Assembly: GCA_024743055.1 (NCBI GenBank)
Contig: JANSXH010000004.1
Coordinates: forward strand, 163,729 to 227,728
Direction: 5' to 3'
DNA: 64,000 bases
Source: Pseudomonadota bacterium
Lineage (GTDB): Bacteria; Pseudomonadota; Alphaproteobacteria; Sneathiellales; Sneathiellaceae
Translations under genes and position numbers: made by a program
Notes under the pieces: generated by a model
Seen by the model: only the letters and a program-made list of their open reading frames with translations
The model's database searches: none
Told to the model about the DNA's origin: nothing
Shown: piece by piece, positions 1 to 64,000 of the stretch
How the letters are laid out: each line of letters starts with the position of its first letter
How positions within the stretch are numbered: the stretch's first letter is position 1

Positions 1-92
1 AGATTGATGCAGGTCGGACGGGAAATCTGTCGAGCGCCATACGGCTTTATGTGCTTCAGGACCTGCTTGATCGTGTAGATACCCCCGAATGA
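1..92 (+). CDS. Ribbon-helix-helix domain protein, C-terminal end (partial)
   Basis: The window opens inside a reading frame that runs from base 3 to a TGA at 90-92. The visible tail contains GRTGNLSSAIRLYVLQDLL, which resembles the end of the alphaproteobacterial ribbon-helix-helix family of COG4321 type, where an 'IDAGR..NLSSAIR.FVL' ending is common. Such genes usually sit beside a DUF4169 gene, and one follows here. The start and most of the protein lie outside the window. Assignment rests on about 29 residues plus context. Confidence 0.6.
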   Translation, partial: IDAGRTGNLSSAIRLYVLQDLLDRVDTPE

Positions 93-172
93 GGACTTAG
101 TTTTCGCTGGGAATAGCCGCCTGACACCCTATATTGAAGAGAACGGACCAATACCGGCAGGCGGAAAGAACC

Positions 173-385
173 ATGGGCGACGTTGTCAATCTGAATAAGT
201 TTCGCAAGAAGCGTAAAAAGGCTGAAGCAGAAAGTGTTGCTCGCGAAAATCGAACCCGGTTTGGCCGCACTAAACACCAACGCAAATCTGACGATGCCCG
301 GAAACGAAAAAATGTCACCGAGCTGGATCAGAAAAAACTACAGACCCCAACACAAACTGATGACAAAGATGGGTCTGAATATTAG
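173..385 (+). CDS. DUF4169 family small basic protein
   Basis: This 70-residue, strongly basic protein has the DUF4169 pattern: an N-terminal GDVVNLNKFRKKRKK segment, then ARENRTRFGRTK and a C-terminal LDQKKL. The family has no established biochemical function. It is found in alphaproteobacteria, often beside fumC or ribbon-helix-helix genes, which matches the fragment just upstream. I chose the ATG at 173 because a GGAAAGAA ribosome-binding site precedes it and it gives the family's usual start. The upstream in-frame ATG at 134 would add 13 atypical residues. Confidence 0.8.
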   Translation: MGDVVNLNKFRKKRKKAEAESVARENRTRFGRTKHQRKSDDARKRKNVTELDQKKLQTPTQTDDKDGSEY

Positions 386-491
386 CATTTTGTTCACATT
401 TTTTTCCTAAAAATGAACTGGTGTTGTCATAGATATGACTCAAGCTTCTTCTAGGTAAGGGCTCAGCTTTACCCTTACATTCCAATTGGAG

Positions 492-656
492 ATGGAAATG
501 GCAAACGCGTTGGAAAAACGTAACGAACCTGCTTTGACGGAACTGCTCTCAGATCCGGTCATGCTTGCTGTGCTAAAGCGAGATGGTCTTACTGTTGAAG
601 ACGTGAAAAAGGTTGTCAATTCCTATCAGATGAGTACGCGTACTAGGCCCTCCTGA
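492..656 (+). CDS. Small conserved protein, 54 aa
   Basis: An ATG frame from 492 to a TGA at 654-656 encodes 54 residues. Its core LSDPVMLAVLKRDGLTVEDV looks like a short two-helix protein; similar small proteins with an 'L.DPVM..LM..DG' core occur in alphaproteobacteria, but I know no function. A TTGGAG ribosome-binding site lies just before the start, and a second ATG at 498 is also possible. The gene stands alone in the gap between DUF4169 and the haloalkane dehalogenase. It was found by reading the sequence directly. Confidence 0.55.
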   Translation: MEMANALEKRNEPALTELLSDPVMLAVLKRDGLTVEDVKKVVNSYQMSTRTRPS

Positions 657-683
657 CCCAACACCCGCCGTCCTTCAGTTTTG

Positions 684-697
684 TGTGATATGTCACA
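684..697. promoter_or_regulatory. TGTGA-N4-TCACA inverted repeat upstream of the dehalogenase
   Basis: A perfect 5-bp inverted repeat TGTGATATGTCACA lies about 95 bp before the haloalkane dehalogenase start. The half-sites match CRP half-sites, but the spacer is 4 instead of 6. It may be an operator for a different dimeric regulator. Function is unproven. Confidence 0.25.
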
Positions 698-790
698 ATT
701 GCCTTCTTTTGTTGTGCAACTGTTCCCTCACACGCTATTATCTCTCATCTGGACCTTTCATGGGCACGTAACCGGAGAAGCAAACACGTC

Positions 791-1669
791 ATGACAGCTG
801 TTTCGAAATACAAGAAAAAGTCGGCGACAATCCGCGGTCTGAAGATGGCCTATATAGATGAAGGTGAAGGCGATCCGATTGTTTTCTTGCATGGAAATCC
901 GACCTCGTCCTACCTGTGGCGCAATGTCATGCCTCATCTGGAACAATGGGGTCGGGTCATCGCCCCTGACCTAATCGGCATGGGGGATTCAGAAAAGCTT
1001 CCTGAAAGCGGGCCCGATAAATATACCTTCAAAGAACATCGCAGTTTCCTTCACGACCTCCTCGCGTATCTCGATGTGACCCAGAATGTCACGTTAGTTA
1101 TTCATGACTGGGGATCAGCTCTTGGGTTCGATTGGGCCTATCAGAACCAGGGCGCGATGAAAGGGATTGCCTATATGGAAGGTATTGTCCAACCGGTCGC
1201 CAATTGGGATAATTGGCCAGAGGCAGCTCGTAATATTTTCCAAGGCTTTCGTAGTCCTGCCGGAGAGGATTTGGTCCTTGAGAAGAACATTTTCGTTGAG
1301 AGGGTCTTGCCCGGATCCATTATCCGTGATCTTGAAGAAGCGGAGATGAGAGAATATTTGCGTCCGTTCAGAAAGGCTGGAGAAGACCGACGACCAACAC
1401 TAACCTGGCCCCGCCAGATCCCGATTGCCGGAGAGCCTGAAGATGTGGTTGAGGTTGTCGATACCTATTCTAAGTGGCTGGCCACCTCAGACCTGCCCAA
1501 GCTGTTCATCAATGCAGATCCAGGTTCTATTTTAATTGGAGAGCAACGGGAGTTTTGTCGAAGCTGGCCAAATCAGACGGAAGTCACTGTGAAAGGGTTA
1601 CATTTCATTCAGGAAGACAGTCCGGATGAGATCGGTCAGGCGGTTGCGGAATTTCTCCGAAAAATCTAG
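791..1669 (+). CDS. Haloalkane dehalogenase (alpha/beta hydrolase)
   Basis: This 292-residue cytosolic alpha/beta hydrolase should cleave carbon-halogen bonds of haloalkanes by hydrolysis, giving an alcohol and halide. All expected catalytic positions are visible: nucleophile D106 followed by halide-binding W107 in [14 protein letters not shown], second halide ligand N36 in HGNPTSS, acid E130 in MEGIVQPV, and base H271 in GLHFIQED. Placing the acid after strand 6 is the pattern of the HLD-II (DhaA/LinB) subfamily. Length matches the family. A GGAGA element precedes the ATG. No other halo-organic catabolic gene lies nearby, so the natural substrate is open. Confidence 0.88.
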
Positions 1670-1690
1670 CGCCTTGTTTAAGGAGACTGC

Positions 1691-2035
1691 ATGGCGTCAC
1701 AAATGAAAAAGATGAAGCTAAACGCATTGCAAAGTAAAACCCTGGTCCTTCTCCAGATACTGGCAAGGGATGAGGAAAGTTCTGCACCGGTCGAAGGAAC
1801 GGAGAACGTACGCATTACCCGCCTCCCTCATGCTCACGGCAATCACATGCATGTCGGGGAATTTGTTGTCTCTTCCAAAGACGCAAGCGGGCTTACAAAT
1901 AAATCCGTCTGGATCGCTCTCGCTCGAAAGGGCCTTGTTCAAGAAGGTTGGGAACAGGAAATTCAAATAACACCCGAAGGCCTCGCGTTTTCTACCGGCC
2001 TTGAAAGTAAGTTTGTCGAAATGTCAGATCACTAA
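1691..2035 (+). CDS. Conserved hypothetical protein, 114 aa
   Basis: The 114-residue product is not one I can name. It begins with a helix (KLNALQSKTLVLLQILARDE), then has a histidine-rich stretch LPHAHGNHMHVGEFVV, a second helix with ALARKGLV, and ends in ITPEGLAFS. The arrangement resembles a small winged-helix fold, with the histidine cluster as a possible metal site. It starts 22 bp after the dehalogenase with an AAGGAG ribosome-binding site and is followed 12 bp later by a cyclase gene, so the three genes are likely one transcript. No signal peptide or membrane segment is seen. Confidence 0.6.
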   Translation: MASQMKKMKLNALQSKTLVLLQILARDEESSAPVEGTENVRITRLPHAHGNHMHVGEFVVSSKDASGLTNKSVWIALARKGLVQEGWEQEIQITPEGLAFSTGLESKFVEMSDH

Positions 2036-2046
2036 AGGACAAGACA

Positions 2047-2916
2047 ATGGGCGCAAACACTGAAACTACTCAAGAAGATCGCAAGCTGACAACCATACTC
2101 TGCGCTGACGTCGTCGGTTACAGTAGATTGATGAGCCATAATGAAACCGAGACGTTACGCCAGCTCAAACAAACCCGTGAGGTGTTCCGAGCTTTTATTG
2201 AGCAGTATGGCGGGCGCATTATCAATATGGCTGGTGACGGGCTGATTGCAGATTTTTCAAGCGTTGTGAATGCCGTACATTGTGCCATTGAGACTCAGAA
2301 CAAGATTAATGATGACAGCAAGGCCATTCAGGACGATACCAAAATGCTGTATCGTATTGGCCTTAACCTCGGCGATGTCATCATTGAGGGGGACGATATC
2401 TTTGGTGAAGGCGTAAATGTCGCTGCCCGGCTGGAAGCTATGGCGCCAACAGGTGGGATTTGTATATCCGGCACAGTTTTTGATCAGGTCAAAAACAAGC
2501 TTCCCCAATCCATGGAGTTCCTCGGAGAAAAAACGGTGAAGAATATTTCCGAGCCCATTCCGGTCTATTCTATTGCCTTGACCAATTCACCAGACGAGAG
2601 TCGATCAGGTCAGGCTTCCTCTGAGACCACTGCCCAAAATGTGGAGGATGCTGAAGACGAACGGATCCGAAAACAAGTGCAAAAGGAATCAGCCTTTTAT
2701 CGGTTGGTGATGACATTCGGAGCGATTTCAGTCTTTCTGTTCATAATAAATATGGCCACATCCAGCGGTTATTGGTGGTTCCTCTGGCCAACGGGATCTT
2801 TCGCACTAATGCTAGCCTTAAGAGCTATCCCCATTTTTTGGAAAGGCAGCAATCTTGGTGAATGGGAGGAACGCAAGGTGAGTGAGCTTAAAGCCAAGAA
2901 GAAACGTCAGGCTTAA
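2047..2916 (+). CDS. Class III adenylate/guanylate cyclase with C-terminal 2TM domain
   Basis: Residues about 10-180 form a class III nucleotide cyclase domain: metal-binding ADVVGYS, GGRIINMAGDGLIADF with the second metal Asp, and GEGVNVAARLEAM carrying the catalytic Asn/Arg. After an acidic linker, residues about 205-289 carry two hydrophobic helices around GYWWFLWPTGS, matching the small 2TM domain. The protein would therefore be anchored by its C-terminus with the cyclase domain in the cytoplasm. It likely makes cAMP. Its end overlaps the stop of the convergent RTX gene by 4 bp. No sensor domain is visible. Confidence 0.85.
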   Translation: MGANTETTQEDRKLTTILCADVVGYSRLMSHNETETLRQLKQTREVFRAFIEQYGGRIINMAGDGLIADFSSVVNAVHCAIETQNKINDDSKAIQDDTKMLYRIGLNLGDVIIEGDDIFGEGVNVAARLEAMAPTGGICISGTVFDQVKNKLPQSMEFLGEKTVKNISEPIPVYSIALTNSPDESRSGQASSETTAQNVEDAEDERIRKQVQKESAFYRLVMTFGAISVFLFIINMATSSGYWWFLWPTGSFALMLALRAIPIFWKGSNLGEWEERKVSELKAKKKRQA

Positions 2917-5900
2917 GACTCGTCAACAACAATCCGCGACGCTAGATCGTCCAGCGCCTGAATATCCGGATTGGTGATATTCTCGAACGCGACTGTTAGA
3001 CCGCCATTCGCAGAAACCGTCAACACCGCTTCACCATTTTCTTCTGAAAGTGTCCAGGCATCTCCCTCTCCTCTATCACTGGAAAGCAAGCCAAGCTGGT
3101 CAAAAATCTCGTCCAGATTAACTGTATCAGCCTCAATATCGAAGTCAGTGATAACCGAACGCCCAAGATCATCAACGGTGAAGGCAAAAACGTCATTACC
3201 TTCGCCCCCTGTCAGGGTATCATTCCCGCCATTGCCCTGAAGTACATCATCTCCGCCAAGGCCAAGGAGGGTTTCACTATCTGAAGTTCCCTCCAATAAT
3301 TCAGCAAATTCTGTTCCTGTAATTTCTGTGGCTGCTGGCGCAAATGCCGCTGCTACTGCAAGGCCCGCTCCTGCAGATTCCACGAAATTGAACGAGAGTA
3401 GTGCGGTGCTAGTATCGCCATCTCCGTCAGTGATCGTATATTCAAAGACCTCAATATCACCGGCTACCGCAAACTTTGGCGCCTCATAGATATAGTTTCC
3501 GTCCTTATCAATGCTTATCCGGCCGCCAAGTTCCGTATCTACGATCAAGCTGTCGCCATTCTGCGGGATCGCAAAAAGCACGGAATCATAAATCAGGGAT
3601 GTGAGCGTTCCGCCATCAGCCCCCAATAAATCAGCGACGCCGGACGTAACCACATTGTCCACTTCAACAATAGGGACCGTTTCTTCAAGAACGGCTGACA
3701 AGTCGTTGGGATCTACAACTATCGTTGGTTGCTCACCGCCATTTTCGACCTTAGCAAGTTCCTCAGAGCTCGTGTTGTTCCCAATTCCAACCGCGATAAC
3801 TTCAACATTGTTTGCGTCCACGAAGTCCTGCCAGGAATTACCACCATCTGTTGGAACTTCCTGATTGGCCGTTGGTTCCCCATCCGAAACAAAGTAGACA
3901 ACTGAGTTATAACCGTCCAGATTCGGGTCAGCGAAATTCCCGGCCAGAACACCTTGCGCCCCGCCATCATCATTTGCAACCGCGGCGGCGTAGTTCGTCA
4001 ACCCAGTCGGAGTAAGGCTGCTAGAGCTATTTATAAATGCTTGAGCGTCGGAAATAGACGCCCCCTCAAACACTACGCTTGATGCAGTGGAAAACGCGAT
4101 AATTGTAATATTGAAAGTTCGAGCTTCCTGCCCGTACTGAGTTAGCAGATTGCTCACCGCCGCTTTCAGCACATCAATGCGTGACTCGTCGCCTCCCGAA
4201 ACAGATTCCCGCATAGACCCAGATGTATCAAGGGCAAAGACCAAGTTATAGGCCGGCAAATCCGGAGCCACCAAATCTGTTATATCCGGGCTGGCAATCG
4301 GAGCGTCATCTACCAAAGAGACCGTAAAAGAACCACTATCTGCAGTGCCATCGCCATCAACCACGCCAAAACTAAAGTTCAGCGCAATTGCATCCGGGCC
4401 CGCATCCGGATGATCCAGTACATCCGCAAGGGTTATCGAATATGCATAATTATCGCCAACACCAGTCGGGGCGAAATCCAGTGTAAAGACCGGCCTCGGC
4501 GCACCTCCATCCGCTGTCGCCGTCGCCGTCACCCGCTGGGTGACCCCGTCAGCCAGGGTCGAAAGATCATACTCAACCGTATCGCCGCGCGAAGTAAGAT
4601 CAGGAAGGCCGCTGATATCGAGGATAACTGTACCGCTGCCATCCAGACCAAGATCCACATCTACAGTGCCGGTCGCAGTGAGGGAATCTGGCGTTAAATC
4701 CGTTCCGCCAATCAAATCATCTTCGTTAAGGACCGCATCTGTCGCTGTTCCAACTAAGGGTGCACTGTCATCTACAACAATGGGCACCACATTTCCTGCG
4801 ACAGAGCCATTCTCATCAAGAGCAGTAAATGTCAGGCTAAAAGCAAGGCTACCGACAGGAGAACCAGTACTGTCAACATGGTCAAGCGGACCCTGCAGAG
4901 TAAAATCATACGTACCGTCCGCATTCAAGGTGACAGTGAAGACAGGCTGCCCGCCAGCTGTGCCAATGACAGTGCTTGTGCCAAGCCCTGTGAGCACGAC
5001 TGGTACGCCGCCCGATGTCAGATTGAGACCCGCAAAATCTGGCTGCGCCGCGTCAAAGCTAATGGACTCATATGTACCGCTTCCCCCTGTCAGCCCCAGA
5101 GACAGGCCTTCAACAGTTCCTCCACCATTTACTTCATCCAAACTTGCCGTATCAACTTCCTCAAATTCAAGTGGAGGCTCATTATCAGCAATATTGATCG
5201 TGAAGCTTGTATCGCCTTCCAGCACAGCATTGCTAGAGGCTCCAACGAGGTTGAGAGTAAGGCTTTCTGTTGGTTCAAAAACGCCATCATCCACTATCGG
5301 AATATCGATGGTAATAGTGGCCCCTGGTTCAAGGCCCGTCTCACCACCATCAAAGGTCGCAGTCTGAATTGCAGCGGTCGTATAGTCGGAGCCCGCTGTC
5401 GTCGTTCCACCCACGACATAATCAATTGACAGAGTGACACCGGGAGCCAAAGCCTTATCGAGCACAAGTTCGTAACTCAATACACCTGCGTCTTCCGAAA
5501 CAGTTGCACCGTCAGCAATTGCGACGCCATCAATTGTAGCTGCACCGAGGGTAACAATACCAATATCATCGTCGGTGATAACTACGACAGCCTGACTGAA
5601 GGCGACATTGATATCTGCATTATCAGCTCCAACCAGGGCGACAATGAAAAATTCAAGATCTTCAATGACTTCATCATCAACGACGCTGACGGAAAAACTT
5701 GCTGAAGTTTGTCCTGGTTCGATGACAACAGTACCGGTTCCACCGTCAATAAAGTCCACATCACCCGGTGCGCCACTACCCTCTCCGGTCGCCGTGCCAG
5801 GTCGAATTTCATAGGTAATGGTAACCGGAAGACCGGTTGGCTGATTCAGACTAATGAGGACTTCAAAGGAATCCAGATTGCCGCTTTCAGGGTCGATAAT

Positions 5901-7025
5901 AGCGTTGACGTTGAGCTCTGTCTGAACACCAACTCCGACAATTTCTTCAAGGTTATCAAGATCATCAAGACTAAACTGAGTTGGATCCAACAGATCGCCA
6001 GCACCAAGCAACTCACCTAGTTCCAGACCGCCAATAATGGCACCGGCAGCAAAATCCTGAAAATCCGCCCCGCCCCCATCAGTACGGCGCTGACCCGCTT
6101 CCGGTGCAACCTTGTCCGGGTCAAAGTTATCCTCATCATCAAACCATTCCGGATTGATAAGTCTGAGGGCTTCCCCGTAGATATTGAACAGTTGTTCACC
6201 TGTCAGAATAAACGGGACACTCGGCGGAGAGCTGAAACTGGTGACGACAACGGACTGGTTCGCAATACTTATTTCTTGAGATCCGCCTTCATTGACGACG
6301 ACAATGGCGCCTGTAAACAGGGTGAAAATGGATTCTTCACCAACGGCTTTCACCTGTCCGGACCAACTGGTCCCGCGAATTCCAATGGTGCCTACCGGGG
6401 TTTTGACACTGACATTTTCAGGATCGTCTTTAGCAATCTGTCCGCTCACTAGAGAGAAGACACCCTGAAGCAGAGAAATCCCGAATGTTCCATCCCCCCC
6501 GGAAGGATTATAAATCATCTCATCGAGAACCGCCCGACCGTTTTCCCCCATGGAAAACTGGGTGTCATCGGCGAAAACAATAGCGAATGAGGCTCCCGCC
6601 CCTGTTTCAAGCACGTCACCCTGAAAGACTGCCGCGCCTTCGACAAGCTCCTCTCGGGTGCCATCGGTATGCTGGACCGTTACCGTTCCGCTAAGATCTG
6701 TTATCTCGCCAATCGCCTGTCCAGCATCTGTTTGCGCCGTCGTCGTTTGGGCAACTGGTCCAGGACCAGCTAGTTTACTAACCACATCGTAAGAGAGCTT
6801 GGCACCGCCGACCGTCAACAGATCGGGGCCAGGGACCATACTGAAGTAGCCTTCAATCGTAATGAAGTCACCATTTTCAGAGGTAAGGGTCAGGTCCGTC
6901 CCGTCTCTTGCAAAATCCGCAATGAGGGGTTTGATCTCATTTCCGAGCTGGAGAGGGCCAGTTTCAGGGGCTGAATATTCAACCACTTGGTTACCGTCAG
7001 ACCTTGTTATATTAAAATCAAGCAT
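2913..7025 (-). CDS. Giant FecR / Calx-beta / vWA / RTX protein, probable type I secretion substrate
   Basis: This acidic protein of about 1370 residues has no Sec signal. In order I see a FecR domain (about 105-265, with VGTIGIRGTSWSG), two Calx-beta-like repeats (about 375-615, each ending near VVDD and ITDDD/IADNE), VCBS-like repeats (about 620-910), a von Willebrand A domain (about 925-1120, MIDAS DTSGS), RTX calcium-binding nonapeptides (GGDDVLQGNGGNDTLTGGEG, about 1265) and a C-terminal tail typical of type I secretion signals. It is probably exported by an ABC secretion system to the cell surface or medium as an adhesin or matrix protein. No T1SS genes are in the window. The ATG at 7025 follows an AGGAT site; a GTG lies one codon earlier. 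Confidence 0.85.
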   Translation of the reverse strand: MLDFNITRSDGNQVVEYSAPETGPLQLGNEIKPLIADFARDGTDLTLTSENGDFITIEGYFSMVPGPDLLTVGGAKLSYDVVSKLAGPGPVAQTTTAQTDAGQAIGEITDLSGTVTVQHTDGTREELVEGAAVFQGDVLETGAGASFAIVFADDTQFSMGENGRAVLDEMIYNPSGGDGTFGISLLQGVFSLVSGQIAKDDPENVSVKTPVGTIGIRGTSWSGQVKAVGEESIFTLFTGAIVVVNEGGSQEISIANQSVVVTSFSSPPSVPFILTGEQLFNIYGEALRLINPEWFDDEDNFDPDKVAPEAGQRRTDGGGADFQDFAAGAIIGGLELGELLGAGDLLDPTQFSLDDLDNLEEIVGVGVQTELNVNAIIDPESGNLDSFEVLISLNQPTGLPVTITYEIRPGTATGEGSGAPGDVDFIDGGTGTVVIEPGQTSASFSVSVVDDEVIEDLEFFIVALVGADNADINVAFSQAVVVITDDDIGIVTLGAATIDGVAIADGATVSEDAGVLSYELVLDKALAPGVTLSIDYVVGGTTTAGSDYTTAAIQTATFDGGETGLEPGATITIDIPIVDDGVFEPTESLTLNLVGASSNAVLEGDTSFTINIADNEPPLEFEEVDTASLDEVNGGGTVEGLSLGLTGGSGTYESISFDAAQPDFAGLNLTSGGVPVVLTGLGTSTVIGTAGGQPVFTVTLNADGTYDFTLQGPLDHVDSTGSPVGSLAFSLTFTALDENGSVAGNVVPIVVDDSAPLVGTATDAVLNEDDLIGGTDLTPDSLTATGTVDVDLGLDGSGTVILDISGLPDLTSRGDTVEYDLSTLADGVTQRVTATATADGGAPRPVFTLDFAPTGVGDNYAYSITLADVLDHPDAGPDAIALNFSFGVVDGDGTADSGSFTVSLVDDAPIASPDITDLVAPDLPAYNLVFALDTSGSMRESVSGGDESRIDVLKAAVSNLLTQYGQEARTFNITIIAFSTASSVVFEGASISDAQAFINSSSSLTPTGLTNYAAAVANDDGGAQGVLAGNFADPNLDGYNSVVYFVSDGEPTANQEVPTDGGNSWQDFVDANNVEVIAVGIGNNTSSEELAKVENGGEQPTIVVDPNDLSAVLEETVPIVEVDNVVTSGVADLLGADGGTLTSLIYDSVLFAIPQNGDSLIVDTELGGRISIDKDGNYIYEAPKFAVAGDIEVFEYTITDGDGDTSTALLSFNFVESAGAGLAVAAAFAPAATEITGTEFAELLEGTSDSETLLGLGGDDVLQGNGGNDTLTGGEGNDVFAFTVDDLGRSVITDFDIEADTVNLDEIFDQLGLLSSDRGEGDAWTLSEENGEAVLTVSANGGLTVAFENITNPDIQALDDLASRIVVDES

Positions 7026-7313
7026 CACCGAAATCCTAAAGGCCCGCCACAGTAGCCGTTATCGCCGACCTTCAAATAAACCTATCAAGGTCAGTCTTTT
7101 TATCTCTTGGTGAAAGAAAAGTTAGATTTCTTTATTAAAAAATTTAAATAAACAAAAAAACAAGAGATCACTGCGAAAAGTATTATAACATCAATATTTG
7201 AACTATGCCACATTTCGGACAAATTTCATAAAATTTTATGATTTATAGTTAATCGGGCAAAAATCTGTAAACTCTGAATTGTCTGTTTTTCGCGAAGTGG
7301 TTTAAGCTGAAGT
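7026..7313. promoter_or_regulatory. AT-rich divergent promoter region of the RTX and CHASE2 genes
   Basis: This gap of nearly 290 bp between two divergent starts is very AT-rich, with long A and T runs around 7130-7170, and must hold promoters for both genes. It contains a perfect 16-bp palindrome at 7226-7241. No other gene is visible in it. Confidence 0.6.
7226..7241. promoter_or_regulatory. Perfect 16-bp palindrome TCATAAAATTTTATGA
   Basis: The sequence equals its own reverse complement over all 16 bases. It lies about 73 bp before the CHASE2 cyclase start and about 200 bp before the RTX start. Position and symmetry suit an operator for a dimeric regulator shared by both genes. The regulator is unknown, and AT-richness raises the chance of coincidence. 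Confidence 0.4.
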
Positions 7314-9560
7314 ATGATTGGTTCCGCCTTAAAAAAATCCTTCGCATCCCTGACACGCCCATTGCGGTGGGTATTTTTTGTTGGAAGTGGGCGGTTTTCA
7401 GCCATTCTTTTTTTGATAGCGGCTCTTCTTCTTCAAATATATGACCCTCCTGTATTAGCGAATTTTCGTGACCGTGTTTTCGACTTTTACCAGCAGTCCC
7501 TACCCCGAGTAGCGAATGAGCCGCGCCCAGTTGCCGTCATTGATATTGATGAAAACAGCCTTCTTAATCTTGGGCAATGGCCTTGGCCGAGATCCTATCT
7601 CGCTCAATTGGTCGCAAATGCCATGGAAAAAGGGGCTGTTGTCATTGGGTTCGACATGTTGTTCGCCGAAGCAGATAGACTGTCACCTGATAAGATGTCT
7701 GAGAGCGTGGGGGGACTTTCCGAGGAGGTTAAACAAACCCTTGCACAACTGCCATCCTATGACAGTATTTTCGCTGATGAGATCAACAAGGGCCGGGTGG
7801 TTCTTGGCATTTCGGTCAGCGCAGAAAGCAAAGGCGCCAATAATTATGGGCTGGATCGCATCCCCTCCTTCGCAGCACTTGGCCAGGACCCTAAGCCACA
7901 TTTGAGCAAGTTCCCGTCCCTTATCGGCAATATTGATGAGCTGGACATGGCGGCGGCTGGTCGCGGCATGGTCAGTCTAGATCAGGATTTCGATGGCATT
8001 GTCCGGCGGGTCCCCCTTGCCAATCTAGTTGGGGATAGAATTATTCCTACTCTCGCCCTTGATATGCTGAGGGTTGCGACCGGCCGCAATGTGGTCATTC
8101 AAACCGGCAAGAATGGCATCGATGGTTTTAAAATTGCCGGAACCCTGATCCCGACGGATACCAAAGGACGGATCTGGATAAAATATTCGGAGTTTGATCC
8201 TGATCACTATGTCTCCGCTCTTGAGGTCATAAATGGGACGGTTGCTCCTGAAAAACTGGCCGGCAAGCTTGTACTTGTTGGCACCTCCGCTACGGGTTTG
8301 AAAGACCTGCGGGCATCGCCTCTCACCTCCAACCTGCCTGGGGTCGAGATGCATATGCAGTTGCTGGAAAATATTCTGACCCAGTCTTACATGTTCCGGC
8401 CCGAGTTTATCGCCTTGTTCGAATGGCTTGGGACCTTGCTTACCGGTCTGACCCTGATCGTTCTTGTCCCTCTTGTCGGTGCCCGAACCACACTCGCGCT
8501 GTTGGTGTTCGTTGGGACAGTTGCCGTCACGTCATCCGCTTATTTCTTTGTCGCCCATTCCACCCTGATCGACGTCACCTATACGGTCGTAATATCGACC
8601 CTGATCTATATCATTCTGGTCTATTCGAGTTATCTCTCGACGGAGCAGGAACGTACCCGCATCCGAACGGCTTTTGCTCACTATCTGTCCCCAGATCTGG
8701 TCAACCGTCTCTCTGCCTCTCCGGATAGCTTGGTACTCGGGGGTGAAGAGAAGGAAATGACCTTCATGTTTTGTGATGTCCGGGAATTTACCGTTATATC
8801 AGAGGGCTACAAACATGATCCGCAAGGCTTGACCCATCTCATCAACCGATTCCTGACCCCAATGACCGGAGAAATCCTAGAGCATAACGGCACCATCGAT
8901 AAATATATGGGCGATTCCATCATGGCCTTCTGGAACGCACCTATCGAGAATCCACATCACGCCAAAGATGCGGCGGACGCGGCCCTTAAGATGATCCCGC
9001 AACTGGCAGCCCTCAATGCGGTTCTGGAAGAAGAAGCCATTACGGAGAAACGCAGCTTCAAGCAATTAAGGGTTGGCATCGGCCTCAATACGGGAACCTG
9101 CATTGTTGGGAATCTGGGTTCCGAGCAGCGATTTGACTATTCAGTTTTAGGCGATCCCGTGAATCTCGCCTCTCGCCTTGAAGGGCAAACAAAGGAGTAT
9201 GGATTCAGCATTATCCTCGGAGAGAGCACTGCTGTGGAAGTCCCCGACTATGCCATGATTGAACTCGATCTGATTGCTGTGAAAGGTAAGCAAGATGCCG
9301 TCAAAATCTTCGGTCTGATTGGGGGTGCCGAGCGGGCAAAACAGCCGGACTTCCTTGAAATGCGGGATTTGGTTCATGGCTTTCTGGATCTGTATCTCAG
9401 CAAAAAATGGGTCGATGCACTGGCGAAAATTGATATCATGAAGACCCATGATCGCCATCTGGTCAAGCTCGCTTCTCTCTATGAGGAGCGAATTAGAACC
9501 TTCCAGCAAACACCACCGCCCGAAGATTGGGATGGTGTCTTCCGAGCGGAAACCAAGTAA
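7314..9560 (+). CDS. CHASE2-domain adenylate cyclase
   Basis: This 748-residue membrane protein has an N-terminal helix (about 27-42), an extracytoplasmic CHASE2 sensor domain (about 50-355, including GFDMLFAEADR and VLVGTSATGLKDLR), three membrane helices (about 365-450) and a cytoplasmic class III cyclase (about 478-665). Catalytic signatures are present: FCDVREFT, the substrate-binding Lys in DKYMGDS, DYSVLGDPVNLASRLEG with Asp and Asn/Arg, so ATP is the likely substrate. It is divergent from the FecR/RTX gene, a pairing that suggests it senses a periplasmic or envelope state. Start 7314 has only a weak ribosome-binding site. Confidence 0.9.
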   Translation: MIGSALKKSFASLTRPLRWVFFVGSGRFSAILFLIAALLLQIYDPPVLANFRDRVFDFYQQSLPRVANEPRPVAVIDIDENSLLNLGQWPWPRSYLAQLVANAMEKGAVVIGFDMLFAEADRLSPDKMSESVGGLSEEVKQTLAQLPSYDSIFADEINKGRVVLGISVSAESKGANNYGLDRIPSFAALGQDPKPHLSKFPSLIGNIDELDMAAAGRGMVSLDQDFDGIVRRVPLANLVGDRIIPTLALDMLRVATGRNVVIQTGKNGIDGFKIAGTLIPTDTKGRIWIKYSEFDPDHYVSALEVINGTVAPEKLAGKLVLVGTSATGLKDLRASPLTSNLPGVEMHMQLLENILTQSYMFRPEFIALFEWLGTLLTGLTLIVLVPLVGARTTLALLVFVGTVAVTSSAYFFVAHSTLIDVTYTVVISTLIYIILVYSSYLSTEQERTRIRTAFAHYLSPDLVNRLSASPDSLVLGGEEKEMTFMFCDVREFTVISEGYKHDPQGLTHLINRFLTPMTGEILEHNGTIDKYMGDSIMAFWNAPIENPHHAKDAADAALKMIPQLAALNAVLEEEAITEKRSFKQLRVGIGLNTGTCIVGNLGSEQRFDYSVLGDPVNLASRLEGQTKEYGFSIILGESTAVEVPDYAMIELDLIAVKGKQDAVKIFGLIGGAERAKQPDFLEMRDLVHGFLDLYLSKKWVDALAKIDIMKTHDRHLVKLASLYEERIRTFQQTPPPEDWDGVFRAETK

Positions 9561-9568
9561 CCTTAAAT

Positions 9569-10504
9569 TTAGAAGCTGTTCCCTGCGGACAGGGCGCCAA
9601 GTCGACCTGTAATTTCGTGAAAGCCTTCAACCGTTTCCCGAATGATGTCAGCAACTGCTTTCTGTTCGGTGATTAGCCCGGCCGACTGGCCAGACAGTCC
9701 CACGCTTGCTTCCATATCGCCCCCGAAATACAGGTCCTGGATATGTTTGAAGGTATCCGGCGGCATCAGCCCTTCTTCATGAATGGCGATGGTCCGATTG
9801 GTTTTCAAAGCGCGGATACAAGGTGTTGATTTCTTGTTCAACACATAGGTCCCGGTATCCTCGGCATCGATGATCGCCTGCTTGTAATTTGTATGGACCG
9901 GGCTTTCCTTGGAGGAGACGAAGCGGGTTCCCATCTGTACGGCTTCGGCCCCAACGGCAAAGGCTGCCGCCATTCCGCGACCGTCGACAATACCGCCGGC
10001 TGCGACCATCGGCACATCCACCTTATCGCGGATGGCTTGCAACAGAACCAGGGTTGAGACTTCTTCGGGGTTCTTGAACCCGCCACCTTCGGAGCCCTCC
10101 ACAATCAAGCCGTCAACGCCAGATTCGACCGCTTTCAAAGCGGCTTTGACCGTGGGAACGGCGTGATAGACGATAATGTCATGGGCTTTCAGGATTTCGA
10201 TGAGTTTGGCCGGGTTACCGGCTGACGTAGTGACAAATTTGACACCGCATTCAGCTACAAATTTGACCATATTCTCATCACGCAGGAAAAGCAGTGGCAG
10301 ATTAATGCCAAAAGGCGCATCCGTGAGCTCCTTCATTTTTTCGATCTCGCGGATGCAGTTTTCGGTTTCTCCCGACGAGGTCTCGATAATACCGAGACCG
10401 CCAGCTTTGCAAACCGCAGAGGCCAGTTGCGAGCGGGCGATCCAGCCCATGGGAGCCTGAATGATGGGATATTTCGCGCCTGTATGTTCCAGTACCCGGT
10501 TCAT
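9569..10504 (-). CDS. Nitronate monooxygenase family flavoprotein
   Basis: The 311-residue product is an FMN-dependent TIM-barrel enzyme of the 2-nitropropane dioxygenase family, which oxidises alkyl nitronates such as propionate-3-nitronate to aldehyde and nitrite. Visible features are IIQAPMGWIA at the N-terminus, FGINLPLL, GVDGLIVEGSEGGGF, VPMVAAGGIVDGRGMAAAFAVGAEAVQMGTRF for phosphate binding, and a C-terminal GQSAGLI. I chose the ATG at 10504, preceded by AAGGA, over an upstream in-frame start that would add 21 residues. Members of this family are often over-annotated, so substrate is uncertain. It ends 8 bp from the convergent cyclase. Confidence 0.82.
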   Translation of the reverse strand: MNRVLEHTGAKYPIIQAPMGWIARSQLASAVCKAGGLGIIETSSGETENCIREIEKMKELTDAPFGINLPLLFLRDENMVKFVAECGVKFVTTSAGNPAKLIEILKAHDIIVYHAVPTVKAALKAVESGVDGLIVEGSEGGGFKNPEEVSTLVLLQAIRDKVDVPMVAAGGIVDGRGMAAAFAVGAEAVQMGTRFVSSKESPVHTNYKQAIIDAEDTGTYVLNKKSTPCIRALKTNRTIAIHEEGLMPPDTFKHIQDLYFGGDMEASVGLSGQSAGLITEQKAVADIIRETVEGFHEITGRLGALSAGNSF

Positions 10505-10529
10505 GATTATTCCTTGAATTATGTCTTTG

Positions 10530-11168
10530 TCAGAAGGTAAGGCCGACGGCCTTTTCCAGATCGGCAAGGGCCTGGTCTTCCGTGACCACCTTGATCGTCC
10601 GCATCCCCATTTTCGCGGCCGGTTTCAGATTGATGCCGAGGTCATCAAGATAGACCACCTGATCCGGGGTCACACCCATCTCGGAACAGGCAAACTCATA
10701 GATTTTCGGATCCGGCTTGCGCAGGCCGATCTTGCTGGATTCGATGACCTGATTGAACAGGCTCATGACGTCCTGTACTTCGGCATGGGCTGCGGGATCA
10801 CGGGTCATGCCGGGGCCTTTACCGGCAGCGACATTGTTTGTAAGACAGGTACAATTGAATTTCTCGGCGCAGCTTTTAAGAGCCTGAACCATCCTAGGCC
10901 GCACATCACCTGCCAGCAGCTTGATGATTTCCGTGCCGCGAATGGGATGGCCGAGGGCACGGCTTTCTGTCTCGAACAAAGTATCAAACTCCTCGAGGGA
11001 TACGGCACTACGCTCAAACTGAGCCCAGGCATTGGTGTCTGGATTGGTTGAATTGACCTGGCGGATGAAATTCTCCGGCAGGCTGCTTTCCTTCTCGAAC
11101 CGGGCGAAGGCTTCAAACGGGCTCGTAGTCAAAACGCCCCCAAAATCCCAGAGGATGGCAGATATCAT
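10530..11168 (-). CDS. HAD-superfamily hydrolase (HAD-IA, ACAD10/EPHX2-N-like)
   Basis: This 212-residue protein has the HAD fold: motif I WDFGGVLTTSPF, motif II in CLTNNVAAG, motif III lysine region GLRKPDPKIYEFA, and motif IV VYLDDLGINLKPA. The usual second Asp of DxD is Gly (DFGG), a variant seen in the ACAD10/epoxide-hydrolase N-terminal branch, so phosphatase activity is plausible but reduced general acid catalysis is possible. It lies 25 bp upstream of the nitronate monooxygenase in the same direction and may be co-transcribed. The substrate is unknown. Confidence 0.78.
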   Translation of the reverse strand: MISAILWDFGGVLTTSPFEAFARFEKESSLPENFIRQVNSTNPDTNAWAQFERSAVSLEEFDTLFETESRALGHPIRGTEIIKLLAGDVRPRMVQALKSCAEKFNCTCLTNNVAAGKGPGMTRDPAAHAEVQDVMSLFNQVIESSKIGLRKPDPKIYEFACSEMGVTPDQVVYLDDLGINLKPAAKMGMRTIKVVTEDQALADLEKAVGLTF

Positions 11169-11364
11169 GGCTTAGGCAATCCTTTTCAATGAGACGAAAA
11201 TCGCAGGTAACACGGACCTGCCGTCCTTATTCTTACTTTTGCCGGGATACTGACAGCCCCAAAATAGCTTGTCAAATATCAACATGCTTTGAATTGAGAT
11301 TATTATTAACTAAGTTAGGATACTGTCGAAGTAACCAGTATTTGAACTTGCGGGAGCATTCCGT

Positions 11365-12171
11365 ATGAAACGATCAGCCGTGACCCTTCTCACCCTCTTC
11401 CTGGCGATGCCGGTGGCCCTCGCCTATGATGCCGATGACCTTGAGAAGCTCAAACAGACCGGAAGCTGCGCGGGCTGCGATCTCAGGGCGGCAAAGCTGC
11501 AGTCAGAGGATTTCACTGATGCCTATCTGAAAGGCGCCAACCTTCGGGACACGATCCTGAAAGAGGTCAAGCTGGGGAACGCTAATCTTGCCAATGCGGA
11601 TTTGCGCCGGGCAGATATGGAGAAAGCAAACCTGAGCAATGCCAATCTCGAAAGCGCCATATTGCAGGACGCCGATATGGAAAAAGCGACCATGGAAGGC
11701 GCCAATCTGCGCCAGACGGATTTACGCGGCGCGGATTTTGAGAGTGCCAAAGTCCATGGTGGCAAGTTCCAGAAAGCGGATATCCGAAAGGCAAGTTTCA
11801 AGCGGGCTGTCCTGTCGGAAGCCAATTTCAGCGACGCCAATGTGACGGATACGAATTTCAAGCGGGCTGTGATGATTGGCGTCATTATGACCACTGCTGA
11901 GTTGAAAGATGCAAACTTCGCCCGAGCCAATCTCACCGATGCGCGGCTTGAAGAAACTGATCTGCGCCACAGCAATTTTCACCGGGCCAAGCTTGTGAAT
12001 GCCAGCCTCGTTGGAGCTGATCTGTCAGACGCTACTTTCTGGGGCGCCAATCTTTCCGGTGCTAATCTGGAGGATGCTGAAGGGCTGGAACAAGAGCAGT
12101 TGAACGATGCCTGCGGGGACAGCAAGACTGTCCTGCCAGACGATCTGATCATTTCCAACTGCCAGGAATAG
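11365..12171 (+). CDS. Secreted pentapeptide-repeat protein
   Basis: The 268-residue product starts with a signal peptide (MKRSAVTLLTLFLAMPVALA) and then a short CAGCDLR motif. From about residue 40 to 240 it consists of A(D/N)LXX pentapeptide repeats such as ANLRD, ADLRR, ANLSN and ADMEK, which build a right-handed four-sided beta helix. It would sit in the periplasm or be exported. Such proteins act as scaffolds or DNA mimics; with a signal peptide the latter is unlikely. The two Cys near the N-terminus plus one near the C-terminus may form a disulfide. A GGGAG site precedes the ATG. Confidence 0.88.
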   Translation: MKRSAVTLLTLFLAMPVALAYDADDLEKLKQTGSCAGCDLRAAKLQSEDFTDAYLKGANLRDTILKEVKLGNANLANADLRRADMEKANLSNANLESAILQDADMEKATMEGANLRQTDLRGADFESAKVHGGKFQKADIRKASFKRAVLSEANFSDANVTDTNFKRAVMIGVIMTTAELKDANFARANLTDARLEETDLRHSNFHRAKLVNASLVGADLSDATFWGANLSGANLEDAEGLEQEQLNDACGDSKTVLPDDLIISNCQE

Positions 12172-12184
12172 ACGGCGCAGCTCT

Positions 12185-12892
12185 TTAAGCGAGACCCTTG
12201 ATCAACTCTGGCAGATCCCCCAAATGCGGAATCTGGCGAAACAACGGATCCTGTGTCGGTACGTCGGCATGTTCCATGGCCCAGGTCAAATCATGAGGCA
12301 CATGAACGCCCCAGCTTCCCGCGGCAATTGCTGGCAGAATATCTGATTTCAAGGAATTGCCGACCATCATGCTCTGGTCGGGAGCCTCCCCATGCTGGGT
12401 GAAAATCCGATGATAAGTCGATGCGGTTTTCTCGCTGACAATCTCGACCGCGTCGAACAACTCCCCCAGCCCCGATTGTGCCAGTTTGCGCTCCTGATCA
12501 AACAGATCCCCTTTGGTCACCAGCACCAGCTGATACTGCGAGGCCAGTTCTTCCAGGGTTTCCTGCACATGGGGCAAGGTCTCAATAGGATGGCGCAGCA
12601 TGCCGCGCCCCAAATGCAATATCTCATGCAATACGGCGGCCGATACCTTTTCATCGGTGACTTCAATGGCTGTCTCGATCATCGACAGGGTAAAGCCTTT
12701 CACCCCATAGCCGTAGAATTCGAGGTTACGCCGCTCCGCTGCCAGCAGCCGTTCGTTGATATGATCCCGCTCAGCGTGATCGCTCAGCAGATCAGCCATT
12801 TTATCTTCGGTGATCCGAAAAAAAGTTTCGTTCTGCCATAGGGTATCGTCGGCATCAAAGCCGATGGTGGTCAGCGCACCGACAGACGGCAT
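12185..12892 (-). CDS. HAD-superfamily hydrolase
   Basis: The 235-residue protein carries a complete HAD catalytic set: motif I GFDADDTLWQ with both Asp residues, motif II VLVTKGD, the motif III Lys region SEKTASTY, and motif IV MVGNSLKSDILPA. An alpha-helical cap is inserted after motif I. It is likely a Mg-dependent phosphatase of small metabolites. It begins 3 bp after the end of the upstream FAD oxidoreductase, so the two are co-transcribed; removal of a phosphoglycolate-like by-product would fit a GlcD-like partner but is inference. It converges on the pentapeptide gene. Confidence 0.82.
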   Translation of the reverse strand: MPSVGALTTIGFDADDTLWQNETFFRITEDKMADLLSDHAERDHINERLLAAERRNLEFYGYGVKGFTLSMIETAIEVTDEKVSAAVLHEILHLGRGMLRHPIETLPHVQETLEELASQYQLVLVTKGDLFDQERKLAQSGLGELFDAVEIVSEKTASTYHRIFTQHGEAPDQSMMVGNSLKSDILPAIAAGSWGVHVPHDLTWAMEHADVPTQDPLFRQIPHLGDLPELIKGLA

Positions 12893-12895
12893 GAG

Positions 12896-14293
12896 CTATT
12901 CCGCCGCCATATCCGGAAGGATTTTTCCGGGGTTCATGATGTTGTCCGGATCGAGCGCCGCCTTCAGGGCCGCCATCACCTCAACCGCATCGCCATGCTC
13001 CCGATACATATATTTCTTCTTGCCGATGCCCACACCATGCTCACCGGTACAGGTGCCATCCATGGCCAGCGCCCGCTCGATCAACCGGCCATTAAGGCGC
13101 TCCGCCTCTTTCAATTCCTCCGGATTTTCTTTCTTAATGACAAAAGAAAGATGGAAATTCCCGTCCCCCACATGACCGACCAGCGGCGCGATCAGGAAGC
13201 TCTCGTCCAGATCCTGCTTGGTCTCCATGATGCAGTCCGCCAGCCGAGAGATCGGCACGCAAACATCCGTCGCCCAGATCTGGGCGCCATTACGCAGGGC
13301 AATCGCCGCATAAGCCGCATCATGGCGGGCCTGCCAAAGCTTGGTGCGGTCTTCCAGTTTGGTTGTCCATTGAAAGCCTTCAGCCCCAAACTTGGAACAG
13401 ATATCATTCACCTGTTCCGCCTGTTCTTTGACATAAGCGTCGCTGCCATGAAACTCCAGGAACAGGGTCGGCTGCACAGCCAGATCCAGATTGGAATATT
13501 TGTTGATGGCATCCACCTGGACATCATCCAGAAGTTCAATCCGCGCAATGGGAATGCCGGACTGGATTGTCAGGATGACAGATTGCACAGCAGATTCGAT
13601 ATCCGGGAAAGAGACAGTCGCCGCCGAAATTGCTTCGGGGATGCCATAAAGCTTGAGAGTAATCTCGGTGATAATTCCAAGGGTGCCTTCCGATCCGATA
13701 TAGAGCTTCGTAAGGTCATATCCCGCCGCACTTTTCTTGGACCGATGACCGGTGGAGATAATCTTACCATTGGGAAGTACCACTTTCATGCTGAGAATAT
13801 TCTCCCGCATGGTGCCGTAGCGAACCGCGTTGGTGCCAGACGCCCGGGTCGAGGCCATGCCGCCAATGGACGCATCAGCGCCGGGATCAATGGGAAAAAA
13901 CAGTCCGGTATCGCGCAGAAATTCATTGAGCTGCTTGCGCCGAACCCCCGGCTGTACCGTGCAATCGAGATCTTCCGGGCTGACCCGCAAGATTTCATTC
14001 ATTTCATTGAGATCTAAGGACACGCCGCCTTGAACAGCAGTCACATGGCCTTCCAGGGAGGTGCCGGCACCAAAGGGAATGATCGGCACTTTATGGGCGG
14101 CACAGATCTTGACGATCTCGGAGACCTCTTCCGTACTGCGGGCAAAACAGACCACATCGGGGGCTTCGGGAAAATGCCAGCTTTCGTCCTTGCCATGTTG
14201 CTCCCGCACCGCCGCCGCGGTACTGCATCTTTCGCCGAGCAGGTGCGTCAGTTTCTGAATGACCTGATCCAGATCAGGATATCGTGCCGTCAT
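12896..14293 (-). CDS. FAD-linked D-2-hydroxyacid dehydrogenase (D-lactate dehydrogenase/GlcD family)
   Basis: This 465-residue protein has a PCMH-type FAD-binding domain (about 45-225, VPIIPFGAGTSLEGHVTAVQGGVSLD with GTSLEG flavin contact) and the C-terminal FAD-oxidase domain (VGDGNFHLSF and CTGEHGVGIGKKKYM). The latter motif is typical of cytochrome-dependent D-lactate dehydrogenases and the glycolate oxidase D subunit. It should oxidise a D-2-hydroxy acid to the keto acid and pass electrons to the respiratory chain. No glcE or glcF is adjacent, so the single-subunit D-lactate type is favoured. It is followed by a HAD gene at 3 bp. Confidence 0.87.
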   Translation of the reverse strand: MTARYPDLDQVIQKLTHLLGERCSTAAAVREQHGKDESWHFPEAPDVVCFARSTEEVSEIVKICAAHKVPIIPFGAGTSLEGHVTAVQGGVSLDLNEMNEILRVSPEDLDCTVQPGVRRKQLNEFLRDTGLFFPIDPGADASIGGMASTRASGTNAVRYGTMRENILSMKVVLPNGKIISTGHRSKKSAAGYDLTKLYIGSEGTLGIITEITLKLYGIPEAISAATVSFPDIESAVQSVILTIQSGIPIARIELLDDVQVDAINKYSNLDLAVQPTLFLEFHGSDAYVKEQAEQVNDICSKFGAEGFQWTTKLEDRTKLWQARHDAAYAAIALRNGAQIWATDVCVPISRLADCIMETKQDLDESFLIAPLVGHVGDGNFHLSFVIKKENPEELKEAERLNGRLIERALAMDGTCTGEHGVGIGKKKYMYREHGDAVEVMAALKAALDPDNIMNPGKILPDMAAE

Positions 14294-14420
14294 TATTTTT
14301 CCTCATGCAGAGTTCCGGTCTCTGGTGTCCTCGGATAAAAGACAGTATTATGGCCACCAGAAATCACTTCGTTGCAATCATTATAGCCCAAGTTCCCGTT
14401 AATAAGAAAAGGTAAACTAA

Positions 14421-14906
14421 ATGACCGGACCCGCTGTTCCTGCCATCCATCATCAGGCCGTGCTTCCCGACTGGATCGACTATAACCGCCATATGAATGT
14501 CGCCTATTATGTGCTGGTGTTTGATAATGCGTTGGATGTCTTTCTCGACGACATTGGCCTGACCCGGGAATATCGCGATTCCTCTGGCCGCACAAACTAT
14601 GTGCTGGAGACTCATGTCACCTATTTACGGGAAGTGCATGAGGGTGATCCGCTGGCGATGACGGTTCGGGTCCTTGACTGCGATCAAAAGCGCATGCATC
14701 TTTTCCTGGAAATGTATCACAAGGACAAAGGCTATCTCGCCGCCACGTCAGAGCAGATGCTGATCCATATCGACAAGGCGGGCCCGAAAGCCTGTGCCAT
14801 GCCGGATTTCATCCTGGAAAAAATTGAGGAAAACAAAGCCCTCTATGAGGACGTCCCTGTTCCCCCGCAAGCCGGTGCGGTCATCGGGATCCGCCGCAAG
14901 TCCTGA
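14421..14906 (+). CDS. Hotdog-fold acyl-CoA thioesterase
   Basis: The 161-residue protein has the single-hotdog thioesterase pattern LPDWIDYNRHMNVAYYVLVFD, where the Asp and the N.HMN segment form the active site of the 4-hydroxybenzoyl-CoA thioesterase family, followed by ETHVTYLREVHEGDPL and EQMLIHID. The sequence resembles the betainyl-CoA thioesterase domain that is fused to or near carnitine dehydrogenase in carnitine degradation, but no carnitine dehydrogenase is here. The gene is monocistronic, with a strong terminator directly after it. Confidence 0.78.
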   Translation: MTGPAVPAIHHQAVLPDWIDYNRHMNVAYYVLVFDNALDVFLDDIGLTREYRDSSGRTNYVLETHVTYLREVHEGDPLAMTVRVLDCDQKRMHLFLEMYHKDKGYLAATSEQMLIHIDKAGPKACAMPDFILEKIEENKALYEDVPVPPQAGAVIGIRRKS

Positions 14907-14917
14907 TCAAAAACAAA

Positions 14918-14947
14918 AACGCCGCTTATCCAAGCGGCGTTTTTTTT
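14918..14947 (+). terminator. Rho-independent terminator after the thioesterase
   Basis: A perfect 10-bp stem AACGCCGCTT / AAGCGGCGTT around an ATCC loop is followed by a run of Ts. An A run precedes the stem, so it could also end the convergent DUF2336 transcript on the other strand. Confidence 0.92.
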
Positions 14948-14967
14948 GAGGCATAATCGACTGAATT

Positions 14968-16098
14968 TTAAGCGGCCTGGGTATCCCCATGGTCCGGATT
15001 TCCGAGCTTGCCGATCAGGTAATCAACATTCTCACCATCGAATTCATCTTCGAAATGAGTGAGAACGCGCTCAATCACCTGGTTGCGATAGCGCTCGCGG
15101 TCACCCGGCGCACCATCAAAATCAAGTTCATTGGCAACTTCCAGTCCGACTTTCATGATTTCCTGAAGTCCGCCTGGAATATTGGATTTAGTGCAAAGCT
15201 GTTTGAGGCCCTGACCACCGGCGTCGTTGACCAGGATATGGACATTGGCAACGGCAATATCTGAATATTTGGCCATGGCAGTCTCGAAGAAATCGACATC
15301 ACCGACACAAAGGGCGCGCAGGATAATAGTGGGTGTCAGGCGGCCATTGGCATGCAGCTGATCAATCAGTTTGACCAGGTCCGCATGGGCGGCGCCGTCC
15401 CTGATAAAGCCGATCATGGTTTTTTCACGGTTTTCAAGGATCAGGTCTGTCGCCACGGAGGGCGGCAATTCATGATGGGTCACCAGATGATCACGCAATT
15501 TGTCGGAGACCATGGTCACCAGACGTTCTGTTACCGTGATCGGCAGCTTGCTGCGATGAGCCATCGGGGCGTTTATTTTTTCGCTATCGCCGAAATCATC
15601 GAGAACCTTCTCGAAGGTGCTTTCGGAAATCTCCGCACCGTCGTTCCCCATCAGGGTGGCGACAACATCTTCATTGGCGGTTTCCGCCAGCTTTTCGGAG
15701 ACGGCCTCAGAGACCCTGTTGCGTCCGGCAACCGCCATCTGATGCATTTCAGATTTGGAGCTGATGATCTCGAAAAGATCTTCATCGGAGAGAGCTTCAG
15801 AAAAGCTCAACATCGGTGTCGCGACATCGGCGATGTCACTTGCCAGGGTCTTGGCAATATCGTTAGGAAGATCCGGAACGGACTTCAGGGTTTCGGCCAA
15901 AGTCTGTCTGACAAGAACTTCGGCATCGTTTACAAGCAGTCTGAAGATCTCTTCTGCTTCACGGCGTTCCGTGTCGCTGAAGTCGTTGCCTTCCATGCCG
16001 CCTGCGATTTTTTCAACTGTTTCTGCCCGCACCTCAGCTGAACGATCTGTAAGTAACCGCTCTACATCTGCTGGACTTAGTGACCCGTTATTTGACAC
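14968..16098 (-). CDS. DUF2336 domain protein
   Basis: The protein of about 376 residues is alpha-helical and HEAT-like, with the DUF2336 pattern of paired helices such as VERLLTDRSAEVRAETVEKI, FRLLVNDAEVLVRQTLAETL and a long core ending in the ELPPSVATDLILENREKTMIGFI region. The family is alphaproteobacterial, and its molecular role is not settled. I prefer a GTG start at 16098, which has GGAG five bases ahead; the longest frame starts at a TTG at 16143 with no ribosome-binding site. It is followed, in gene order, by the thioesterase terminator, and lies downstream of a conserved gene in the same direction. Confidence 0.78.
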   Translation of the reverse strand: MSNNGSLSPADVERLLTDRSAEVRAETVEKIAGGMEGNDFSDTERREAEEIFRLLVNDAEVLVRQTLAETLKSVPDLPNDIAKTLASDIADVATPMLSFSEALSDEDLFEIISSKSEMHQMAVAGRNRVSEAVSEKLAETANEDVVATLMGNDGAEISESTFEKVLDDFGDSEKINAPMAHRSKLPITVTERLVTMVSDKLRDHLVTHHELPPSVATDLILENREKTMIGFIRDGAAHADLVKLIDQLHANGRLTPTIILRALCVGDVDFFETAMAKYSDIAVANVHILVNDAGGQGLKQLCTKSNIPGGLQEIMKVGLEVANELDFDGAPGDRERYRNQVIERVLTHFEDEFDGENVDYLIGKLGNPDHGDTQAA

Positions 16099-16160
16099 CT
16101 TGGCTCCATCACTTGAGTTAATCCCGACCCTCAGTGTCGCCAAATAATGTTAATATACCC

Positions 16161-16934
16161 TTAATCCAGACGGCCTTCGATGACTTCTTTTATGCTACGG
16201 ATCTGATCCTCGACCTTGATATCCAGCTGGCTGGCGATTTCCATATCCCGGTCTTCGAAAATGTCTTCTCCTGGTTTTTCCGCTTGCCAGGCAAGAATCT
16301 GCTCATCCCGGGCGATAATCAGACGCTCGATTTGTGGCCGATAAAGGACAACCAAGGCCGTAATCCAGCGGTTTGTGGGCCAGGACGGGGTGCAGTGATC
16401 GATGATAAATCCGTCGAGCATATCGATAACGTCTTTCTTATCGTACCAGTTCTCCCCCGTGACCCACCGGTTGGTGGTGAAAAGCTGGGTTGGAAAGCCC
16501 GCGTTATCCATTGAAATAGCGACAAGATGGGAGAGGATTTCATCTTCCTCTGTCGGCCATTCGGCCTCCCCATCATAAGGAATGGGCTCAACTCCCTTCT
16601 TGATGCCTTTCTTTCGCAAAAAGGTATGGAAATGGCCGTGCTCGCCTTCCCGGTGGGCATGGTAATAATATTGGGCATGGGTCTCGTCATCATAGACATC
16701 CCCTTCCGGGTAGTGATCCCATTCATAGAAGGTGCCCTGCCCCTTCAAAATCTCACCGACGATATTGGCGCCGCCCTTCTTGAGAACCCGGTAGCATTCC
16801 AGTATCTCGTCCGCCGCCGCATCCATTTTCTGCAGCCGTTCGGGCGGGAGGCCTCGCAAAATTTCGCGCAGCTCCGCTGCATCCATCTCAACCGACACGT
16901 CTTCTTCCTTCATCAAGGTCGCTGTTTCACTCAT
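16161..16934 (-). CDS. Conserved hypothetical protein (possibly DUF6969)
   Basis: This 257-residue soluble protein has a helix-rich N-terminus (LPPERLQKMDAAADEILECY), a central block DHYPEGDVYDDETHAQYYYH followed by AHREGEHGHFHTFLR with many His and acidic residues, and a C-terminal coiled region. The invariant-looking HYP/YYYHAHR/HGHFH cluster suggests a metal-binding site. I recall similar proteins as DUF6969 but cannot confirm this. It begins 3 bp after the FGE-like gene ends, so they form one operon. No signal peptide is present. Confidence 0.6.
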   Translation of the reverse strand: MSETATLMKEEDVSVEMDAAELREILRGLPPERLQKMDAAADEILECYRVLKKGGANIVGEILKGQGTFYEWDHYPEGDVYDDETHAQYYYHAHREGEHGHFHTFLRKKGIKKGVEPIPYDGEAEWPTEEDEILSHLVAISMDNAGFPTQLFTTNRWVTGENWYDKKDVIDMLDGFIIDHCTPSWPTNRWITALVVLYRPQIERLIIARDEQILAWQAEKPGEDIFEDRDMEIASQLDIKVEDQIRSIKEVIEGRLD

Positions 16935-16937
16935 ATG

Positions 16938-17801
16938 CTATTTCTCTTCCTCTTTTACCACGCGAAATCCTACCAGAATATGTTTTAGATCAACGGGGCG
17001 GGTATGCCAGGCGGCGGCTCGGCAGACGCCACAGCCCTTATCATCCCAGGAACCACCTTTGACAACAAAGCGATCAGCTCCAGCCGGGGTGGCCGTCCAT
17101 TCAAATACCTGTCCCGCCGCATCGTGCAGGCCATAGGGGCTCACCCCAGCGGGAAACTGTCCGACGGATACCGTATCGAAAGGTCCGTTATCATGACTGT
17201 TCAGTTTGGTCGCATCATAGCCGTTGCCCCAGGGAAAAATCCTGCCTTCGGTCCCGCGGGCTGCCTTTTCCCATTCTTCCGCGGTGGGTAAACGCCAGGA
17301 TTTTCCAGTCTTTTGTGACAGCCAATTCGTATAGGCAACTGCACTATTATGATCGAGGAGAACCACCGGATGATCCTGTCGCTCCGGCGACGGTACCGAT
17401 CCCGGCCACTGGAATTTCAAGGTTCGCTCATAGGGGTGGATGAGGCCATAAGAGTTCCAGACTGTCTTTGAGACCTTCGGGGCGGGATGGCCTGTGTCGG
17501 CGACGAATTTGGCATAGTCGGCATTGGTGATCAGATTGCTGGAAATGCGATAGGCCGGTAGCTCAACTGTCTTTTCATCCGCCTCATTCTCATACCATTT
17601 CTGATTTCGGGTCACCGAATGGCCATAGGCCGCCTCATCCAGTTTGTACCCGTATTCCTTCTCCTCGCGGGTTGAGCCCATGAGGAAAGGGCCCGCCTCG
17701 ATCAGGACGGTTTCGGGGCCGATTTCCTCTGCAGTGACAGGGATCACCAAAGCCGCGGAGATTGCGATCACTGCCAGAAAACTGTTTGGATACACTTTCA
17801 T
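16938..17801 (-). CDS. Formylglycine-generating-enzyme (SUMF1) family protein, secreted
   Basis: The 287-residue product begins with a signal peptide (cleavage near VTAEE, about residue 25) and is otherwise an FGE-sulfatase domain: GPFLMGST near the start, YAKFVADTGH, HPVVLLDHNSAVAYTNWL, RLPTAEEWEKAARG, FPWGN, GLHDAAGQVFEWT and the C-terminal VVKGGSWDDKGCGVCRAA ending in GFRVVKE. The copper site of true FGE needs two Cys; here a C..C pair lies in GCGVC, differently placed from the classical motif. A periplasmic FGE-fold protein with a non-sulfatase role is as likely. No sulfatase gene is nearby. Confidence 0.78.
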   Translation of the reverse strand: MKVYPNSFLAVIAISAALVIPVTAEEIGPETVLIEAGPFLMGSTREEKEYGYKLDEAAYGHSVTRNQKWYENEADEKTVELPAYRISSNLITNADYAKFVADTGHPAPKVSKTVWNSYGLIHPYERTLKFQWPGSVPSPERQDHPVVLLDHNSAVAYTNWLSQKTGKSWRLPTAEEWEKAARGTEGRIFPWGNGYDATKLNSHDNGPFDTVSVGQFPAGVSPYGLHDAAGQVFEWTATPAGADRFVVKGGSWDDKGCGVCRAAAWHTRPVDLKHILVGFRVVKEEEK

Positions 17802-17978
17802 AAGGCGACAATATAACCACTCTGTTCAGCCGGGGCATGCTCCCTCACGAGAAGGTGATGGATTGTGTCCATGGATGCAAGGAAACCGCGACATATTGCC
17901 ACTGTATTCAGGCGGTCCGCTGTGCTATTCAGACGACCTGTTTAATGTTTCGGGCTTTGGCCTTAACAGGAGAATTTG

Positions 17979-18359
17979 ATGCGTATGATGAAAATTGCCA
18001 CCCTCGGGTTGTCCCTCGCCCTGGCACTGTCCGCGACGACAGCGTTTGCTGAAGGGGATGTGGAGAAGGGTAAGAAAGTCTTCAAGAAATGCAAGGCTTG
18101 CCATACCGTTGATGCGGGCGGCAAAAACAAGGTCGGCCCAAACCTGTTTGGTGTCTATGGCCGCGAGTCGGCCCAGGCTGAGGGCTTCAAATATTCAAAG
18201 GCCATGAAGGCCGCTGATCTTGTCTGGGATGACGAAAATCTGGATGGTTATCTGACCAAACCAAAGACATTCATTCCTAAAAACAAGATGTCTTTTGCCG
18301 GCATCAAAAAGGAAAGTCAGCGTCAGGACGTGATCGCGTACCTGAAAACCCTGAAGTAG
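17979..18359 (+). CDS. Class I cytochrome c (cytochrome c2 type)
   Basis: The 126-residue precursor has a signal peptide ([20 protein letters not shown], cut near AFAEGD) and a single haem-binding CKACH motif close to the mature N-terminus, followed by [15 protein letters not shown] and a C-terminal [12 protein letters not shown] with the axial Met. It is a soluble periplasmic electron carrier, likely between the bc1 complex and an oxidase or dehydrogenase. I chose the ATG at 17979, five bases after an AGGAGA site, over the TTG one codon earlier. Confidence 0.9.
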
Positions 18360-18397
18360 GAATTAACGGGTCCAAGACCCTGATACCGGAATAGTTT

Positions 18398-18433
18398 GTT
18401 GACTGAGTCAACTAGTTTGTGGACTCAGTCAAC
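18398..18433. repeat. Perfect 12-bp inverted repeat between cytochrome c and SGNH genes
   Basis: GTTGACTGAGTC at 18398-18409 and GACTCAGTCAAC at 18422-18433 are exact reverse complements around a 12-base loop. The right arm overlaps the end of the convergent SGNH gene. It can form a stable hairpin and may end transcription from both sides, but no T run follows on either strand. Confidence 0.55.
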
Positions 18434-19072
18434 AATTTTCCGGACTTTTTCCGCCACCAACTCGCCAAGTCGCTGATGGGCATCCTGCTCAAAATGCACC
18501 CCATCCACCGGACTGGAGGCGATATGATCGCCGGTATTGAGAAAATGCACATCCAGCGCTGAAGCGGTTTTTTGCAATATCGGTGCGAGCTTCTTTGACG
18601 TCACCCCGCTCCCCTCAAACATCCCGGCGAGGGCGCTGAGCTCCCCCAGAACCGGAGGGGCCATAAGCAGGACCTCCGGCACCTCCCCAAGCCATTCCGC
18701 CGGTCGGTTTTTGACCATGCGAACAAGCGCCGCCGCCCCGCCCGCAATGTCGAAGGCATTGGCGGAAAATCGCGGCTTGAGATCATTGGTGCCAAGCATG
18801 ATGATGACGAGATCGAGCGGCATATGGCTTTGCAGGCACGGCTCCAGATAGGTTCTGCCATTCCGATCAGCGCCGAGTATGGGATCATCAAAGACCGTGG
18901 TCCGGCCGTTTAGCCCTTCCTCAATAATTGTGTAATCCGGCCCAAGGATGCCCTGCGCAACGCCAGTCCATCGTTCCGTCGCTCCATAGCGGCTGAAGGC
19001 ACCACCAAGGGAGACAATCGGAACGCATCCCCAAGTGTTGGAATCACCGTAACAGAGGACCCTCCGGGCCAT
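18425..19072 (-). CDS. SGNH/GDSL-family esterase (arylesterase)
   Basis: The 215-residue protein shows all SGNH blocks: GDSNTWGC with catalytic Ser11, the Gly block EEGLNGRTT, GTNDLK, and the C-terminal DGVHFEQDAH with catalytic Asp and His. Spacing and the IEEGL.GRTT and LDLVIIMLGTND segments resemble the Mycobacterium smegmatis acyltransferase/arylesterase MsAcT and rhizobial arylesterases. It lacks a signal peptide, so it acts in the cytoplasm on small esters. It lies downstream of the universal stress protein in the same direction, 11 bp apart, and could be part of the TRAP transcript. Confidence 0.85.
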   Translation of the reverse strand: MARRVLCYGDSNTWGCVPIVSLGGAFSRYGATERWTGVAQGILGPDYTIIEEGLNGRTTVFDDPILGADRNGRTYLEPCLQSHMPLDLVIIMLGTNDLKPRFSANAFDIAGGAAALVRMVKNRPAEWLGEVPEVLLMAPPVLGELSALAGMFEGSGVTSKKLAPILQKTASALDVHFLNTGDHIASSPVDGVHFEQDAHQRLGELVAEKVRKIVD

Positions 19073-19083
19073 TTCAACCGTCC

Positions 19084-19512
19084 TTAATCGCGAACGATCA
19101 GTACCGAGCAGGCGGCATGTCGGGACACCCGGGCGGTGTTTGGACCGATGAGATAGTCCTGCATATTCGGCCGGTGGGTGCCCATGACAATGAGATCCGG
19201 CGTGATCTCCTCGGCCACGCGCAGGATCTCTTCATAGATCGATCCATGACCGACAATATGCTGCACCTGGATTTCCGACGGGATATGGACTTTGGTGAAA
19301 TCATGCAGGGTTTCCGTCGCCTTCTTCAGCACCTCTTCCTCATAGTTCGCCGGGAAAAAGGTGCTGACGATGCTCATGCCGAAATTCGGCACCACAGTCA
19401 TGACATGCAGGGTGGAGCCGAAGGCTTTGGCATATTCACAAGCCACATCCAACGGCTTTTGCCAGGTTTTGCCATCTTCTAGATCCACGGCAATCAAGAT
19501 ATGTTTATACAT
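19084..19512 (-). CDS. Universal stress protein (UspA family), TRAP-associated
   Basis: The 142-residue protein has the Usp fold: MYKHILIAVDLEDG at the N-terminus and a C-terminal nucleotide-binding stretch VMGTHRPNMQDYLIGPNTAR followed by CSVLIVRD. The G-2X-G-9X-G(S/T) motif is only partly kept, so ATP binding is uncertain. It starts 15 bp after the fused TRAP permease gene. Universal stress proteins are commonly co-encoded with TRAP transporters (TeaD with TeaABC in Halomonas), where the Usp tunes uptake; the same role is inferred here. Confidence 0.85.
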   Translation of the reverse strand: MYKHILIAVDLEDGKTWQKPLDVACEYAKAFGSTLHVMTVVPNFGMSIVSTFFPANYEEEVLKKATETLHDFTKVHIPSEIQVQHIVGHGSIYEEILRVAEEITPDLIVMGTHRPNMQDYLIGPNTARVSRHAACSVLIVRD

Positions 19513-19527
19513 TCAAACTCTCCTTAA

Positions 19528-22347
19528 TTAAGCCGCGGAAGCCACGGGACCCGACGCTTTCTGACGGCGCCGCTGCAGAAGGAAAATCCCGGCCAGCACG
19601 ATCAGAGCCGGAATATAGAGCAGCTCTTTCGCAGGCTGGCTGACCGGCACCAGAACCGTCAGGATCTTCTGATCGAAATCGAGACCGGCATTCTGAGCGG
19701 GGCTGTCGAAGGCGGCGTTGTCTATGAGTACATCGCCATCCTCAATCAGCAGCTCAAGACCATAGGCCTCCAGCCGTTCCTCCCCGGTCGGTTCATCCCC
19801 GATGGGCATGATCGCGGTAAAGACAAGCTCATCCCCGACATCATCTTCCCCCTGGACAATCAACCGCATCTCCGAACCTGCCTGCGCTTCCTGCACCGCC
19901 TGCACGATCTCCGTCGGATTGGTCTCGGCATAGGGCGGAGAAATTATATCCATCCAGAAACCCGGTCGGAACAGGGTGAAGGCAATCAGGATCAGCAACA
20001 AGGACTCCCATAACCTGGATTTAGCCATGAAGTAGCCTTGGGTTCCCGCGGTAAACAGCAATATCGCCACCGTCGCGATAACGAAGACGATGACCCCCTG
20101 CACCGGCGTCACATCTATCAGAAGAAGATCTGTGTTGAAGATAAACAGGAAGGGCAGCACCGCCGTTCGCAAGGAATAGAAGAAGGCGACAAAGCCGGTT
20201 CGGATCGGATCCCCGCCCGACACCGCCGCCGCCGCGAAGGACGCCAGCCCCACCGGAGGCGTGACATCAGCCATGATCCCGAAATAGAAGACGAACAGAT
20301 GCACCGCGATCAGCGGCACGATCAACCCGTTCTGCTGACCAAGACTGACGATCACTGGTGCTAGCAGAGACGAAACAACAATATAGTTGGCCGTCGTCGG
20401 CAGACCCATACCCAGGATAAGGCTGAGGATGGCGGTGAAAATCAGGATCAGCATGATCTGGCCCTGGGACAGGAATTCAACCAGTTCCGCCAATACGAGG
20501 CCGACACCCGTCTGAGAGACGGTTCCAACAATGATGCCAGCCGCGGCAGTCGCGATACCGATGCCGATCATATTGCGGGCACCTGCAATCATGCCGTCGA
20601 TCAGCTCTTCAAATCCCTGTTTGAACCGTCCGCCCAAAGACTGCTTGCGGAACATGGCAAACAAATAGCGTTGGGTCAGAAGGATAAAGATCATCAGGGC
20701 AACAGCCCAGAATGCCGATAGCTCCGGTGACAGTCGCTCAATCATCAAACACCAGATCAGCACGCCAACCGGCAGCACGAAATGCAAACCGGCCATGACC
20801 GTGGGACCTGGCTCCGGCAGTGCCGTGACAGGCGCATTAGGATCATCAACAACCAGATCCGGATGCCGGGCACAAATGGAAATCAGATAGACATAGACCA
20901 CCAGAATGGCCGCCCCGGCAATCCAAGGGGTCAGGGCCGGACCGGCGAGCTGTCGGATCAGGTCAATGGCGAAGAAGACAGCAAAGCTGACAATCACCAT
21001 ATTGCAAATAACCAGCGCCCCCTTGGAAAGGATCTTGGCTTTGGTCCCCTCTTCGGTCTTGGCGACAAAGCCTTTAAAGACACCGACCTGCAACAGGATC
21101 AATACCGCAATAGCAATTAGACGATTGAGGGAGGTGTCCAGTAGATTGAATATCTCCGAGAGATAATAGATCGCCCCACCCAGCACCAGAATAGAGGCGA
21201 GTGTAATGCCGAAGGACAACAGCGCGATTTTACCCGGTTTCACTTCACCAGCACGGGGCAGTCCCTGCATATTAAGCTTCATAGCTTCCAGATGAACAAT
21301 ATAGACCAGCGCAATGTAAGAGATAATGGCCGGCACGAAGGCGTGCTTCACCACTTCGAAATAGCTGATATCCACATATTCGACCATCAGGAAGGCCGCG
21401 GCCCCCATGACTGGCGGCATGATCTGACCGTTCACGGAGGAGGCCACCTCAACGGCGCCTGCCTTTTCTGAGGAAAACCCAACCCGTTTCATCATCGGAA
21501 TGGTAAAGGTTCCCGTGGTCACCACGTTGGCGATGGACGATCCGGAAATCAGTCCTGTCATGCCTGAGGCAACAACCGCCGCCTTGGCGGGACCGCCGCG
21601 CATATGTCCCATCAGGGAGAAGGCGACCTTGATAAAATAGTTTCCGGCGCCGGCTTTATCCAAAAGCGCACCGAACAGAACGAACAGGAAGACGAGACCG
21701 GTCGAGACCCCAAGGGCAATACCGAATACGCCTTCAGAAGACAGCCACTGATGATCGGCTACCGCGCCAAAACTCGCACCTTTCCAGGCGAGAATGCCGG
21801 GAGCGTATGGTCCCAAGAAGGTATAGCCCAGGAACACCATGGCGACGATCATCAAGGGCGGACCAAGCGCCCGTCGGGTGGCTTCGAGAAGAACAACCAT
21901 ACCGATACAGGCAATGACGATATCCGGTGTTGTTGGATTACCGGGCCTGTCTGAAAGGCGAGATCCCATGATAGAATCGGCAAAGACCGTATCAAAGAAA
22001 ACCAGATACATGGTTGTGACGATGCCGAGAATGGCGAGTATCCAGTCAAAAATCGGAACGTGATTGCGCGGGGACTTCTTAAAGGCCGGATAGGCCAAAA
22101 AGGCCAGCAACAGTGAAAAAGCCAAATGAATTGGACGCGCTTCTTTTCCGGAGAACACCCCCCAGTTCAAAAGAAACGGTATTGGTGAGGCAATCCAGAC
22201 CTGCCAGATCGACCATATGAGCGCGACCGCAGCGATAAAAAGGGCCACATTTTTGTTCGATGGTGCCCGGCCGCCTACATCTGTAGAGGCGACAAGATCT
22301 TCAAGTTCCTCGGCGCTGAGTTGTTTGTTCTCTTCTCCGCTGCTCAT
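19528..22347 (-). CDS. Fused TRAP transporter permease (DctQM type, TAXI-associated)
   Basis: The 939-residue inner-membrane protein joins the small and large TRAP permease subunits. Early helices (about 30-190) form the Q-like part and the DctM-like core spans about 200-760, including VVASGMTGLISGSSIANVVT and GMGLPTTANYIVVSSLLAP. The C-terminal part (about 780-930) is a DUF3394-like extension with a soluble domain and a last helix before basic residues. It uses ion-gradient energy to import the ligand bound by the TAXI protein encoded upstream. A hairpin separates the two genes. The Usp gene follows at 15 bp. Confidence 0.92.
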   Translation of the reverse strand: MSSGEENKQLSAEELEDLVASTDVGGRAPSNKNVALFIAAVALIWSIWQVWIASPIPFLLNWGVFSGKEARPIHLAFSLLLAFLAYPAFKKSPRNHVPIFDWILAILGIVTTMYLVFFDTVFADSIMGSRLSDRPGNPTTPDIVIACIGMVVLLEATRRALGPPLMIVAMVFLGYTFLGPYAPGILAWKGASFGAVADHQWLSSEGVFGIALGVSTGLVFLFVLFGALLDKAGAGNYFIKVAFSLMGHMRGGPAKAAVVASGMTGLISGSSIANVVTTGTFTIPMMKRVGFSSEKAGAVEVASSVNGQIMPPVMGAAAFLMVEYVDISYFEVVKHAFVPAIISYIALVYIVHLEAMKLNMQGLPRAGEVKPGKIALLSFGITLASILVLGGAIYYLSEIFNLLDTSLNRLIAIAVLILLQVGVFKGFVAKTEEGTKAKILSKGALVICNMVIVSFAVFFAIDLIRQLAGPALTPWIAGAAILVVYVYLISICARHPDLVVDDPNAPVTALPEPGPTVMAGLHFVLPVGVLIWCLMIERLSPELSAFWAVALMIFILLTQRYLFAMFRKQSLGGRFKQGFEELIDGMIAGARNMIGIGIATAAAGIIVGTVSQTGVGLVLAELVEFLSQGQIMLILIFTAILSLILGMGLPTTANYIVVSSLLAPVIVSLGQQNGLIVPLIAVHLFVFYFGIMADVTPPVGLASFAAAAVSGGDPIRTGFVAFFYSLRTAVLPFLFIFNTDLLLIDVTPVQGVIVFVIATVAILLFTAGTQGYFMAKSRLWESLLLILIAFTLFRPGFWMDIISPPYAETNPTEIVQAVQEAQAGSEMRLIVQGEDDVGDELVFTAIMPIGDEPTGEERLEAYGLELLIEDGDVLIDNAAFDSPAQNAGLDFDQKILTVLVPVSQPAKELLYIPALIVLAGIFLLQRRRQKASGPVASAA

Positions 22348-22418
22348 GGAATTCTCCCCCTGTTAAACTGTTGTCCGCCCCTGTAAAAGCGGATCAACAC
22401 GCAATCTTAAACGAAAAG

Positions 22419-22445
22419 AAGGGCGGGTTCCCTAGGCCCGCCCTT
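22419..22445 (-). terminator. Hairpin between TAXI gene and TRAP permease gene
   Basis: A perfect 9-bp stem AAGGGCGGG / CCCGCCCTT with a 9-base loop lies in the gap between the two genes. On the minus strand it is followed by a T-rich CTTTTCGTTT. It probably causes partial termination or 3'-end protection, which would give more binding protein than permease. Confidence 0.65.
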
Positions 22446-22454
22446 CCCTTTTTA

Positions 22455-23426
22455 TTACATCCAGCCTTGTTCTTTGTAGTACCGGACAGCTCCTTCATGC
22501 AATGGAGCAGAAAGGTTGTTGACGATCATCAGCTTCGGATCAAGATTGGCAAATGCAGGATGCATTTTCTTGAACCGCTTGATGTCATCAAAAACAGCTT
22601 TGGTGATCTGATAGACAACTTCAGGATCCGTTGCAGTGGAAGACACGAAAGTCGCGCCAACACCAAAAGTTTCAACGTCACCATCGGTACCGTTATACAT
22701 GCCGCCTGGAATGGTCGCCATGGCATAATAGTCATTGTCCGCTGCCAGTTTCTTGATCACGTCATTATTGACATTGACCAGAACCGCATCACAAGAGGTT
22801 GTTGCTTCCTTGATGGAACCATTTGGATGACCAACGGTGAAAACCATGGCATCGATCTTGTTGTCGCAAAGGGCTGCGGACTGCTCGGAAGATTTAAGCT
22901 CTGATGCGAGCGCAAAATCATCCATTGTCCAGCCCATTTTCTCCATGACAACTTCCATGGTGCCGCGCTGACCGGAACCCGGGTTCCCGACATTTACGCG
23001 TTTGCCTTTCAGGTCATCAAAAGACTTGATGCCGGAATCGGCGCGGGCAACAACTGTAAACGGCTCAGGATGCACGGAAAAGACAGCCCGAAGTTCTTTG
23101 AACTCACCGTCCGGGAACTGTTTTGGAGCTGTACCGTTATAGGCATGAAACTGCCAGTCTGACTGGGCAACACCCATGTCCAGATCGCCAGCGCGAATGC
23201 CGTTGATGTTTTTCGTGGAACCACCCGTCGTATGGGTGCATTTGATGTCGTGGTCTTTGGTACCACGGTTCACAAGGCGGCAGATAGATCCACCCACCTG
23301 GTAATACACACCTGTCTGTCCGCCTGTGCCGATCGTGACAAAGGTTTCAGCACTTGCCGGAGCGACCAGCAAGCTGGCACCTCCCAGTGCCGCAACAGCT
23401 GCAGTAACTTTAAAAAACTTCCTCAT
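22455..23426 (-). CDS. TAXI-family TRAP solute-binding protein
   Basis: The 323-residue precursor has a signal peptide (MRKFFKVTAAVAALGGASLL, cut near ASAETF) and the TAXI signature: VTIGTGGQTGVYYQVGGSIC, then GGSTKNINGIRAGDLDMGVA, GKRVNVGNPGSGQRGTMEVV, and a C-terminal LHEGAVRYYKEQG. It binds a ligand in the periplasm and delivers it to the fused permease encoded next. TAXI ligands are often amino acids such as glutamate or related small acids. Nearby aminotransferase and BKACE genes suggest an amino-acid-like ligand here, which is inference. Confidence 0.92.
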   Translation of the reverse strand: MRKFFKVTAAVAALGGASLLVAPASAETFVTIGTGGQTGVYYQVGGSICRLVNRGTKDHDIKCTHTTGGSTKNINGIRAGDLDMGVAQSDWQFHAYNGTAPKQFPDGEFKELRAVFSVHPEPFTVVARADSGIKSFDDLKGKRVNVGNPGSGQRGTMEVVMEKMGWTMDDFALASELKSSEQSAALCDNKIDAMVFTVGHPNGSIKEATTSCDAVLVNVNNDVIKKLAADNDYYAMATIPGGMYNGTDGDVETFGVGATFVSSTATDPEVVYQITKAVFDDIKRFKKMHPAFANLDPKLMIVNNLSAPLHEGAVRYYKEQGWM

Positions 23427-23579
23427 TATTCTCTCCTTAACCTGTCGACTAAACTGCTAGTATAACAACTTCTCCCCTAGCAGCGGTTGGCGCCGGTTCT
23501 TCTCGTCTACTCCGAAACGAGCCGATCCGACTATTCCCTACAATTCGCGAAATGCGAGCAGATAGGGAAAATTCTTTGA

Positions 23580-24443
23580 TTAGGCCGGCTGCGGATTCGC
23601 TACGCGGCTAAATCTTCTCCTCATATCTTCAGCGGTGCCGATAGGCCTTCCTATCGCCTCCGCCACATTCCGCGCCTGACGGATGAGATCCGCATTCCGC
23701 CCGGCCCTTGTGCCGTCTTTCAACAGCATGTTGTTTTCAAACCCTACCCTCACATGGCCTCCCATTGCAAGCGCAGCGCTCGCCGAGGCATGCTCGTACG
23801 GGCCAAAGGCGCAAACAGCCCAAGGTATTTCGGATTTCAACTCCCCTAAAAATGGAAGAATATCAGTGGGTTGCGATTGCTGACCTTGCGTATACCGACC
23901 CAATACGAATAACAGGTAAGGAGTATCAAACGGGATTATTCCACCCTCAACCAAAGAATTGTAACGCGCGAGATCCTCTGCTGAATAGAGAATGAACTGG
24001 GGCATGATGTTGAAGGAATCGAGATCTTTGAAAAAGTCGGCGGCTGTATTTTCGAGTCCTTCCGGCACCAGTTCCTTGATGGCAAGAGAGACAGCCTCGG
24101 GCTTTAATTCCCGCACCATGTCCATCTGTTGTTCCGCCGAATAGATGCCGACTGCTTCCGTAGTGACCTGGATAACGATGTCATCGCCAAGATCGTCACG
24201 AACGGCCCGAATGGCATCTTCGTAGCGCTTGACGTCCAGACTGTGCTTCTCGTCTTCATCCCTTACATGCAGATGGATCATGGACGCACCCTCTGCCTGG
24301 CAAGCCCGGGCTTCCGCAGCCAATTCCAACGGCGAGATGGGCAGCATTGGATGGTCAGCTTTGGTTTTGCGGGCCCCATTTGGGGCCACCGCCAGAAAAA
24401 CCGGTCCGGCCACAGAAGGTTTCATTTCCACGTCATTCTCCAT
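23580..24443 (-). CDS. BKACE family beta-keto acid cleavage enzyme (3-keto-5-aminohexanoate cleavage-like)
   Basis: The 287-residue TIM-barrel protein carries the zinc site of the DUF849/BKACE family: IHLHVRDEDEKHSLD with two metal His near residue 57, and VRVGFENN with the metal Glu. The family condenses a beta-keto acid with acetyl-CoA and cleaves it to acetoacetate plus the CoA ester of the remainder. Substrate specificity varies among 3-keto-5-aminohexanoate, dehydrocarnitine, 3-oxoadipate and others. It begins 1 bp after the aminotransferase gene ends, so the aminotransferase could supply the beta-keto acid. Confidence 0.88.
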   Translation of the reverse strand: MENDVEMKPSVAGPVFLAVAPNGARKTKADHPMLPISPLELAAEARACQAEGASMIHLHVRDEDEKHSLDVKRYEDAIRAVRDDLGDDIVIQVTTEAVGIYSAEQQMDMVRELKPEAVSLAIKELVPEGLENTAADFFKDLDSFNIMPQFILYSAEDLARYNSLVEGGIIPFDTPYLLFVLGRYTQGQQSQPTDILPFLGELKSEIPWAVCAFGPYEHASASAALAMGGHVRVGFENNMLLKDGTRAGRNADLIRQARNVAEAIGRPIGTAEDMRRRFSRVANPQPA

Positions 24444-24444
24444 T

Positions 24445-25779
24445 TCAGGCTGCCTTCACATTCTGGGTAACGCTCTCGACCGCGCTGCCAAAGGTATCGA
24501 CGATTTCTTCGACATGACTATCGTCAATGATAAAGGGGGGCACAATCAGGGCATGGTCCCCGATCCGGCCATCGATGGTTCCACCCATGGGGTAGCACAT
24601 GAGGCCGCCCGCCATGGCTGCCTGCTTCAATTTCACATGGGTTTTGAGAGATGGATCCAGCGGCTCTTTTGTTAGTCTGTCGGCCACCAGCTCGACACCG
24701 ATGAACAGCCCGCGCCCACGGATATCACCTACAAAGGGATTATTGCCGAGGCGAGCCTCAAGCCCTTCTCTGATCTGCCTGCCGCGACGCACGACATTCT
24801 CGAGCAGGTTATTTTCTTCAATATAGTGATGTACCGCGAGGGAGGCGCTACAGCTTACCGGATGCCCCATATAAGTATGGCCATGCTGAAAGAAACCCGA
24901 TCCCCCGACAATTGTCTCGAAGATCTGTTTGGAGGCCAGCATGGCGCCGATCGGCTGAAATCCGCCACCGAGGCCTTTTGCGGTCACCAGGATATCCGGC
25001 ACCACTTCTTCCTGGTCAATGGCAAACAGGGTGCCGGTGCGTCCCATACCGCACATCACCTCATCAGCAATGAACAGCACACCATAGGTATCGCAGATTT
25101 CCCGGATGCGCTTGAAATAGCCCGGAACTGCCGTCACGGCTCCCAGTGTTGCGCCGACAACCGGTTCGCAGATAAAGGCGCAGACGTTCTCCGGCCCCTG
25201 CGCCAGCAAGGATGCTTCCAGCTCATTTGCAACTCTCTGGCCGTAATCCCATTCGCTTTCTCCCTCTTCCCGTCCGCGATAGTCATAGCAGGGAGAAATC
25301 AGATCGACCGGCATTAGGAGGGGCGTAAACGGCTCTCGTCGCCACTGATTGCCTCCTGCGGCCAGCGCACCAATGGTATTGCCGTGATAACTCTGGCGGC
25401 GGGAAATAAACCGGTTTCGAGAGCTTTCTCCTTTTTCCAGGAAATACTGCCGCGCGAGCTTGAGGGCAGATTCCACTGCCTCAGACCCACCGGAGATGAA
25501 ATACACCCGATCCAGATCACCGGGTGCGCGTTCCACCAGAAAGTCCGCCAGATCTTCCATCGGCTGATTGGTGAAGGCACCGCTATGGGCAAAGGCAATC
25601 TTGTCAATCTGCCGCTTCATGGCCTCGGCGACAATCCCGTTGCTATGACCAAGGCAGGACACCGCCGCATCGCCGGCATTGAGATAGCGCTTGCCTGCTG
25701 TATCGAAGATATAGGGTCCGTCCCCGTAATCGGCGGTGGGCATCGCCAGCTTCGGGTTGCGATGGAATACATGTGTCAA
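24445..25779 (-). CDS. Class III PLP-dependent aminotransferase
   Basis: The protein of about 444 residues is a fold-type I class III aminotransferase: GGSEAVESALKLARQ for cofactor phosphate, RQSYHGNTIGALA, ADEVMCGMGRTGT with the Asp that contacts pyridoxal, and VTAKGLGGGFQPIGAML with the Schiff-base Lys. I placed the start at a TTG (25779) because it gives the family's usual (M/L)THVFHRNP N-terminus, follows GGAG by 7 bases, and overlaps the upstream regulator's stop as TTGA, implying translational coupling. A longer TTG frame from 25800 lacks a ribosome-binding site. Substrate is likely an omega- or beta-amino acid. Confidence 0.88.
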   Translation of the reverse strand: MTHVFHRNPKLAMPTADYGDGPYIFDTAGKRYLNAGDAAVSCLGHSNGIVAEAMKRQIDKIAFAHSGAFTNQPMEDLADFLVERAPGDLDRVYFISGGSEAVESALKLARQYFLEKGESSRNRFISRRQSYHGNTIGALAAGGNQWRREPFTPLLMPVDLISPCYDYRGREEGESEWDYGQRVANELEASLLAQGPENVCAFICEPVVGATLGAVTAVPGYFKRIREICDTYGVLFIADEVMCGMGRTGTLFAIDQEEVVPDILVTAKGLGGGFQPIGAMLASKQIFETIVGGSGFFQHGHTYMGHPVSCSASLAVHHYIEENNLLENVVRRGRQIREGLEARLGNNPFVGDIRGRGLFIGVELVADRLTKEPLDPSLKTHVKLKQAAMAGGLMCYPMGGTIDGRIGDHALIVPPFIIDDSHVEEIVDTFGSAVESVTQNVKAA

Positions 25780-26660
25780 TTTTTGTCTCCGCCTTGCCAA
25801 TAGGTGTCGTTCTCACGAAGCCTTTTTTCTGAAATTTCAAGTCTCTTAACTGCCTCGACGCCCAACTCATTGACGATCGCCGCGACCATTGATTGAACCA
25901 GCGCCAACGCCCCGACCAAGGATCGGTAGAAGGAGGGGCTTCTGTTGGCGACGAGGAATACATGATCCGCACCATCTGCGAGCGGAGAGACCACGCTGTC
26001 CGTAATCACCACCAGCTTGGCGCCTGACTTCTTCGCTTTCTTGGCCGCCATCACCGTCTCGCGGGTATAGGGATCATAGGCCACTGCGAAAACCACATCA
26101 CCGCGGGTTATGTGAGCTATTTCCTCACTGAACATTCCGGCCTGCCCCTGGACCAGCTTGGCCGACGGGAAGAAACTGCGCGTGGCATAGTGGAAAAAAT
26201 AGGAGATGGGGAAGCATTTTCGCAGCCCCACAATATAGATCTGGTTCGCGTCAATGAATGTCTGAGCTGCCGCTGCCATTTCTTCGTCCGAGATCGGCTC
26301 GAAGGTTTGAACAATATTGCTCATCTCGGTGTTCGACATCTCCTCGACAAATCCATTATTGGCGTTGAGGGCGTTGCGCAGCTGCAATTGTCGGGCCCGG
26401 GCAGCATAGGATCCCGGTGGCGGGGCAATACGCTCCCGAAATTTGTTTCTAAAAGCATGATAGGTGTCGAAGCCCAGCCGCTTAGCCAATCGGGTCATTG
26501 TCGGCGGCAGCACATCGGCCTGCACTGCGATTTCCCGCATGGAATGCAGGGCCAGGCTGTCAGGACTGTCCAAAGCGAAGCGCGCGGCCAGTTTAAGCTG
26601 CGGACTCAAGTGATCATATTCGCGTCGGATGACTTCGAGAATATCGCCAGATTTCGCCAC
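25776..26660 (-). CDS. RpiR/MurR-family transcriptional regulator
   Basis: The 294-residue protein has an N-terminal HTH_6 domain (about 1-80, SLALHSMREIAVQADVLPPT then MTRLAKRLGFDTYHAFR) and a SIS sugar-isomerase-type ligand domain (about 125-260, IYIVGLRKCFPIS, GDVVFAVAYDPYTRETV, AKLVVITDS). It is the first gene of the run that continues with the aminotransferase and BKACE genes and probably controls them and the TRAP genes. Family members bind phosphosugars or amino-acid-derived ligands. A short TGATA-N6-TATCA inverted repeat lies upstream. Confidence 0.9.
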   Translation of the reverse strand: MAKSGDILEVIRREYDHLSPQLKLAARFALDSPDSLALHSMREIAVQADVLPPTMTRLAKRLGFDTYHAFRNKFRERIAPPPGSYAARARQLQLRNALNANNGFVEEMSNTEMSNIVQTFEPISDEEMAAAAQTFIDANQIYIVGLRKCFPISYFFHYATRSFFPSAKLVQGQAGMFSEEIAHITRGDVVFAVAYDPYTRETVMAAKKAKKSGAKLVVITDSVVSPLADGADHVFLVANRSPSFYRSLVGALALVQSMVAAIVNELGVEAVKRLEISEKRLRENDTYWQGGDKN

Positions 26661-26777
26661 TTTGGGCCCTGCTCCCTATCCCATAAAGCGTTGGTCAAAC
26701 TCTGTTTGCAACACAATGTACAAAACCCTATCCCGATCGATCTGCAATTGCAACATTTGAATCATTTATCAATTCTC

Positions 26778-26793
26778 TGATACATATATATCA
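26778..26793. promoter_or_regulatory. TGATA-N6-TATCA inverted repeat
   Basis: A perfect 5-bp inverted repeat sits in the 212-bp gap between the divergent RpiR gene and the GGDEF/EAL gene. It could be an RpiR operator or a promoter element. The sequence is AT-rich, so chance symmetry is possible. Confidence 0.25.
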
Positions 26794-26872
26794 ATACTAT
26801 TTTAAGGCCTGTTTCACTTGCTTGCATTTTAGAAAAATTAAGACCTTCTTTACGCTCTAGAGCTATATCTGT

Positions 26873-28720
26873 TTGACTAAACACTTTTTTAGGCGTCTTG
26901 CGCGCCCAAAACGATACTTGCAGAGAATTAGTTCATTGGTTTCAACACGTTTGGCATCATTCAAATCCGGAGATAAAGCGGGGGCTGAGAATAACCAAAA
27001 TCAGGCAGCCGAACTCCATGAACTGCGTCTGAACTATAGCAAGCTTCGTTTACTCGTTATTGAACCTGAAGAGCGAATTCAGACATTCTGCAATTCCTCC
27101 TCCATTCCCGTATCCGCTCATCATGACCGTTATCAGGATAGTGTTGTCGACGACATCAAAGGCGGTGCCTTTAACTGCATATTGATTGATGGTGCTAAGG
27201 GCATGCACGGATATGAGGAAGTTCTCACAGAAGCCGCCACCCATCCCCCTTATACACCCGTGATCATGATCGATGGTTCTCTGCAGTTTTTACGAAAGGG
27301 CGTCTCGGAAGTCATCGCAGGTGACGATCTTAGCTTGCCGCGTATGGAGCGAGCTTTGTTCAATGCGGACCGGCTCTGCAAGCTCAATAACCGAGCAGCT
27401 CATTTACAGGTCGAACTGGCCACCTTCATCGAAGAAGATCCACTGACGGCTCTGCCAGGTCGGCGTAAGTTCCGGCATAAAATGGCCAAGATCATTGAAA
27501 AGGCCCATGCGGGTAGGATTCCGGTCTCCCTAATCATATTGGATCTCGATAGTTTCAAGACGCTCAACGAAAGTAGAGGGCATGACTTTGGCGATCAGAT
27601 TCTGCAAACCGTTGCCAAGCGGCTGTTCCGCTTTGCACCGGACAATGCCATTGTTGGCCGCTTGGGAGATGACGAATTCGCCTTGCTTGTCAGCGAGCAG
27701 GATTATACGGGACCCTCGTCAACCACAATTGCTGTCCGCCTGTCCCATGAGCTGAGAAAACCCTACGAAGTGGACGGTCAAAAAACCGATGTCAGTGCCA
27801 CGATGGGGATCGCCAAACTTGATGAACATGACACGCCGGACGCCCTGCTCCATAAATCCATGGCCGCACTGTATTCTGCAAAACGGGACAAGACCCGCTT
27901 CATGGTTTACACCCAGGAAGATGACATAGAGCGCCGCCAGCAATTACAGTTGGCCCAGGATCTTCCTGACGCAATTACTGATAATCAGTTGCGGCTGCAT
28001 TTCCAACCCATGATCCGAATGTCAGATAAGGCAGTTATTGGTGTGGAAGCTCTCGTGCGCTGGCAACATCCGGAAAAAGGTCTTCTGTTTCCTGATAGTT
28101 TCATTCCTCTTTCGGAAAGCTCCGGGTCCATCGAGGGGTTGACAAGATGGGTGCTGGAAGCAGCCCTGATGCAAGCCAGTAAATGGATGCAGGATGGGAC
28201 ACCCCTATATGTGTCTGTCAATATTTCAGCGCTCATACTCCATAACCCGGTTTTTCCGGACACCGTTGCGCGTCTATTGGAGCAAACAAAATTCCCGGCG
28301 GACCAGCTCAAGCTTGAAATAACCGAGAGCGCTATTATCGCCGATGTCACTCGGGCGACTGAGGTGGTAAACAGCTTGCATGACATGGGGGTCCGGGTCT
28401 CGATTGATGACTTCGGGACCGGCTATACTTCCCTTGCCTATTTGCGCAAACTGCCAGTCGATGAAATCAAGATCGACAAGAGTTTTGTGCTCAACATGAA
28501 TACAGTCGCCGATGATGCTGTCATCGTCCGAACTCTGCTCGATCTTGCCCGCAATCTGGATATGTCCGTTGTTGCGGAAGGCGTCGAGGATCTTGAAACC
28601 TGGCAAACCCTATCAGAACTGGGGTGTGACGTTGCCCAGGGCTATTTCATGAGCCGCCCTATTGACCTAGAAGCCTTCGATCAATGGATCGACACCCAAC
28701 CCTGGCTCAAGGAATTCTGA
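26873..28720 (+). CDS. c-di-GMP protein: pseudo-receiver + degenerate GGDEF + EAL phosphodiesterase
   Basis: The 615-residue protein has a basic N-terminus, a receiver-like segment (about 58-185, LRLLVIEPEE, CILIDGAKGMHGYEEV, TPVIMIDGS), a GGDEF domain (about 185-350) and an EAL domain (about 360-610). The GGDEF motif reads GDDEF (in GRLGDDEFALL), so cyclase activity is doubtful though GTP binding is possible. EAL motifs are intact: EALVRW, LEITESAI, SIDDFGTGYTSL, IKIDKSF, VAEGVE. It therefore likely degrades c-di-GMP. The frame begins at TTG 26873 with no clear ribosome-binding site, so the true N-terminus is uncertain. Confidence 0.85.
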   Translation: MTKHFFRRLARPKRYLQRISSLVSTRLASFKSGDKAGAENNQNQAAELHELRLNYSKLRLLVIEPEERIQTFCNSSSIPVSAHHDRYQDSVVDDIKGGAFNCILIDGAKGMHGYEEVLTEAATHPPYTPVIMIDGSLQFLRKGVSEVIAGDDLSLPRMERALFNADRLCKLNNRAAHLQVELATFIEEDPLTALPGRRKFRHKMAKIIEKAHAGRIPVSLIILDLDSFKTLNESRGHDFGDQILQTVAKRLFRFAPDNAIVGRLGDDEFALLVSEQDYTGPSSTTIAVRLSHELRKPYEVDGQKTDVSATMGIAKLDEHDTPDALLHKSMAALYSAKRDKTRFMVYTQEDDIERRQQLQLAQDLPDAITDNQLRLHFQPMIRMSDKAVIGVEALVRWQHPEKGLLFPDSFIPLSESSGSIEGLTRWVLEAALMQASKWMQDGTPLYVSVNISALILHNPVFPDTVARLLEQTKFPADQLKLEITESAIIADVTRATEVVNSLHDMGVRVSIDDFGTGYTSLAYLRKLPVDEIKIDKSFVLNMNTVADDAVIVRTLLDLARNLDMSVVAEGVEDLETWQTLSELGCDVAQGYFMSRPIDLEAFDQWIDTQPWLKEF

Positions 28721-28867
28721 GCCTCTCTCCCGTTCAAACTCTGTTTGACCCCAAATAGGCCCGCCTGCTATTATTGACGAGTATTTTTGGTGTCCGTCGT
28801 CTGGATCACTGAAAGTTATCTGGCATACGGCAGATATCTCAAATAGCAAAAATAACGGGAGTGCCCG

Positions 28868-29458
28868 ATGTCAAGATTTGGTCCTGATGTCACGATTGAT
28901 GACGCCACTTATATTCATCCGACGGCCTTGGTCTATGGAAAGGCACGCATAGAAAACGGCGCCTCCCTCTGGCCTTACACGGTCATCCGGGCAGAGTCCA
29001 AGGAAGTGGTTATCGGAGAATATACCAATATCCAGGACTTTTGCATGATCCATGTGGGAGAGGATACCGGCTCCATCATTGGCTCCCACTGTTCCATTAC
29101 TCATCACTGTACGATCCATGGATGTACCATCGGCGATAACTGTCTGATCGGCATCAACACCACGATCATGGATGGCTGCGTCATTGGCGACAATTGCATT
29201 GTCGCTGGACATAGCTTCTTGAAAGAGGGAACCGTTATACCCGATAATTCCATCGTTATGGGCACCCCGGGTAAAGTAGTACGCACCCAAAATAACTATG
29301 TCCGTTGTCGCCTTAATGCCTTCATGTATTATCGCAATGCCCTGGCCTATGCCAAAGACGAACATCGAGAATGGGCAAGTCAAGACTGTGCGGATGCCCT
29401 TAAAATTGAAATCGAAAAGCTATCAGCCGAACAGGCTGCACTCGAGGCAAAAAACTGA
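28868..29458 (+). CDS. Gamma-carbonic anhydrase-like hexapeptide protein
   Basis: The 196-residue protein is a left-handed beta helix with hexapeptide repeats from IDDATYIHPTALVYG through VIPDNSIVMGTPGKVVR. His residues in IHVGEDTGSIIGSHCSITHH and CTIHGCTIGD match the zinc-ligand positions of gamma-class carbonic anhydrases, so a trimeric metal protein is expected. The PaaY/YrdA branch often has weak hydratase or thioesterase activity. It is followed 34 bp later by dgcN on the same strand and may share its transcript. The C-terminal helix packs on the beta helix, as in the family. Confidence 0.85.
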   Translation: MSRFGPDVTIDDATYIHPTALVYGKARIENGASLWPYTVIRAESKEVVIGEYTNIQDFCMIHVGEDTGSIIGSHCSITHHCTIHGCTIGDNCLIGINTTIMDGCVIGDNCIVAGHSFLKEGTVIPDNSIVMGTPGKVVRTQNNYVRCRLNAFMYYRNALAYAKDEHREWASQDCADALKIEIEKLSAEQAALEAKN

Positions 29459-29492
29459 GCTTTTAATCTTGACCCTGAGAGCAGGAGACACA

Positions 29493-30494
29493 ATGACAGA
29501 AATGCACTCCCCCTATTTGATGTTCCTGGGCGACGTCCAGGATCAGCTCGGTGCCAAAACGGCGCAAGGTATAGTTGACTGGCGTCCTGAATGGTGTATT
29601 GGCCAGCTCAAGCTTGAAGGTTGCGTGGCGGATCTCGGATTACAGAATGTGTCCATTGAGGAAGCCGTCGCAGCCGGCGCCAAGACCATGATTATTGGTA
29701 TCGTGAACTCTGGCGGATTTCTTCCGGATCACTGGATCTCTGTTATCGTAGACGCTCTGGACGCCGGCATGGATATTGCCAGCGGCTTACATATCCGGCT
29801 TGGCGATCTTCCTGAAATAAAGGAAGCGGCCACGCGCAACAACGCGTCCCTCTTTGATGTCCGGCATCCCACCCATGCCATCGCCACAGGCAAAGGCAAC
29901 AAGCGCTCCGGCAAGCGTTTACTTGCGGTCGGCACAGATTGCTCCGTTGGAAAAATGTATACAACGCTGGCCATCGAAAAGGAGATGCGCAGCCGAGGCA
30001 TGAAAGCGGATTTCCGGGCGACTGGCCAGACCGGAATTTTCATTGCTAAATCCGGTATCTCAATCGATGCCGTTGTTGCCGATTTCATCTCCGGGGCCGT
30101 CGAGGAGCTATCGCCGGAAAATGATCCGGATCACTGGGATATTATTGAAGGACAGGGCTCTCTATTTCACCCCTCTTTTGCCGGGGTGAGCCTTGGGCTG
30201 TTACATGGCGCCCAAGCGGACGCTCTGGTTCTGTGCCATGAGCCAACACGAGGGCACATGCGTGGCCTGCCGCATCAGCCATTGCCTGACTTACAGGAAT
30301 GTATGGATCTAAATCTGACGACTGCCAAGCTGACCAATCCAGCGGCAGAGTTTGTCGGCCTTTCTGTCAATACATCCGGCCTGACCGATGAGGACGGGGC
30401 GGCTTATTTGAAGAAACTGGAAGATGAGTTCAATTTGCCCTGTACTGATCCGTTTCGTAACGGAACGGCAAACATTGTTGATAATCTCTCATGA
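29493..30494 (+). CDS. dgcN: DgcN, N-acetyltransferase of D-glutamate catabolism (DUF1611)
   Basis: The 333-residue protein is a DUF1611 member with a P-loop-like segment AVGTDCSVGKMYTTLAIEKE, an N-terminal Rossmann-like part (about 1-130) and FRATGQTGIFIAKSG and EGQGSLFHPSFAGVSLGLLHG further on. In marine proteobacteria DgcN acetylates D-glutamate to N-acetyl-D-glutamate. The ATG at 29493 is preceded by AGGAGA; an overlapping longer frame is spurious. Its stop overlaps the dgcA start as ATGA, the same pairing as in the described DgcN-DgcA operon. Confidence 0.85.
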   Translation: MTEMHSPYLMFLGDVQDQLGAKTAQGIVDWRPEWCIGQLKLEGCVADLGLQNVSIEEAVAAGAKTMIIGIVNSGGFLPDHWISVIVDALDAGMDIASGLHIRLGDLPEIKEAATRNNASLFDVRHPTHAIATGKGNKRSGKRLLAVGTDCSVGKMYTTLAIEKEMRSRGMKADFRATGQTGIFIAKSGISIDAVVADFISGAVEELSPENDPDHWDIIEGQGSLFHPSFAGVSLGLLHGAQADALVLCHEPTRGHMRGLPHQPLPDLQECMDLNLTTAKLTNPAAEFVGLSVNTSGLTDEDGAAYLKKLEDEFNLPCTDPFRNGTANIVDNLS

Positions 30495-31477
30495 GCGAAC
30501 GCCAGCTAACGGCAACAGCTGAAAGCTGGCCAATTCGGGGAAGTTTTCGCATCAGCCGAGGCGCAAAAACCGCGGCAGATGTTGTTGTTGTGAGCATCAC
30601 AGAAGATGGTGTTACGGGACGCGGAGAATGCGTGCCCTATCCTCGTTATGGTGAAAGCTCAAAGTCAGTACTTGGAGAGATCTCCGCTGCCCGCAAATTC
30701 ATAACAACCGGGCTCACCCGAGAAGGGTTACTGTCTATTATGCCGTCAGGTGCCGCACGTAACGCTATTGATTGTGCCTTGTGGGATCTGGAGGCCAAAT
30801 TGACAGGCCGGTCCATCGCTGACATCGCGGGAATTGCCGAGCCTGGCCCTGCGATCACGGCCTATACATTGTCCCTTGATACACCAGAGAAGATGGGACT
30901 GGCGGCAAAAGCCAATTCGGACCGGCCCTTGATGAAGCTGAAACTCGGTGGGGAACAAGACATCGAACGGGTCACGGCTGTGCGCAGCAATGCCCCGAAA
31001 TCCCGACTGATTATCGATGCCAACGAAGGCTGGACGCCCGATATGATGCGCAGCTTTTGTCCGAAGTTGGCCGACCTTGGCGTCGAATTGATAGAGCAAC
31101 CATTGCCAGCCGGTGAGGATAGTGTCTTAGCGGAAATGGAACGACCGGTGCCAATTTGCGCAGATGAAAGCGCTCATGACACGGCAACCCTTGATGAAGT
31201 CACACCCTATTATGATTTTATCAATATCAAGCTGGACAAGACCGGTGGGTTGACGGAAGCGTTGCTGCTCGCGGAAGCGGCACGGGGATTTGGTCTCGGG
31301 GTGATGGTCGGTTGCATGCTGGGAACCAGCCTGGCGATGGCCCCTGCCACAATGCTCGGCAGTTTCGCTCGATTTATCGATCTCGACGGCCCTCTCCTCC
31401 TCGAAAAAGACCGGGAGCAGGGCTTGCGGTTCGAAGGCAGTGTCATGCACCCACCATCAAGGGAGCTTTGGGGTTAG
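30491..31477 (+). CDS. dgcA: DgcA, N-acetyl-D-glutamate racemase (enolase superfamily)
   Basis: The 328-residue protein has the muconate/dipeptide-epimerase fold: GRGECVPYPRYGES, the catalytic Lys in LMKLKLGG, metal ligands in IIDANEGW, ELIEQPLP and CADESAHD, and the second catalytic Lys in INIKLDKTGGL. In the DgcN-DgcA pathway it converts N-acetyl-D-glutamate to N-acetyl-L-glutamate. L-Ala-D/L-Glu epimerase would be the alternative, but direct coupling to dgcN (4-bp overlap) favours DgcA. Its stop overlaps that of the convergent 2OG-oxygenase-like gene by 4 bp. Confidence 0.85.
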   Translation: MSERQLTATAESWPIRGSFRISRGAKTAADVVVVSITEDGVTGRGECVPYPRYGESSKSVLGEISAARKFITTGLTREGLLSIMPSGAARNAIDCALWDLEAKLTGRSIADIAGIAEPGPAITAYTLSLDTPEKMGLAAKANSDRPLMKLKLGGEQDIERVTAVRSNAPKSRLIIDANEGWTPDMMRSFCPKLADLGVELIEQPLPAGEDSVLAEMERPVPICADESAHDTATLDEVTPYYDFINIKLDKTGGLTEALLLAEAARGFGLGVMVGCMLGTSLAMAPATMLGSFARFIDLDGPLLLEKDREQGLRFEGSVMHPPSRELWG

Positions 31478-32079
31478 CGGAAATTATGCCCGTGTATCCA
31501 GCCGACGATCGAATGGCGGACACCTCTTTTTATTTCTGAAATACGATGCAGCCAGTATCCTGGAAACACAACAATGTTGCCTTGCTGGCGAATAGATTGC
31601 GCATCAGGAGTCACATTGTGAAACACAATATCTCCCCCTTCATATGTATCCGGATCCGTTAGCTGGAGAATGAAACAAAGCTTTCGGGAAGAAGTAAAGG
31701 AGGGGCCGAGTGCGACTTCCCAGCTTTCCTCATCCACTGTACCGGCTGAATGCTTAACCAGCCAGGGCAAATCATCAGCTGGTGTTCCGGTTAGCTCAAA
31801 CCGCCAATGATCTGCATTGACTTGGCCAATACCAAAACTGATCTGATCCAATGGATAAGCATTTTGCCCAAGCGGTAAAGGCTGCCTTTCTATAGTGGAG
31901 GTAGGTTTCACATCGATGAAAAGCGGAACATTTCCCGCACCACTAGGCGGGGCTTTCGTCCAGGCGATAGGTTTCGCCTGGGATACAATTTCTTTGCACT
32001 CCTGAGGCGAAAATACGGGCCAATGCATTACCAAAGACATATTGGTATTGCGCATTGGGGACATGGTAATCGGGGTCAT
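31474..32079 (-). CDS. 2OG-Fe(II) oxygenase-like protein lacking the HxD iron ligands
   Basis: This 201-residue protein is a clear paralogue of the gene just upstream: both share HWRF.L, SRKL.F.LQLTD, Y.GGD, VVFP.YWLH and a GWIHG or GWVHG end, typical of PKHD-type oxygenases. Where the partner has WHVDVG, this copy has WEVALG, so the His and Asp of the 2-His-1-carboxylate triad are Glu and Ala (codons 31717-31719 and 31711-31713). The distal His (YWLHR) remains. It is probably inactive as an Fe(II) oxygenase and may act as a partner or regulator. The frame is intact over full length. Confidence 0.8.
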   Translation of the reverse strand: MTPITMSPMRNTNMSLVMHWPVFSPQECKEIVSQAKPIAWTKAPPSGAGNVPLFIDVKPTSTIERQPLPLGQNAYPLDQISFGIGQVNADHWRFELTGTPADDLPWLVKHSAGTVDEESWEVALGPSFTSSRKLCFILQLTDPDTYEGGDIVFHNVTPDAQSIRQQGNIVVFPGYWLHRISEIKRGVRHSIVGWIHGHNFR

Positions 32080-32096
32080 CTATTTCACCAGGCCGG

Positions 32097-32699
32097 TTAA
32101 CGATAGCTTGGGCCATGCACCCAGCCAACAACAACTTTTCTCGCTCCCTTTGTCATAGCGGCAACCTTGTGGAGCCAATAGGCTGGAAAGACGATCAAAG
32201 TTCCTTTCGCCGTGAGATCTTCTCTTGGCAGATCGAACCTATGAAACTGAAGGTCTCCCCCATCATATTCGGATCCGTCTGTAAGTTGCAGCGAAAACCC
32301 CAGCTTTCTGGAGGCAGTTGCCGATTGTCCGACATCAACATGCCAGTCATTATGATCCCCAACTCGGCAATAATGCATCACCCAAGGCATATCATCCTCT
32401 GCAAAACCGTCTAAATCGAAGCGCCAGTGACTAGAGTTTGCGTTACAGATTTCCTGGGCAATCCGATTTAATGGAAAGCCATCTTCAGACACGGGAACCG
32501 GTTGCTGAAAATTACTGCGAAAGTCTTTCTGAACTGTGAACACACCTTTTCCACCATGGCCCCCTACCATGGCTTCTTCCCATTTGTCTTCATCTAAGGA
32601 ATCTAGGATTCTGTCACATTCTTGTTCTGAAAAAACTTTGTTTACATATACGGACACGGATCCGGTATTGCGCAGTGGCGCAATGGGCATCACGATCAT
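32097..32699 (-). CDS. 2OG-Fe(II) oxygenase (PKHD-type hydroxylase)
   Basis: The 200-residue protein has the double-stranded beta-helix of prolyl-4-hydroxylase-like 2OG oxygenases: iron ligands in DWHVDVGQ (HxD), the distal His in YWLHKV, and a basic residue near KGARKVVVGW for 2-oxoglutarate. It would couple 2-oxoglutarate decarboxylation to hydroxylation of an unknown substrate, in the cytoplasm. It is 17 bp upstream of a paralogue without the iron ligands, in the same direction, and both probably form one transcript. The N-termini align (PLRNTGSV and PMRNTNMS), so the pair arose by tandem duplication. Confidence 0.82.
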   Translation of the reverse strand: MIVMPIAPLRNTGSVSVYVNKVFSEQECDRILDSLDEDKWEEAMVGGHGGKGVFTVQKDFRSNFQQPVPVSEDGFPLNRIAQEICNANSSHWRFDLDGFAEDDMPWVMHYCRVGDHNDWHVDVGQSATASRKLGFSLQLTDGSEYDGGDLQFHRFDLPREDLTAKGTLIVFPAYWLHKVAAMTKGARKVVVGWVHGPSYR

Positions 32700-32931
32700 T
32701 TGGTACTTCCCTATTTATTCTCCCCGTCATGCCGTCACTGCTTTTTGGTTTTTTCTGAAAGTGTGACGGTCATCACATTCCCAAGGTTATCACACTAACG
32801 TGATATCTGCCAATACCTCTTTAAGAACGACGACAAGTAGCGCCTTCTATTTGGTTCGTGCCAAAGAAAACCAGCAGCTGAGAGCCGTTCAGCCGCTGGT
32901 CAAAAATAAATCCAAGAGTGGAGAGCTTCAA

Positions 32932-33723
32932 CTAGCGCCCATTGAAGACCGGCGCCCGTTTTTCAACAAAGGCTTTCGCCGCACTTTGATGATCTTCCGT
33001 CTCAAAGGCTCGGACCATGTTATTGGATTCCCAATCGAGAACGTCGCTGAGGGATCCTTCTAGGGCAACGTTAAGGTTCTTCTTCATATATCCTATCGCA
33101 ACCGTCGGCAAACTCGCCAGTTGCTTGGCCATAGCAGCCGCGGCAACCGGCAGTTCTTCTGCGGGAACCGATTTATTGACCATGCCCATAGCTGCGGCAT
33201 CTTTTCCCAACACGACATCGGCAGAGAAATACAGTTCACGGGCCTTGGAGGCACCCAGGAGCTTGGTCAAAAAGTAGGAACCACCAAAGTCACCGGAAAG
33301 ACCTACTTTGGAAAATGCAGTCGTCAATTTGGCTGTATCGGCGGCGATGCGCATGTCGCAGGCCATCGCTAGGGAGAATCCGGCGCCAGCTGCTGGACCC
33401 GGAATAACTGCTAGAGTGGGTTTTGGCATCTCATGCAGGAGGCGGCTGACTTCGACCCGGCTGCGCAGGTCCTGCATACGTTCATCGAGATTGACATTTG
33501 CGCCGGCATTAGCGGCAAAGCTCTTTACATCCCCGCCCGCACAGAAAGCGTCTCCAGCGCCGGTCAGAACAACGACCCGCACGGAGCTGTCCGCCGCCAA
33601 GCGCGTAAAACTCTCTGAGAGGCCGGCCATCATTTCAGCGGTGAAGGCATTCCGGGCTTCAGGGCGGTTCATGGTGACGGTTGCGATACCGTCTTCAATC
33701 ACTTCGATCAGGTCTTCAGACAT
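32932..33723 (-). CDS. Enoyl-CoA hydratase/isomerase family protein
   Basis: The 263-residue crotonase-fold protein has N-terminal TVTMNRPEARNAFTAEM, oxyanion-hole segment GAGDAFCAGGDVKSFA, and GPAAGAGFSLAMACDMRIA followed by SKVGLSGDFGGSYFLTKLLG. One catalytic Glu position near the second oxyanion loop reads Asp (SGDFG), so an isomerase or a different crotonase activity rather than classical hydratase is possible. It acts on acyl-CoA in the cytoplasm. It is followed by an M20 amidohydrolase gene on the same strand 42 bp upstream, so co-transcription is likely. An AAGGA site precedes the ATG. Confidence 0.83.
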   Translation of the reverse strand: MSEDLIEVIEDGIATVTMNRPEARNAFTAEMMAGLSESFTRLAADSSVRVVVLTGAGDAFCAGGDVKSFAANAGANVNLDERMQDLRSRVEVSRLLHEMPKPTLAVIPGPAAGAGFSLAMACDMRIAADTAKLTTAFSKVGLSGDFGGSYFLTKLLGASKARELYFSADVVLGKDAAAMGMVNKSVPAEELPVAAAAMAKQLASLPTVAIGYMKKNLNVALEGSLSDVLDWESNNMVRAFETEDHQSAAKAFVEKRAPVFNGR

Positions 33724-33765
33724 CTTGTTTATCCTTCTTTTTTGCTGTTCTGAAAATTTGCTTAG

Positions 33766-34938
33766 TTATTTTCTTGGTAACTGTTGTTCAACGAGCTTCG
33801 CCCAAAGACTGGCGCCAACAGAAAGCACCTCATCGTTAAAATCGAACTCCGGATGATGGACCGAGTGAAAATGGGTATCATCCCGAGTGCCAAGGAACAG
33901 ATATGCACCGGGGCAGGCTTCCAACATAAATGAAAAATCCTCGCTTCCCATGCGTATCGATGTATTCAAATCGACATTATCAGGGCCGACAACTTCCGCA
34001 GCTGCTTTGGCGACGATATAGGTCTCTTTCTCATGATTGACCGTGCTGGGATATCCCCGGACATAGTCAACATCAATCTTGGTTCCATGGGTTGCTGCTA
34101 TTCCCGCGCAGATTTCATGCACTCTGTTTTCTATCAAATCCCTCGTCTCCGCAGTCATTGTCCTGATGGACGCCGTCAATTTGGCACTATGTCCAATAAT
34201 ATTGGATCCTGTCCCACCTTCAAACATGGTAACGCTGACAACGGCATTGTCCACCGGACCAACATTGCGCGCGACAATAGTTTGCAGTGCTGTATATAGC
34301 TGCACCCCAACGGCGATAGGATCGATGGTCAGATGGGGATGAGCGGCATGTCCGCCTTTGCCGTGAATTGTCATCTCAACTGTATCCGCCGACGCCATCA
34401 AGGGGCCAGGGCGTAAATTAATCGTTCCTTTCGGCTTGTCCGGATTATTATGAAGGCCATAAACACCATCGCAGGGGAAGCGCTCAAAAAGGCCGTCCTT
34501 GACCATGGCATCGCCACCACCGCCGCCTTCCTCAGCGGGCTGAAATATAAAATGCACAGTGCCGTCGAAGTTGCGACTCTCCGAAAGGTATTTCGCTGCA
34601 CCTAGCAAAATGGCTGTATGGCCATCGTGGCCGCAGGCATGCATTTTCCCGTCGATACAGGATTTATAGTCAAAATCATTCAGCTCCTGCATAGGCAATG
34701 CATCCATGTCAGCCCGGATACCAATGGTTTTCTTGCTATCCCCCTGACCTTTCAGGACACCTACAAGGCCGGTGACACCAATCCCTTCATGCACCTCAAT
34801 ACCCCAGGATCTCAGCTTTTCCGCTACAACTTCCGCCGTACGGCGTTCCTCGAAGCAAAGTTCAGGATGTTTATGGATATCCCTGCGCCAGGCCTGCATA
34901 TCCTCATGTATTTCAGCGATCCGATTGTAAACAGGCAC
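33766..34938 (-). CDS. M20-family amidohydrolase (hippurate hydrolase/N-acyl-amino-acid deacylase type)
   Basis: The 390-residue protein is an M20D peptidase-like amidohydrolase: HKHPELCFEE near the start, metal ligands in HACGHDGHTA, the catalytic Glu in PAEEGGGGG, and HGKGGHAAHPHLTID of the dimerisation domain, with MGSEDFSFM near the end. It hydrolyses N-acyl amino acids such as hippurate or N-acetyl-amino acids. Because dgcN and dgcA lie 2.3 kb away, deacetylation of N-acetyl-L-glutamate is a possible role, but this is inference. The start is a GTG with AGGAG seven bases ahead. Confidence 0.85.
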   Translation of the reverse strand: MPVYNRIAEIHEDMQAWRRDIHKHPELCFEERRTAEVVAEKLRSWGIEVHEGIGVTGLVGVLKGQGDSKKTIGIRADMDALPMQELNDFDYKSCIDGKMHACGHDGHTAILLGAAKYLSESRNFDGTVHFIFQPAEEGGGGGDAMVKDGLFERFPCDGVYGLHNNPDKPKGTINLRPGPLMASADTVEMTIHGKGGHAAHPHLTIDPIAVGVQLYTALQTIVARNVGPVDNAVVSVTMFEGGTGSNIIGHSAKLTASIRTMTAETRDLIENRVHEICAGIAATHGTKIDVDYVRGYPSTVNHEKETYIVAKAAAEVVGPDNVDLNTSIRMGSEDFSFMLEACPGAYLFLGTRDDTHFHSVHHPEFDFNDEVLSVGASLWAKLVEQQLPRK

Positions 34939-35111
34939 GCGGCGGCTCCTTTATTATTGTTGATTATTGAACCCGCATGTTGCCATTGTTTGGCAGACTT
35001 GGCAACGCCCAGGCCCCGCCAGAAAAATCCTCAAAACCTCAGTCATAATCTTTTAATTCGAATTCCCTAAACTATATATCAGGATCTTGTGTGCAGTTGC
35101 GAAAGGATTTC

Positions 35112-35139
35112 TTGCCAATCGGCGGATCGACGCTATACT
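35112..35139 (+). promoter_or_regulatory. Putative sigma-70 promoter of typA
   Basis: TTGCCA at 35112-35117 and TATACT at 35134-35139 are separated by 16 bp and lie about 38 bp before the typA start. Both hexamers are close to consensus. This is sequence inspection only. Confidence 0.5.
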
Positions 35140-35176
35140 GCGCGCGCTTTTGACAGTTTAGATAAGTAGTACACTC

Positions 35177-37000
35177 ATGGAAATTCGGAACGTCGCGATC
35201 ATCGCCCATGTTGATCATGGGAAGACAACACTTGTGGATGGCCTGCTCAAACAGAGCGGGACGTTCCGCGATAACCAGCAGGTGGCTGAACGAGCCATGG
35301 ACAGTAATGACCTGGAGCGTGAGCGCGGGATTACAATCCTGGCCAAATGTACCTCTGTTGAATGGGAAGGCTATCGCCTGAATATCGTTGATACACCTGG
35401 CCATGCCGATTTTGGCGGTGAGGTGGAGCGCATCCTGAGCATGGTCGATGGTGTCGTGGTTCTTGTGGATGCCGCTGAAGGCCCAATGCCGCAGACCAAG
35501 TTCGTCACCCAAAAGGCCCTTGGTTTGGGTCTCAAACCGATTGTTGTGATCAATAAGGCAGACCGTCCTGATGGGCGCCCTGAAGAAGTTCTCGACGAAT
35601 GTTTCGATTTGCTTGTTGCCCTTGACGCAGATGAAGATCAGCTCGACTTTCCCGTATTATATGCCTCCGCTAAAGAAGGCTGGGCCGTTACCGATCTGTC
35701 CGAACCGAAGGAAAATCTGCATCCGCTTTTTGATTTGATTGTTCAACATGTTGCTGCTCCAAATGTAGATGAAGACGCACCGTTCCGCATGCTGGTAACT
35801 ACTATTGAAAGCAACCCGTATCTCGGGCGCCTTTTGACCGGACGTGTCGAAAGTGGCGTCTTGAAAACCAACGAGCCGGTTAAGGGCCTTCGCCGTGAAG
35901 GCGGTAAGGTCGAGGATGCCCGCGCCAACAAGATCATGGCGTTCCGTGGCCTTGAGCGAGAAACCATTTCCGAAGCCCGGGCTGGAGACATCGTTTCCAT
36001 TGCCGGCCTTGTCAAAACGACAGTCGCAGACACCATTGGCACGCCTGACGAGACTGAAGCAATTGATGCTCAGCCCATTGATCCGCCAACCATCTCCATG
36101 ACTTTCGCTATCAATTCCTCACCACTTGCCGGACGGGATGGTGATAAAGTCCAAAGCCGTGTGATCCGGGATCGCCTGATGAAGGAAATCGAAGGCAATG
36201 TTTCGATCCGTGTTGAGGATAGTGAAGACGCTGATTCCTACATCGTCTCCGGCCGCGGCGAATTGCAGCTTGGCGTTCTGATTGAAACTATGCGCCGGGA
36301 AGGCTTTGAGCTTTCCATAAGCCGTCCGCGAGTCCTGTTCCGTGAAGACGAAACGACGGGTGCAACACTAGAACCTCGAGAAGAAGTTGTTGTCGATGTG
36401 GATGACGAATTTTCCGGCGTTGTCGTCGAGAAAATTGCTTTGCGCAAGGGAACTATGACCGATATGCGGCCTTCCGGGGGTGGCAAGACGCGGATTACCT
36501 TCCTCTGCCCGACCCGTGGTCTGATTGGATATCATGGAGAATTCCTGACCGACACCCGCGGTACCGGTATCATGAACCGCCTGTTTGATTCCTATGTCCC
36601 GCATAAGGGTGAGATCCCAGGTCGGCGCAATGGTGTTTTGATTGCCAACTCAACGGGTAAGTCCGTCGCTTTTGCCATCTGGAACCTGGAAGCTCGTGGC
36701 TTCTTCTTTATTGGTAGTGGCGTGGATGTCTATGAGGGCATGATCCTCGGTGAACATAACCGCCCCAATGATCTTGAAGTCAACGCCCTTAAAGCTAAAC
36801 AGCTTACCAACATTCGCGCCTCCGGAACCGATGAGGCGGTCCGCCTGACGACACCGCGCAAAATGACGTTGGAGCAAGCCATCGCCTATATCGATGATGA
36901 TGAGCTGGTCGAAGTCACGCCAAATTTCATTCGCCTTCGCAAGCGTCATTTGGATCCCCATGAGAGAAAGAAAGCCTCTCGGACAAAGATCGCAAGCTAA
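35177..37000 (+). CDS. typA: TypA/BipA ribosome-associated GTPase
   Basis: The 607-residue translational GTPase has G1 [17 protein letters not shown], the switch I ERERGITI motif, G3 [14 protein letters not shown] and G4 NKADRP, then EF-G-like domains II, III and V and the family-specific C-terminal domain ending [12 protein letters not shown]. It binds the ribosome and supports 50S assembly and translation at low temperature or stress. Length matches the family. It is monocistronic on its strand, with a probable promoter about 40-65 bp ahead. Confidence 0.96.
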
Positions 37001-37139
37001 GGCCTTCTGCCAGAACCCGCTTTATCCTTGCAAAGTCTTTTTTGAGGAAAAAAGCTAGCGCCCGCCTGCGTCTTATGGAAACATAGCGGCAATGGCGGGG
37101 CATGCGCCCTCTAGAACAATAAAAACAAGTGAGGACTAA

Positions 37140-37361
37140 ATGGCGTTAGTAGATGTAGTTTCGGAAATCACCGGCAAAGTCTGGAAAATCGAAGCCGAAA
37201 TCGGCGAGGAACTCGAAGAAGATGATCCGGTGGTTATTCTGGAAAGCATGAAGATGGAAATCCCTGTCATGGCTCCGGAAGATGGCAAGCTGACTGAAAT
37301 CCTGGTTGGCGAAGGCGATGCGGTTGCCGAAGATCAGGTCATCGCCCGCATGGAAGTCTGA
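37140..37361 (+). CDS. Stand-alone biotin carboxyl carrier protein
   Basis: The 73-residue protein is a single biotinyl/lipoyl domain with the biotinylation motif ESMKMEIPV (Lys near residue 38) between two beta strands, and the conserved end VAEDQVIARMEV. It should carry carboxybiotin for an acyl-CoA or other carboxylase; no biotin carboxylase or carboxyltransferase gene is close by, so its partner is encoded elsewhere. Small isolated BCCPs of this type occur in several proteobacteria. A GAGGA site precedes the ATG. Confidence 0.88.
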   Translation: MALVDVVSEITGKVWKIEAEIGEELEEDDPVVILESMKMEIPVMAPEDGKLTEILVGEGDAVAEDQVIARMEV

Positions 37362-37367
37362 CCTTTA

Positions 37368-37742
37368 CTACCAAAGCCAGGTAGTCGGATTGGGAACCGG
37401 TTGTTCGCGGGTCAGGAATTTAAGACCTTTGGCGCAGCGGATGATTAGCCAGACGGCAGCGCCCAGAATGATGATAAAGCCAATTCCTGCAAAGAGAGAA
37501 ATTCCTCCGATCACAAGATAAAGAGTGAACATCCAGAACGTGCGGATCTGATATTGGAAATGCGTCTCAATCCATTCGGCATTTTCATAGCGGTTCATAT
37601 AGGCCATGACGGCGCCGACGAAATGGGCGATCTGAATGACCAGGGTGGCGAGATATAGGAAATAGATAATCTGCGCCATTTTGGCGGCACCCTTTTCCTT
37701 GGCAATATCCTCCGCTGACGGATTTTCTGTAATATCGTTCAT
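37368..37742 (-). CDS. DUF4870-like small membrane protein
   Basis: The 124-residue protein has an acidic N-terminus and three hydrophobic helices (about 25-50, 68-90, 91-108), with WIETHFQYQIRTFW between the first and second and a C-terminal NPTTWLW. This matches small DUF4870-like inner-membrane proteins with conserved H(F/Y).(F/Y)Q.R. No function is known. It converges on the BCCP gene with a 6-bp gap. Confidence 0.72.
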   Translation of the reverse strand: MNDITENPSAEDIAKEKGAAKMAQIIYFLYLATLVIQIAHFVGAVMAYMNRYENAEWIETHFQYQIRTFWMFTLYLVIGGISLFAGIGFIIILGAAVWLIIRCAKGLKFLTREQPVPNPTTWLW

Positions 37743-37888
37743 TCATTTACCCCTGATCAGGATCAACATGCATAGACAAGTATATGTATAGATTTCCGCC
37801 GAACGAAGCGAAAATATTTATATAGGCCCGTCTCGCCTTCACGGCGATACTTGTCTAGTATCTGCTGAAATTTTCTGGGTGTTAAAGT

Positions 37889-39088
37889 ATGCTTGCCGTC
37901 TTCCTTTCGATCTTCCTGGATCTTGTCGGATTTGGAATTGTCATTCCTCTGCTGCCTTTCTATGCAGAGCATTATGGCGCCTCTCCGTTTATGGTGACAT
38001 GGCTGGCGACGGCCTTTTCCATCTTTCAGATGGTGTTTTCGACCATTTGGGGGCGCCTATCCGATAAATGGGGACGCCGCCCAATCTTTCTCGCCTGCCT
38101 TGCCTTGAGCGCCGTCGCCTATCTTTGGACAGGCCTTGCAGAAACTTTCACAGCCCTGATTATCGCGAGATGCGTGAGCGGGATTGCCTCAGGTAAGATT
38201 TCTGTTGCCCAAGCCATCATTGCGGACATTACAACGCCGGAAACCCGTGCCAAAGGTATGGGAATGGTTGGTGCTGCCTTTGGCCTCGGCTTTGTCACAG
38301 GTCCAGCACTTGGTGGTCTTTTAGTTGGCACCGATCCGCTGAACCCGGACTTTGCGACGCCCATGTATGTGGCCGCTGCCCTTTCCTTCCTGGGTCTTTT
38401 ATTGGCCTTTTTCACCGTAAAGGAATCTTTGAGTTCTGAAGATAAGGCTGCCTCTCATGCTACAGCCCGGTTGCCGGTCAAGGAGCAGTTTCAGATCATC
38501 GTTTCCTCGCAGGTGATCGCGTGGCTCATCGGGATCTTCTTTATTGTCAGTTTCGTGTTCAGCCAGGTAGAAATTCTCTTTCCCCTATGGACGGCGCGCA
38601 CGTTTGACTGGACACCAAGGGATCTTGGATATTGTTTCGCTTATATCGGCATCCTGATGGTCTTGATACAGGGCGCACTAATCGGTCCGCTCACAAAGAA
38701 ACTGGGCTCAAAAAAGCTTGTTATTGCGGGGCTTGTTCTTTTGGGATCCGGCCTGTTACTCACCATTTTTTCCGCCAATGTTGCCATCTTTTTGGTCGCA
38801 ACTACCGTTATCGTCTTTGGAATTGGTATCCTTACCCCCACGCAATCCAGCCTCATCAGTCTCTGTTCAGCAAAAGGACAGCAAGGGGCGACATTGGGAA
38901 TTGCCAATACCGCAGCCGGTTTTGGCCGTATCGCTGGCCCTCTTTGGGCAGGTATCCTCTTTGATTTTGTCCATTTTGATGCCCCGTTCCTCATCGGCGG
39001 AGCCATTTGCTTTGTTTTCCTAGCCCTTCTCCTTCGGGCGGTTTACAGTGCTATTGATCAAGAACCACAAGAAGCCGACGCATCGTAA
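37889..39088 (+). CDS. MFS transporter, tetracycline-efflux-like
   Basis: The 399-residue membrane protein shows 12 hydrophobic helices. Motif A lies in GRLSDKWGRRPIFL between helices 2 and 3, and helix 1 contains DLVGFGIVIPLLPFYAEHYG, typical of the TCR/Tet branch. A GFVTGPALGGLL motif C in helix 5 supports drug/H+ antiport. It probably exports a drug or metabolite, but resistance to tetracycline itself cannot be claimed from sequence. The next SDR gene follows 38 bp later. Confidence 0.88.
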   Translation: MLAVFLSIFLDLVGFGIVIPLLPFYAEHYGASPFMVTWLATAFSIFQMVFSTIWGRLSDKWGRRPIFLACLALSAVAYLWTGLAETFTALIIARCVSGIASGKISVAQAIIADITTPETRAKGMGMVGAAFGLGFVTGPALGGLLVGTDPLNPDFATPMYVAAALSFLGLLLAFFTVKESLSSEDKAASHATARLPVKEQFQIIVSSQVIAWLIGIFFIVSFVFSQVEILFPLWTARTFDWTPRDLGYCFAYIGILMVLIQGALIGPLTKKLGSKKLVIAGLVLLGSGLLLTIFSANVAIFLVATTVIVFGIGILTPTQSSLISLCSAKGQQGATLGIANTAAGFGRIAGPLWAGILFDFVHFDAPFLIGGAICFVFLALLLRAVYSAIDQEPQEADAS

Positions 39089-39126
39089 CGGCTCGAAAGC
39101 ACTGCTTTCATAGAAGGAGATTTTCC

Positions 39127-40011
39127 ATGTTCAAAGAAGACCTGTTGAAAGGTAAACGTATCCTCGTGACTGGAGGCGGAACCGGCCTTGGCAAAACCAT
39201 GACCCGCGGATTTTTGGAAGTGGGCGCCGAGGTGATAATTTGTGGCCGTCGGAAAACGGTTGTGGATGAAACCGCAGAGGAACTGATGAAAGAAACCGGC
39301 GGCAAGGTTTCAACCTACCAGATTGATATTCGCAACGCAGACGCGATCGAGGAAATGATGGATGACATCTGGCAAGGGGGACCTCTGGACTCTCTGGTCA
39401 ATAATGCCGCGGGCAATTTCCTGTCAAGAACAGAGGATTTAAGCAGCCGCGCCTTCGATGCCATCGCCAATATTGTTTTTCATGGCACCTTCTATATGAC
39501 CAATGCGTGCGGTAAGCGCTGGATTGCGGGTGGTCATAAAGGGAATGTCCTCTCTATCGTCACGACATGGGTCTGGAACGGTTCAGCATATGTGGTGCCA
39601 AGTGCCATGTCTAAGGCCGGCGTTACCGCGATGACCCAAGGACTGGCGGTAGAATGGGGCCCAAAAGGTATTCGACTAAACGCCATTGCTCCCGGCCCAT
39701 TCCCGACGGAGGGTGCCTGGGCAAGACTGCGTCCGACGGGAAGCTATGGCGATAAACTGCCTGGCAAAGGCACCGATCAGATCCCCTTGCGCCGTGACGG
39801 CAAGCATCCGGAACTGGCCAATCTCGCCACTTTCATGATGGCGGACGAATGCTCCTATATAAATGGAGAGGTTATTGCCATTGATGGCGGTCAATGGCTC
39901 AACAGTGCTGGAAACTACGGCCAGCTCGATCAGCTGACCGACGATGACTGGATTGGCATTCGTGACCAGATTAAATCTGCCAACGCCCAGGATAAGTTAC
40001 AGCGAGGCTAA
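39127..40011 (+). CDS. SDR oxidoreductase, 2,4-dienoyl-CoA reductase-like
   Basis: The 294-residue Rossmann protein has the NADP-binding VTGGGTGLGK, NNAAGNF, and the active-site region AYVVPSAMSKAGVTAMTQGL followed by AVEWGPKGIRLNAIAPGPFP. The classical YxxxK is replaced by SAMSK; a Ser/Lys arrangement without Tyr four residues before Lys is the pattern of DECR1-type 2,4-dienoyl-CoA reductases, which reduce dienoyl-CoA in unsaturated fatty acid oxidation. An AAGGAG site precedes the ATG. It is convergent with the giant coiled-coil gene at a 9-bp gap. Confidence 0.85.
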   Translation: MFKEDLLKGKRILVTGGGTGLGKTMTRGFLEVGAEVIICGRRKTVVDETAEELMKETGGKVSTYQIDIRNADAIEEMMDDIWQGGPLDSLVNNAAGNFLSRTEDLSSRAFDAIANIVFHGTFYMTNACGKRWIAGGHKGNVLSIVTTWVWNGSAYVVPSAMSKAGVTAMTQGLAVEWGPKGIRLNAIAPGPFPTEGAWARLRPTGSYGDKLPGKGTDQIPLRRDGKHPELANLATFMMADECSYINGEVIAIDGGQWLNSAGNYGQLDQLTDDDWIGIRDQIKSANAQDKLQRG

Positions 40012-40020
40012 CTCGTTCAG

Positions 40021-43000
40021 TTATTCAAGACCGTCGAGGGCCTCTTGCAACAGCAGATAGACCTTGCCAACGTCTGCGGTAATGAACGCATCTGACAGAA
40101 GCTCGGAATGTTCGATTGATCCTGCCTCTGTCATGATTTCCCGAAACTCCGCAACATACTGATCCGTATAGCGGCGAAACTCGCCGTTATCCCGATACTT
40201 GCTTCTGATCTGTTCTGCATCACGGGCCTTCAGGAGCTTGCGGGTGAAGATCCCCTTCTCGCCTTTGCGGTAGCGGCGCCAGAGATCGTCGGACAGGCTA
40301 CTGTCGAGAATACGGCCCAAATCAATGGTCAGCGAATTCAGATTCTCAAGAACGAAGGCGGAAGATTTCATGAATTGCTCGTTCTGTATCTTACGCTTGT
40401 TCTCGCCGATTTTCTCTGCAAGCTGCCGAGCCTTTTCACCAGCCCTTGTTAAATTTTCTGTCTGCTTTTCGATCTTCATACCAGAGAGAATGGTCTCTTC
40501 CGCTGCCTTTTCCGCCGCGGATTTGAAGTTCCGGCTTTCTTCCTGAAGAATACCGGCCGACTTGCTCAACGTGGATTCAATTTGTTGAACAGAATCCGAT
40601 AGCCGCTTTTGATGCTCATCAAATTGGGCGCTCAGTTCCCGGGCGTTGCTATTTGCCTGGGTAGTGAAATCGATGAGGTCCTTGGCATTACCGTAGAAGT
40701 CCTGAGCGGCACCTGATCCGACTTCCCTGACTTTCTCACTCGCCTCAGCAATTTTGGCAGAAACATCGTTCAGATCATCGTGAATATGTTTGCGGGTTTC
40801 ATCAATGCCCTTTTTATGGCGCTCCAGTGCCTGATCTGCATACTGAATTCCTTTGATCATCAATTCACTGGCACGAGCGAATTCAACGGTTTTCTTTTGG
40901 AAACTATCTCCGGCAACAGCCGCTCGATCGACGGAATCATCAAGCAAGGAAGATCTTTCCGTGAGGGACTGCTCGACTGTTTCAACCTGCCTCGCGAGTT
41001 GCTCAGCAATTTCTGAGAGAGCTTCAGTTTCCTGCTGAAGGATCTCTTCCATAGCTTCGGCATGTTCTTTCGCCCGTACGGAAATATCTGCGAGTTCTTC
41101 CATATGAACCTTCGCCGACCCGCTTGCTTCATTTATATTGGCGAGGGATGACCGGGTAACATCCGCCAATTGGCTCCCCTGACTTTCAGCTTTTGAAGCT
41201 GCCAGGTTGAGCTGTTCAATATGATCTGACGCCTTATCGCCCATGGCTCGCAATTCAGCTGAGGCCCGCTCCGCCGTTTTTGCAAGTTCAGCAGTTTGAG
41301 AATGAGCCGCCTCCCCTGACTGTCTTGCTTGCTGGGAAGCCCGCTCCGCTGTTGCCATCAGGTCCTGATGATAGCGGATTGCCTCTTCTATGGCGGCTGT
41401 CAGTTTGACTTGAGACTGCTCCGCGGAAGCCGCAATTTCTTTTTGCCGCTTGTCCAGCTGTTCGGACGCAGAACCAATGGCACGAGAGGCCTTGTCAGCG
41501 CTCATCTCAACATCGGCACTCTCGCGACGGAGTTCCTCACTTGCTTCCCGCAAACTTCCTGTCGCCTTTTCAGAAACTTCGTTGAGGTTTTCAGCCTGTC
41601 GCTGTAGCGCGGTTCCGGCATTGTCAATTTCGCTATTGGTCTTAGAACTGACCTCAGAGAGGGCAGCAACATCTTTTTCAAGCCGCGAACTGATCTCTTC
41701 TGACATTTCTAGTATTTGCTGAGATGCCTGTTCCAGGGAGGCAACCTGGCTGCGCAGCTGCTCCTGAATCTCGGTGGTCTTTTCTCCAGCAGCTTCAGAA
41801 GCTCCCGTCAATGTGGCGGCATGAGTAGCGATTTTTTCTCCGAGTTGATCGGCATTACGAAGTGATTTTTCACCCGCCGAATCTAAAAGCTCCTGCCCCT
41901 TATCAAGGGCCATATTCACTTCTTTCAATCCAGCTTCCGTTGATTTGAGTATTTCCTCCAGCTGAGTGGTCTCATCCCGCAACTGATTGCTGGAATGCAA
42001 CATTTGTTGAGTCATTTCGTCAGCTTTGCCTGTCAGGGAGACCGTATCCTGCTGCAATCGCGTCGCTGATTCCAGTACGCCGCTTTCAGCCTCCTTAGCA
42101 GATTTGAGAACGCCGCTCTCTTTACTTTCCAGATTTTCAATCGCTTTTTCGACATCTTCCGAGCTGCTGAGGAGAGTATTGCGAAGTGCCGTCAGACGGG
42201 TCACGCTTTCATCACTTGATATGCTGAGATCCGTCGTGCTCTGGAGCAACATATCTGTAGTTTTCGCAATTTCTGCTGTCGCCTTGTTAGACATCTCGAT
42301 GATTTCTTGGCCCCGATCCTTAAGATGGTCAGCACCTTCATCAAGCCCGCTCCGAACTTTCTCTGTCGCAACGTTGAGATCATCTATTCGGGTCCGCAAT
42401 GTATCTGTTGCTTTTTCCGTTTGCTCTAACGTTTCAGTGGCACCGCTGAAAATTTTCTGACTGGTTTCCTCCAGAATATGCGTGAGATCCTGTGATTTTT
42501 CGTCCGCCGTCTTGATCGCATCTTTCAATGCCTCGATCTGTGTCGAAATTGCTTCGCGAACCGCTGCGCTGCGCTTTTCAGTTTCCTCGGTTGCCTTGTT
42601 CAAATCATGGGTCTGTAAGGTTATCGCCTTTTCGAGCCGCTCCCCTTGTGCATCTACCTGATCAATCAGCTCAGACAGCAAGGCATTGCGATTCTCAAGT
42701 TCTTCTTTCAGGCTGTCTGATGTTTTTATTAGGCCAGAGGTCACCTTTTTGGCCGATTTTCCCTGATCTGCCAGTTTGGAACTGGCTTCCTGAATACGGA
42801 CCGCCGCGTTTTCAGTTTCTTCCTGAACAGAGCGGGTTTGACGCCTCAGTGTGTGCGTCAAGCTGGCAACGCGGGCTTCTGCTTCCGGTCCCGGATAGCC
42901 TAGCTCCGACATCAATTCATCAAGCGCAGCCCCTTTTAGCCGTGCCTCTGTTCCCTGCCTGAAATAAGCAAGGAGAAGCCAGATAAATGCAAGAGGTGCG

Positions 43001-43251
43001 AAAGTCCCAAGCAACAGGCCACCGATCTGTTGTGGTGGTATCTGCAAAACAGCGGGCCAACCGATTCTCGAATAAATGAAAAATCCGATGCCGGCCAGCC
43101 AAGTAATTGTCGCAAGTATTCCTAATCCCAATAATAATTGTGACCCGAGAGATTGCCTCTTTTCCGCCGCTTTTTGCTCCTGTATTCCCAGTATCAAAGG
43201 GGCGTCTTTCTTACTGTCCAATCTTTCCTTTTCGGGATGCTCGTGCAACAT
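40021..43251 (-). CDS. Giant membrane-anchored coiled-coil protein, TipN-like architecture
   Basis: The protein has about 1076 residues. Two membrane helices occupy about 36-58 and 75-95, followed by some 850 residues of heptad-like, Glu/Lys/Ala/Ser-rich coiled coil (long runs of A.E..SE.A), then a compact C-terminal domain from about 955 (LTIDLGRILDSSLSDDLWRR, YRDNGEFRRYTDQYV, FITADVGKVYLLLQ). This architecture and C-terminal domain occur widely in alphaproteobacteria and resemble the polarity factor TipN, though identity is inference. I chose the ATG at 43251, with AGGAG about 8 bases ahead, over a start 13 codons upstream. Confidence 0.75.
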   Translation of the reverse strand: MLHEHPEKERLDSKKDAPLILGIQEQKAAEKRQSLGSQLLLGLGILATITWLAGIGFFIYSRIGWPAVLQIPPQQIGGLLLGTFAPLAFIWLLLAYFRQGTEARLKGAALDELMSELGYPGPEAEARVASLTHTLRRQTRSVQEETENAAVRIQEASSKLADQGKSAKKVTSGLIKTSDSLKEELENRNALLSELIDQVDAQGERLEKAITLQTHDLNKATEETEKRSAAVREAISTQIEALKDAIKTADEKSQDLTHILEETSQKIFSGATETLEQTEKATDTLRTRIDDLNVATEKVRSGLDEGADHLKDRGQEIIEMSNKATAEIAKTTDMLLQSTTDLSISSDESVTRLTALRNTLLSSSEDVEKAIENLESKESGVLKSAKEAESGVLESATRLQQDTVSLTGKADEMTQQMLHSSNQLRDETTQLEEILKSTEAGLKEVNMALDKGQELLDSAGEKSLRNADQLGEKIATHAATLTGASEAAGEKTTEIQEQLRSQVASLEQASQQILEMSEEISSRLEKDVAALSEVSSKTNSEIDNAGTALQRQAENLNEVSEKATGSLREASEELRRESADVEMSADKASRAIGSASEQLDKRQKEIAASAEQSQVKLTAAIEEAIRYHQDLMATAERASQQARQSGEAAHSQTAELAKTAERASAELRAMGDKASDHIEQLNLAASKAESQGSQLADVTRSSLANINEASGSAKVHMEELADISVRAKEHAEAMEEILQQETEALSEIAEQLARQVETVEQSLTERSSLLDDSVDRAAVAGDSFQKKTVEFARASELMIKGIQYADQALERHKKGIDETRKHIHDDLNDVSAKIAEASEKVREVGSGAAQDFYGNAKDLIDFTTQANSNARELSAQFDEHQKRLSDSVQQIESTLSKSAGILQEESRNFKSAAEKAAEETILSGMKIEKQTENLTRAGEKARQLAEKIGENKRKIQNEQFMKSSAFVLENLNSLTIDLGRILDSSLSDDLWRRYRKGEKGIFTRKLLKARDAEQIRSKYRDNGEFRRYTDQYVAEFREIMTEAGSIEHSELLSDAFITADVGKVYLLLQEALDGLE

Positions 43252-43341
43252 CAACTGTCTCCTGCAAAATACGGCGAGAGAGTCCTGCAAAAACAGCGTT
43301 ACGTCAAGTTTTCAAATATGCCGAAATTGTGGCATGAGGGG

Positions 43342-44484
43342 TTATTTTATGACCCCGGCAGCCATCAGCTCATCAATTTTTTGCTGATCGATCCCCCAAT
43401 CCCGCATGGCTTCCTCTGTATGCTCCCCGGGCAAGCAGGGCGGTCCTTGAATTTCCGGGACAGTTCTACTGAATCTCGGTGCCGGTGCGGGCTGCACAAT
43501 GTCGTCATGTGTCACAAAGGTTTGCCGATGTTTATTATGAGGATGCTCCGTCGCCTCAACGATGGAAAGAACAGGCGCATAACAAACATCTGTCCCACCG
43601 AGAATCTCATCCCATTCATCTCTTGTTTTGGTCTTGAATACGGCGGCGAGTTTTTCTTTGAACATCGGCCAGCTTTCCTTATCCATCTGTGGAGGCAGAT
43701 CTTCCTTGTCGAGCCCAGTGAGCTCCAAAAGCAATTTATAGAATTTAGCCTCGATGGAGCCGATAGAGATATGCTTTCCGTCTGACGTCTCATAGACATT
43801 GTAGTAATGGGCACCCGTATCCAGGATATTGACCCCTCGTTCATCTTTCCACATCCCTGCGGCCATCAATCCGAAGAAAGTTGTCATCAGGGAAGCCGCA
43901 CCATCGACCATGGCCGTATCAACCACCTGACCTTTTCCGGATTTCTGTGCTTCCAAGATCCCGCTGACCAGGCCAAGGGCCAAGTAAAGGGCACCTCCCC
44001 CAAAGTCACCGACAAGATTCAAAGGCGGAACAGGAGCGCCATCCTTCGGTCCTATTGCATGCAGGACACCTGATAAGGCGATATAGTTGATGTCATGTCC
44101 CGCATCCTTTGCCATAGGGCCGTCTTGCCCCCATCCGGTCATCCGACCATAGACAAGCTTTGGGTTGCGAGCCAAAGCAACGTCAGGGCCGAGGCCTAAT
44201 CGCTCCATCACGCCAGGGCGAAATCCCTCAATCAAACCATCTGCTTCTTCAATCAGGCTAAGGACGAGTTCCCGCCCTTCTTCAGTCTTGGTATCAACAG
44301 AAATGGAGCGCCGGCTTCGCATCAACAAGCTGAATTTCGAATTTGCCAGAGTACCAAGGCCCGCGTCGACCAACCGATCGATCCGGACGATCTCGGCCCC
44401 GAGATCCGCCAGCAGCATGGCACACATCGGTCCCGGCCCAATTCCACCCATTTCAACAAATTTATATCCAGCTAACGGTCCCAT
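43342..44484 (-). CDS. CaiB/BaiF-family CoA transferase or alpha-methylacyl-CoA racemase
   Basis: The 380-residue class III CoA-transferase family protein starts MGPLAGYKFVEMGGIGPGPMCAMLLADLGAEIVRIDR, has GFRPGVMERLGLGPD, TGWGQDGPMAKDAGHDINYIALSG, and the catalytic Asp region VVDTAMVDGAASL. The GPG..CAM start and the INYIALSGVLH segment suit alpha-methylacyl-CoA racemase, which inverts 2-methyl-branched acyl-CoAs for beta-oxidation. A CoA transferase remains possible. No operon partner is evident; an MFS gene is upstream on the same strand at 73 bp. Confidence 0.82.
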   Translation of the reverse strand: MGPLAGYKFVEMGGIGPGPMCAMLLADLGAEIVRIDRLVDAGLGTLANSKFSLLMRSRRSISVDTKTEEGRELVLSLIEEADGLIEGFRPGVMERLGLGPDVALARNPKLVYGRMTGWGQDGPMAKDAGHDINYIALSGVLHAIGPKDGAPVPPLNLVGDFGGGALYLALGLVSGILEAQKSGKGQVVDTAMVDGAASLMTTFFGLMAAGMWKDERGVNILDTGAHYYNVYETSDGKHISIGSIEAKFYKLLLELTGLDKEDLPPQMDKESWPMFKEKLAAVFKTKTRDEWDEILGGTDVCYAPVLSIVEATEHPHNKHRQTFVTHDDIVQPAPAPRFSRTVPEIQGPPCLPGEHTEEAMRDWGIDQQKIDELMAAGVIK

Positions 44485-44557
44485 TCTTTTTTCCTTTTTA
44501 TTTGTCCCGGTTATTTAGGGTGCAGTTTAAACCGACTGTGCGCGATCTGTCATCCCT

Positions 44558-45826
44558 CTATAGCAATACAATTTGCTTCAGTTTGCGTAAATAAACCGCA
44601 ATTAAAAGAGCAAGCAAACAAGCAGCTGCCATATAAAAATAGGCGAAAGACGCAAATTCCTGATAAAGGAAACCGGAAAGAAACAGACCCCCACCCATAA
44701 TAATCCCAATTGAGATTGCAGAATACAGGCCCTGGGCCCTTGCTGATACTTCCTGTGGCACTTTTTCGGCAATGAAGCGCATTGCTCCTAAATGAGCTGC
44801 AGCGAAAGTCAGCCCATGAAAGGCTTGAACAACCACTAAGGTTTCCAGGCCAGGCTCAAAGGCCATGGCAACCCAGCGCAACAGTCCGGCTATTGCACCA
44901 AGTGACAAGAGGGCGACCGGACTGAAGTTTACAAAAAGTCTCTTTGCGAAGGCAAAGAGGAGGATTTCGACAAATACGCCTTCCGCCCATAAAAATCCGA
45001 TGGCCGCGTCAGAAATACCTTGCGACTGCCACTGCAAGGTGCCCGAGGAATATAAGACAGCATGGCTTGCTTGCACCAGCCCCGCCATAACAACGAAACC
45101 CAGAAATCCTTTGTTCCTAAGCAAACGTCGCAGTCCGCGCTTGGTTGGCTGTGCTTCAGATTTTTCGATTTCAGGCAAAAACAGACTGCAGAGGACAAGT
45201 AGAAGCAATGATGCCGTGATCATCACGGGAATAAAATCCGGGGAGCGTCCCGTAAGTAGCTGACCCCCAAAAACGGAAGCAAGAATAAACGTAATCGATC
45301 CCCATAGCCTGATGCGAGCATAATCAATTTGGTGAGTTTGTGAGAGTGTTAGAACCAGGTTGTCGGCCAGTGGCGTGAATGAGGAAAAGAAAATGCCGAT
45401 CAGGAGTGCCACGATCAGGATTTCCCAAAATCCATCGACGAGAAAGTAAATATTGAACAGCCCGAAACAGATGATAGCCAGTATTACAAGCGGCGCTTTC
45501 CGTTTGCCGAAATGATCGGCAGTACCCGCAATCAAGGGAGTGAAGACAACCTTGACCCAGACCGGGGCCGCCAAGACGATTCCGATCTCCTGCAAGTTCA
45601 ACCCTTTAAATTCGAGCCAAACCGGCCAAAAGGGCAGTTGGAATCCGATGGTCAGAAACAATGCTCCATATAACGGAGCCAGTCGGAAAGACAGGATCTG
45701 GCGGGCAGATAGAAACGCAGGCAATCGGGGATCTTTCAAAAAGCCGAAGGAATCCAACAGTAAGCAGATAGTTTGCTTGAGTAAAGATAAGCGGTTTGTT
45801 TCATAATTATTTGCGTATGTTGCCAT
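44558..45826 (-). CDS. MFS transporter, HcaT/3-phenylpropionate-permease-like
   Basis: The 422-residue membrane protein has 12 hydrophobic segments and belongs to the MFS_1-like branch with HcaT: FQLPFWPVWLEFKGLNLQEIG early, PLADNLVLTLSQTHQIDYARIRLWGSI in the centre, and GMRFIAEKVPQEVSARAQGLY-like sequence before helix 11. It may import an aromatic or other acid. An extra N-terminal segment of about 50 residues precedes the first helix, so the start could be shorter. It is divergent from the AsmA-like gene. Confidence 0.78.
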   Translation of the reverse strand: MATYANNYETNRLSLLKQTICLLLDSFGFLKDPRLPAFLSARQILSFRLAPLYGALFLTIGFQLPFWPVWLEFKGLNLQEIGIVLAAPVWVKVVFTPLIAGTADHFGKRKAPLVILAIICFGLFNIYFLVDGFWEILIVALLIGIFFSSFTPLADNLVLTLSQTHQIDYARIRLWGSITFILASVFGGQLLTGRSPDFIPVMITASLLLLVLCSLFLPEIEKSEAQPTKRGLRRLLRNKGFLGFVVMAGLVQASHAVLYSSGTLQWQSQGISDAAIGFLWAEGVFVEILLFAFAKRLFVNFSPVALLSLGAIAGLLRWVAMAFEPGLETLVVVQAFHGLTFAAAHLGAMRFIAEKVPQEVSARAQGLYSAISIGIIMGGGLFLSGFLYQEFASFAYFYMAAACLLALLIAVYLRKLKQIVLL

Positions 45827-45879
45827 AGTCTGGCTAAATTGATCGGTAATAGTAGGAAATCTCTTAATCCATATGGGGC

Positions 45880-46740
45880 ATGCAGATCATGGGAAAAATA
45901 ATTGGCGGAATTCTCGCGGCCATCATCGTAATCATCGCGGTTGTTATCGCAGTTTTTTACTTCAATATCGATAAGGTCATCATTGCGGCGGTCGAAGGAT
46001 ATGGTTCGGAAGTAACAAAAACAGATGTTGTCCTGGAAGAGGTTGACCTTGATCTCACCAGCGGTAAAGGGGCCTTAAAAGGCTTTAGTATCGGCAATCC
46101 ATCTGGCTTTGAAAGCGGTGATGCCGTGGCCTTTGATGAGGTTTCCGTAGTTGTGAATATTGCCAATACCAATGACAAGCTGATCCATATTTCAGAAATT
46201 CGAGTGAATCAGCCAGCAATTACCTATGAAGTCAACCAAACTTCCAACAATCTCGATACTATCAAGAAAAACGTTGATGATTTCCTCAAGGAAAACGGGC
46301 TCGCAGGTGATAGCCAAGCTAGTGAAAGCAGTTCGGAAGAAGGCCCGAAGGTCATCATAGATAACCTTTACATCAACGGCGGAAAGGTCAGCGTCAAAGC
46401 TCCGGCTTTGCTGAACCAGAAAGTCGAAGGGACGCTGCCCGATATTCATATGAAAGACATTGGCAAGGAAGATGGCGGGGAAAGCCCCGGTGAGATTGCT
46501 GCCAAGATCGTCAATGAGATCTCAGGCAAAGCCATGGCCGTGGTGACTGATCTCGGCATCGGAAAAACCCTTGGAACTCTGCTCGATAATGCCGGTGATC
46601 TAGCCAATAAAGTCGGTGTTGATAAGGCAGCTGGGGCCGCAGGAGAAGTTGCAAAAGATGCCGTAAAAGGGGCCGCTGGGGCTGTAGAAGGAGCTGCCGA
46701 GGGAGCCGGCAAAGGGCTCAAAAAGCTGTTTAATGACTGA
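45880..46740 (+). CDS. AsmA-like envelope protein with alanine-rich tail
   Basis: The 286-residue protein has one N-terminal membrane helix (about 6-28) and then an AsmA/DUF748-like beta-rich region (about 45-200, VDLDLTSGKGALKGFSIGNP, HISEIRVNQPAITYEV, VIIDNLYINGGKVSV). The last 60 residues are Ala/Gly/Lys-rich and helical (KAAGAAGEVAKDAVKGAAGA). It probably stands in the inner membrane facing the periplasm, in a lipid-transport-like role as in AsmA relatives. The start may be ATG 45880 or ATG 45889. An MscS gene follows 29 bp later. Confidence 0.7.
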   Translation: MQIMGKIIGGILAAIIVIIAVVIAVFYFNIDKVIIAAVEGYGSEVTKTDVVLEEVDLDLTSGKGALKGFSIGNPSGFESGDAVAFDEVSVVVNIANTNDKLIHISEIRVNQPAITYEVNQTSNNLDTIKKNVDDFLKENGLAGDSQASESSSEEGPKVIIDNLYINGGKVSVKAPALLNQKVEGTLPDIHMKDIGKEDGGESPGEIAAKIVNEISGKAMAVVTDLGIGKTLGTLLDNAGDLANKVGVDKAAGAAGEVAKDAVKGAAGAVEGAAEGAGKGLKKLFND

Positions 46741-46769
46741 TTTAGCTTGGTATTGCTTGAGCGATAAAG

Positions 46770-47642
46770 ATGGAAACCGTCAACGAAAATATTGAAACCG
46801 TTTCTGTCTGGGTGGACTGGCTCATAGAATTTGGGATCGAGTATGGATTCCAGATTCTAGGGGCTTTAGTCTTCTTGCTGTTCGGTTTGATTGTAATCAA
46901 CTGGATAGGCAATAAACTTTCCGCCTTGGCTCAGGCTAAAAACCTGGATGTCACCCTGTCTCAATTTATTGGCAGTGCAGTCAAATTTGTTCTGATTGTC
47001 CTGCTGATTATCATTACTCTCGGTAACTTCGGGATCAGCATAGCCCCTCTGATTGCCTTGGCGGGCGCTGTCACCTTTGGTGCCACTCTTGCCTTACAGG
47101 GGCCTATTTCAAACTTCGGGGCCGGTGTTGCCATTATTATTACCCGCCCGTTTGTTGTTGGAAATGTGGTTACGGTCCAGGGGGTAAGTGGAGTAGTGGA
47201 TCGCATTACACTTGGACTGACCTTTTTGACCGGTGAGGATGGAGAACAGATCGCCGTCCCTAACAAAGAGATTGTAGGCCAGGTCATTGTAAATTCCATG
47301 GAGCTTAGAATAATCGAAGGGAAGTTCTGTATCGCTTCAGATGAGGATGCAAATGCCGTCATCGAACTTGTCCGAAAGACCTTGCAAAAAGTTGAAGATA
47401 TCAATCAAGAACAAGCTCCCCAGGTCGGCATTCAGGATTTCACTTATGGCGGACTCGTCATTGGCTATCGGGTCTGGGCGCCGGGTTTGACTTATTTTCT
47501 GGCGCGCTACTCTGTGAACGGCGCGGTATTCGATGCACTTACCAAGGAAGGGATCCATCTCTTGACTGTTGGTACGGCAGGCGTAATGATGCCGTCATTG
47601 GACGCGGAGGATACCTCACTCAGGCCACCACCAACCCTCTGA
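46770..47642 (+). CDS. Small-conductance mechanosensitive channel (MscS family)
   Basis: The 290-residue protein has three membrane helices in the first 120 residues; the pore-lining third helix is the Ala/Gly-rich APLIALAGAVTFGATLALQG. It is followed by the MscS beta domain (VVGNVVTVQGVSGVVDRITLG, VPNKEIVGQVIVN) and a C-terminal alpha-beta domain. It would release solutes from the cytoplasm during hypo-osmotic shock. It is downstream of the AsmA-like gene and upstream of the DyP gene, all in one direction. Confidence 0.93.
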   Translation: METVNENIETVSVWVDWLIEFGIEYGFQILGALVFLLFGLIVINWIGNKLSALAQAKNLDVTLSQFIGSAVKFVLIVLLIIITLGNFGISIAPLIALAGAVTFGATLALQGPISNFGAGVAIIITRPFVVGNVVTVQGVSGVVDRITLGLTFLTGEDGEQIAVPNKEIVGQVIVNSMELRIIEGKFCIASDEDANAVIELVRKTLQKVEDINQEQAPQVGIQDFTYGGLVIGYRVWAPGLTYFLARYSVNGAVFDALTKEGIHLLTVGTAGVMMPSLDAEDTSLRPPPTL

Positions 47643-47693
47643 AACAAGGCCCTTTCCAACTCGTCAAACCATTAACAGGATGTGACCTTACCT

Positions 47694-48590
47694 ATGGAAA
47701 ATGCGCAAGCAGGGATTTTTATTGAAGGTACTGCATTTAATCGTTTCCTTGAGTTTTCCCTAAAGCCGGAAGTTTCGACCTTTTCGTTGAAAGCAGCACT
47801 CAAAGATGTCGTTCAATTCGATCTGGACAACACACATAAACCACCACATGTTGTCTGGGGATTTGGACCTGCAGTTGCGACAGAACTGTTTGAGGGAAAT
47901 ATCCCGGATGACTTGTTGGATTTTCCAGGTTATGGCAACGGGACTCTCACGGCTGCAGCAACCCAGCGAGATCTTATCATGTGGGTCCATGGTGGGCACG
48001 AAGATGACGTGTTCGATTGCACCAGGGAACGCTATAGTGCGCTCCGTGACCTCTGTGATCTAGATCTGGAAATAGTTGGCTTCAAATATAAAAAGGACCA
48101 CGATCTGATTGGCTTCGAAGATGGTACGGCAAATCCGAAAACGGATGATGCCCGCATTGCAGCAGCATTAAACGAAAATAGCGGCTCGATCCTTCTGACC
48201 CAAAAATGGATCCATAACCTCTCAAAATTTGATTCCTTATCTGTGCCGGAACAGGAACAAGTTGTCGGACGGACGAAATACGAGAATTTAGAATTGGAGG
48301 GTGACGATATGCCACCTACATCCCATGTTAGCCGCACGGATGTGGACGTAGATGGGATCGCTCAAAAAGTATATCGTCGCAGTGCACCGTTCGGCACTAT
48401 GCATGAGCATGGCCTTTACTTTGTCTCTTTTGCCACTGCGCTTTCTCGCCATGATATCCAGCTGAAGCGTATGTATGGTTTGACAGAAGACGGCCTCAAA
48501 GATCGGCTGACGGAGTTTTCTCAAGCTGTTACTGGATCTTACTGGTATGTCCCGCCCGTATCCGAATTACAAATTCTTATCCAGCCCTGA
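47694..48590 (+). CDS. Dye-decolorizing peroxidase (DyP, B/P-type)
   Basis: The 298-residue haem peroxidase has the distal GFEDGTANP motif with catalytic Asp, the proximal haem His in PPTSHVSRTDV, and the distal Arg in YRRSAPFGTMHEHGL. Length and absence of a Tat signal suit bacterial B-type DyPs, some of which are cargo of encapsulin nanocompartments. No encapsulin gene is in the window, and there is no clear cargo-loading tail. It oxidises phenols or dyes with H2O2. I used the ATG at 47694; a GTG at 47682 is possible. Confidence 0.9.
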   Translation: MENAQAGIFIEGTAFNRFLEFSLKPEVSTFSLKAALKDVVQFDLDNTHKPPHVVWGFGPAVATELFEGNIPDDLLDFPGYGNGTLTAAATQRDLIMWVHGGHEDDVFDCTRERYSALRDLCDLDLEIVGFKYKKDHDLIGFEDGTANPKTDDARIAAALNENSGSILLTQKWIHNLSKFDSLSVPEQEQVVGRTKYENLELEGDDMPPTSHVSRTDVDVDGIAQKVYRRSAPFGTMHEHGLYFVSFATALSRHDIQLKRMYGLTEDGLKDRLTEFSQAVTGSYWYVPPVSELQILIQP

Positions 48591-48715
48591 CTTGGCAGTA
48601 TAGCTGAACAAACTGAAATTCCGGTTACTTTGTTCTGGTTTTCGCGATACCATGCTTTCAAATGTAGTAAATAGGCATATATAAAAAACATGAGCAGAGT
48701 ATCAGGATCGATCAT

Positions 48716-48856
48716 ATGAAATACTGTCTATTTGTCGGCTTAATCGTCATCTTGACGGGGTGTCAGAATTTCTCCATCAATAATCCCAACCCTTATAGTG
48801 AGTATAATTACAGATACTCAGAATGCTGCTATGAAGGTAACTTGCCGCGGCCATAG
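48716..48856 (+). CDS. Small lipoprotein, 46 aa
   Basis: A 46-codon frame begins at ATG 48716, eight bases after an AGGAT site, and ends at TAG 48854-48856. It has a lipoprotein signal with lipobox LTGC at residues 13-16, then a short mature part rich in Asn, Tyr and Pro with a CC pair near the end. It would be a tiny lipid-anchored envelope peptide. I recognise no family. It was found by reading the sequence directly. Confidence 0.5.
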   Translation: MKYCLFVGLIVILTGCQNFSINNPNPYSEYNYRYSECCYEGNLPRP

Positions 48857-48917
48857 GGCTGCTTAGACAGAACCTGTTTCTTTTAATTCTCCCAAGACTT
48901 GAAATGACATCTTCGTA

Positions 48918-49658
48918 ATGAAAATATTTGGTACGTCTGAAGGCTGGCATGTGGGCAGAATAATCGCGTGCCATATCCTGGCTTTCCTGATTGGAATGAC
49001 GATGCTTTGGCAACCTCTTGCCGATATTTGGCACATCGTCAGTGCCGAGGTTTTTTATATCGTCAATGGTTCGCTTTTCTGGCAACACTGGTGGGCTGTG
49101 CTATGGGCAGCCCTGAATACGGGCACCTTTGATATTGTCGGTGCCGTCCTGATGTTTCTTCCCTCTGTCTGGTATGTATTCTATGGCAAGGAGTATGCGT
49201 TTGAGGAGCGTCTGGCCCGCGCCAGCGTTGCCTGGGCGGGTGTCATCGTCACCGTCATAATTTCCAAACAAATTTTGCCGGAGATAGTTTTCCATAGTCC
49301 CTCCCTTACTCTGGAACCAGCTGCGCTCCTTAATGAAATGGTTCCGTCAATCGATGCTAAATGGGAATCCAAAAACAGTTTTCCGGGTGATCATGCTGTT
49401 GCAGCCTTTGCATTTGTCGGGCTGTGTTTCATGCTTTTGGACCGGCAGACAGCCTGGATTTCGGCTTTGTTCGGCATCCTCTATTCTGTACCCCGGCTGT
49501 TTTCGGGGGCGCATTGGTTGAGTGATGAACTTGTAGGTGGAGGTATTGCCTTGTTCGTTGCCCTTGGTTGGACAACCAATATTCCGTCCCTCACCTGGTC
49601 TCGGGCCATTTGGCTTCGACTTCTAGGCCTCCTCAATAAGGCTAAGGGCACCTCCTAA
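48918..49658 (+). CDS. PAP2-family membrane phosphatase
   Basis: The 246-residue membrane protein has several hydrophobic helices and PAP2 blocks: motif C2 as SFPGDHAVAAFAF with catalytic His, and motif C3 as VPRLFSGAHWLSDELVGG with Arg, His and Asp. The C1 block is only weakly visible (DAKWESKN). It likely dephosphorylates a membrane lipid phosphate or undecaprenyl pyrophosphate at the periplasmic face. It stands alone after the small lipoprotein and before a DUF3237 gene. Confidence 0.83.
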   Translation: MKIFGTSEGWHVGRIIACHILAFLIGMTMLWQPLADIWHIVSAEVFYIVNGSLFWQHWWAVLWAALNTGTFDIVGAVLMFLPSVWYVFYGKEYAFEERLARASVAWAGVIVTVIISKQILPEIVFHSPSLTLEPAALLNEMVPSIDAKWESKNSFPGDHAVAAFAFVGLCFMLLDRQTAWISALFGILYSVPRLFSGAHWLSDELVGGGIALFVALGWTTNIPSLTWSRAIWLRLLGLLNKAKGTS

Positions 49659-49742
49659 CCAGTTATCGTCCTTATGCTTTTAAAACCCCTTGTCTTTGCT
49701 ATAGTTTTTTAAATTGATCCTATTCAGAAGAAGAGGCCAGCA

Positions 49743-50204
49743 ATGTCCCAGATTACCCTTAAACCGGCATTTGAAATTGCTTTAACCGTGAAAACTCCTG
49801 TGCTCAATCTTGGGAAAACTCCCTATGGGAATCGTTTGATTGCGGAAGTAACGGGCGGAACGGTGTCTGGACCTTTGCTGCAAGGTAAAGTTCATCCTTG
49901 CGGGGGAGATTGGTTGTTGCTTCGTAACGATGGCGTTATGCAATTGGACGTTCGTCTAACGATAGAGGCGTCAAATGGTGACTTGATTTACACAACTTAT
50001 CGCGGCCTTCGGCATGGTCCGAAGGATATCATGGACAGGATGGCTGCGGGTGAGCAGGTAGATCCTGGCAGCTATTACTTCAGAATGGCTCCGGTTTTCG
50101 AGACTTCTTCGAAAACTCACGACTGGCTCAACAAAAACCTGTTCATTGCGACAGGATCACGGCAGCCTGAGGGGCCCGTATATCAGGTATCCATGGTCGA
50201 GTAG
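49743..50204 (+). CDS. DUF3237 family protein
   Basis: The 153-residue soluble protein matches DUF3237: GNRLIAEVTGGTVSGPLLQGKVHPCGGDW and the later RLTIEASNGDLIYTTYRGL, with a C-terminal YYFRMAPVFETSS..YDWLN-like region (here THDWLNKNLFI). The family has a compact beta barrel and no firmly established function. A ribosome-binding site GAAGAGG precedes the ATG. It converges on a lipoprotein gene 18 bp away. Confidence 0.87.
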   Translation: MSQITLKPAFEIALTVKTPVLNLGKTPYGNRLIAEVTGGTVSGPLLQGKVHPCGGDWLLLRNDGVMQLDVRLTIEASNGDLIYTTYRGLRHGPKDIMDRMAAGEQVDPGSYYFRMAPVFETSSKTHDWLNKNLFIATGSRQPEGPVYQVSMVE

Positions 50205-50222
50205 TGCCCTAAGTTCAAACGA

Positions 50223-50843
50223 TCAACACTGGCCGTCCCAGGGTATTGTGATGAAGGTGGTTTTACCATTGGCACCGGGAAAATCCTCGAACAGTGCATC
50301 AAGAACCTGATCGAAGACTCCAGCCAACGTGGGACATCGACCCACCGACTGCACCCTTCCCTCATAAATTCTTACCGGATTTTCGGATTTGGCTGTCTTT
50401 GCCTCAACGATATCGATCGCTATAAAGCGGCTGTATTCCTCCCATGTCCGGGTATTATAGGTCTGACCGACGCCCCCAAAAACCGGTCCACGGCCGACAC
50501 CAACGCCAACGCCTAAAGATCCAAACGTGGGGCCCGAAGAGGTTGTAGATGATCTTTGCTCCCGCCCATCAATACCATAGGAAACAAAGGCAATGAAATC
50601 GGGGTTAGGAATATCCTCTTCGACTTCAAACCCCACCAAAAAGAGCTTTGCCGCAATCTTTGGCCTGTAGGAAATAAATTCAAGGCTGGATTCCTTTTCA
50701 GCCGGATGTGCCTTTACACTAATAGTTTTACCGCTGATGGTATTCAGTTCTGGTGTGTAGAACGCAGTAACATTTGCTTGAATAGTCGGTTTTGAACAGG
50801 CAGCAACAAAAAATAGAATTGCTAAAAGGGTCAAAAATCTCAT
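50223..50843 (-). CDS. DUF4136-type lipoprotein
   Basis: The 206-residue precursor begins with a lipoprotein signal (MRFLTLLAILFFVAACSKPT, lipobox VAAC). The mature part has an N-terminal beta region, IAFVSYGIDG, a glycine-rich loop GSLGVGVGVGRGPVFGGVG, then FIAIDIVEAKT and RIYEGRVQSVG, matching the DUF4136 lipoprotein pattern. It is expected on the outer or inner membrane. I chose the ATG at 50843, seven bases after GGGAG; the longer frame starts at TTG. Confidence 0.75.
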   Translation of the reverse strand: MRFLTLLAILFFVAACSKPTIQANVTAFYTPELNTISGKTISVKAHPAEKESSLEFISYRPKIAAKLFLVGFEVEEDIPNPDFIAFVSYGIDGREQRSSTTSSGPTFGSLGVGVGVGRGPVFGGVGQTYNTRTWEEYSRFIAIDIVEAKTAKSENPVRIYEGRVQSVGRCPTLAGVFDQVLDALFEDFPGANGKTTFITIPWDGQC

Positions 50844-51145
50844 GTTCAAACTCCCAATGAGTATAAATTTGATTGTGGATCATTTGCCGGAACCACTCAA
50901 GCCCTATTGACCTCTACCCCAGACAAGTCGCCAATTTGTGATATCTCGCCCAGTTTCCACGTTAACTATAAACATAGTTTTTTTTTACAATTGTCTCTTT
51001 TCAAGATAGTATCAGCTCACTACTCGGATAGATGGGGCTTGCTGTCTGAATTGATAAGTTGTTGTTTTAAAATATAATTTGTCTTTGATTTTCAATTTTT
51101 CCAGAGTACAGATTATACGTATAATTTAGGCAAAGTTGTATCCAA
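50844..51145. other. AT-rich intergenic region, no gene seen
   Basis: About 300 bp separate the divergent lipoprotein and hypothetical genes. The stretch is AT-rich with T runs near 50980 and 51060. I see no ORF with a ribosome-binding site, no hairpin with T tract and no tRNA. It presumably holds two promoters. Confidence 0.6.
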
Positions 51146-51676
51146 ATGAATATAGAAATCATCGGTAAACCCGCGTTTCTGACGGACATTAAATATGGTG
51201 ACTTCTTTTACTCCCAGCTCGGGGATAGAGTTCGTCCCTGTTTGAAAGCTTTCATCGTCGAGAACGAAACCCAAATTACAGACTATGTTGTTTCCTTCAC
51301 TCCAGGCGAGCGAGAGATGGCAACCCTGCCTCGGCTTTTCGATACGAATTTAGTGAGTGGGAATACAGCTTACCGAATATCCCAACCTTCCTTTCGACAC
51401 ATTATTTCTGACAGAACACTGCTATTGAAGACTGAATACTGGCCCAAACCCGGCATTTTGATTGAAAGTTCCAGTGCCTCTTACCTGACTATTAAGTCCG
51501 GACGTATGGCGCATAAGATCATGTATCTGAACATTAGTTCCGGAGAACTCGTCTCCTCTCCTCCAAAAGCGCCGTTCGCGTTTGTCACAGAATGGAAAAT
51601 TGTATTCCAAGGGGCGGAAGGCGAACAGCTGCTCGTTAGATTTCCCCCGGCAAAAGAAGCCGCAGCCGTTCTCTAA
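51146..51676 (+). CDS. Hypothetical protein, 176 aa
   Basis: The 176-residue product is mainly beta-strand by appearance and has no signal peptide or membrane helix. Parts such as GDFFYSQLGDRVRPCLKAFI and LLKTEYWPKPGILIESSSAS could form a small beta barrel, but I recognise no family. It begins after an AT-rich gap, and no ribosome-binding site is obvious in front of the ATG. The gene is alone, 160 bp before a lipoprotein gene. Confidence 0.5.
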   Translation: MNIEIIGKPAFLTDIKYGDFFYSQLGDRVRPCLKAFIVENETQITDYVVSFTPGEREMATLPRLFDTNLVSGNTAYRISQPSFRHIISDRTLLLKTEYWPKPGILIESSSASYLTIKSGRMAHKIMYLNISSGELVSSPPKAPFAFVTEWKIVFQGAEGEQLLVRFPPAKEAAAVL

Positions 51677-51836
51677 TTCAACTAATTAGGACCGTTATTT
51701 CCTGGATGCCAATGATCCTCTGTTGACAGCGTTTTTTATATTAGAATACGATCATGAATAGAGTTGGGGTTTTCAGGATTAGTCGGGGCATGATTTAATC
51801 TGTTTCCGACCTGCCTGATGAAGGAAGGTAGGGAAG

Positions 51837-52526
51837 ATGTTTTTACAAAGCGCTCTTAAGCAGGTTCTTGTTCCAATCTGCGCACTATTGATGATATCAG
51901 CCTGCGATACAGTGCCCCCGGAAGCCGTTGAACTCTCCAATACGGTCGGCAATGATCTCGAAGAAGTGCATCGCGCCCACAAATCCTTGGCTGAACTTCA
52001 TTTCGAAAATATCGAAGCTGAAATCAATCAGTTTATTGATGAGACCTATCGTCCTGCCTACATCCGTACTTTCGCCGCTGAATTCAAATTGAATGACCGG
52101 GTAGCACAGATTTTAGACCAGGATCCGGACAAGCTATTGCCAGTTCTATCCCGGTTCGTTGAAATTTCTGTGGAGCAGATAGAGAGTAAGCGTGCGGAAC
52201 TTCTGGGCCCCATTCTGGAGCAAAAAAAGGAAGTACTTTCTGATATTGATTTGGCCCATCGCCAGATACAGTCTGCACAGGCGATTGTGACTGGCCATCT
52301 CGCCTCGGTCAGGCGGGTGCGGGAAGTCCAGAATGAGATCCTTGCCGATGTCGGGCTTGGGGAAGTCAGAGAGAGGATTACTGTGACCACGGCCAAAATC
52401 TCAAACAAGGTTGCCGAATTTGTGGAAACCGGGAATGAGATAGATGTCCGTATTGATGATGCTGCGGAAAAAATTCAGGCGCTCGACGAGAAAATTGACG
52501 ATCTAAAATCCGCCATCGGCAAATAA
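51837..52526 (+). CDS. Helical lipoprotein, 229 aa
   Basis: The protein starts with a lipoprotein signal (lipobox ISAC, lipidated Cys at residue 23). The mature part is almost wholly alpha-helical with heptad-like runs: ELSNTVGNDLEEVHRAHKSL, VEISVEQIESKRAELLGPIL, EVQNEILADVGLGEVRERI and IQALDEKIDDLKSAIGK. It is likely a lipid-anchored periplasmic coiled coil. It is followed 25 bp later by a small helical soluble protein in the same direction, so they probably work together. No family was recognised. Confidence 0.6.
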   Translation: MFLQSALKQVLVPICALLMISACDTVPPEAVELSNTVGNDLEEVHRAHKSLAELHFENIEAEINQFIDETYRPAYIRTFAAEFKLNDRVAQILDQDPDKLLPVLSRFVEISVEQIESKRAELLGPILEQKKEVLSDIDLAHRQIQSAQAIVTGHLASVRRVREVQNEILADVGLGEVRERITVTTAKISNKVAEFVETGNEIDVRIDDAAEKIQALDEKIDDLKSAIGK

Positions 52527-52551
52527 CCGAAAGTCAGAAAGGGAATGAGAT

Positions 52552-52860
52552 ATGTCCGGAGACCTTAACCTTGACGAGATTTTTGCGGAAATGGATGCGG
52601 CTGCAGCGCGGGCGGAAGCGACCCTGAACGGACAGTTTGCAACGATTTATGAGGAACTGCGAAATCTCGCACCTGCTGATATTGATGACATCACACCGGA
52701 TATCTCGGATCAAAAAGAATATGAAAGGATGATGGCGTTGGTTCAAGCAGCCAGCCAGCAGAATCTCGATCAGGCTGAATTAATCAACCGAATTCGGGAA
52801 CTGGGGGATGTCGCAAAAAAAATCGCCCAGAAAATACCAAGCCTTGCAGCCTTAATTTAG
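52552..52860 (+). CDS. Small helical protein, 102 aa, in operon with helical lipoprotein
   Basis: The 102-residue acidic protein is helical: LDEIFAEMDAAAARAEATLN, then a DIDDITPDISD turn and YERMMALVQAASQQNLDQAE, ending in a hydrophobic helix AKKIAQKIPSLAALI. No signal peptide is present, so it is cytosolic unless exported otherwise. It begins 25 bp after the lipoprotein gene with a GGGAA site. I know no family. A cytosolic partner for an envelope lipoprotein cannot bind it directly, so co-expression may reflect a common regulon. Confidence 0.5.
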   Translation: MSGDLNLDEIFAEMDAAAARAEATLNGQFATIYEELRNLAPADIDDITPDISDQKEYERMMALVQAASQQNLDQAELINRIRELGDVAKKIAQKIPSLAALI

Positions 52861-52870
52861 AGCCGTTCAG

Positions 52871-53686
52871 CTAGTCCCCTTTAGCATTGGGTGTAAACAG
52901 GGTTTCTCCATCAATCTCATAGGCACCAATCATCTTTTGACCTTTTTCTCCGGTCAGCCAGTCTTCCAGTTTGAGAGCTAGATCATGTTTGGCATGGGGA
53001 TGCTTTTGCGGATTAACGGGCAGATACCCATATTGATTGAAGAGAAGCGGGTCGCCTGAAAACAGTAACGACAATTCTCCCTTATTTTTGAAATTGAGCC
53101 AGCTGGCCCGATCGGTAAACACATAGCCATCAAGGGCGCTGGCTGTATTCAAGGTTGCTCCCATGCCGGCGCCTGTTGCCCGATACCAGACAGAATCAAA
53201 TTCTTCCGGGTCTTTACCGGCGTGTTTCCATAAGTATAGTTCCTTGCGATGGGTACCGCTGTCATCTCCGCGACTGACAAATATGGCGCGGGTCTGAGCT
53301 ATAGAGTTGAGAGCGTCTGTCACCTTTTTTCGGCTTTGAATATCAGCAATGTCGGAAGTCGGACCGACAAGGACGAAGTCATTATACATGATGTCCCGAC
53401 GATGTGTGCCATACCCTTCCGCTACAAATTTATCCTCAGCGGTGCGGGAATGAACAAGGATGGCATCGACGTCGCCAGATCGCCCTAGTTTTAACGCTTG
53501 CCCAGTTCCAACAATCAGCAGATGAACTTCAAGATCCAGGTCTTTTTTTATCTCGGGGATCAGCCTGTCTGACAATCCGGAATTATAAAAGGAGGTTGTC
53601 ACCGCCAGTTTCATTTCATCAGCCGGAGCGCTTTCAGTAGCGAATAGTACACCTAAGCAAACTGCCAGCGAAAGCAGGGTCTTCAT
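52871..53686 (-). CDS. tupA: Tungstate ABC transporter substrate-binding protein TupA
   Basis: The 271-residue precursor has a signal peptide (cut near SAPADE) and TupA features: AVTTSFYNSGLSD, VGTGQALKLGRSGDVDAILVHSR, GYGTHRRDIMYNDFVLVGP, and SRGDDSGTHRKELYLW, the loop that holds the oxyanion by Ser/Thr/Arg contacts. The family binds tungstate very tightly in the periplasm. It overlaps tupC by 4 bp. Related binding proteins take molybdate, but these segments are the tungstate type. Confidence 0.9.
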   Translation of the reverse strand: MKTLLSLAVCLGVLFATESAPADEMKLAVTTSFYNSGLSDRLIPEIKKDLDLEVHLLIVGTGQALKLGRSGDVDAILVHSRTAEDKFVAEGYGTHRRDIMYNDFVLVGPTSDIADIQSRKKVTDALNSIAQTRAIFVSRGDDSGTHRKELYLWKHAGKDPEEFDSVWYRATGAGMGATLNTASALDGYVFTDRASWLNFKNKGELSLLFSGDPLLFNQYGYLPVNPQKHPHAKHDLALKLEDWLTGEKGQKMIGAYEIDGETLFTPNAKGD

Positions 53687-54399
53687 ACCAGGATGTCTCC
53701 GTCTATAAAGGTCCGGGCTTCCTCCGTGGTGGGATGGTCGAAGAAGTCCTCGACTTGTCCTCGCTCATGAATTTGCCCCCGATATAGAAACAGTATCTCA
53801 TCACCCAGCCGACGCGATTGACCGAAATCATGTGTGGCCATGATAATTCGGACCCCGTCTGCCTTTGCTCGCAAGATCAGAGCTTCAATCTCCTGGGTCG
53901 AGGCACCATCGAGATTGGTTGTTGGCTCATCCAGGAACAAGACATCCGGGTCCGTTATCATAGCACGAGCCAGAGCCAGCTTCTGGCGTTCCCCACCGGA
54001 GAGGATATGCGCTTCCTTATGGCCTGAAGCCGAGAGGCCAACCTCGTCAATCCAGCGGTCCGCCTCTACCAGGGCCTCCTTCTTGTGACGGCCGCGGACA
54101 AGCAGCGGATAGGCAATATTCTCTCGCACCGTTCGCCGCATCACCACCGGTGTTTGAAACACAAAGGACTGCCGCAGCCGAACATCTTTTTGTGTCCCAT
54201 TCCATGAGACAGAGCCAGATCGTGCCTTTTCGAGCCCATGCATCAGGCGCAACAAGGTGGTTTTCCCGGCACCATTAGGCCCTATGAGAACGCTGCACCC
54301 GCCCCCTTCAAGAGCAAATTCTACGGGGCCGACGATCTGAACACCGCCCTTACGAACCACCGCATCTTTCAAAGTTAAAGGAAGGATTGAGCTTACCAT
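53683..54399 (-). CDS. tupC: Tungstate ABC transporter ATPase TupC
   Basis: The 238-residue ATPase has Walker A GPNGAGKTTL, signature motif LSGGERQKLALARA, Walker B VLFLDEPTT and the switch His in MATHDFGQ. It powers the TupB permease. The start overlaps the tupB stop by 7 bp, and its end overlaps tupA by 4 bp, so the three are one operon in the order tupB, tupC, tupA. Confidence 0.9.
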   Translation of the reverse strand: MVSSILPLTLKDAVVRKGGVQIVGPVEFALEGGGCSVLIGPNGAGKTTLLRLMHGLEKARSGSVSWNGTQKDVRLRQSFVFQTPVVMRRTVRENIAYPLLVRGRHKKEALVEADRWIDEVGLSASGHKEAHILSGGERQKLALARAMITDPDVLFLDEPTTNLDGASTQEIEALILRAKADGVRIIMATHDFGQSRRLGDEILFLYRGQIHERGQVEDFFDHPTTEEARTFIDGDILV

Positions 54400-55097
54400 C
54401 TCCCCTCCCTCTCTGTTCTAGACAGAATATGGATGGCCAGATTGATTGCGATGGCGAGGGTGATCAGAACAATACCGAGGCCAATAGCCAGCGGAAAATC
54501 TCCTTTTCCTACCTCCAGAGCGATGGCTGTCGTCAGCACGCGGGTCAGATGATCGATATTCCCGCCGACGATCATAATAGCGCCAATTTCGCCGATGGCC
54601 CGGCCAAATCCGGTCAGGGTCGCCGTCAACAGAGACCGACGGCCATCCCACAGTAGCGCCTTCATGCGCTGCCATTTGCTGGTATTTAGCGAGATCAGAA
54701 GATCATGATAGAGATACCATAACTCCCGGATGGCCTGATGGGAGAGAGAGGCAATGATCGGCGTAACAATAATGACTTGGGCAATAATCATGGCGGTCGG
54801 CGTGAACAACAGGTTGAACACACCGAACGGTCCAGACCGGGACAGAAGGATATAAACAACAAGGCCGACGACAACCGGAGGTAAGCCCATCAAGGCATTA
54901 AGCACAGCAATTGCGATACGCCGGAACCGGAACCGGGTGACAGAAAGCCAGGCACCAAAGGGCAATCCGATGGCCGCCGCAATAACAACCGCCGTCACCG
55001 TTACTTGTAGAGAACGCAAGGAGATTTCCACCAGATCATGATCAAGGGTCACGATTAGATGGAACGCCGAGATCAGCCCGGCTAGCAGATCATTCAT
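54393..55097 (-). CDS. tupB: Tungstate ABC transporter permease TupB
   Basis: The 234-residue inner-membrane protein has five to six helices and the binding-protein-dependent permease EAA loop: LWYLYHDLLISLNTSKWQRM with the ATPase contact, and AIGEIGAIMIVGGNI after it. It is the first gene of the tupBCA run. Upstream (55098-55201) I see no riboswitch or clear regulator site. Tungsten enzymes that would need it are not in the window. Confidence 0.9.
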   Translation of the reverse strand: MNDLLAGLISAFHLIVTLDHDLVEISLRSLQVTVTAVVIAAAIGLPFGAWLSVTRFRFRRIAIAVLNALMGLPPVVVGLVVYILLSRSGPFGVFNLLFTPTAMIIAQVIIVTPIIASLSHQAIRELWYLYHDLLISLNTSKWQRMKALLWDGRRSLLTATLTGFGRAIGEIGAIMIVGGNIDHLTRVLTTAIALEVGKGDFPLAIGLGIVLITLAIAINLAIHILSRTEREGRW

Positions 55098-55201
55098 GCT
55101 GGCTCCCCCTCAATAGTGACGTTCTCTAGTGCCGTTTGTCCTACGAATAGGTCACCCGATACCGTCTCGATATCTTGTATCCGACATCTCCTGACCGGAT
55201 C

Positions 55202-55837
55202 CTAAACAGCTGCTGGCCCAAAGGAATAGGCTCCACCCTTTTGCAGTGCCACAAGATAAGCAGGGCGCGATTGGATTCTGTCGACAAAACTACTTAAATC
55301 CGGAAAAGCGGCCAAACCGCCTCGGGCCTTCGCCGCTTCTAAAGGAAAGGACATCATTATGTCAGCCCCGGAGAGCTTGTCCCCTGCGAAAAACTCCCGG
55401 CCCTTCATCTGCTCGTTCATATAGGAGAAATGATTAAGGGTTTCGCTGTCAATTCGCGGGTTAAGCGGTTCTGCGGCATCTCCAAGCCGGCCCGTATATA
55501 ACCGCAGCAACAAGGGAAGCATGGCGGATCCTTCCGCATAATGCATCCATTCCATATAGTCGATATAGTCTTTGGTGCCGCGCGCCGGGGCTAGAATTCC
55601 TTTGCCATAGGTCTGAATCAAATAATCAACAATGGCACCGGATTCATGGATCAGGATATCCTGGTCAATCAGCACTGGCGATTTTCCGAGCGGATGAATT
55701 TTTTCCAATTCCGGTGGTGCCAGTCGGGTCGTTGCGTCTCTCTCATATTTGACAATCTCATATTCCAGATCTAGCTCTTCCAGCAGCCATAAAATCCGTT
55801 GGGAGCGCGAGTCATTCAGATGATGGATGGTAATCAT
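55202..55837 (-). CDS. Glutathione S-transferase
   Basis: The 211-residue protein has an N-terminal thioredoxin-like domain (ITIHHLNDSRSQRILWLLEEL with the Ser of the GSH-activating site, LGKSPVLIDQDILIHESGAI with the cis-Pro and ES gamma-glutamyl contact) and a helical C-terminal domain containing GDKLSGADIMMSFPLE. It conjugates or reduces electrophiles using glutathione in the cytoplasm. It stands alone between tup genes and a glycosyltransferase. Confidence 0.92.
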   Translation of the reverse strand: MITIHHLNDSRSQRILWLLEELDLEYEIVKYERDATTRLAPPELEKIHPLGKSPVLIDQDILIHESGAIVDYLIQTYGKGILAPARGTKDYIDYMEWMHYAEGSAMLPLLLRLYTGRLGDAAEPLNPRIDSETLNHFSYMNEQMKGREFFAGDKLSGADIMMSFPLEAAKARGGLAAFPDLSSFVDRIQSRPAYLVALQKGGAYSFGPAAV

Positions 55838-55929
55838 GGGCGGCAGACTTTCTTTTTATGTATTTGTGGAAACTTGATCCTCAAATAGCATAAAACACCC
55901 CCTGCCACACCCTCTTCTTAAAGCCTGAT

Positions 55930-56946
55930 CTATTTCAGAAATTCTTCCGGATCAAATTCCTGCAGATAGGAGCGAAAGGTCGTTGCGGATGCTGCCCAGT
56001 TATGCCGCTGGGCAAAGGCCAAGCAGTCTTCGCGCTTTAACGTGAGTGCCCTTGAGACGGCCAACTCCAGATCCGGATCAAGACAGCCGATTTTGTTGTC
56101 GGTGATGACGTCTTTGGGGCCGGTCACCGGAAAGGCCGCGACTGGCACTCCGCATCCGAGTGCCTCTAGCATCACCAATCCAAAGGTATCTGTCAGGCTG
56201 GGAAACACGAAAACATCAGCAGCATTAAAATAAGAGACAAGTTCTTCCCCATGCTTTGCGCCCGCAAAGATGACGTCGGGATAGCGTGATTTTAGGCTTT
56301 CCAGCATCGGACCGTCCCCAACAACAACTTTGGTTCCGTCATGTTTCAGATCTAGAAAGGCAGAAATATTTTTCTCGACAGCAACCCTGCCGACGGAGAG
56401 CAAGACCGGCTTAGTGCTGTCGATAGGAGCTTTTGGTCCAGGTTTGAAAAGGTCCGTATTTACCCCTCGGCCCCATAACCGAGCCTTATCAAATTTTCTA
56501 TCACGCAAGTTTTCGACCACCGCCGGTGTCGGCGCCATGACGACCCCGGAATGCTTGTGGAACCAGCGCATCAACGGATATGTCCAGGAAATGGGAACCC
56601 GAAACCGTGCCTCGATATACTCCGGGAAACGGGTATGAAAAGCCGTCGTAAACGGAATTCCCCGCTTGACACAAAACCGTCTGGCCGCAAGGCCAAGAGG
56701 ACCCTCAGTTGCGATATGGATGGCGCATGGCAGAAATTGGGCGACAACCTTACCGACAGATCTGGAGCCGGCAAGGGCCAGACGAATTTCCGGGTAAGTT
56801 GGGCACGGGACCGAAGTAAAGCCTTCCGGGGTCAGCATATGGACGTCATCCCCCATGGCCCGCAATTCATCGCGCATAGCCGTAAGGGTTCTGACTACAC
56901 CGTTAATCTGCGGGTACCAGGCGTCCGTAACGATCAGGATGCGCAT
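55930..56946 (-). CDS. GT4 glycosyltransferase, Agt-like (lipid remodelling)
   Basis: The 338-residue GT-B enzyme has N-terminal TDAWYPQINGVVRTLTAM, a central GRVAVEKNISAFL, and the nucleotide-sugar site PSLTDTFGLVMLEALGCGVPVAAF with the EX7E-type Glu. It overlaps the PlcP gene by 13 bp. In phosphate-starved alphaproteobacteria, a GT4 enzyme (Agt) next to PlcP adds sugars to diacylglycerol to make glycolipids replacing phospholipids, and the same role is inferred here. Sugar donor and acceptor are not determined. Confidence 0.85.
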   Translation of the reverse strand: MRILIVTDAWYPQINGVVRTLTAMRDELRAMGDDVHMLTPEGFTSVPCPTYPEIRLALAGSRSVGKVVAQFLPCAIHIATEGPLGLAARRFCVKRGIPFTTAFHTRFPEYIEARFRVPISWTYPLMRWFHKHSGVVMAPTPAVVENLRDRKFDKARLWGRGVNTDLFKPGPKAPIDSTKPVLLSVGRVAVEKNISAFLDLKHDGTKVVVGDGPMLESLKSRYPDVIFAGAKHGEELVSYFNAADVFVFPSLTDTFGLVMLEALGCGVPVAAFPVTGPKDVITDNKIGCLDPDLELAVSRALTLKREDCLAFAQRHNWAASATTFRSYLQEFDPEEFLK

Positions 56947-57731
56947 ACGATATTTTCTTTAGAGGTTTCTTTTGCAGTTTGAGGCTCGGCCCATTTCACT
57001 AATTCAATCTGGCCGTTGCGATGCTCAACAAGAGCGGAGCAACTCTCCACCCAATCCCCGTCATTGCAATAAAGAATACCATTGATATATCTCATCTCAG
57101 CGTGATGGATATGACCACAGACAACGCCATCAACACCTTCCTCGGCCGCCGCCTTGGCAATGGCATTTTCAAACTCTGCTATAAACTGTACGGCATTTTT
57201 GACTTTTAGTTTCAGATAGGCGGACAGGGACCAGTAGGACCAGCCAAAATGCTCCCGAAGTTTGTTGAACCAGTTGTTCAAGGTCAACAATATGGTATAG
57301 GCGCCATCCCCCAGCAGTGCCAGCCAGCGGGCATATTTGACAACGACGTCAAATTCATCCCCATGAATGACCAGCAATCTACGGCCATCCGCCGTCTCGT
57401 GGATGGCCTTCTCTTTGACTTCGACGCCCCCAAAGTTCAATTCAACGTAATTCCGCGCAAATTCGTCATGGTTCCCGGGCACGAAGATCACCTTTGTTCC
57501 CTTACGCACCTTTCGAAGAATTTTCTGGACAACATCATTATGTTCCTGCGGCCAGTACCATGAGCGTTTCAATCGCCATCCATCAACGATATCTCCAACA
57601 AGGTAGAGATATTCGCTTTCATTATTTTTCAGGAAGTCGAGTAGCTTGGTCGCCTGGCATCCGCGTGTACCGAGATGAATATCGGAGATCCAAATCGCAC
57701 GATACACCTTTATTCTGGGATCGATCGACAT
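56934..57731 (-). CDS. plcP: PlcP-type metallophosphoesterase (intracellular phospholipase C)
   Basis: The 265-residue protein belongs to COG2908, the UDP-2,3-diacylglucosamine diphosphatase-like calcineurin phosphoesterases. Metal ligands are seen in WISDIHLGT, VGDIVDGW, GNHDEF, HGDEFD and CGHIHHAEM. In Sinorhizobium and marine alphaproteobacteria such a protein, PlcP, cuts phospholipids to diacylglycerol under phosphate limitation. The adjoining overlapping GT4 gene and the divergent DAG kinase support that over an LpxH role. No Pho box was found upstream. Confidence 0.8.
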   Translation of the reverse strand: MSIDPRIKVYRAIWISDIHLGTRGCQATKLLDFLKNNESEYLYLVGDIVDGWRLKRSWYWPQEHNDVVQKILRKVRKGTKVIFVPGNHDEFARNYVELNFGGVEVKEKAIHETADGRRLLVIHGDEFDVVVKYARWLALLGDGAYTILLTLNNWFNKLREHFGWSYWSLSAYLKLKVKNAVQFIAEFENAIAKAAAEEGVDGVVCGHIHHAEMRYINGILYCNDGDWVESCSALVEHRNGQIELVKWAEPQTAKETSKENIVCAS

Positions 57732-57888
57732 GTTCCGCCCTTTCTTTACTCATAAGATTACGCAACGGAATCGAATTACCACAAAATCTGGTGGGGTATG
57801 TGTTAAACAAATACGACAGAGTGAAATGTCATCAGGTCAAAATAATTCTGCAACAAAACGGACATACAAAAACTTCCATAAGGGGTGC

Positions 57889-58764
57889 ATGTTGAATCGC
57901 GTTCTCGTAATTCATAACCCGGTCGCCGGGCGCCGCACGAAAAAACGGCTCGATCAGTTTTTGACACTTCTTCATCAAAGCGAATTTGAAGTCCGGGTTT
58001 GGGAAACGACTGCAAGCGGAGATGCCCGTGTGCAAGCCGCCAATTCTTCCGACATCGATATCATAATTGCCGCAGGGGGCGACGGCACCGTAAATGAGGT
58101 CTTGAACGGAGTTTATGAGCGTGAAACCGATCAGCCATTGCCGGCGCTCGGCTTCTTACCGCTTGGCACCGCAAATGTGCTGGCTTTAGAATTGGGACTG
58201 CCTAGTGATCCACAGCAGTTATTTGAGCTTTTGCAAGCGGGTCGCACGTATGACATACGTCCTGGTATTGCCAACGGCAGGCGATTTCTTCTCATGGCCA
58301 GTGTTGGTGTGGATGCCCGTGCTGTCGCCGCTGTCACACCGCCGCTCAAACGAAAATTCGGTGCCTTTGCTTATATTATTGGTGCGATCCAATCCATGGG
58401 ATCCGGTGCACCGACCTTTCACGTTACGATAAACGGCGAGGAACTAACGGCCAAAACGATCATCCTGACCAGATCACAGAAATATGGCGGCCCCTTTACC
58501 CTGGCCGAGGATGCCGGATTGAAAACCCAGATCATGCAAGCCGTTTTGTTCAGGTCTTCCGGCTACATCGCTGCAATTAGATATGGCATCGGGCTCGCTC
58601 TTGGGCGGCTCAAGCATCACAAGGACATTGTTTTCCTAAATGTCGATGAGGTAGAGGTAACGTGTGAAGTCCCGGATCCTGTCCAGATAGACGGAGATGT
58701 TGCCAGCCAGCTCCCTCTAAAAGTTTCTATCGATGTCCAGCCGATCCGGTTTCTGGCGCCCTAG
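57889..58764 (+). CDS. Diacylglycerol kinase family lipid kinase
   Basis: The 291-residue protein has the DAGK catalytic domain: VIHNPVAGRRTKKRLDQF, GGDGTVNEVLNGVY, LGFLPLGTANVLALELGLP, and a C-terminal VQIDGDVA-like metal site. It phosphorylates diacylglycerol or a related lipid to phosphatidic acid, or acts as a bacterial sphingosine-type kinase. ATG 57889 follows AGGGG. It is divergent from plcP across about 157 bp. Its TAG stop lies inside the left CTAG of the 58765-59866 mobile element, so the insertion sits exactly at its 3' end. Confidence 0.88.
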   Translation: MLNRVLVIHNPVAGRRTKKRLDQFLTLLHQSEFEVRVWETTASGDARVQAANSSDIDIIIAAGGDGTVNEVLNGVYERETDQPLPALGFLPLGTANVLALELGLPSDPQQLFELLQAGRTYDIRPGIANGRRFLLMASVGVDARAVAAVTPPLKRKFGAFAYIIGAIQSMGSGAPTFHVTINGEELTAKTIILTRSQKYGGPFTLAEDAGLKTQIMQAVLFRSSGYIAAIRYGIGLALGRLKHHKDIVFLNVDEVEVTCEVPDPVQIDGDVASQLPLKVSIDVQPIRFLAP

Positions 58765-58773
58765 GGTCAGGAC
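58760..58773. repeat. Left terminal inverted repeat with CTAG duplication
   Basis: CCTAGGGTCAGGAC is the exact reverse complement of 59858-59871. Bases 58761-58764 are CTAG, the probable target-site duplication, and the element proper starts at GGTCAGGAC (58765). Inward, about 18 further bases match the other end at 13 positions after a 3-base gap. Confidence 0.85.
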
Positions 58774-59866
58774 CCGTCAATCCGGAAGGGGACGTTGACT
58801 GGTTTGAGCTGTGATTAATCGAGTTTAAGTTCCTGCAGGTAAGCCTATTTAACCCCTGTCACGACATTGACCGCATCGGGATAGATAAGTTGATTGCCAA
58901 CGATGTGACAATTTAGTGTTTGGGCAACATCGCTTATGAGTGCTTCTTTTTTGTTATCAGGAAGGCTATGAAAAGCGTTTGCTATTGGCATCGATCCAAG
59001 ATGCAGCGGGACAAACTCAGCGGCTAAGGGAACTTCAATTGACAACTCTTGGCGTACAACTTCCGTATTTCGGAAACCAGCTTTGGAAACCTGAGCCAGC
59101 AGCGTTTCTGGTGACGGTGTTTCGCGTTGACTGCGCTGTTTCATTGCTATCTCTGGTGAAATGAATTTTTCAACGGCTGCGCATATTGCTTTGGTATATG
59201 CGCTATGTCCGTCCCATATGGACATAACTATACGTCCGTTAGGCGCGAGTATACGGTAAAACTCTTTTAAAGCAGCATGTTGATCAGGAAAATAATGGTA
59301 TCCGTGCTGAGAAATGATGGCATCGAAATCATCAGACGGTAATTCAGTTCCTACAACATCGCTTTCCACCCACGTAATGTCCATGTCTGGGGCTAACTCG
59401 CGCGCCTTCATGAGCATACTTGCGTTGATATCTAGCCCGGTAACACTTCCATTCGCACCCACATCTCGCTTGGCAAGCCGAGTAGTGACACCGGTACCAC
59501 AGGCAACGTCTAGGACCCTTTCACCTGCATCAAGTGAGGCGATTGTCATTAACGCCTTGGCCCAACGTCCAAACCAGAGCGGCACCATGGTATTTTCATA
59601 AATATCTGGTGCGCTACCTGATAATTGAAATGACATTAAACATCCTCCCTGCCCGAGCAATTCCCAAACGCACTGTACGCCTGGACGGTATTGCCCGCAA
59701 CATTAGGTGGATGGGACGGTGAAGGTCAATTGGGTCTCGAACTCGGTCATTGGAAATTTCATTGAAGCAGTTTTACCGCAAGATGTGAAACAAGTGGATT
59801 GGAGAAACTAATCCAAAACCATATGCAAACACCGTCATCTTCTGGATCAATCAATAAGTCCTGACC
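58765..59866. mobile_element. Mobile insertion cassette (MIC-like) carrying a methyltransferase
   Basis: An element of about 1102 bp is bounded by inverted ends GGTCAGGAC / GTCCTGACC and flanked by direct CTAG repeats (58761-58764, 59867-59870). It holds one gene, a SAM methyltransferase on the minus strand, and no transposase. Removing the element and one CTAG joins the DAG kinase and LysR genes so that both stop codons share one CTAG, the expected ancestral state. CTAG fits the YTAR target of IS5-group elements, but the transposase family is inferred. Such cargo-only units are known as mobile insertion cassettes and would need a transposase supplied elsewhere. Confidence 0.8.
58845..59636 (-). 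CDS. Class I SAM-dependent methyltransferase (mobile cassette cargo)
   Basis: The 263-residue cytosolic protein has a class I methyltransferase core: motif I RVLDVACGTGVTTRLAK, acidic SAM-ribose Asp in VTGLDINASML, motif II-like PSDDFDAIISQHGYHYFPD and motif III RILAPNGRIVMSIWDG. It resembles UbiE/Coq5-like small-molecule methyltransferases, but the substrate is unknown. I chose the ATG at 59636, eight bases after GGAGG. It is the only gene in the cassette. A weak TTGACC-N18-TAATGT promoter lies upstream at 59700-59729 on its strand. By eye it looks somewhat more AT-rich than its neighbours; this was not computed. Confidence 0.85.
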   Translation of the reverse strand: MSFQLSGSAPDIYENTMVPLWFGRWAKALMTIASLDAGERVLDVACGTGVTTRLAKRDVGANGSVTGLDINASMLMKARELAPDMDITWVESDVVGTELPSDDFDAIISQHGYHYFPDQHAALKEFYRILAPNGRIVMSIWDGHSAYTKAICAAVEKFISPEIAMKQRSQRETPSPETLLAQVSKAGFRNTEVVRQELSIEVPLAAEFVPLHLGSMPIANAFHSLPDNKKEALISDVAQTLNCHIVGNQLIYPDAVNVVTGVK

Positions 59867-59871
59867 CTAGG
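59858..59871. repeat. Right terminal inverted repeat with CTAG duplication
   Basis: GTCCTGACCCTAGG mirrors the left repeat at 58760-58773 perfectly. CTAG at 59867-59870 is the second copy of the target duplication and also supplies the LysR stop codon on the minus strand. Confidence 0.85.
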
Positions 59872-60724
59872 CCTCACCTGATAAAATATTTGAAAGGGCG
59901 GTCACATTTGGTGATTTGAATCCCTTGCGCCAAATAAGCAATGTCCTGAGGACGGCTTCTTCTTCTGGCAAAACATGGCATTTGAGGCGTTTTGCTTCGG
60001 GAAAAGTATCTAGGACGCTTTTCGGCAGTAGCGCAGCTCCCATTCCTGCGATCACACAGCCTAGCATAGCGTGATAGGAACCAAGCTCGATGGTTCGTTC
60101 CGGTAGTTCGTTGCGCTCTGTATACCAAGCTTCCAGGCGGCGTCGATGGGGACAGCCCTGCTCAAACACAATCATGGTTTTAGGAACGCCTTGTGGTCCG
60201 AAAATGGTCGGATAGCTCTCGGCTGTGACGATAACAGTTTCCTCCTCAAACGCGATCCTGTTTTCAACGCGCGCATCTGAAATAGGCTCTGCAACTAATG
60301 CCGCATCAATTTCCCCGTCCAACAGGGCCTTCAGAAGCTGCGTCGGATTACCTGTTTGGAGTTCGAGTTTGACATCAGGAAAGTTCTTGCTGAATTCAGC
60401 GAGAGGTGCTGGCAACCGCACGGCGGCTGTGCTTTCCATGGATCCCAGCCGAAACATGCCTCTTGGATGGCTATCCTGGATGGCATTGAGTGCCTCTTCA
60501 GAGAGTGCCAGCAGTTGGTCGGCATAGGTAAGGAGCAACTTGCCGGTGGGGGACAAATGCAGGCGTTTGCCTTCGCGCACAAACAGGTCGACACCAAGCT
60601 CTTCTTCTAGTTGACGAATACGGGTGGTCACGTTGGACTGAACCCGATGTAGGCTTTCAGCAGCCCGGGTAATACCGCCTTCACGGACGACGGCTTTAAA
60701 TATTCTAAGGTCAGAGAGTTCCAT
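59867..60724 (-). CDS. LysR-family transcriptional regulator
   Basis: The 285-residue regulator has an N-terminal winged HTH (about 1-60, LRIFKAVVREGGITRAAESL then HRVQSNVTTRIRQLEEELG) and a LysR substrate-binding domain with a DIKVDLEL-like FPDVKLELQTGNPTQLLKAL segment and GEIDAALVAEP. It reads divergently from the DUF1330 gene, the standard arrangement for LysR control of its neighbour. Its TAG stop lies within the right CTAG of the mobile element, so its coding sequence was kept intact by the insertion. The inducer is unknown. Confidence 0.92.
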   Translation of the reverse strand: MELSDLRIFKAVVREGGITRAAESLHRVQSNVTTRIRQLEEELGVDLFVREGKRLHLSPTGKLLLTYADQLLALSEEALNAIQDSHPRGMFRLGSMESTAAVRLPAPLAEFSKNFPDVKLELQTGNPTQLLKALLDGEIDAALVAEPISDARVENRIAFEEETVIVTAESYPTIFGPQGVPKTMIVFEQGCPHRRRLEAWYTERNELPERTIELGSYHAMLGCVIAGMGAALLPKSVLDTFPEAKRLKCHVLPEEEAVLRTLLIWRKGFKSPNVTALSNILSGEA

Positions 60725-60867
60725 ATCATCTCAAATAGAGATTATAAATATCATAATTATTCATTTTTATTAATATAGGTCAAGGGGTATATACCCGCCA
60801 GCTGTCCGGGTATGCTGGCAACAGACGCCAAGGTCAGGCTGGAAATTTGTCAATATGGAGAAATAAG

Positions 60868-61155
60868 ATGCCAAAAGGTTATTGGATCGTCCGTGTGTCG
60901 GTCAAAAATGAAGAAAACTATCCGGATTATCTCGCTGCGGCCAAGCCCGCATTTGAAAAATATGGCGCCCGTTTTCTGGTTCGGGGTGGTAAGTTTGAAG
61001 AAATGGAAGGCACTTCTCGCGGCCGTAATGTGGTTGTTGAATATGCGGACGTCGAGACTGCTCGGGCCTGTTACAACAGCCCCGAATATACGAAGGCCAG
61101 AGCCATTCGCCAAGCCAATGCAGAAGCAGACATGATCATCATTGAGGGTGCTTGA
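60868..61155 (+). CDS. DUF1330 family protein
   Basis: The 95-residue protein is a small ferredoxin-like alpha/beta dimer of the DUF1330 type: KGYWIVRVSVKNEENYPDYL at the start, KYGARFLVRGG, and ADVETARACYNSPEYTKAR. The family is often linked to detoxification or small-molecule metabolism, without a defined reaction. ATG 60868 follows GGAG; an upstream in-frame ATG would add 7 residues. It is divergent from LysR and ends at a strong terminator, so it is a single-gene unit probably controlled by that LysR protein. Confidence 0.88.
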   Translation: MPKGYWIVRVSVKNEENYPDYLAAAKPAFEKYGARFLVRGGKFEEMEGTSRGRNVVVEYADVETARACYNSPEYTKARAIRQANAEADMIIIEGA

Positions 61156-61194
61156 GCTATTTTTACCTAACTTCCGTAAGACATCGTGAAATCC

Positions 61195-61225
61195 GGGCAT
61201 GCCACCACCGCATGCCCTTTTTTTT
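61195..61225 (+). terminator. Rho-independent terminator after DUF1330 gene
   Basis: An 8-bp perfect stem GGGCATGC / GCATGCCC with a 7-base loop is followed by eight Ts. It lies 40 bp after the stop of the DUF1330 gene. Confidence 0.93.
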
Positions 61226-61322
61226 GAATTGCAAATCGGAATTCGGAGATATCGAACCCCCACCCCCTTCTATCCTCCAAATCCTCATTTCGAGACTGTC
61301 TATTCATGAAGGAAACTCATAA

Positions 61323-62087
61323 ATGAACGACCTTACAAGTAAAGTTGCGATTGTTACGGGGGCTAGTTCGGGGATTGGCCGGGCGAGTGCTCTGTTGTTT
61401 GCGAAAGCGGGGGCGAAGCTGGTTGTTGCGGCGCGCCGAAAAGACGAACTTGCAAATCTGGTGGAGGAAATTCAGGCTTCCGGCGGGGAGGCTGTTGCCT
61501 TGCCAGGGGATGTTCGGGAGGAGAGTTATGCCAGGGATCTGGTGGATCTGGCTGTCTCAGAGTTTGGTGGCCTCGATATCGGATTTAACAATGCTGGCAT
61601 CATGGGCGAGATGGCCACGGCCCCAGACCTCAGCGAAACTGCGTGGCGAGACACTCTTGATACAAACTTGACCAGTGCTTTTCTCGGGGCGAAATATCAG
61701 ATTCCAGCCATGTTAAAGCGTGGCAGCGGCTCCCTGATCTTTACCTCCAGCTTTGTCGGATACACCGCCGGCATGCCGGGCATGGCAGCCTATGCCGCCA
61801 GCAAGGCTGGCCTGATTGGTCTCGTGCAATCTTTAGCCGTTGAAGTCGGATCGGAGAATATCCGGGTCAACGCCCTCCTCCCCGGCGGCACCCGCACCCA
61901 AATGTATACCGACAATTACACTTCCGAGGAGGAGATTGCATTCGTGAATAATCTTCATGGATTAAAACGCATCGCCGAACCCGAAGAGGTGGGGAGGGTG
62001 GCGGTGTTTTTGGCCTCAAGTAACTCGTCTTTTGTGACGGGGTCGGCGATGCTGGTGGATGGCGGGGTGTCGATTACCCGCACCTGA
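61323..62087 (+). CDS. SDR-family oxidoreductase
   Basis: The 254-residue classical SDR has VTGASSGIGRASAL for the dinucleotide, NNAGIMGE, a catalytic Ser in SLIFTSSFVG, the YAASK catalytic pair, and SSFVTGSAMLVDGGVS at the C-terminus. Arg residues after the first strand (AARRKDE) suggest NADP preference. Substrate is unknown; similar proteins are called glucose or 3-oxoacyl reductases by homology. It is convergent with the DUF2277 gene at a 2-bp gap. Confidence 0.92.
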   Translation: MNDLTSKVAIVTGASSGIGRASALLFAKAGAKLVVAARRKDELANLVEEIQASGGEAVALPGDVREESYARDLVDLAVSEFGGLDIGFNNAGIMGEMATAPDLSETAWRDTLDTNLTSAFLGAKYQIPAMLKRGSGSLIFTSSFVGYTAGMPGMAAYAASKAGLIGLVQSLAVEVGSENIRVNALLPGGTRTQMYTDNYTSEEEIAFVNNLHGLKRIAEPEEVGRVAVFLASSNSSFVTGSAMLVDGGVSITRT

Positions 62088-62089
62088 TT

Positions 62090-62359
62090 TTATGATGCAA
62101 ATCTTTTGGCAGCGAGTTGCTTGCGCTTTAAGGCTTCAACTTCGCGATTGCGCGGCGGCGCGGAAGTTTCGAGATTTTCGAGGAGCTTTCGAGCCGCTGC
62201 CGCCACCTCCTCGACCGCCTCTGCGAAGACCGCTTCATTGATTTGTGACGGCTTCGTATAACCACTTAGCTTGCGAACAAATTGCAAGGAGGAGGCCTGG
62301 ATCTCCTCTTCATTGGCCGGTGGGTCAAAGTTAAACAAAGTTTTGATATTTCGGCACAT
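62090..62359 (-). CDS. DUF2277 family protein
   Basis: The 89-residue protein starts MCRNIKTLFNFDPPANEEEI and continues with ASSLQFVRKLSGYTKPSQIN, the DUF2277 pattern with Cys2 and the helical C-terminal part. Its function is not known, although the family is widespread. The gene lies upstream of the SDR end and 31 bp from the YaiI gene on the same strand. Confidence 0.93.
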   Translation of the reverse strand: MCRNIKTLFNFDPPANEEEIQASSLQFVRKLSGYTKPSQINEAVFAEAVEEVAAAARKLLENLETSAPPRNREVEALKRKQLAAKRFAS

Positions 62360-62390
62360 GGCTCCCTCCTCTCGTTACTCCTGATCTTCA

Positions 62391-62846
62391 CTAACGCCTC
62401 TGACGCTTCAGTTTCTGCAAGACATTCTCTAGTTCCCCCAAGAACTTTGAACGGTCCTTCTTCGAAAAAGGCGCGTTCCCACCGGATATCTCGCCGGTCT
62501 CCCGCAGATGGCTGTTGAGATCCCGCATCGCCAGCGCCATACCAATGGACTGGCCGGTAAAGGCCTTGCCCGTCGGCCCCAACACTACGGCCTTGTTTTT
62601 AAGGCACCGGTCGGCCAGCGGTATATCGGAGGTAATGACCACATCCCCTTCCCCAACCTTATCGGCAATCCAGTTATCCGCTGCATCGAAACCATCATCG
62701 ACAACAACCTGCTCTATCAACAGACTTTGCGGGATTCGCATCCAGCTATTGCTGACCACATAGGTTTTGAGTTTATGCCGACCGGCCACCCGATAAATCT
62801 CTTCCTTAACCGGACAGGCATCCGCATCTATATAAATCACCGTCAT
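62391..62846 (-). CDS. YaiI/YqxD family protein (DUF188)
   Basis: The 151-residue protein begins IYIDADACPVKEEIYRVAGR and has DNWIADKVGEGDVVITSDIPLADRCLKN, the DUF188 pattern that resembles PIN-like nucleases with clustered acidic residues. No function is established. It follows the ABM gene by 15 bp and precedes DUF2277 on the same strand, so the three may be co-transcribed. Confidence 0.93.
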   Translation of the reverse strand: MTVIYIDADACPVKEEIYRVAGRHKLKTYVVSNSWMRIPQSLLIEQVVVDDGFDAADNWIADKVGEGDVVITSDIPLADRCLKNKAVVLGPTGKAFTGQSIGMALAMRDLNSHLRETGEISGGNAPFSKKDRSKFLGELENVLQKLKRQRR

Positions 62847-62861
62847 AGCAGGCTGAAGCTC

Positions 62862-63215
62862 CTAATTATCGGCGTCATGACGAGCCCGACTATCTTCCGG
62901 GGCCTGATCCCGCTCGTTCAAGCCATAGTCTCTGATGACCCCGGCAATACGAAGCCGGTAGTCAGCGAAGAGTGCCTGCCGACCCTTTTCCTGGGCCTTG
63001 CGATGGGATTCGATCTGGCGCCACCTTTCAATCGCCTTCTCATCTTCAAAAAATGAGAGGGAGAGAATTTTATCCTCATTGGTCAGGCTTTGAAACCGCT
63101 CTACAGAGATAAATCCCTCTATTCCCTCCAGGATCGGTTTGAGGCTGGCAGCGATATCCAAATTTTGCTGACGATGCTCCGCTTTCGGCTGAACTTCAAA
63201 AATTACGGCGATCAT
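62862..63215 (-). CDS. Antibiotic biosynthesis monooxygenase (ABM) domain protein
   Basis: The 117-residue protein is a dimeric alpha+beta barrel: MIAVIFEVQPKAEHRQQNLD, then GFISVERFQSL, SLSFFEDEKAIERWRQ and HRKAQEKGRQALFADYRLRI. Such proteins may act as small monooxygenases on quinones or haem-like substrates, or have no catalysis. It is divergent from the ArsR-type regulator with an 87-bp gap and may be the target of that regulator. Confidence 0.88.
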   Translation of the reverse strand: MIAVIFEVQPKAEHRQQNLDIAASLKPILEGIEGFISVERFQSLTNEDKILSLSFFEDEKAIERWRQIESHRKAQEKGRQALFADYRLRIAGVIRDYGLNERDQAPEDSRARHDADN

Positions 63216-63267
63216 TACTGCTCCTTTTGACGTGCTGGCGATAGTGCCACGATGTGCAGTATAAGTA

Positions 63268-63311
63268 TTGAATTTCTTTCATAGTTCGCTTATAATCGAA
63301 CTATGAAAGAA
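63268..63311 (+). promoter_or_regulatory. Overlapping promoter and self-operator of the ArsR-type gene
   Basis: A near-consensus promoter is visible: TTGAAT at 63268-63273, a 17-bp spacer, and TATAAT at 63291-63296. A perfect 15-bp inverted repeat TTCTTTCATAGTTCG (63274-63288) with its complement at 63297-63311 brackets the -10 box and covers the ATG at 63303. Transcription would begin about at the start codon, with no ribosome-binding site, so the mRNA is probably leaderless. The repeat is a likely binding site for the encoded dimeric regulator. Confidence 0.75.
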
Positions 63312-63983
63312 GGACCTGATATCGCCCTTTTAGGATCGCTTATTGGCGATCCGGCCCGGGCAAATATGTTAACCGCGCTGATGACCGGCATGGCCTTGAC
63401 GGCCAGTGAATTGGCGGCTGAGGCAAGTATTACCCTACAAACCGCAAGCTCCCATCTTAGTAAGTTAGAAGCTGGCGGTCTTATCCGGCAGCGCAAACAG
63501 GGACGTCACCGTTATTTCTCCATCGCCGATGATGATGTCGGCAACTTGCTGGAAACAATGATGGGACTAGCTCAAAAGAAGGGCCATATGCGTACCCGCA
63601 CCGGTCCGAAGGACCCCGCCCTGCGCAAAGCCCGTGTTTGCTATAACCACCTTGCCGGCGAATACGGCGTACAGATGCTCGATAGTATGAAGGCCCGAAA
63701 TTTTGTCCTCGAAGGCAAAGATGAGCTTGAATTGACGGATGCCGGACGTGACTTTGTCACGGCTATGGGCATTGACATGGAGCCTCTCTCCAACTCCCGC
63801 CGACCGTTGTGCAAACCGTGTCTCGATTGGAGTGCGCGACGCAGCCATCTCGCCGGTTCAATCGGCACGGCTTTCTTGGAGCATTTCTATCACCAGGGTT
63901 GGGCCCGACGAATATCCGGATCGCGCGTTGTCGACTTCAACCGAAAGGGAGAAGCCGAGTTTAAATCGCTTTTCAATACCTAG
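63303..63983 (+). CDS. ArsR-type winged-helix transcriptional regulator
   Basis: The 226-residue protein has an N-terminal winged helix (about 15-85, GDPARANMLTALMTG, ALTASELAAEASITLQTASS recognition helix, HLSKLEAGGLIRQRKQGRHRY) and a C-terminal extension of about 140 residues with CYNHLAGEYGVQML and a CKPCLDWS Cys pair. The Cys pair and length set it apart from small ArsR proteins and suggest sensing of metal, redox or a ligand. It lies divergent from the ABM gene. Its promoter and operator overlap its start codon, implying autorepression. Confidence 0.87.
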   Translation: MKEGPDIALLGSLIGDPARANMLTALMTGMALTASELAAEASITLQTASSHLSKLEAGGLIRQRKQGRHRYFSIADDDVGNLLETMMGLAQKKGHMRTRTGPKDPALRKARVCYNHLAGEYGVQMLDSMKARNFVLEGKDELELTDAGRDFVTAMGIDMEPLSNSRRPLCKPCLDWSARRSHLAGSIGTAFLEHFYHQGWARRISGSRVVDFNRKGEAEFKSLFNT

Positions 63984-64000
63984 CCCACTGGTATTGCTTA

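Follow-up and report, generated by a model that had tools for sequence, protein, structure and literature searches.

The element at positions 58764 to 59867 of the window (the whole 64,000-nucleotide stretch of DNA analyzed in this study) is probably a non-autonomous, cargo-bearing mobile insertion cassette (MIC) that originated from an IS5-family element fitting the IS427 subgroup. The element is 1104 bp long, and its limits were set on the basis of IS-type ends, a putative TA target duplication, and a single cargo gene. The ends and a transposase remnant demonstrate its derivation from a parent IS.

The preliminary description of this DNA had reported two perfect 14-bp inverted repeats with CTAG at both ends, and both observations were confirmed. 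The window contains two copies of CCTAGGGTCAGGAC and no more, in inverted orientation, at 58760 to 58773 on the plus strand and at 59858 to 59871 on the minus strand, and these two repeats bracket the unit. The inverted repeat proper is the 10-bp GGGTCAGGAC, located at 58764 to 58773 on the left and at 59867 to 59858 on the right; 14 bp are reached once target bases are counted, the outer CC and TA being part of the palindromic target CCTAGG. With repeats of 10 bp, or 14 bp including the target, the 30-bp ends of the preliminary description were not borne out.

Of the 41 bp of the right end (59829 to 59869, minus strand), 35 to 37 are shared with the corresponding ends of IS5-family elements in Sphingobium, Sneathiella, and another alphaproteobacterium. 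A blastn comparison of the element with 72,556 plasmids yielded four matches in Sphingomonas, Sphingobium, and Mesorhizobium, all of them to its last 39 bp (95% identity, E 1e-6), and two of the four sites are annotated as an IS5-family or DDE transposase. A multicopy IS of the Sneathiella relative G021, a member of the same genus, has this right end as well (90% over 41 bp, E 5e-9). Comparison with the right ends of IS copies further revealed the last 10 codons and the stop of an IS5-family transposase gene at 59825 to 59857 (plus strand), where ...ANTVIFWINQ* in the window is the counterpart, in frame with the stop, of ...AATVIFWLNQ* in the IS. Because the right-end stretch encodes this peptide, the coding end of the parent transposase is still present, and this fossil supports the derivation of the cassette from an IS. 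The earlier statement that neither a transposase nor a remnant is recognizable was thus accurate for the gene, which is absent from the interior, but not for the remnant. The ends match those of an autonomous IS, clearly so on the right; on the left, the match to kin comprises the inverted repeat plus about ten more bases only, the first 20 or so nucleotides resembling MITE ends of relatives, and this short backing of about 20 bp counts against the MIC reading.

It had been proposed that the ends be sought elsewhere with a transposase between them, and full IS copies with the same ends were found in other alphaproteobacteria, with fragments in the same genus. The 13-bp end was present in 22 of the 385 alphaproteobacterial genomes sampled, and these occurrences included full IS copies of 842 to 849 bp and MITEs of 190 to 305 bp. 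The complete IS of Sphingobium (locus L058; approximately 848 bp) starts with TAGGGTCAGGACC, carries the inverted TAGGGTCAGGACTC at its end, and contains a transposase annotated as two ORFs; full copies of 842 to 849 bp with TAG[G/C]GTC[A/G]GGAC ends were identified at L058, L199, and L222. The transposase of the Sphingomonas copy matches PF13340 and PF01609. The IS427 subgroup of IS5, as described in Paracoccus (ISPaes1, IS1248, and ISPam4), comprises elements of 832 to 865 bp with inverted repeats of 13 to 21 bp and mostly a 2-bp duplication (PMC3281130). The length of the 842- to 849-bp copies, their short inverted repeats, their 2-bp duplication, and their IS4/IS5-type DDE transposase, which in this group is often encoded by two overlapping ORFs, place the parent element in the IS5 family, and judged from these sequence features it fits the IS427 subgroup. 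Like that subgroup, the kin of the window ends are alphaproteobacterial, and their target is TA; the window element differs in carrying a cargo gene and no longer having a transposase.

The insertion point lies within a CTAG at which the TAG stops of two convergent genes overlap tail to tail. The left flank is an intact, full-length YegS-type lipid (diacylglycerol) kinase gene (57889 to 58764, plus strand), and the right flank is an intact, full-length gene for a PtrR-like LysR regulator (59867 to 60724, minus strand). In the left CTAG (58761 to 58764), TA at 58762 to 58763 is one target copy and TAG at 58762 to 58764 is the kinase stop; in the right CTAG (59867 to 59870), TA at 59868 to 59869 is the second target copy and TAG at 59869 to 59867 on the minus strand is the LysR stop. 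Since the element starts with G and finishes with C, both stops are regenerated and neither gene is broken. Joining the flanks (GCGCC-CTAG-GCCTC) gives a putative empty site, GCGCCCTAGGCC, that encodes two proteins of 291 and 285 residues, identical to those of the occupied site, and insertion into the shared stop-codon overlap is harmless to both neighbors. At another locus, L222, the CTAG of such an end likewise marks the exact terminus of an upstream gene.

Related insertions are flanked by TA but not always by CTAG (for example, CTAG/CTAA or GTAG/CTAA at L007 and L101), and we therefore took TA as the duplicated target and 58764 to 59867 as the element. The length of 1102 bp given earlier would apply if the whole CTAG were the duplicated target, whereas the TA target of the relatives yields 1104 bp. 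The duplication is weak evidence, because it measures only 2 bp and CTAG is palindromic. The locus was also compared with 18 relatives carrying the kinase gene. The order glycosyltransferase, LpxH, kinase is widely kept among them, and at least 15 retain the upstream neighbors of the kinase gene; in none of the 18 does a LysR gene adjoin the kinase gene. Presence of the same methyltransferase at this locus in all relatives had been named among the observations that together would speak against a mobile unit; no methyltransferase of this kind stands beside the kinase gene in any of the 18.

As the preliminary description had stated, the interior holds only one sizeable gene, and the Pfam assignments (PF13649/PF08241) and the ORF list agree that it encodes a class I SAM-dependent methyltransferase. 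The gene (58845 to 59636, minus strand) specifies a putative small-molecule methyltransferase of 263 amino acids, whose structural model has a pLDDT of 92. The listed ORF starts at a TTG at 59660; we favor the ATG at 59636, because homologues align from that methionine and a Shine-Dalgarno-like GGGAGG (59644 to 59649, minus strand) precedes it. Blastn homology to other genomes begins approximately at this motif and ends just past the stop codon. The closest homologues (75 to 81% identical) are from Rhodobacterales (Yoonia, Octadecabacter, and Vannielia) and MAGs, compared with an identity of 62 to 63% to the methyltransferases of other Sneathiella. The tree groups the protein with Rhodobacterales sequences in a clade (11 rows, support 100/99) that contains no other Sneathiella. 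The GC3 of the gene is 0.40 versus 0.51 to 0.62 in its neighbors, and comparison with the nearest homologue (L153) gave a dN/dS of approximately 0.09, with a high dS. On the basis of the identities, the tree, GC3, and dN/dS, we regard the gene as foreign and under selection, and its composition and phylogeny make it look horizontally acquired. The nearest matches of the predicted structure are the fungal S-methyltransferases GtmA and TmtA, followed by JHAMT and trans-aconitate methyltransferase, all at approximately 20% identity; this modeled resemblance points to a small-molecule function, and the names GtmA and TmtA serve as a lead only. A DNA methyltransferase was ruled out by the fold, which is of the small-molecule kind. 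A defense role was likewise rejected, as the PADLOC match to mad2 does not extend beyond the methyltransferase domain, and so was a phage link, as viral contigs gave only distant gene relatives (at most 34% identity) and lacked the right end. A simple scan of the element matched no promoter, a point against the MIC reading, and no terminator. In another Sneathiella (G013), a homologue at L029 1501 to 2286 has an internal TAA stop and is probably a pseudogene.

In Rhodobacterales and Sneathiella, homologues of the gene form sharply bounded single-gene blocks of 0.9 to 1.04 kb in unrelated neighborhoods and without these ends (L155/L156/L157, L169/L170, and L163/L166/L028; DNA identity 84 to 96%). 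GAGCCCATTTTGAC is present at some of the block edges, and the search for inverted repeats flanking the blocks gave none. Elsewhere the gene also travels alone, and this counts against the MIC reading, since an IS present here beforehand may have received it. An IS427-type IS or a MITE would then have occupied the CTAG first, the methyltransferase gene would have landed inside it later, and the rest of the IS would have been lost, so that the unit never moved as a cassette. This course of events is the chief alternative to the MIC reading, and we consider it unlikely. The solo blocks are compatible with it, as is the presence of a single copy in the only genome having the element, a point that also weakens the MIC reading; however, it requires an insertion and a deletion that spared both ends, no trace of the boundary of another mover is visible, and the DNA shared with other genomes runs from the ribosome-binding site to the stop only. 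Rather doubtful, too, is the reading that the methyltransferase gene is a habitual solo traveler that uses several unrelated movers and here boarded an IS5-family end pair; if true, it would mean that the gene is kept mobile by selection and is not cargo caught once.

Could the unit be an ordinary methyltransferase gene between two chance repeats? We counted three inverted repeats in the window that are perfect over at least 14 bp and spaced 200 to 3000 bp apart; 40 random sequences generated under a first-order model had 0.9 on average and 4 at most. The repeat pair alone therefore proves nothing, since a perfect 14-bp pair is not above chance in 64 kb. Coincidence is nevertheless highly improbable: the right end matches IS ends and the C-terminus of their transposase over approximately 40 bp, and with that end taken as an IS end, the probability of an exact inverted partner within 3 kb is about 1e-5. 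We judged the element to be real because its right end corresponds to the 3' terminus of IS5-family elements. The two other perfect repeat pairs of at least 14 bp in the window lie at 7846 to 10450 and 35890 to 37847; approximately one such pair is expected by chance. Least credible of all is an autonomous system with an unrecognized small transposase inside the cassette, for although approximately 170 bp upstream of the methyltransferase gene are of untraced origin, the element otherwise contains only shadow ORFs of at most 95 amino acids, and the IS5-family transposase used with these ends has about 250.

Under the MIC reading, the parent IS would have kept its terminal 10-bp repeats and its last 40 or so bp, and the foreign methyltransferase gene, which brings its own ribosome-binding site, would have taken the place of the body of its transposase gene. 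The transposase of an IS that has matching ends would act in trans on the GGGTCAGGAC ends and join the unit to a TA target, here the TA in the CTAG at the overlapping stops, both of which would be recreated. The unit would then have arrived whole, and it might still be mobilizable. We infer its movement as a unit, because no cognate transposase, second copy, or testable empty site was found; the earlier designation of a cargo-only mobile cassette thus holds for a cargo-only unit bounded by IS ends around a gene that looks acquired, with mobility as its inferred part. No second copy was found in the genome itself, in plasmids, or in a scan of genome contigs, and no other genome or plasmid searched carries the same ends around the methyltransferase gene. 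The search for a transposase of this IS5-type group in the host genome (86% complete) gave none, and the cassette is therefore probably stranded for now, unless the IS is located in the portion of the genome not covered or re-enters.

MICs are defined in PMC3913671 as units with inverted repeats, no transposase, cargo, and a short target duplication. The anatomy of the window element fits this definition, with the TA at either side as the putative duplication: inside it and near it no transposase gene occurs, the only coding content being the methyltransferase ORF and the 10-codon remnant. A composite transposon would have two IS copies flanking the cargo, whereas only ends are present here. 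As summarized there with reference to Chen 1999 and De Palmenaer 2004, MIC231 of Bacillus cereus is an IS231/IS4-family MIC mobilizable in trans by the IS transposase. MIC231 resembles the window element in that IS ends surround a passenger gene replacing the transposase; it differs in combining IS4-family ends with a D-stereospecific endopeptidase gene, compared with IS5-family ends and a methyltransferase gene here, and in that its mobilization in trans has been reported, whereas that of the window element is a prediction. Mic-qnrD of Proteeae plasmids, according to the same source, likewise has cargo between inverted repeats and no transposase, and its 2-bp target duplication parallels the putative one here, but its repeats are imperfect and 24 bp long, its cargo is a plasmid-borne resistance gene, and its parent IS is left unnamed in that description. 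Passenger genes are also moved by means of IS ends in transposable modules, which consist of one IS and adjacent DNA, and in transporter IS, with the difference that both keep the transposase (PMC3281130, PMC9330008). MICs, MITEs, and solo inverted repeats are described as absent from most genome annotations (PMC3129680). Lacking a transposase, MICs escape annotation too often. The literature searched, a scope outside which most subscription papers lie, contained no IS5-family MIC with a methyltransferase gene; as far as it shows, an IS5-family, IS427-like MIC with ordinary metabolic cargo in an alphaproteobacterium is new.

The same ends also delimit smaller units. MITEs of 190 to 305 bp occur in Sneathiella and other alphaproteobacteria; within the genus Sneathiella, G021 has the ends as IS (broken or fragmentary where contigs stop), G013, G021, and G011 have them as MITEs of about 270 bp, and very short palindromes with them also occur. 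A MITE origin of the non-coding DNA of the cassette was rejected, as no similarity extends beyond the ends. Among the 385 alphaproteobacterial genomes sampled and the Sneathiella relatives, we found no further unit that combined both ends with cargo only. The micro-palindromes are little more than two IS ends: a 16-bp TA-GGGTCAGGACCC-TA occurs in G011, G014, G021, and G023 (for example, L091 3304 to 3319 and L107 1395 to 1410), the pattern TAGGGTCNNGACCCTA occurs eight times in G011 versus zero in a reversed control, and a 35-bp near-perfect palindrome formed from IS ends occurs at L190 3947 to 3981 and also at L191 and L193. They resemble minimal non-autonomous derivatives of this group of IS, or else its footprints. 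At L222 (3909 to 5836), an IS end is followed by genes for a MarR-like regulator and a VOC/glyoxalase-like protein, named from their translations and not from a family search, and then by a complete IS5-type IS, the outer end being extra; this unit resembles a transposable module built with the same end family.
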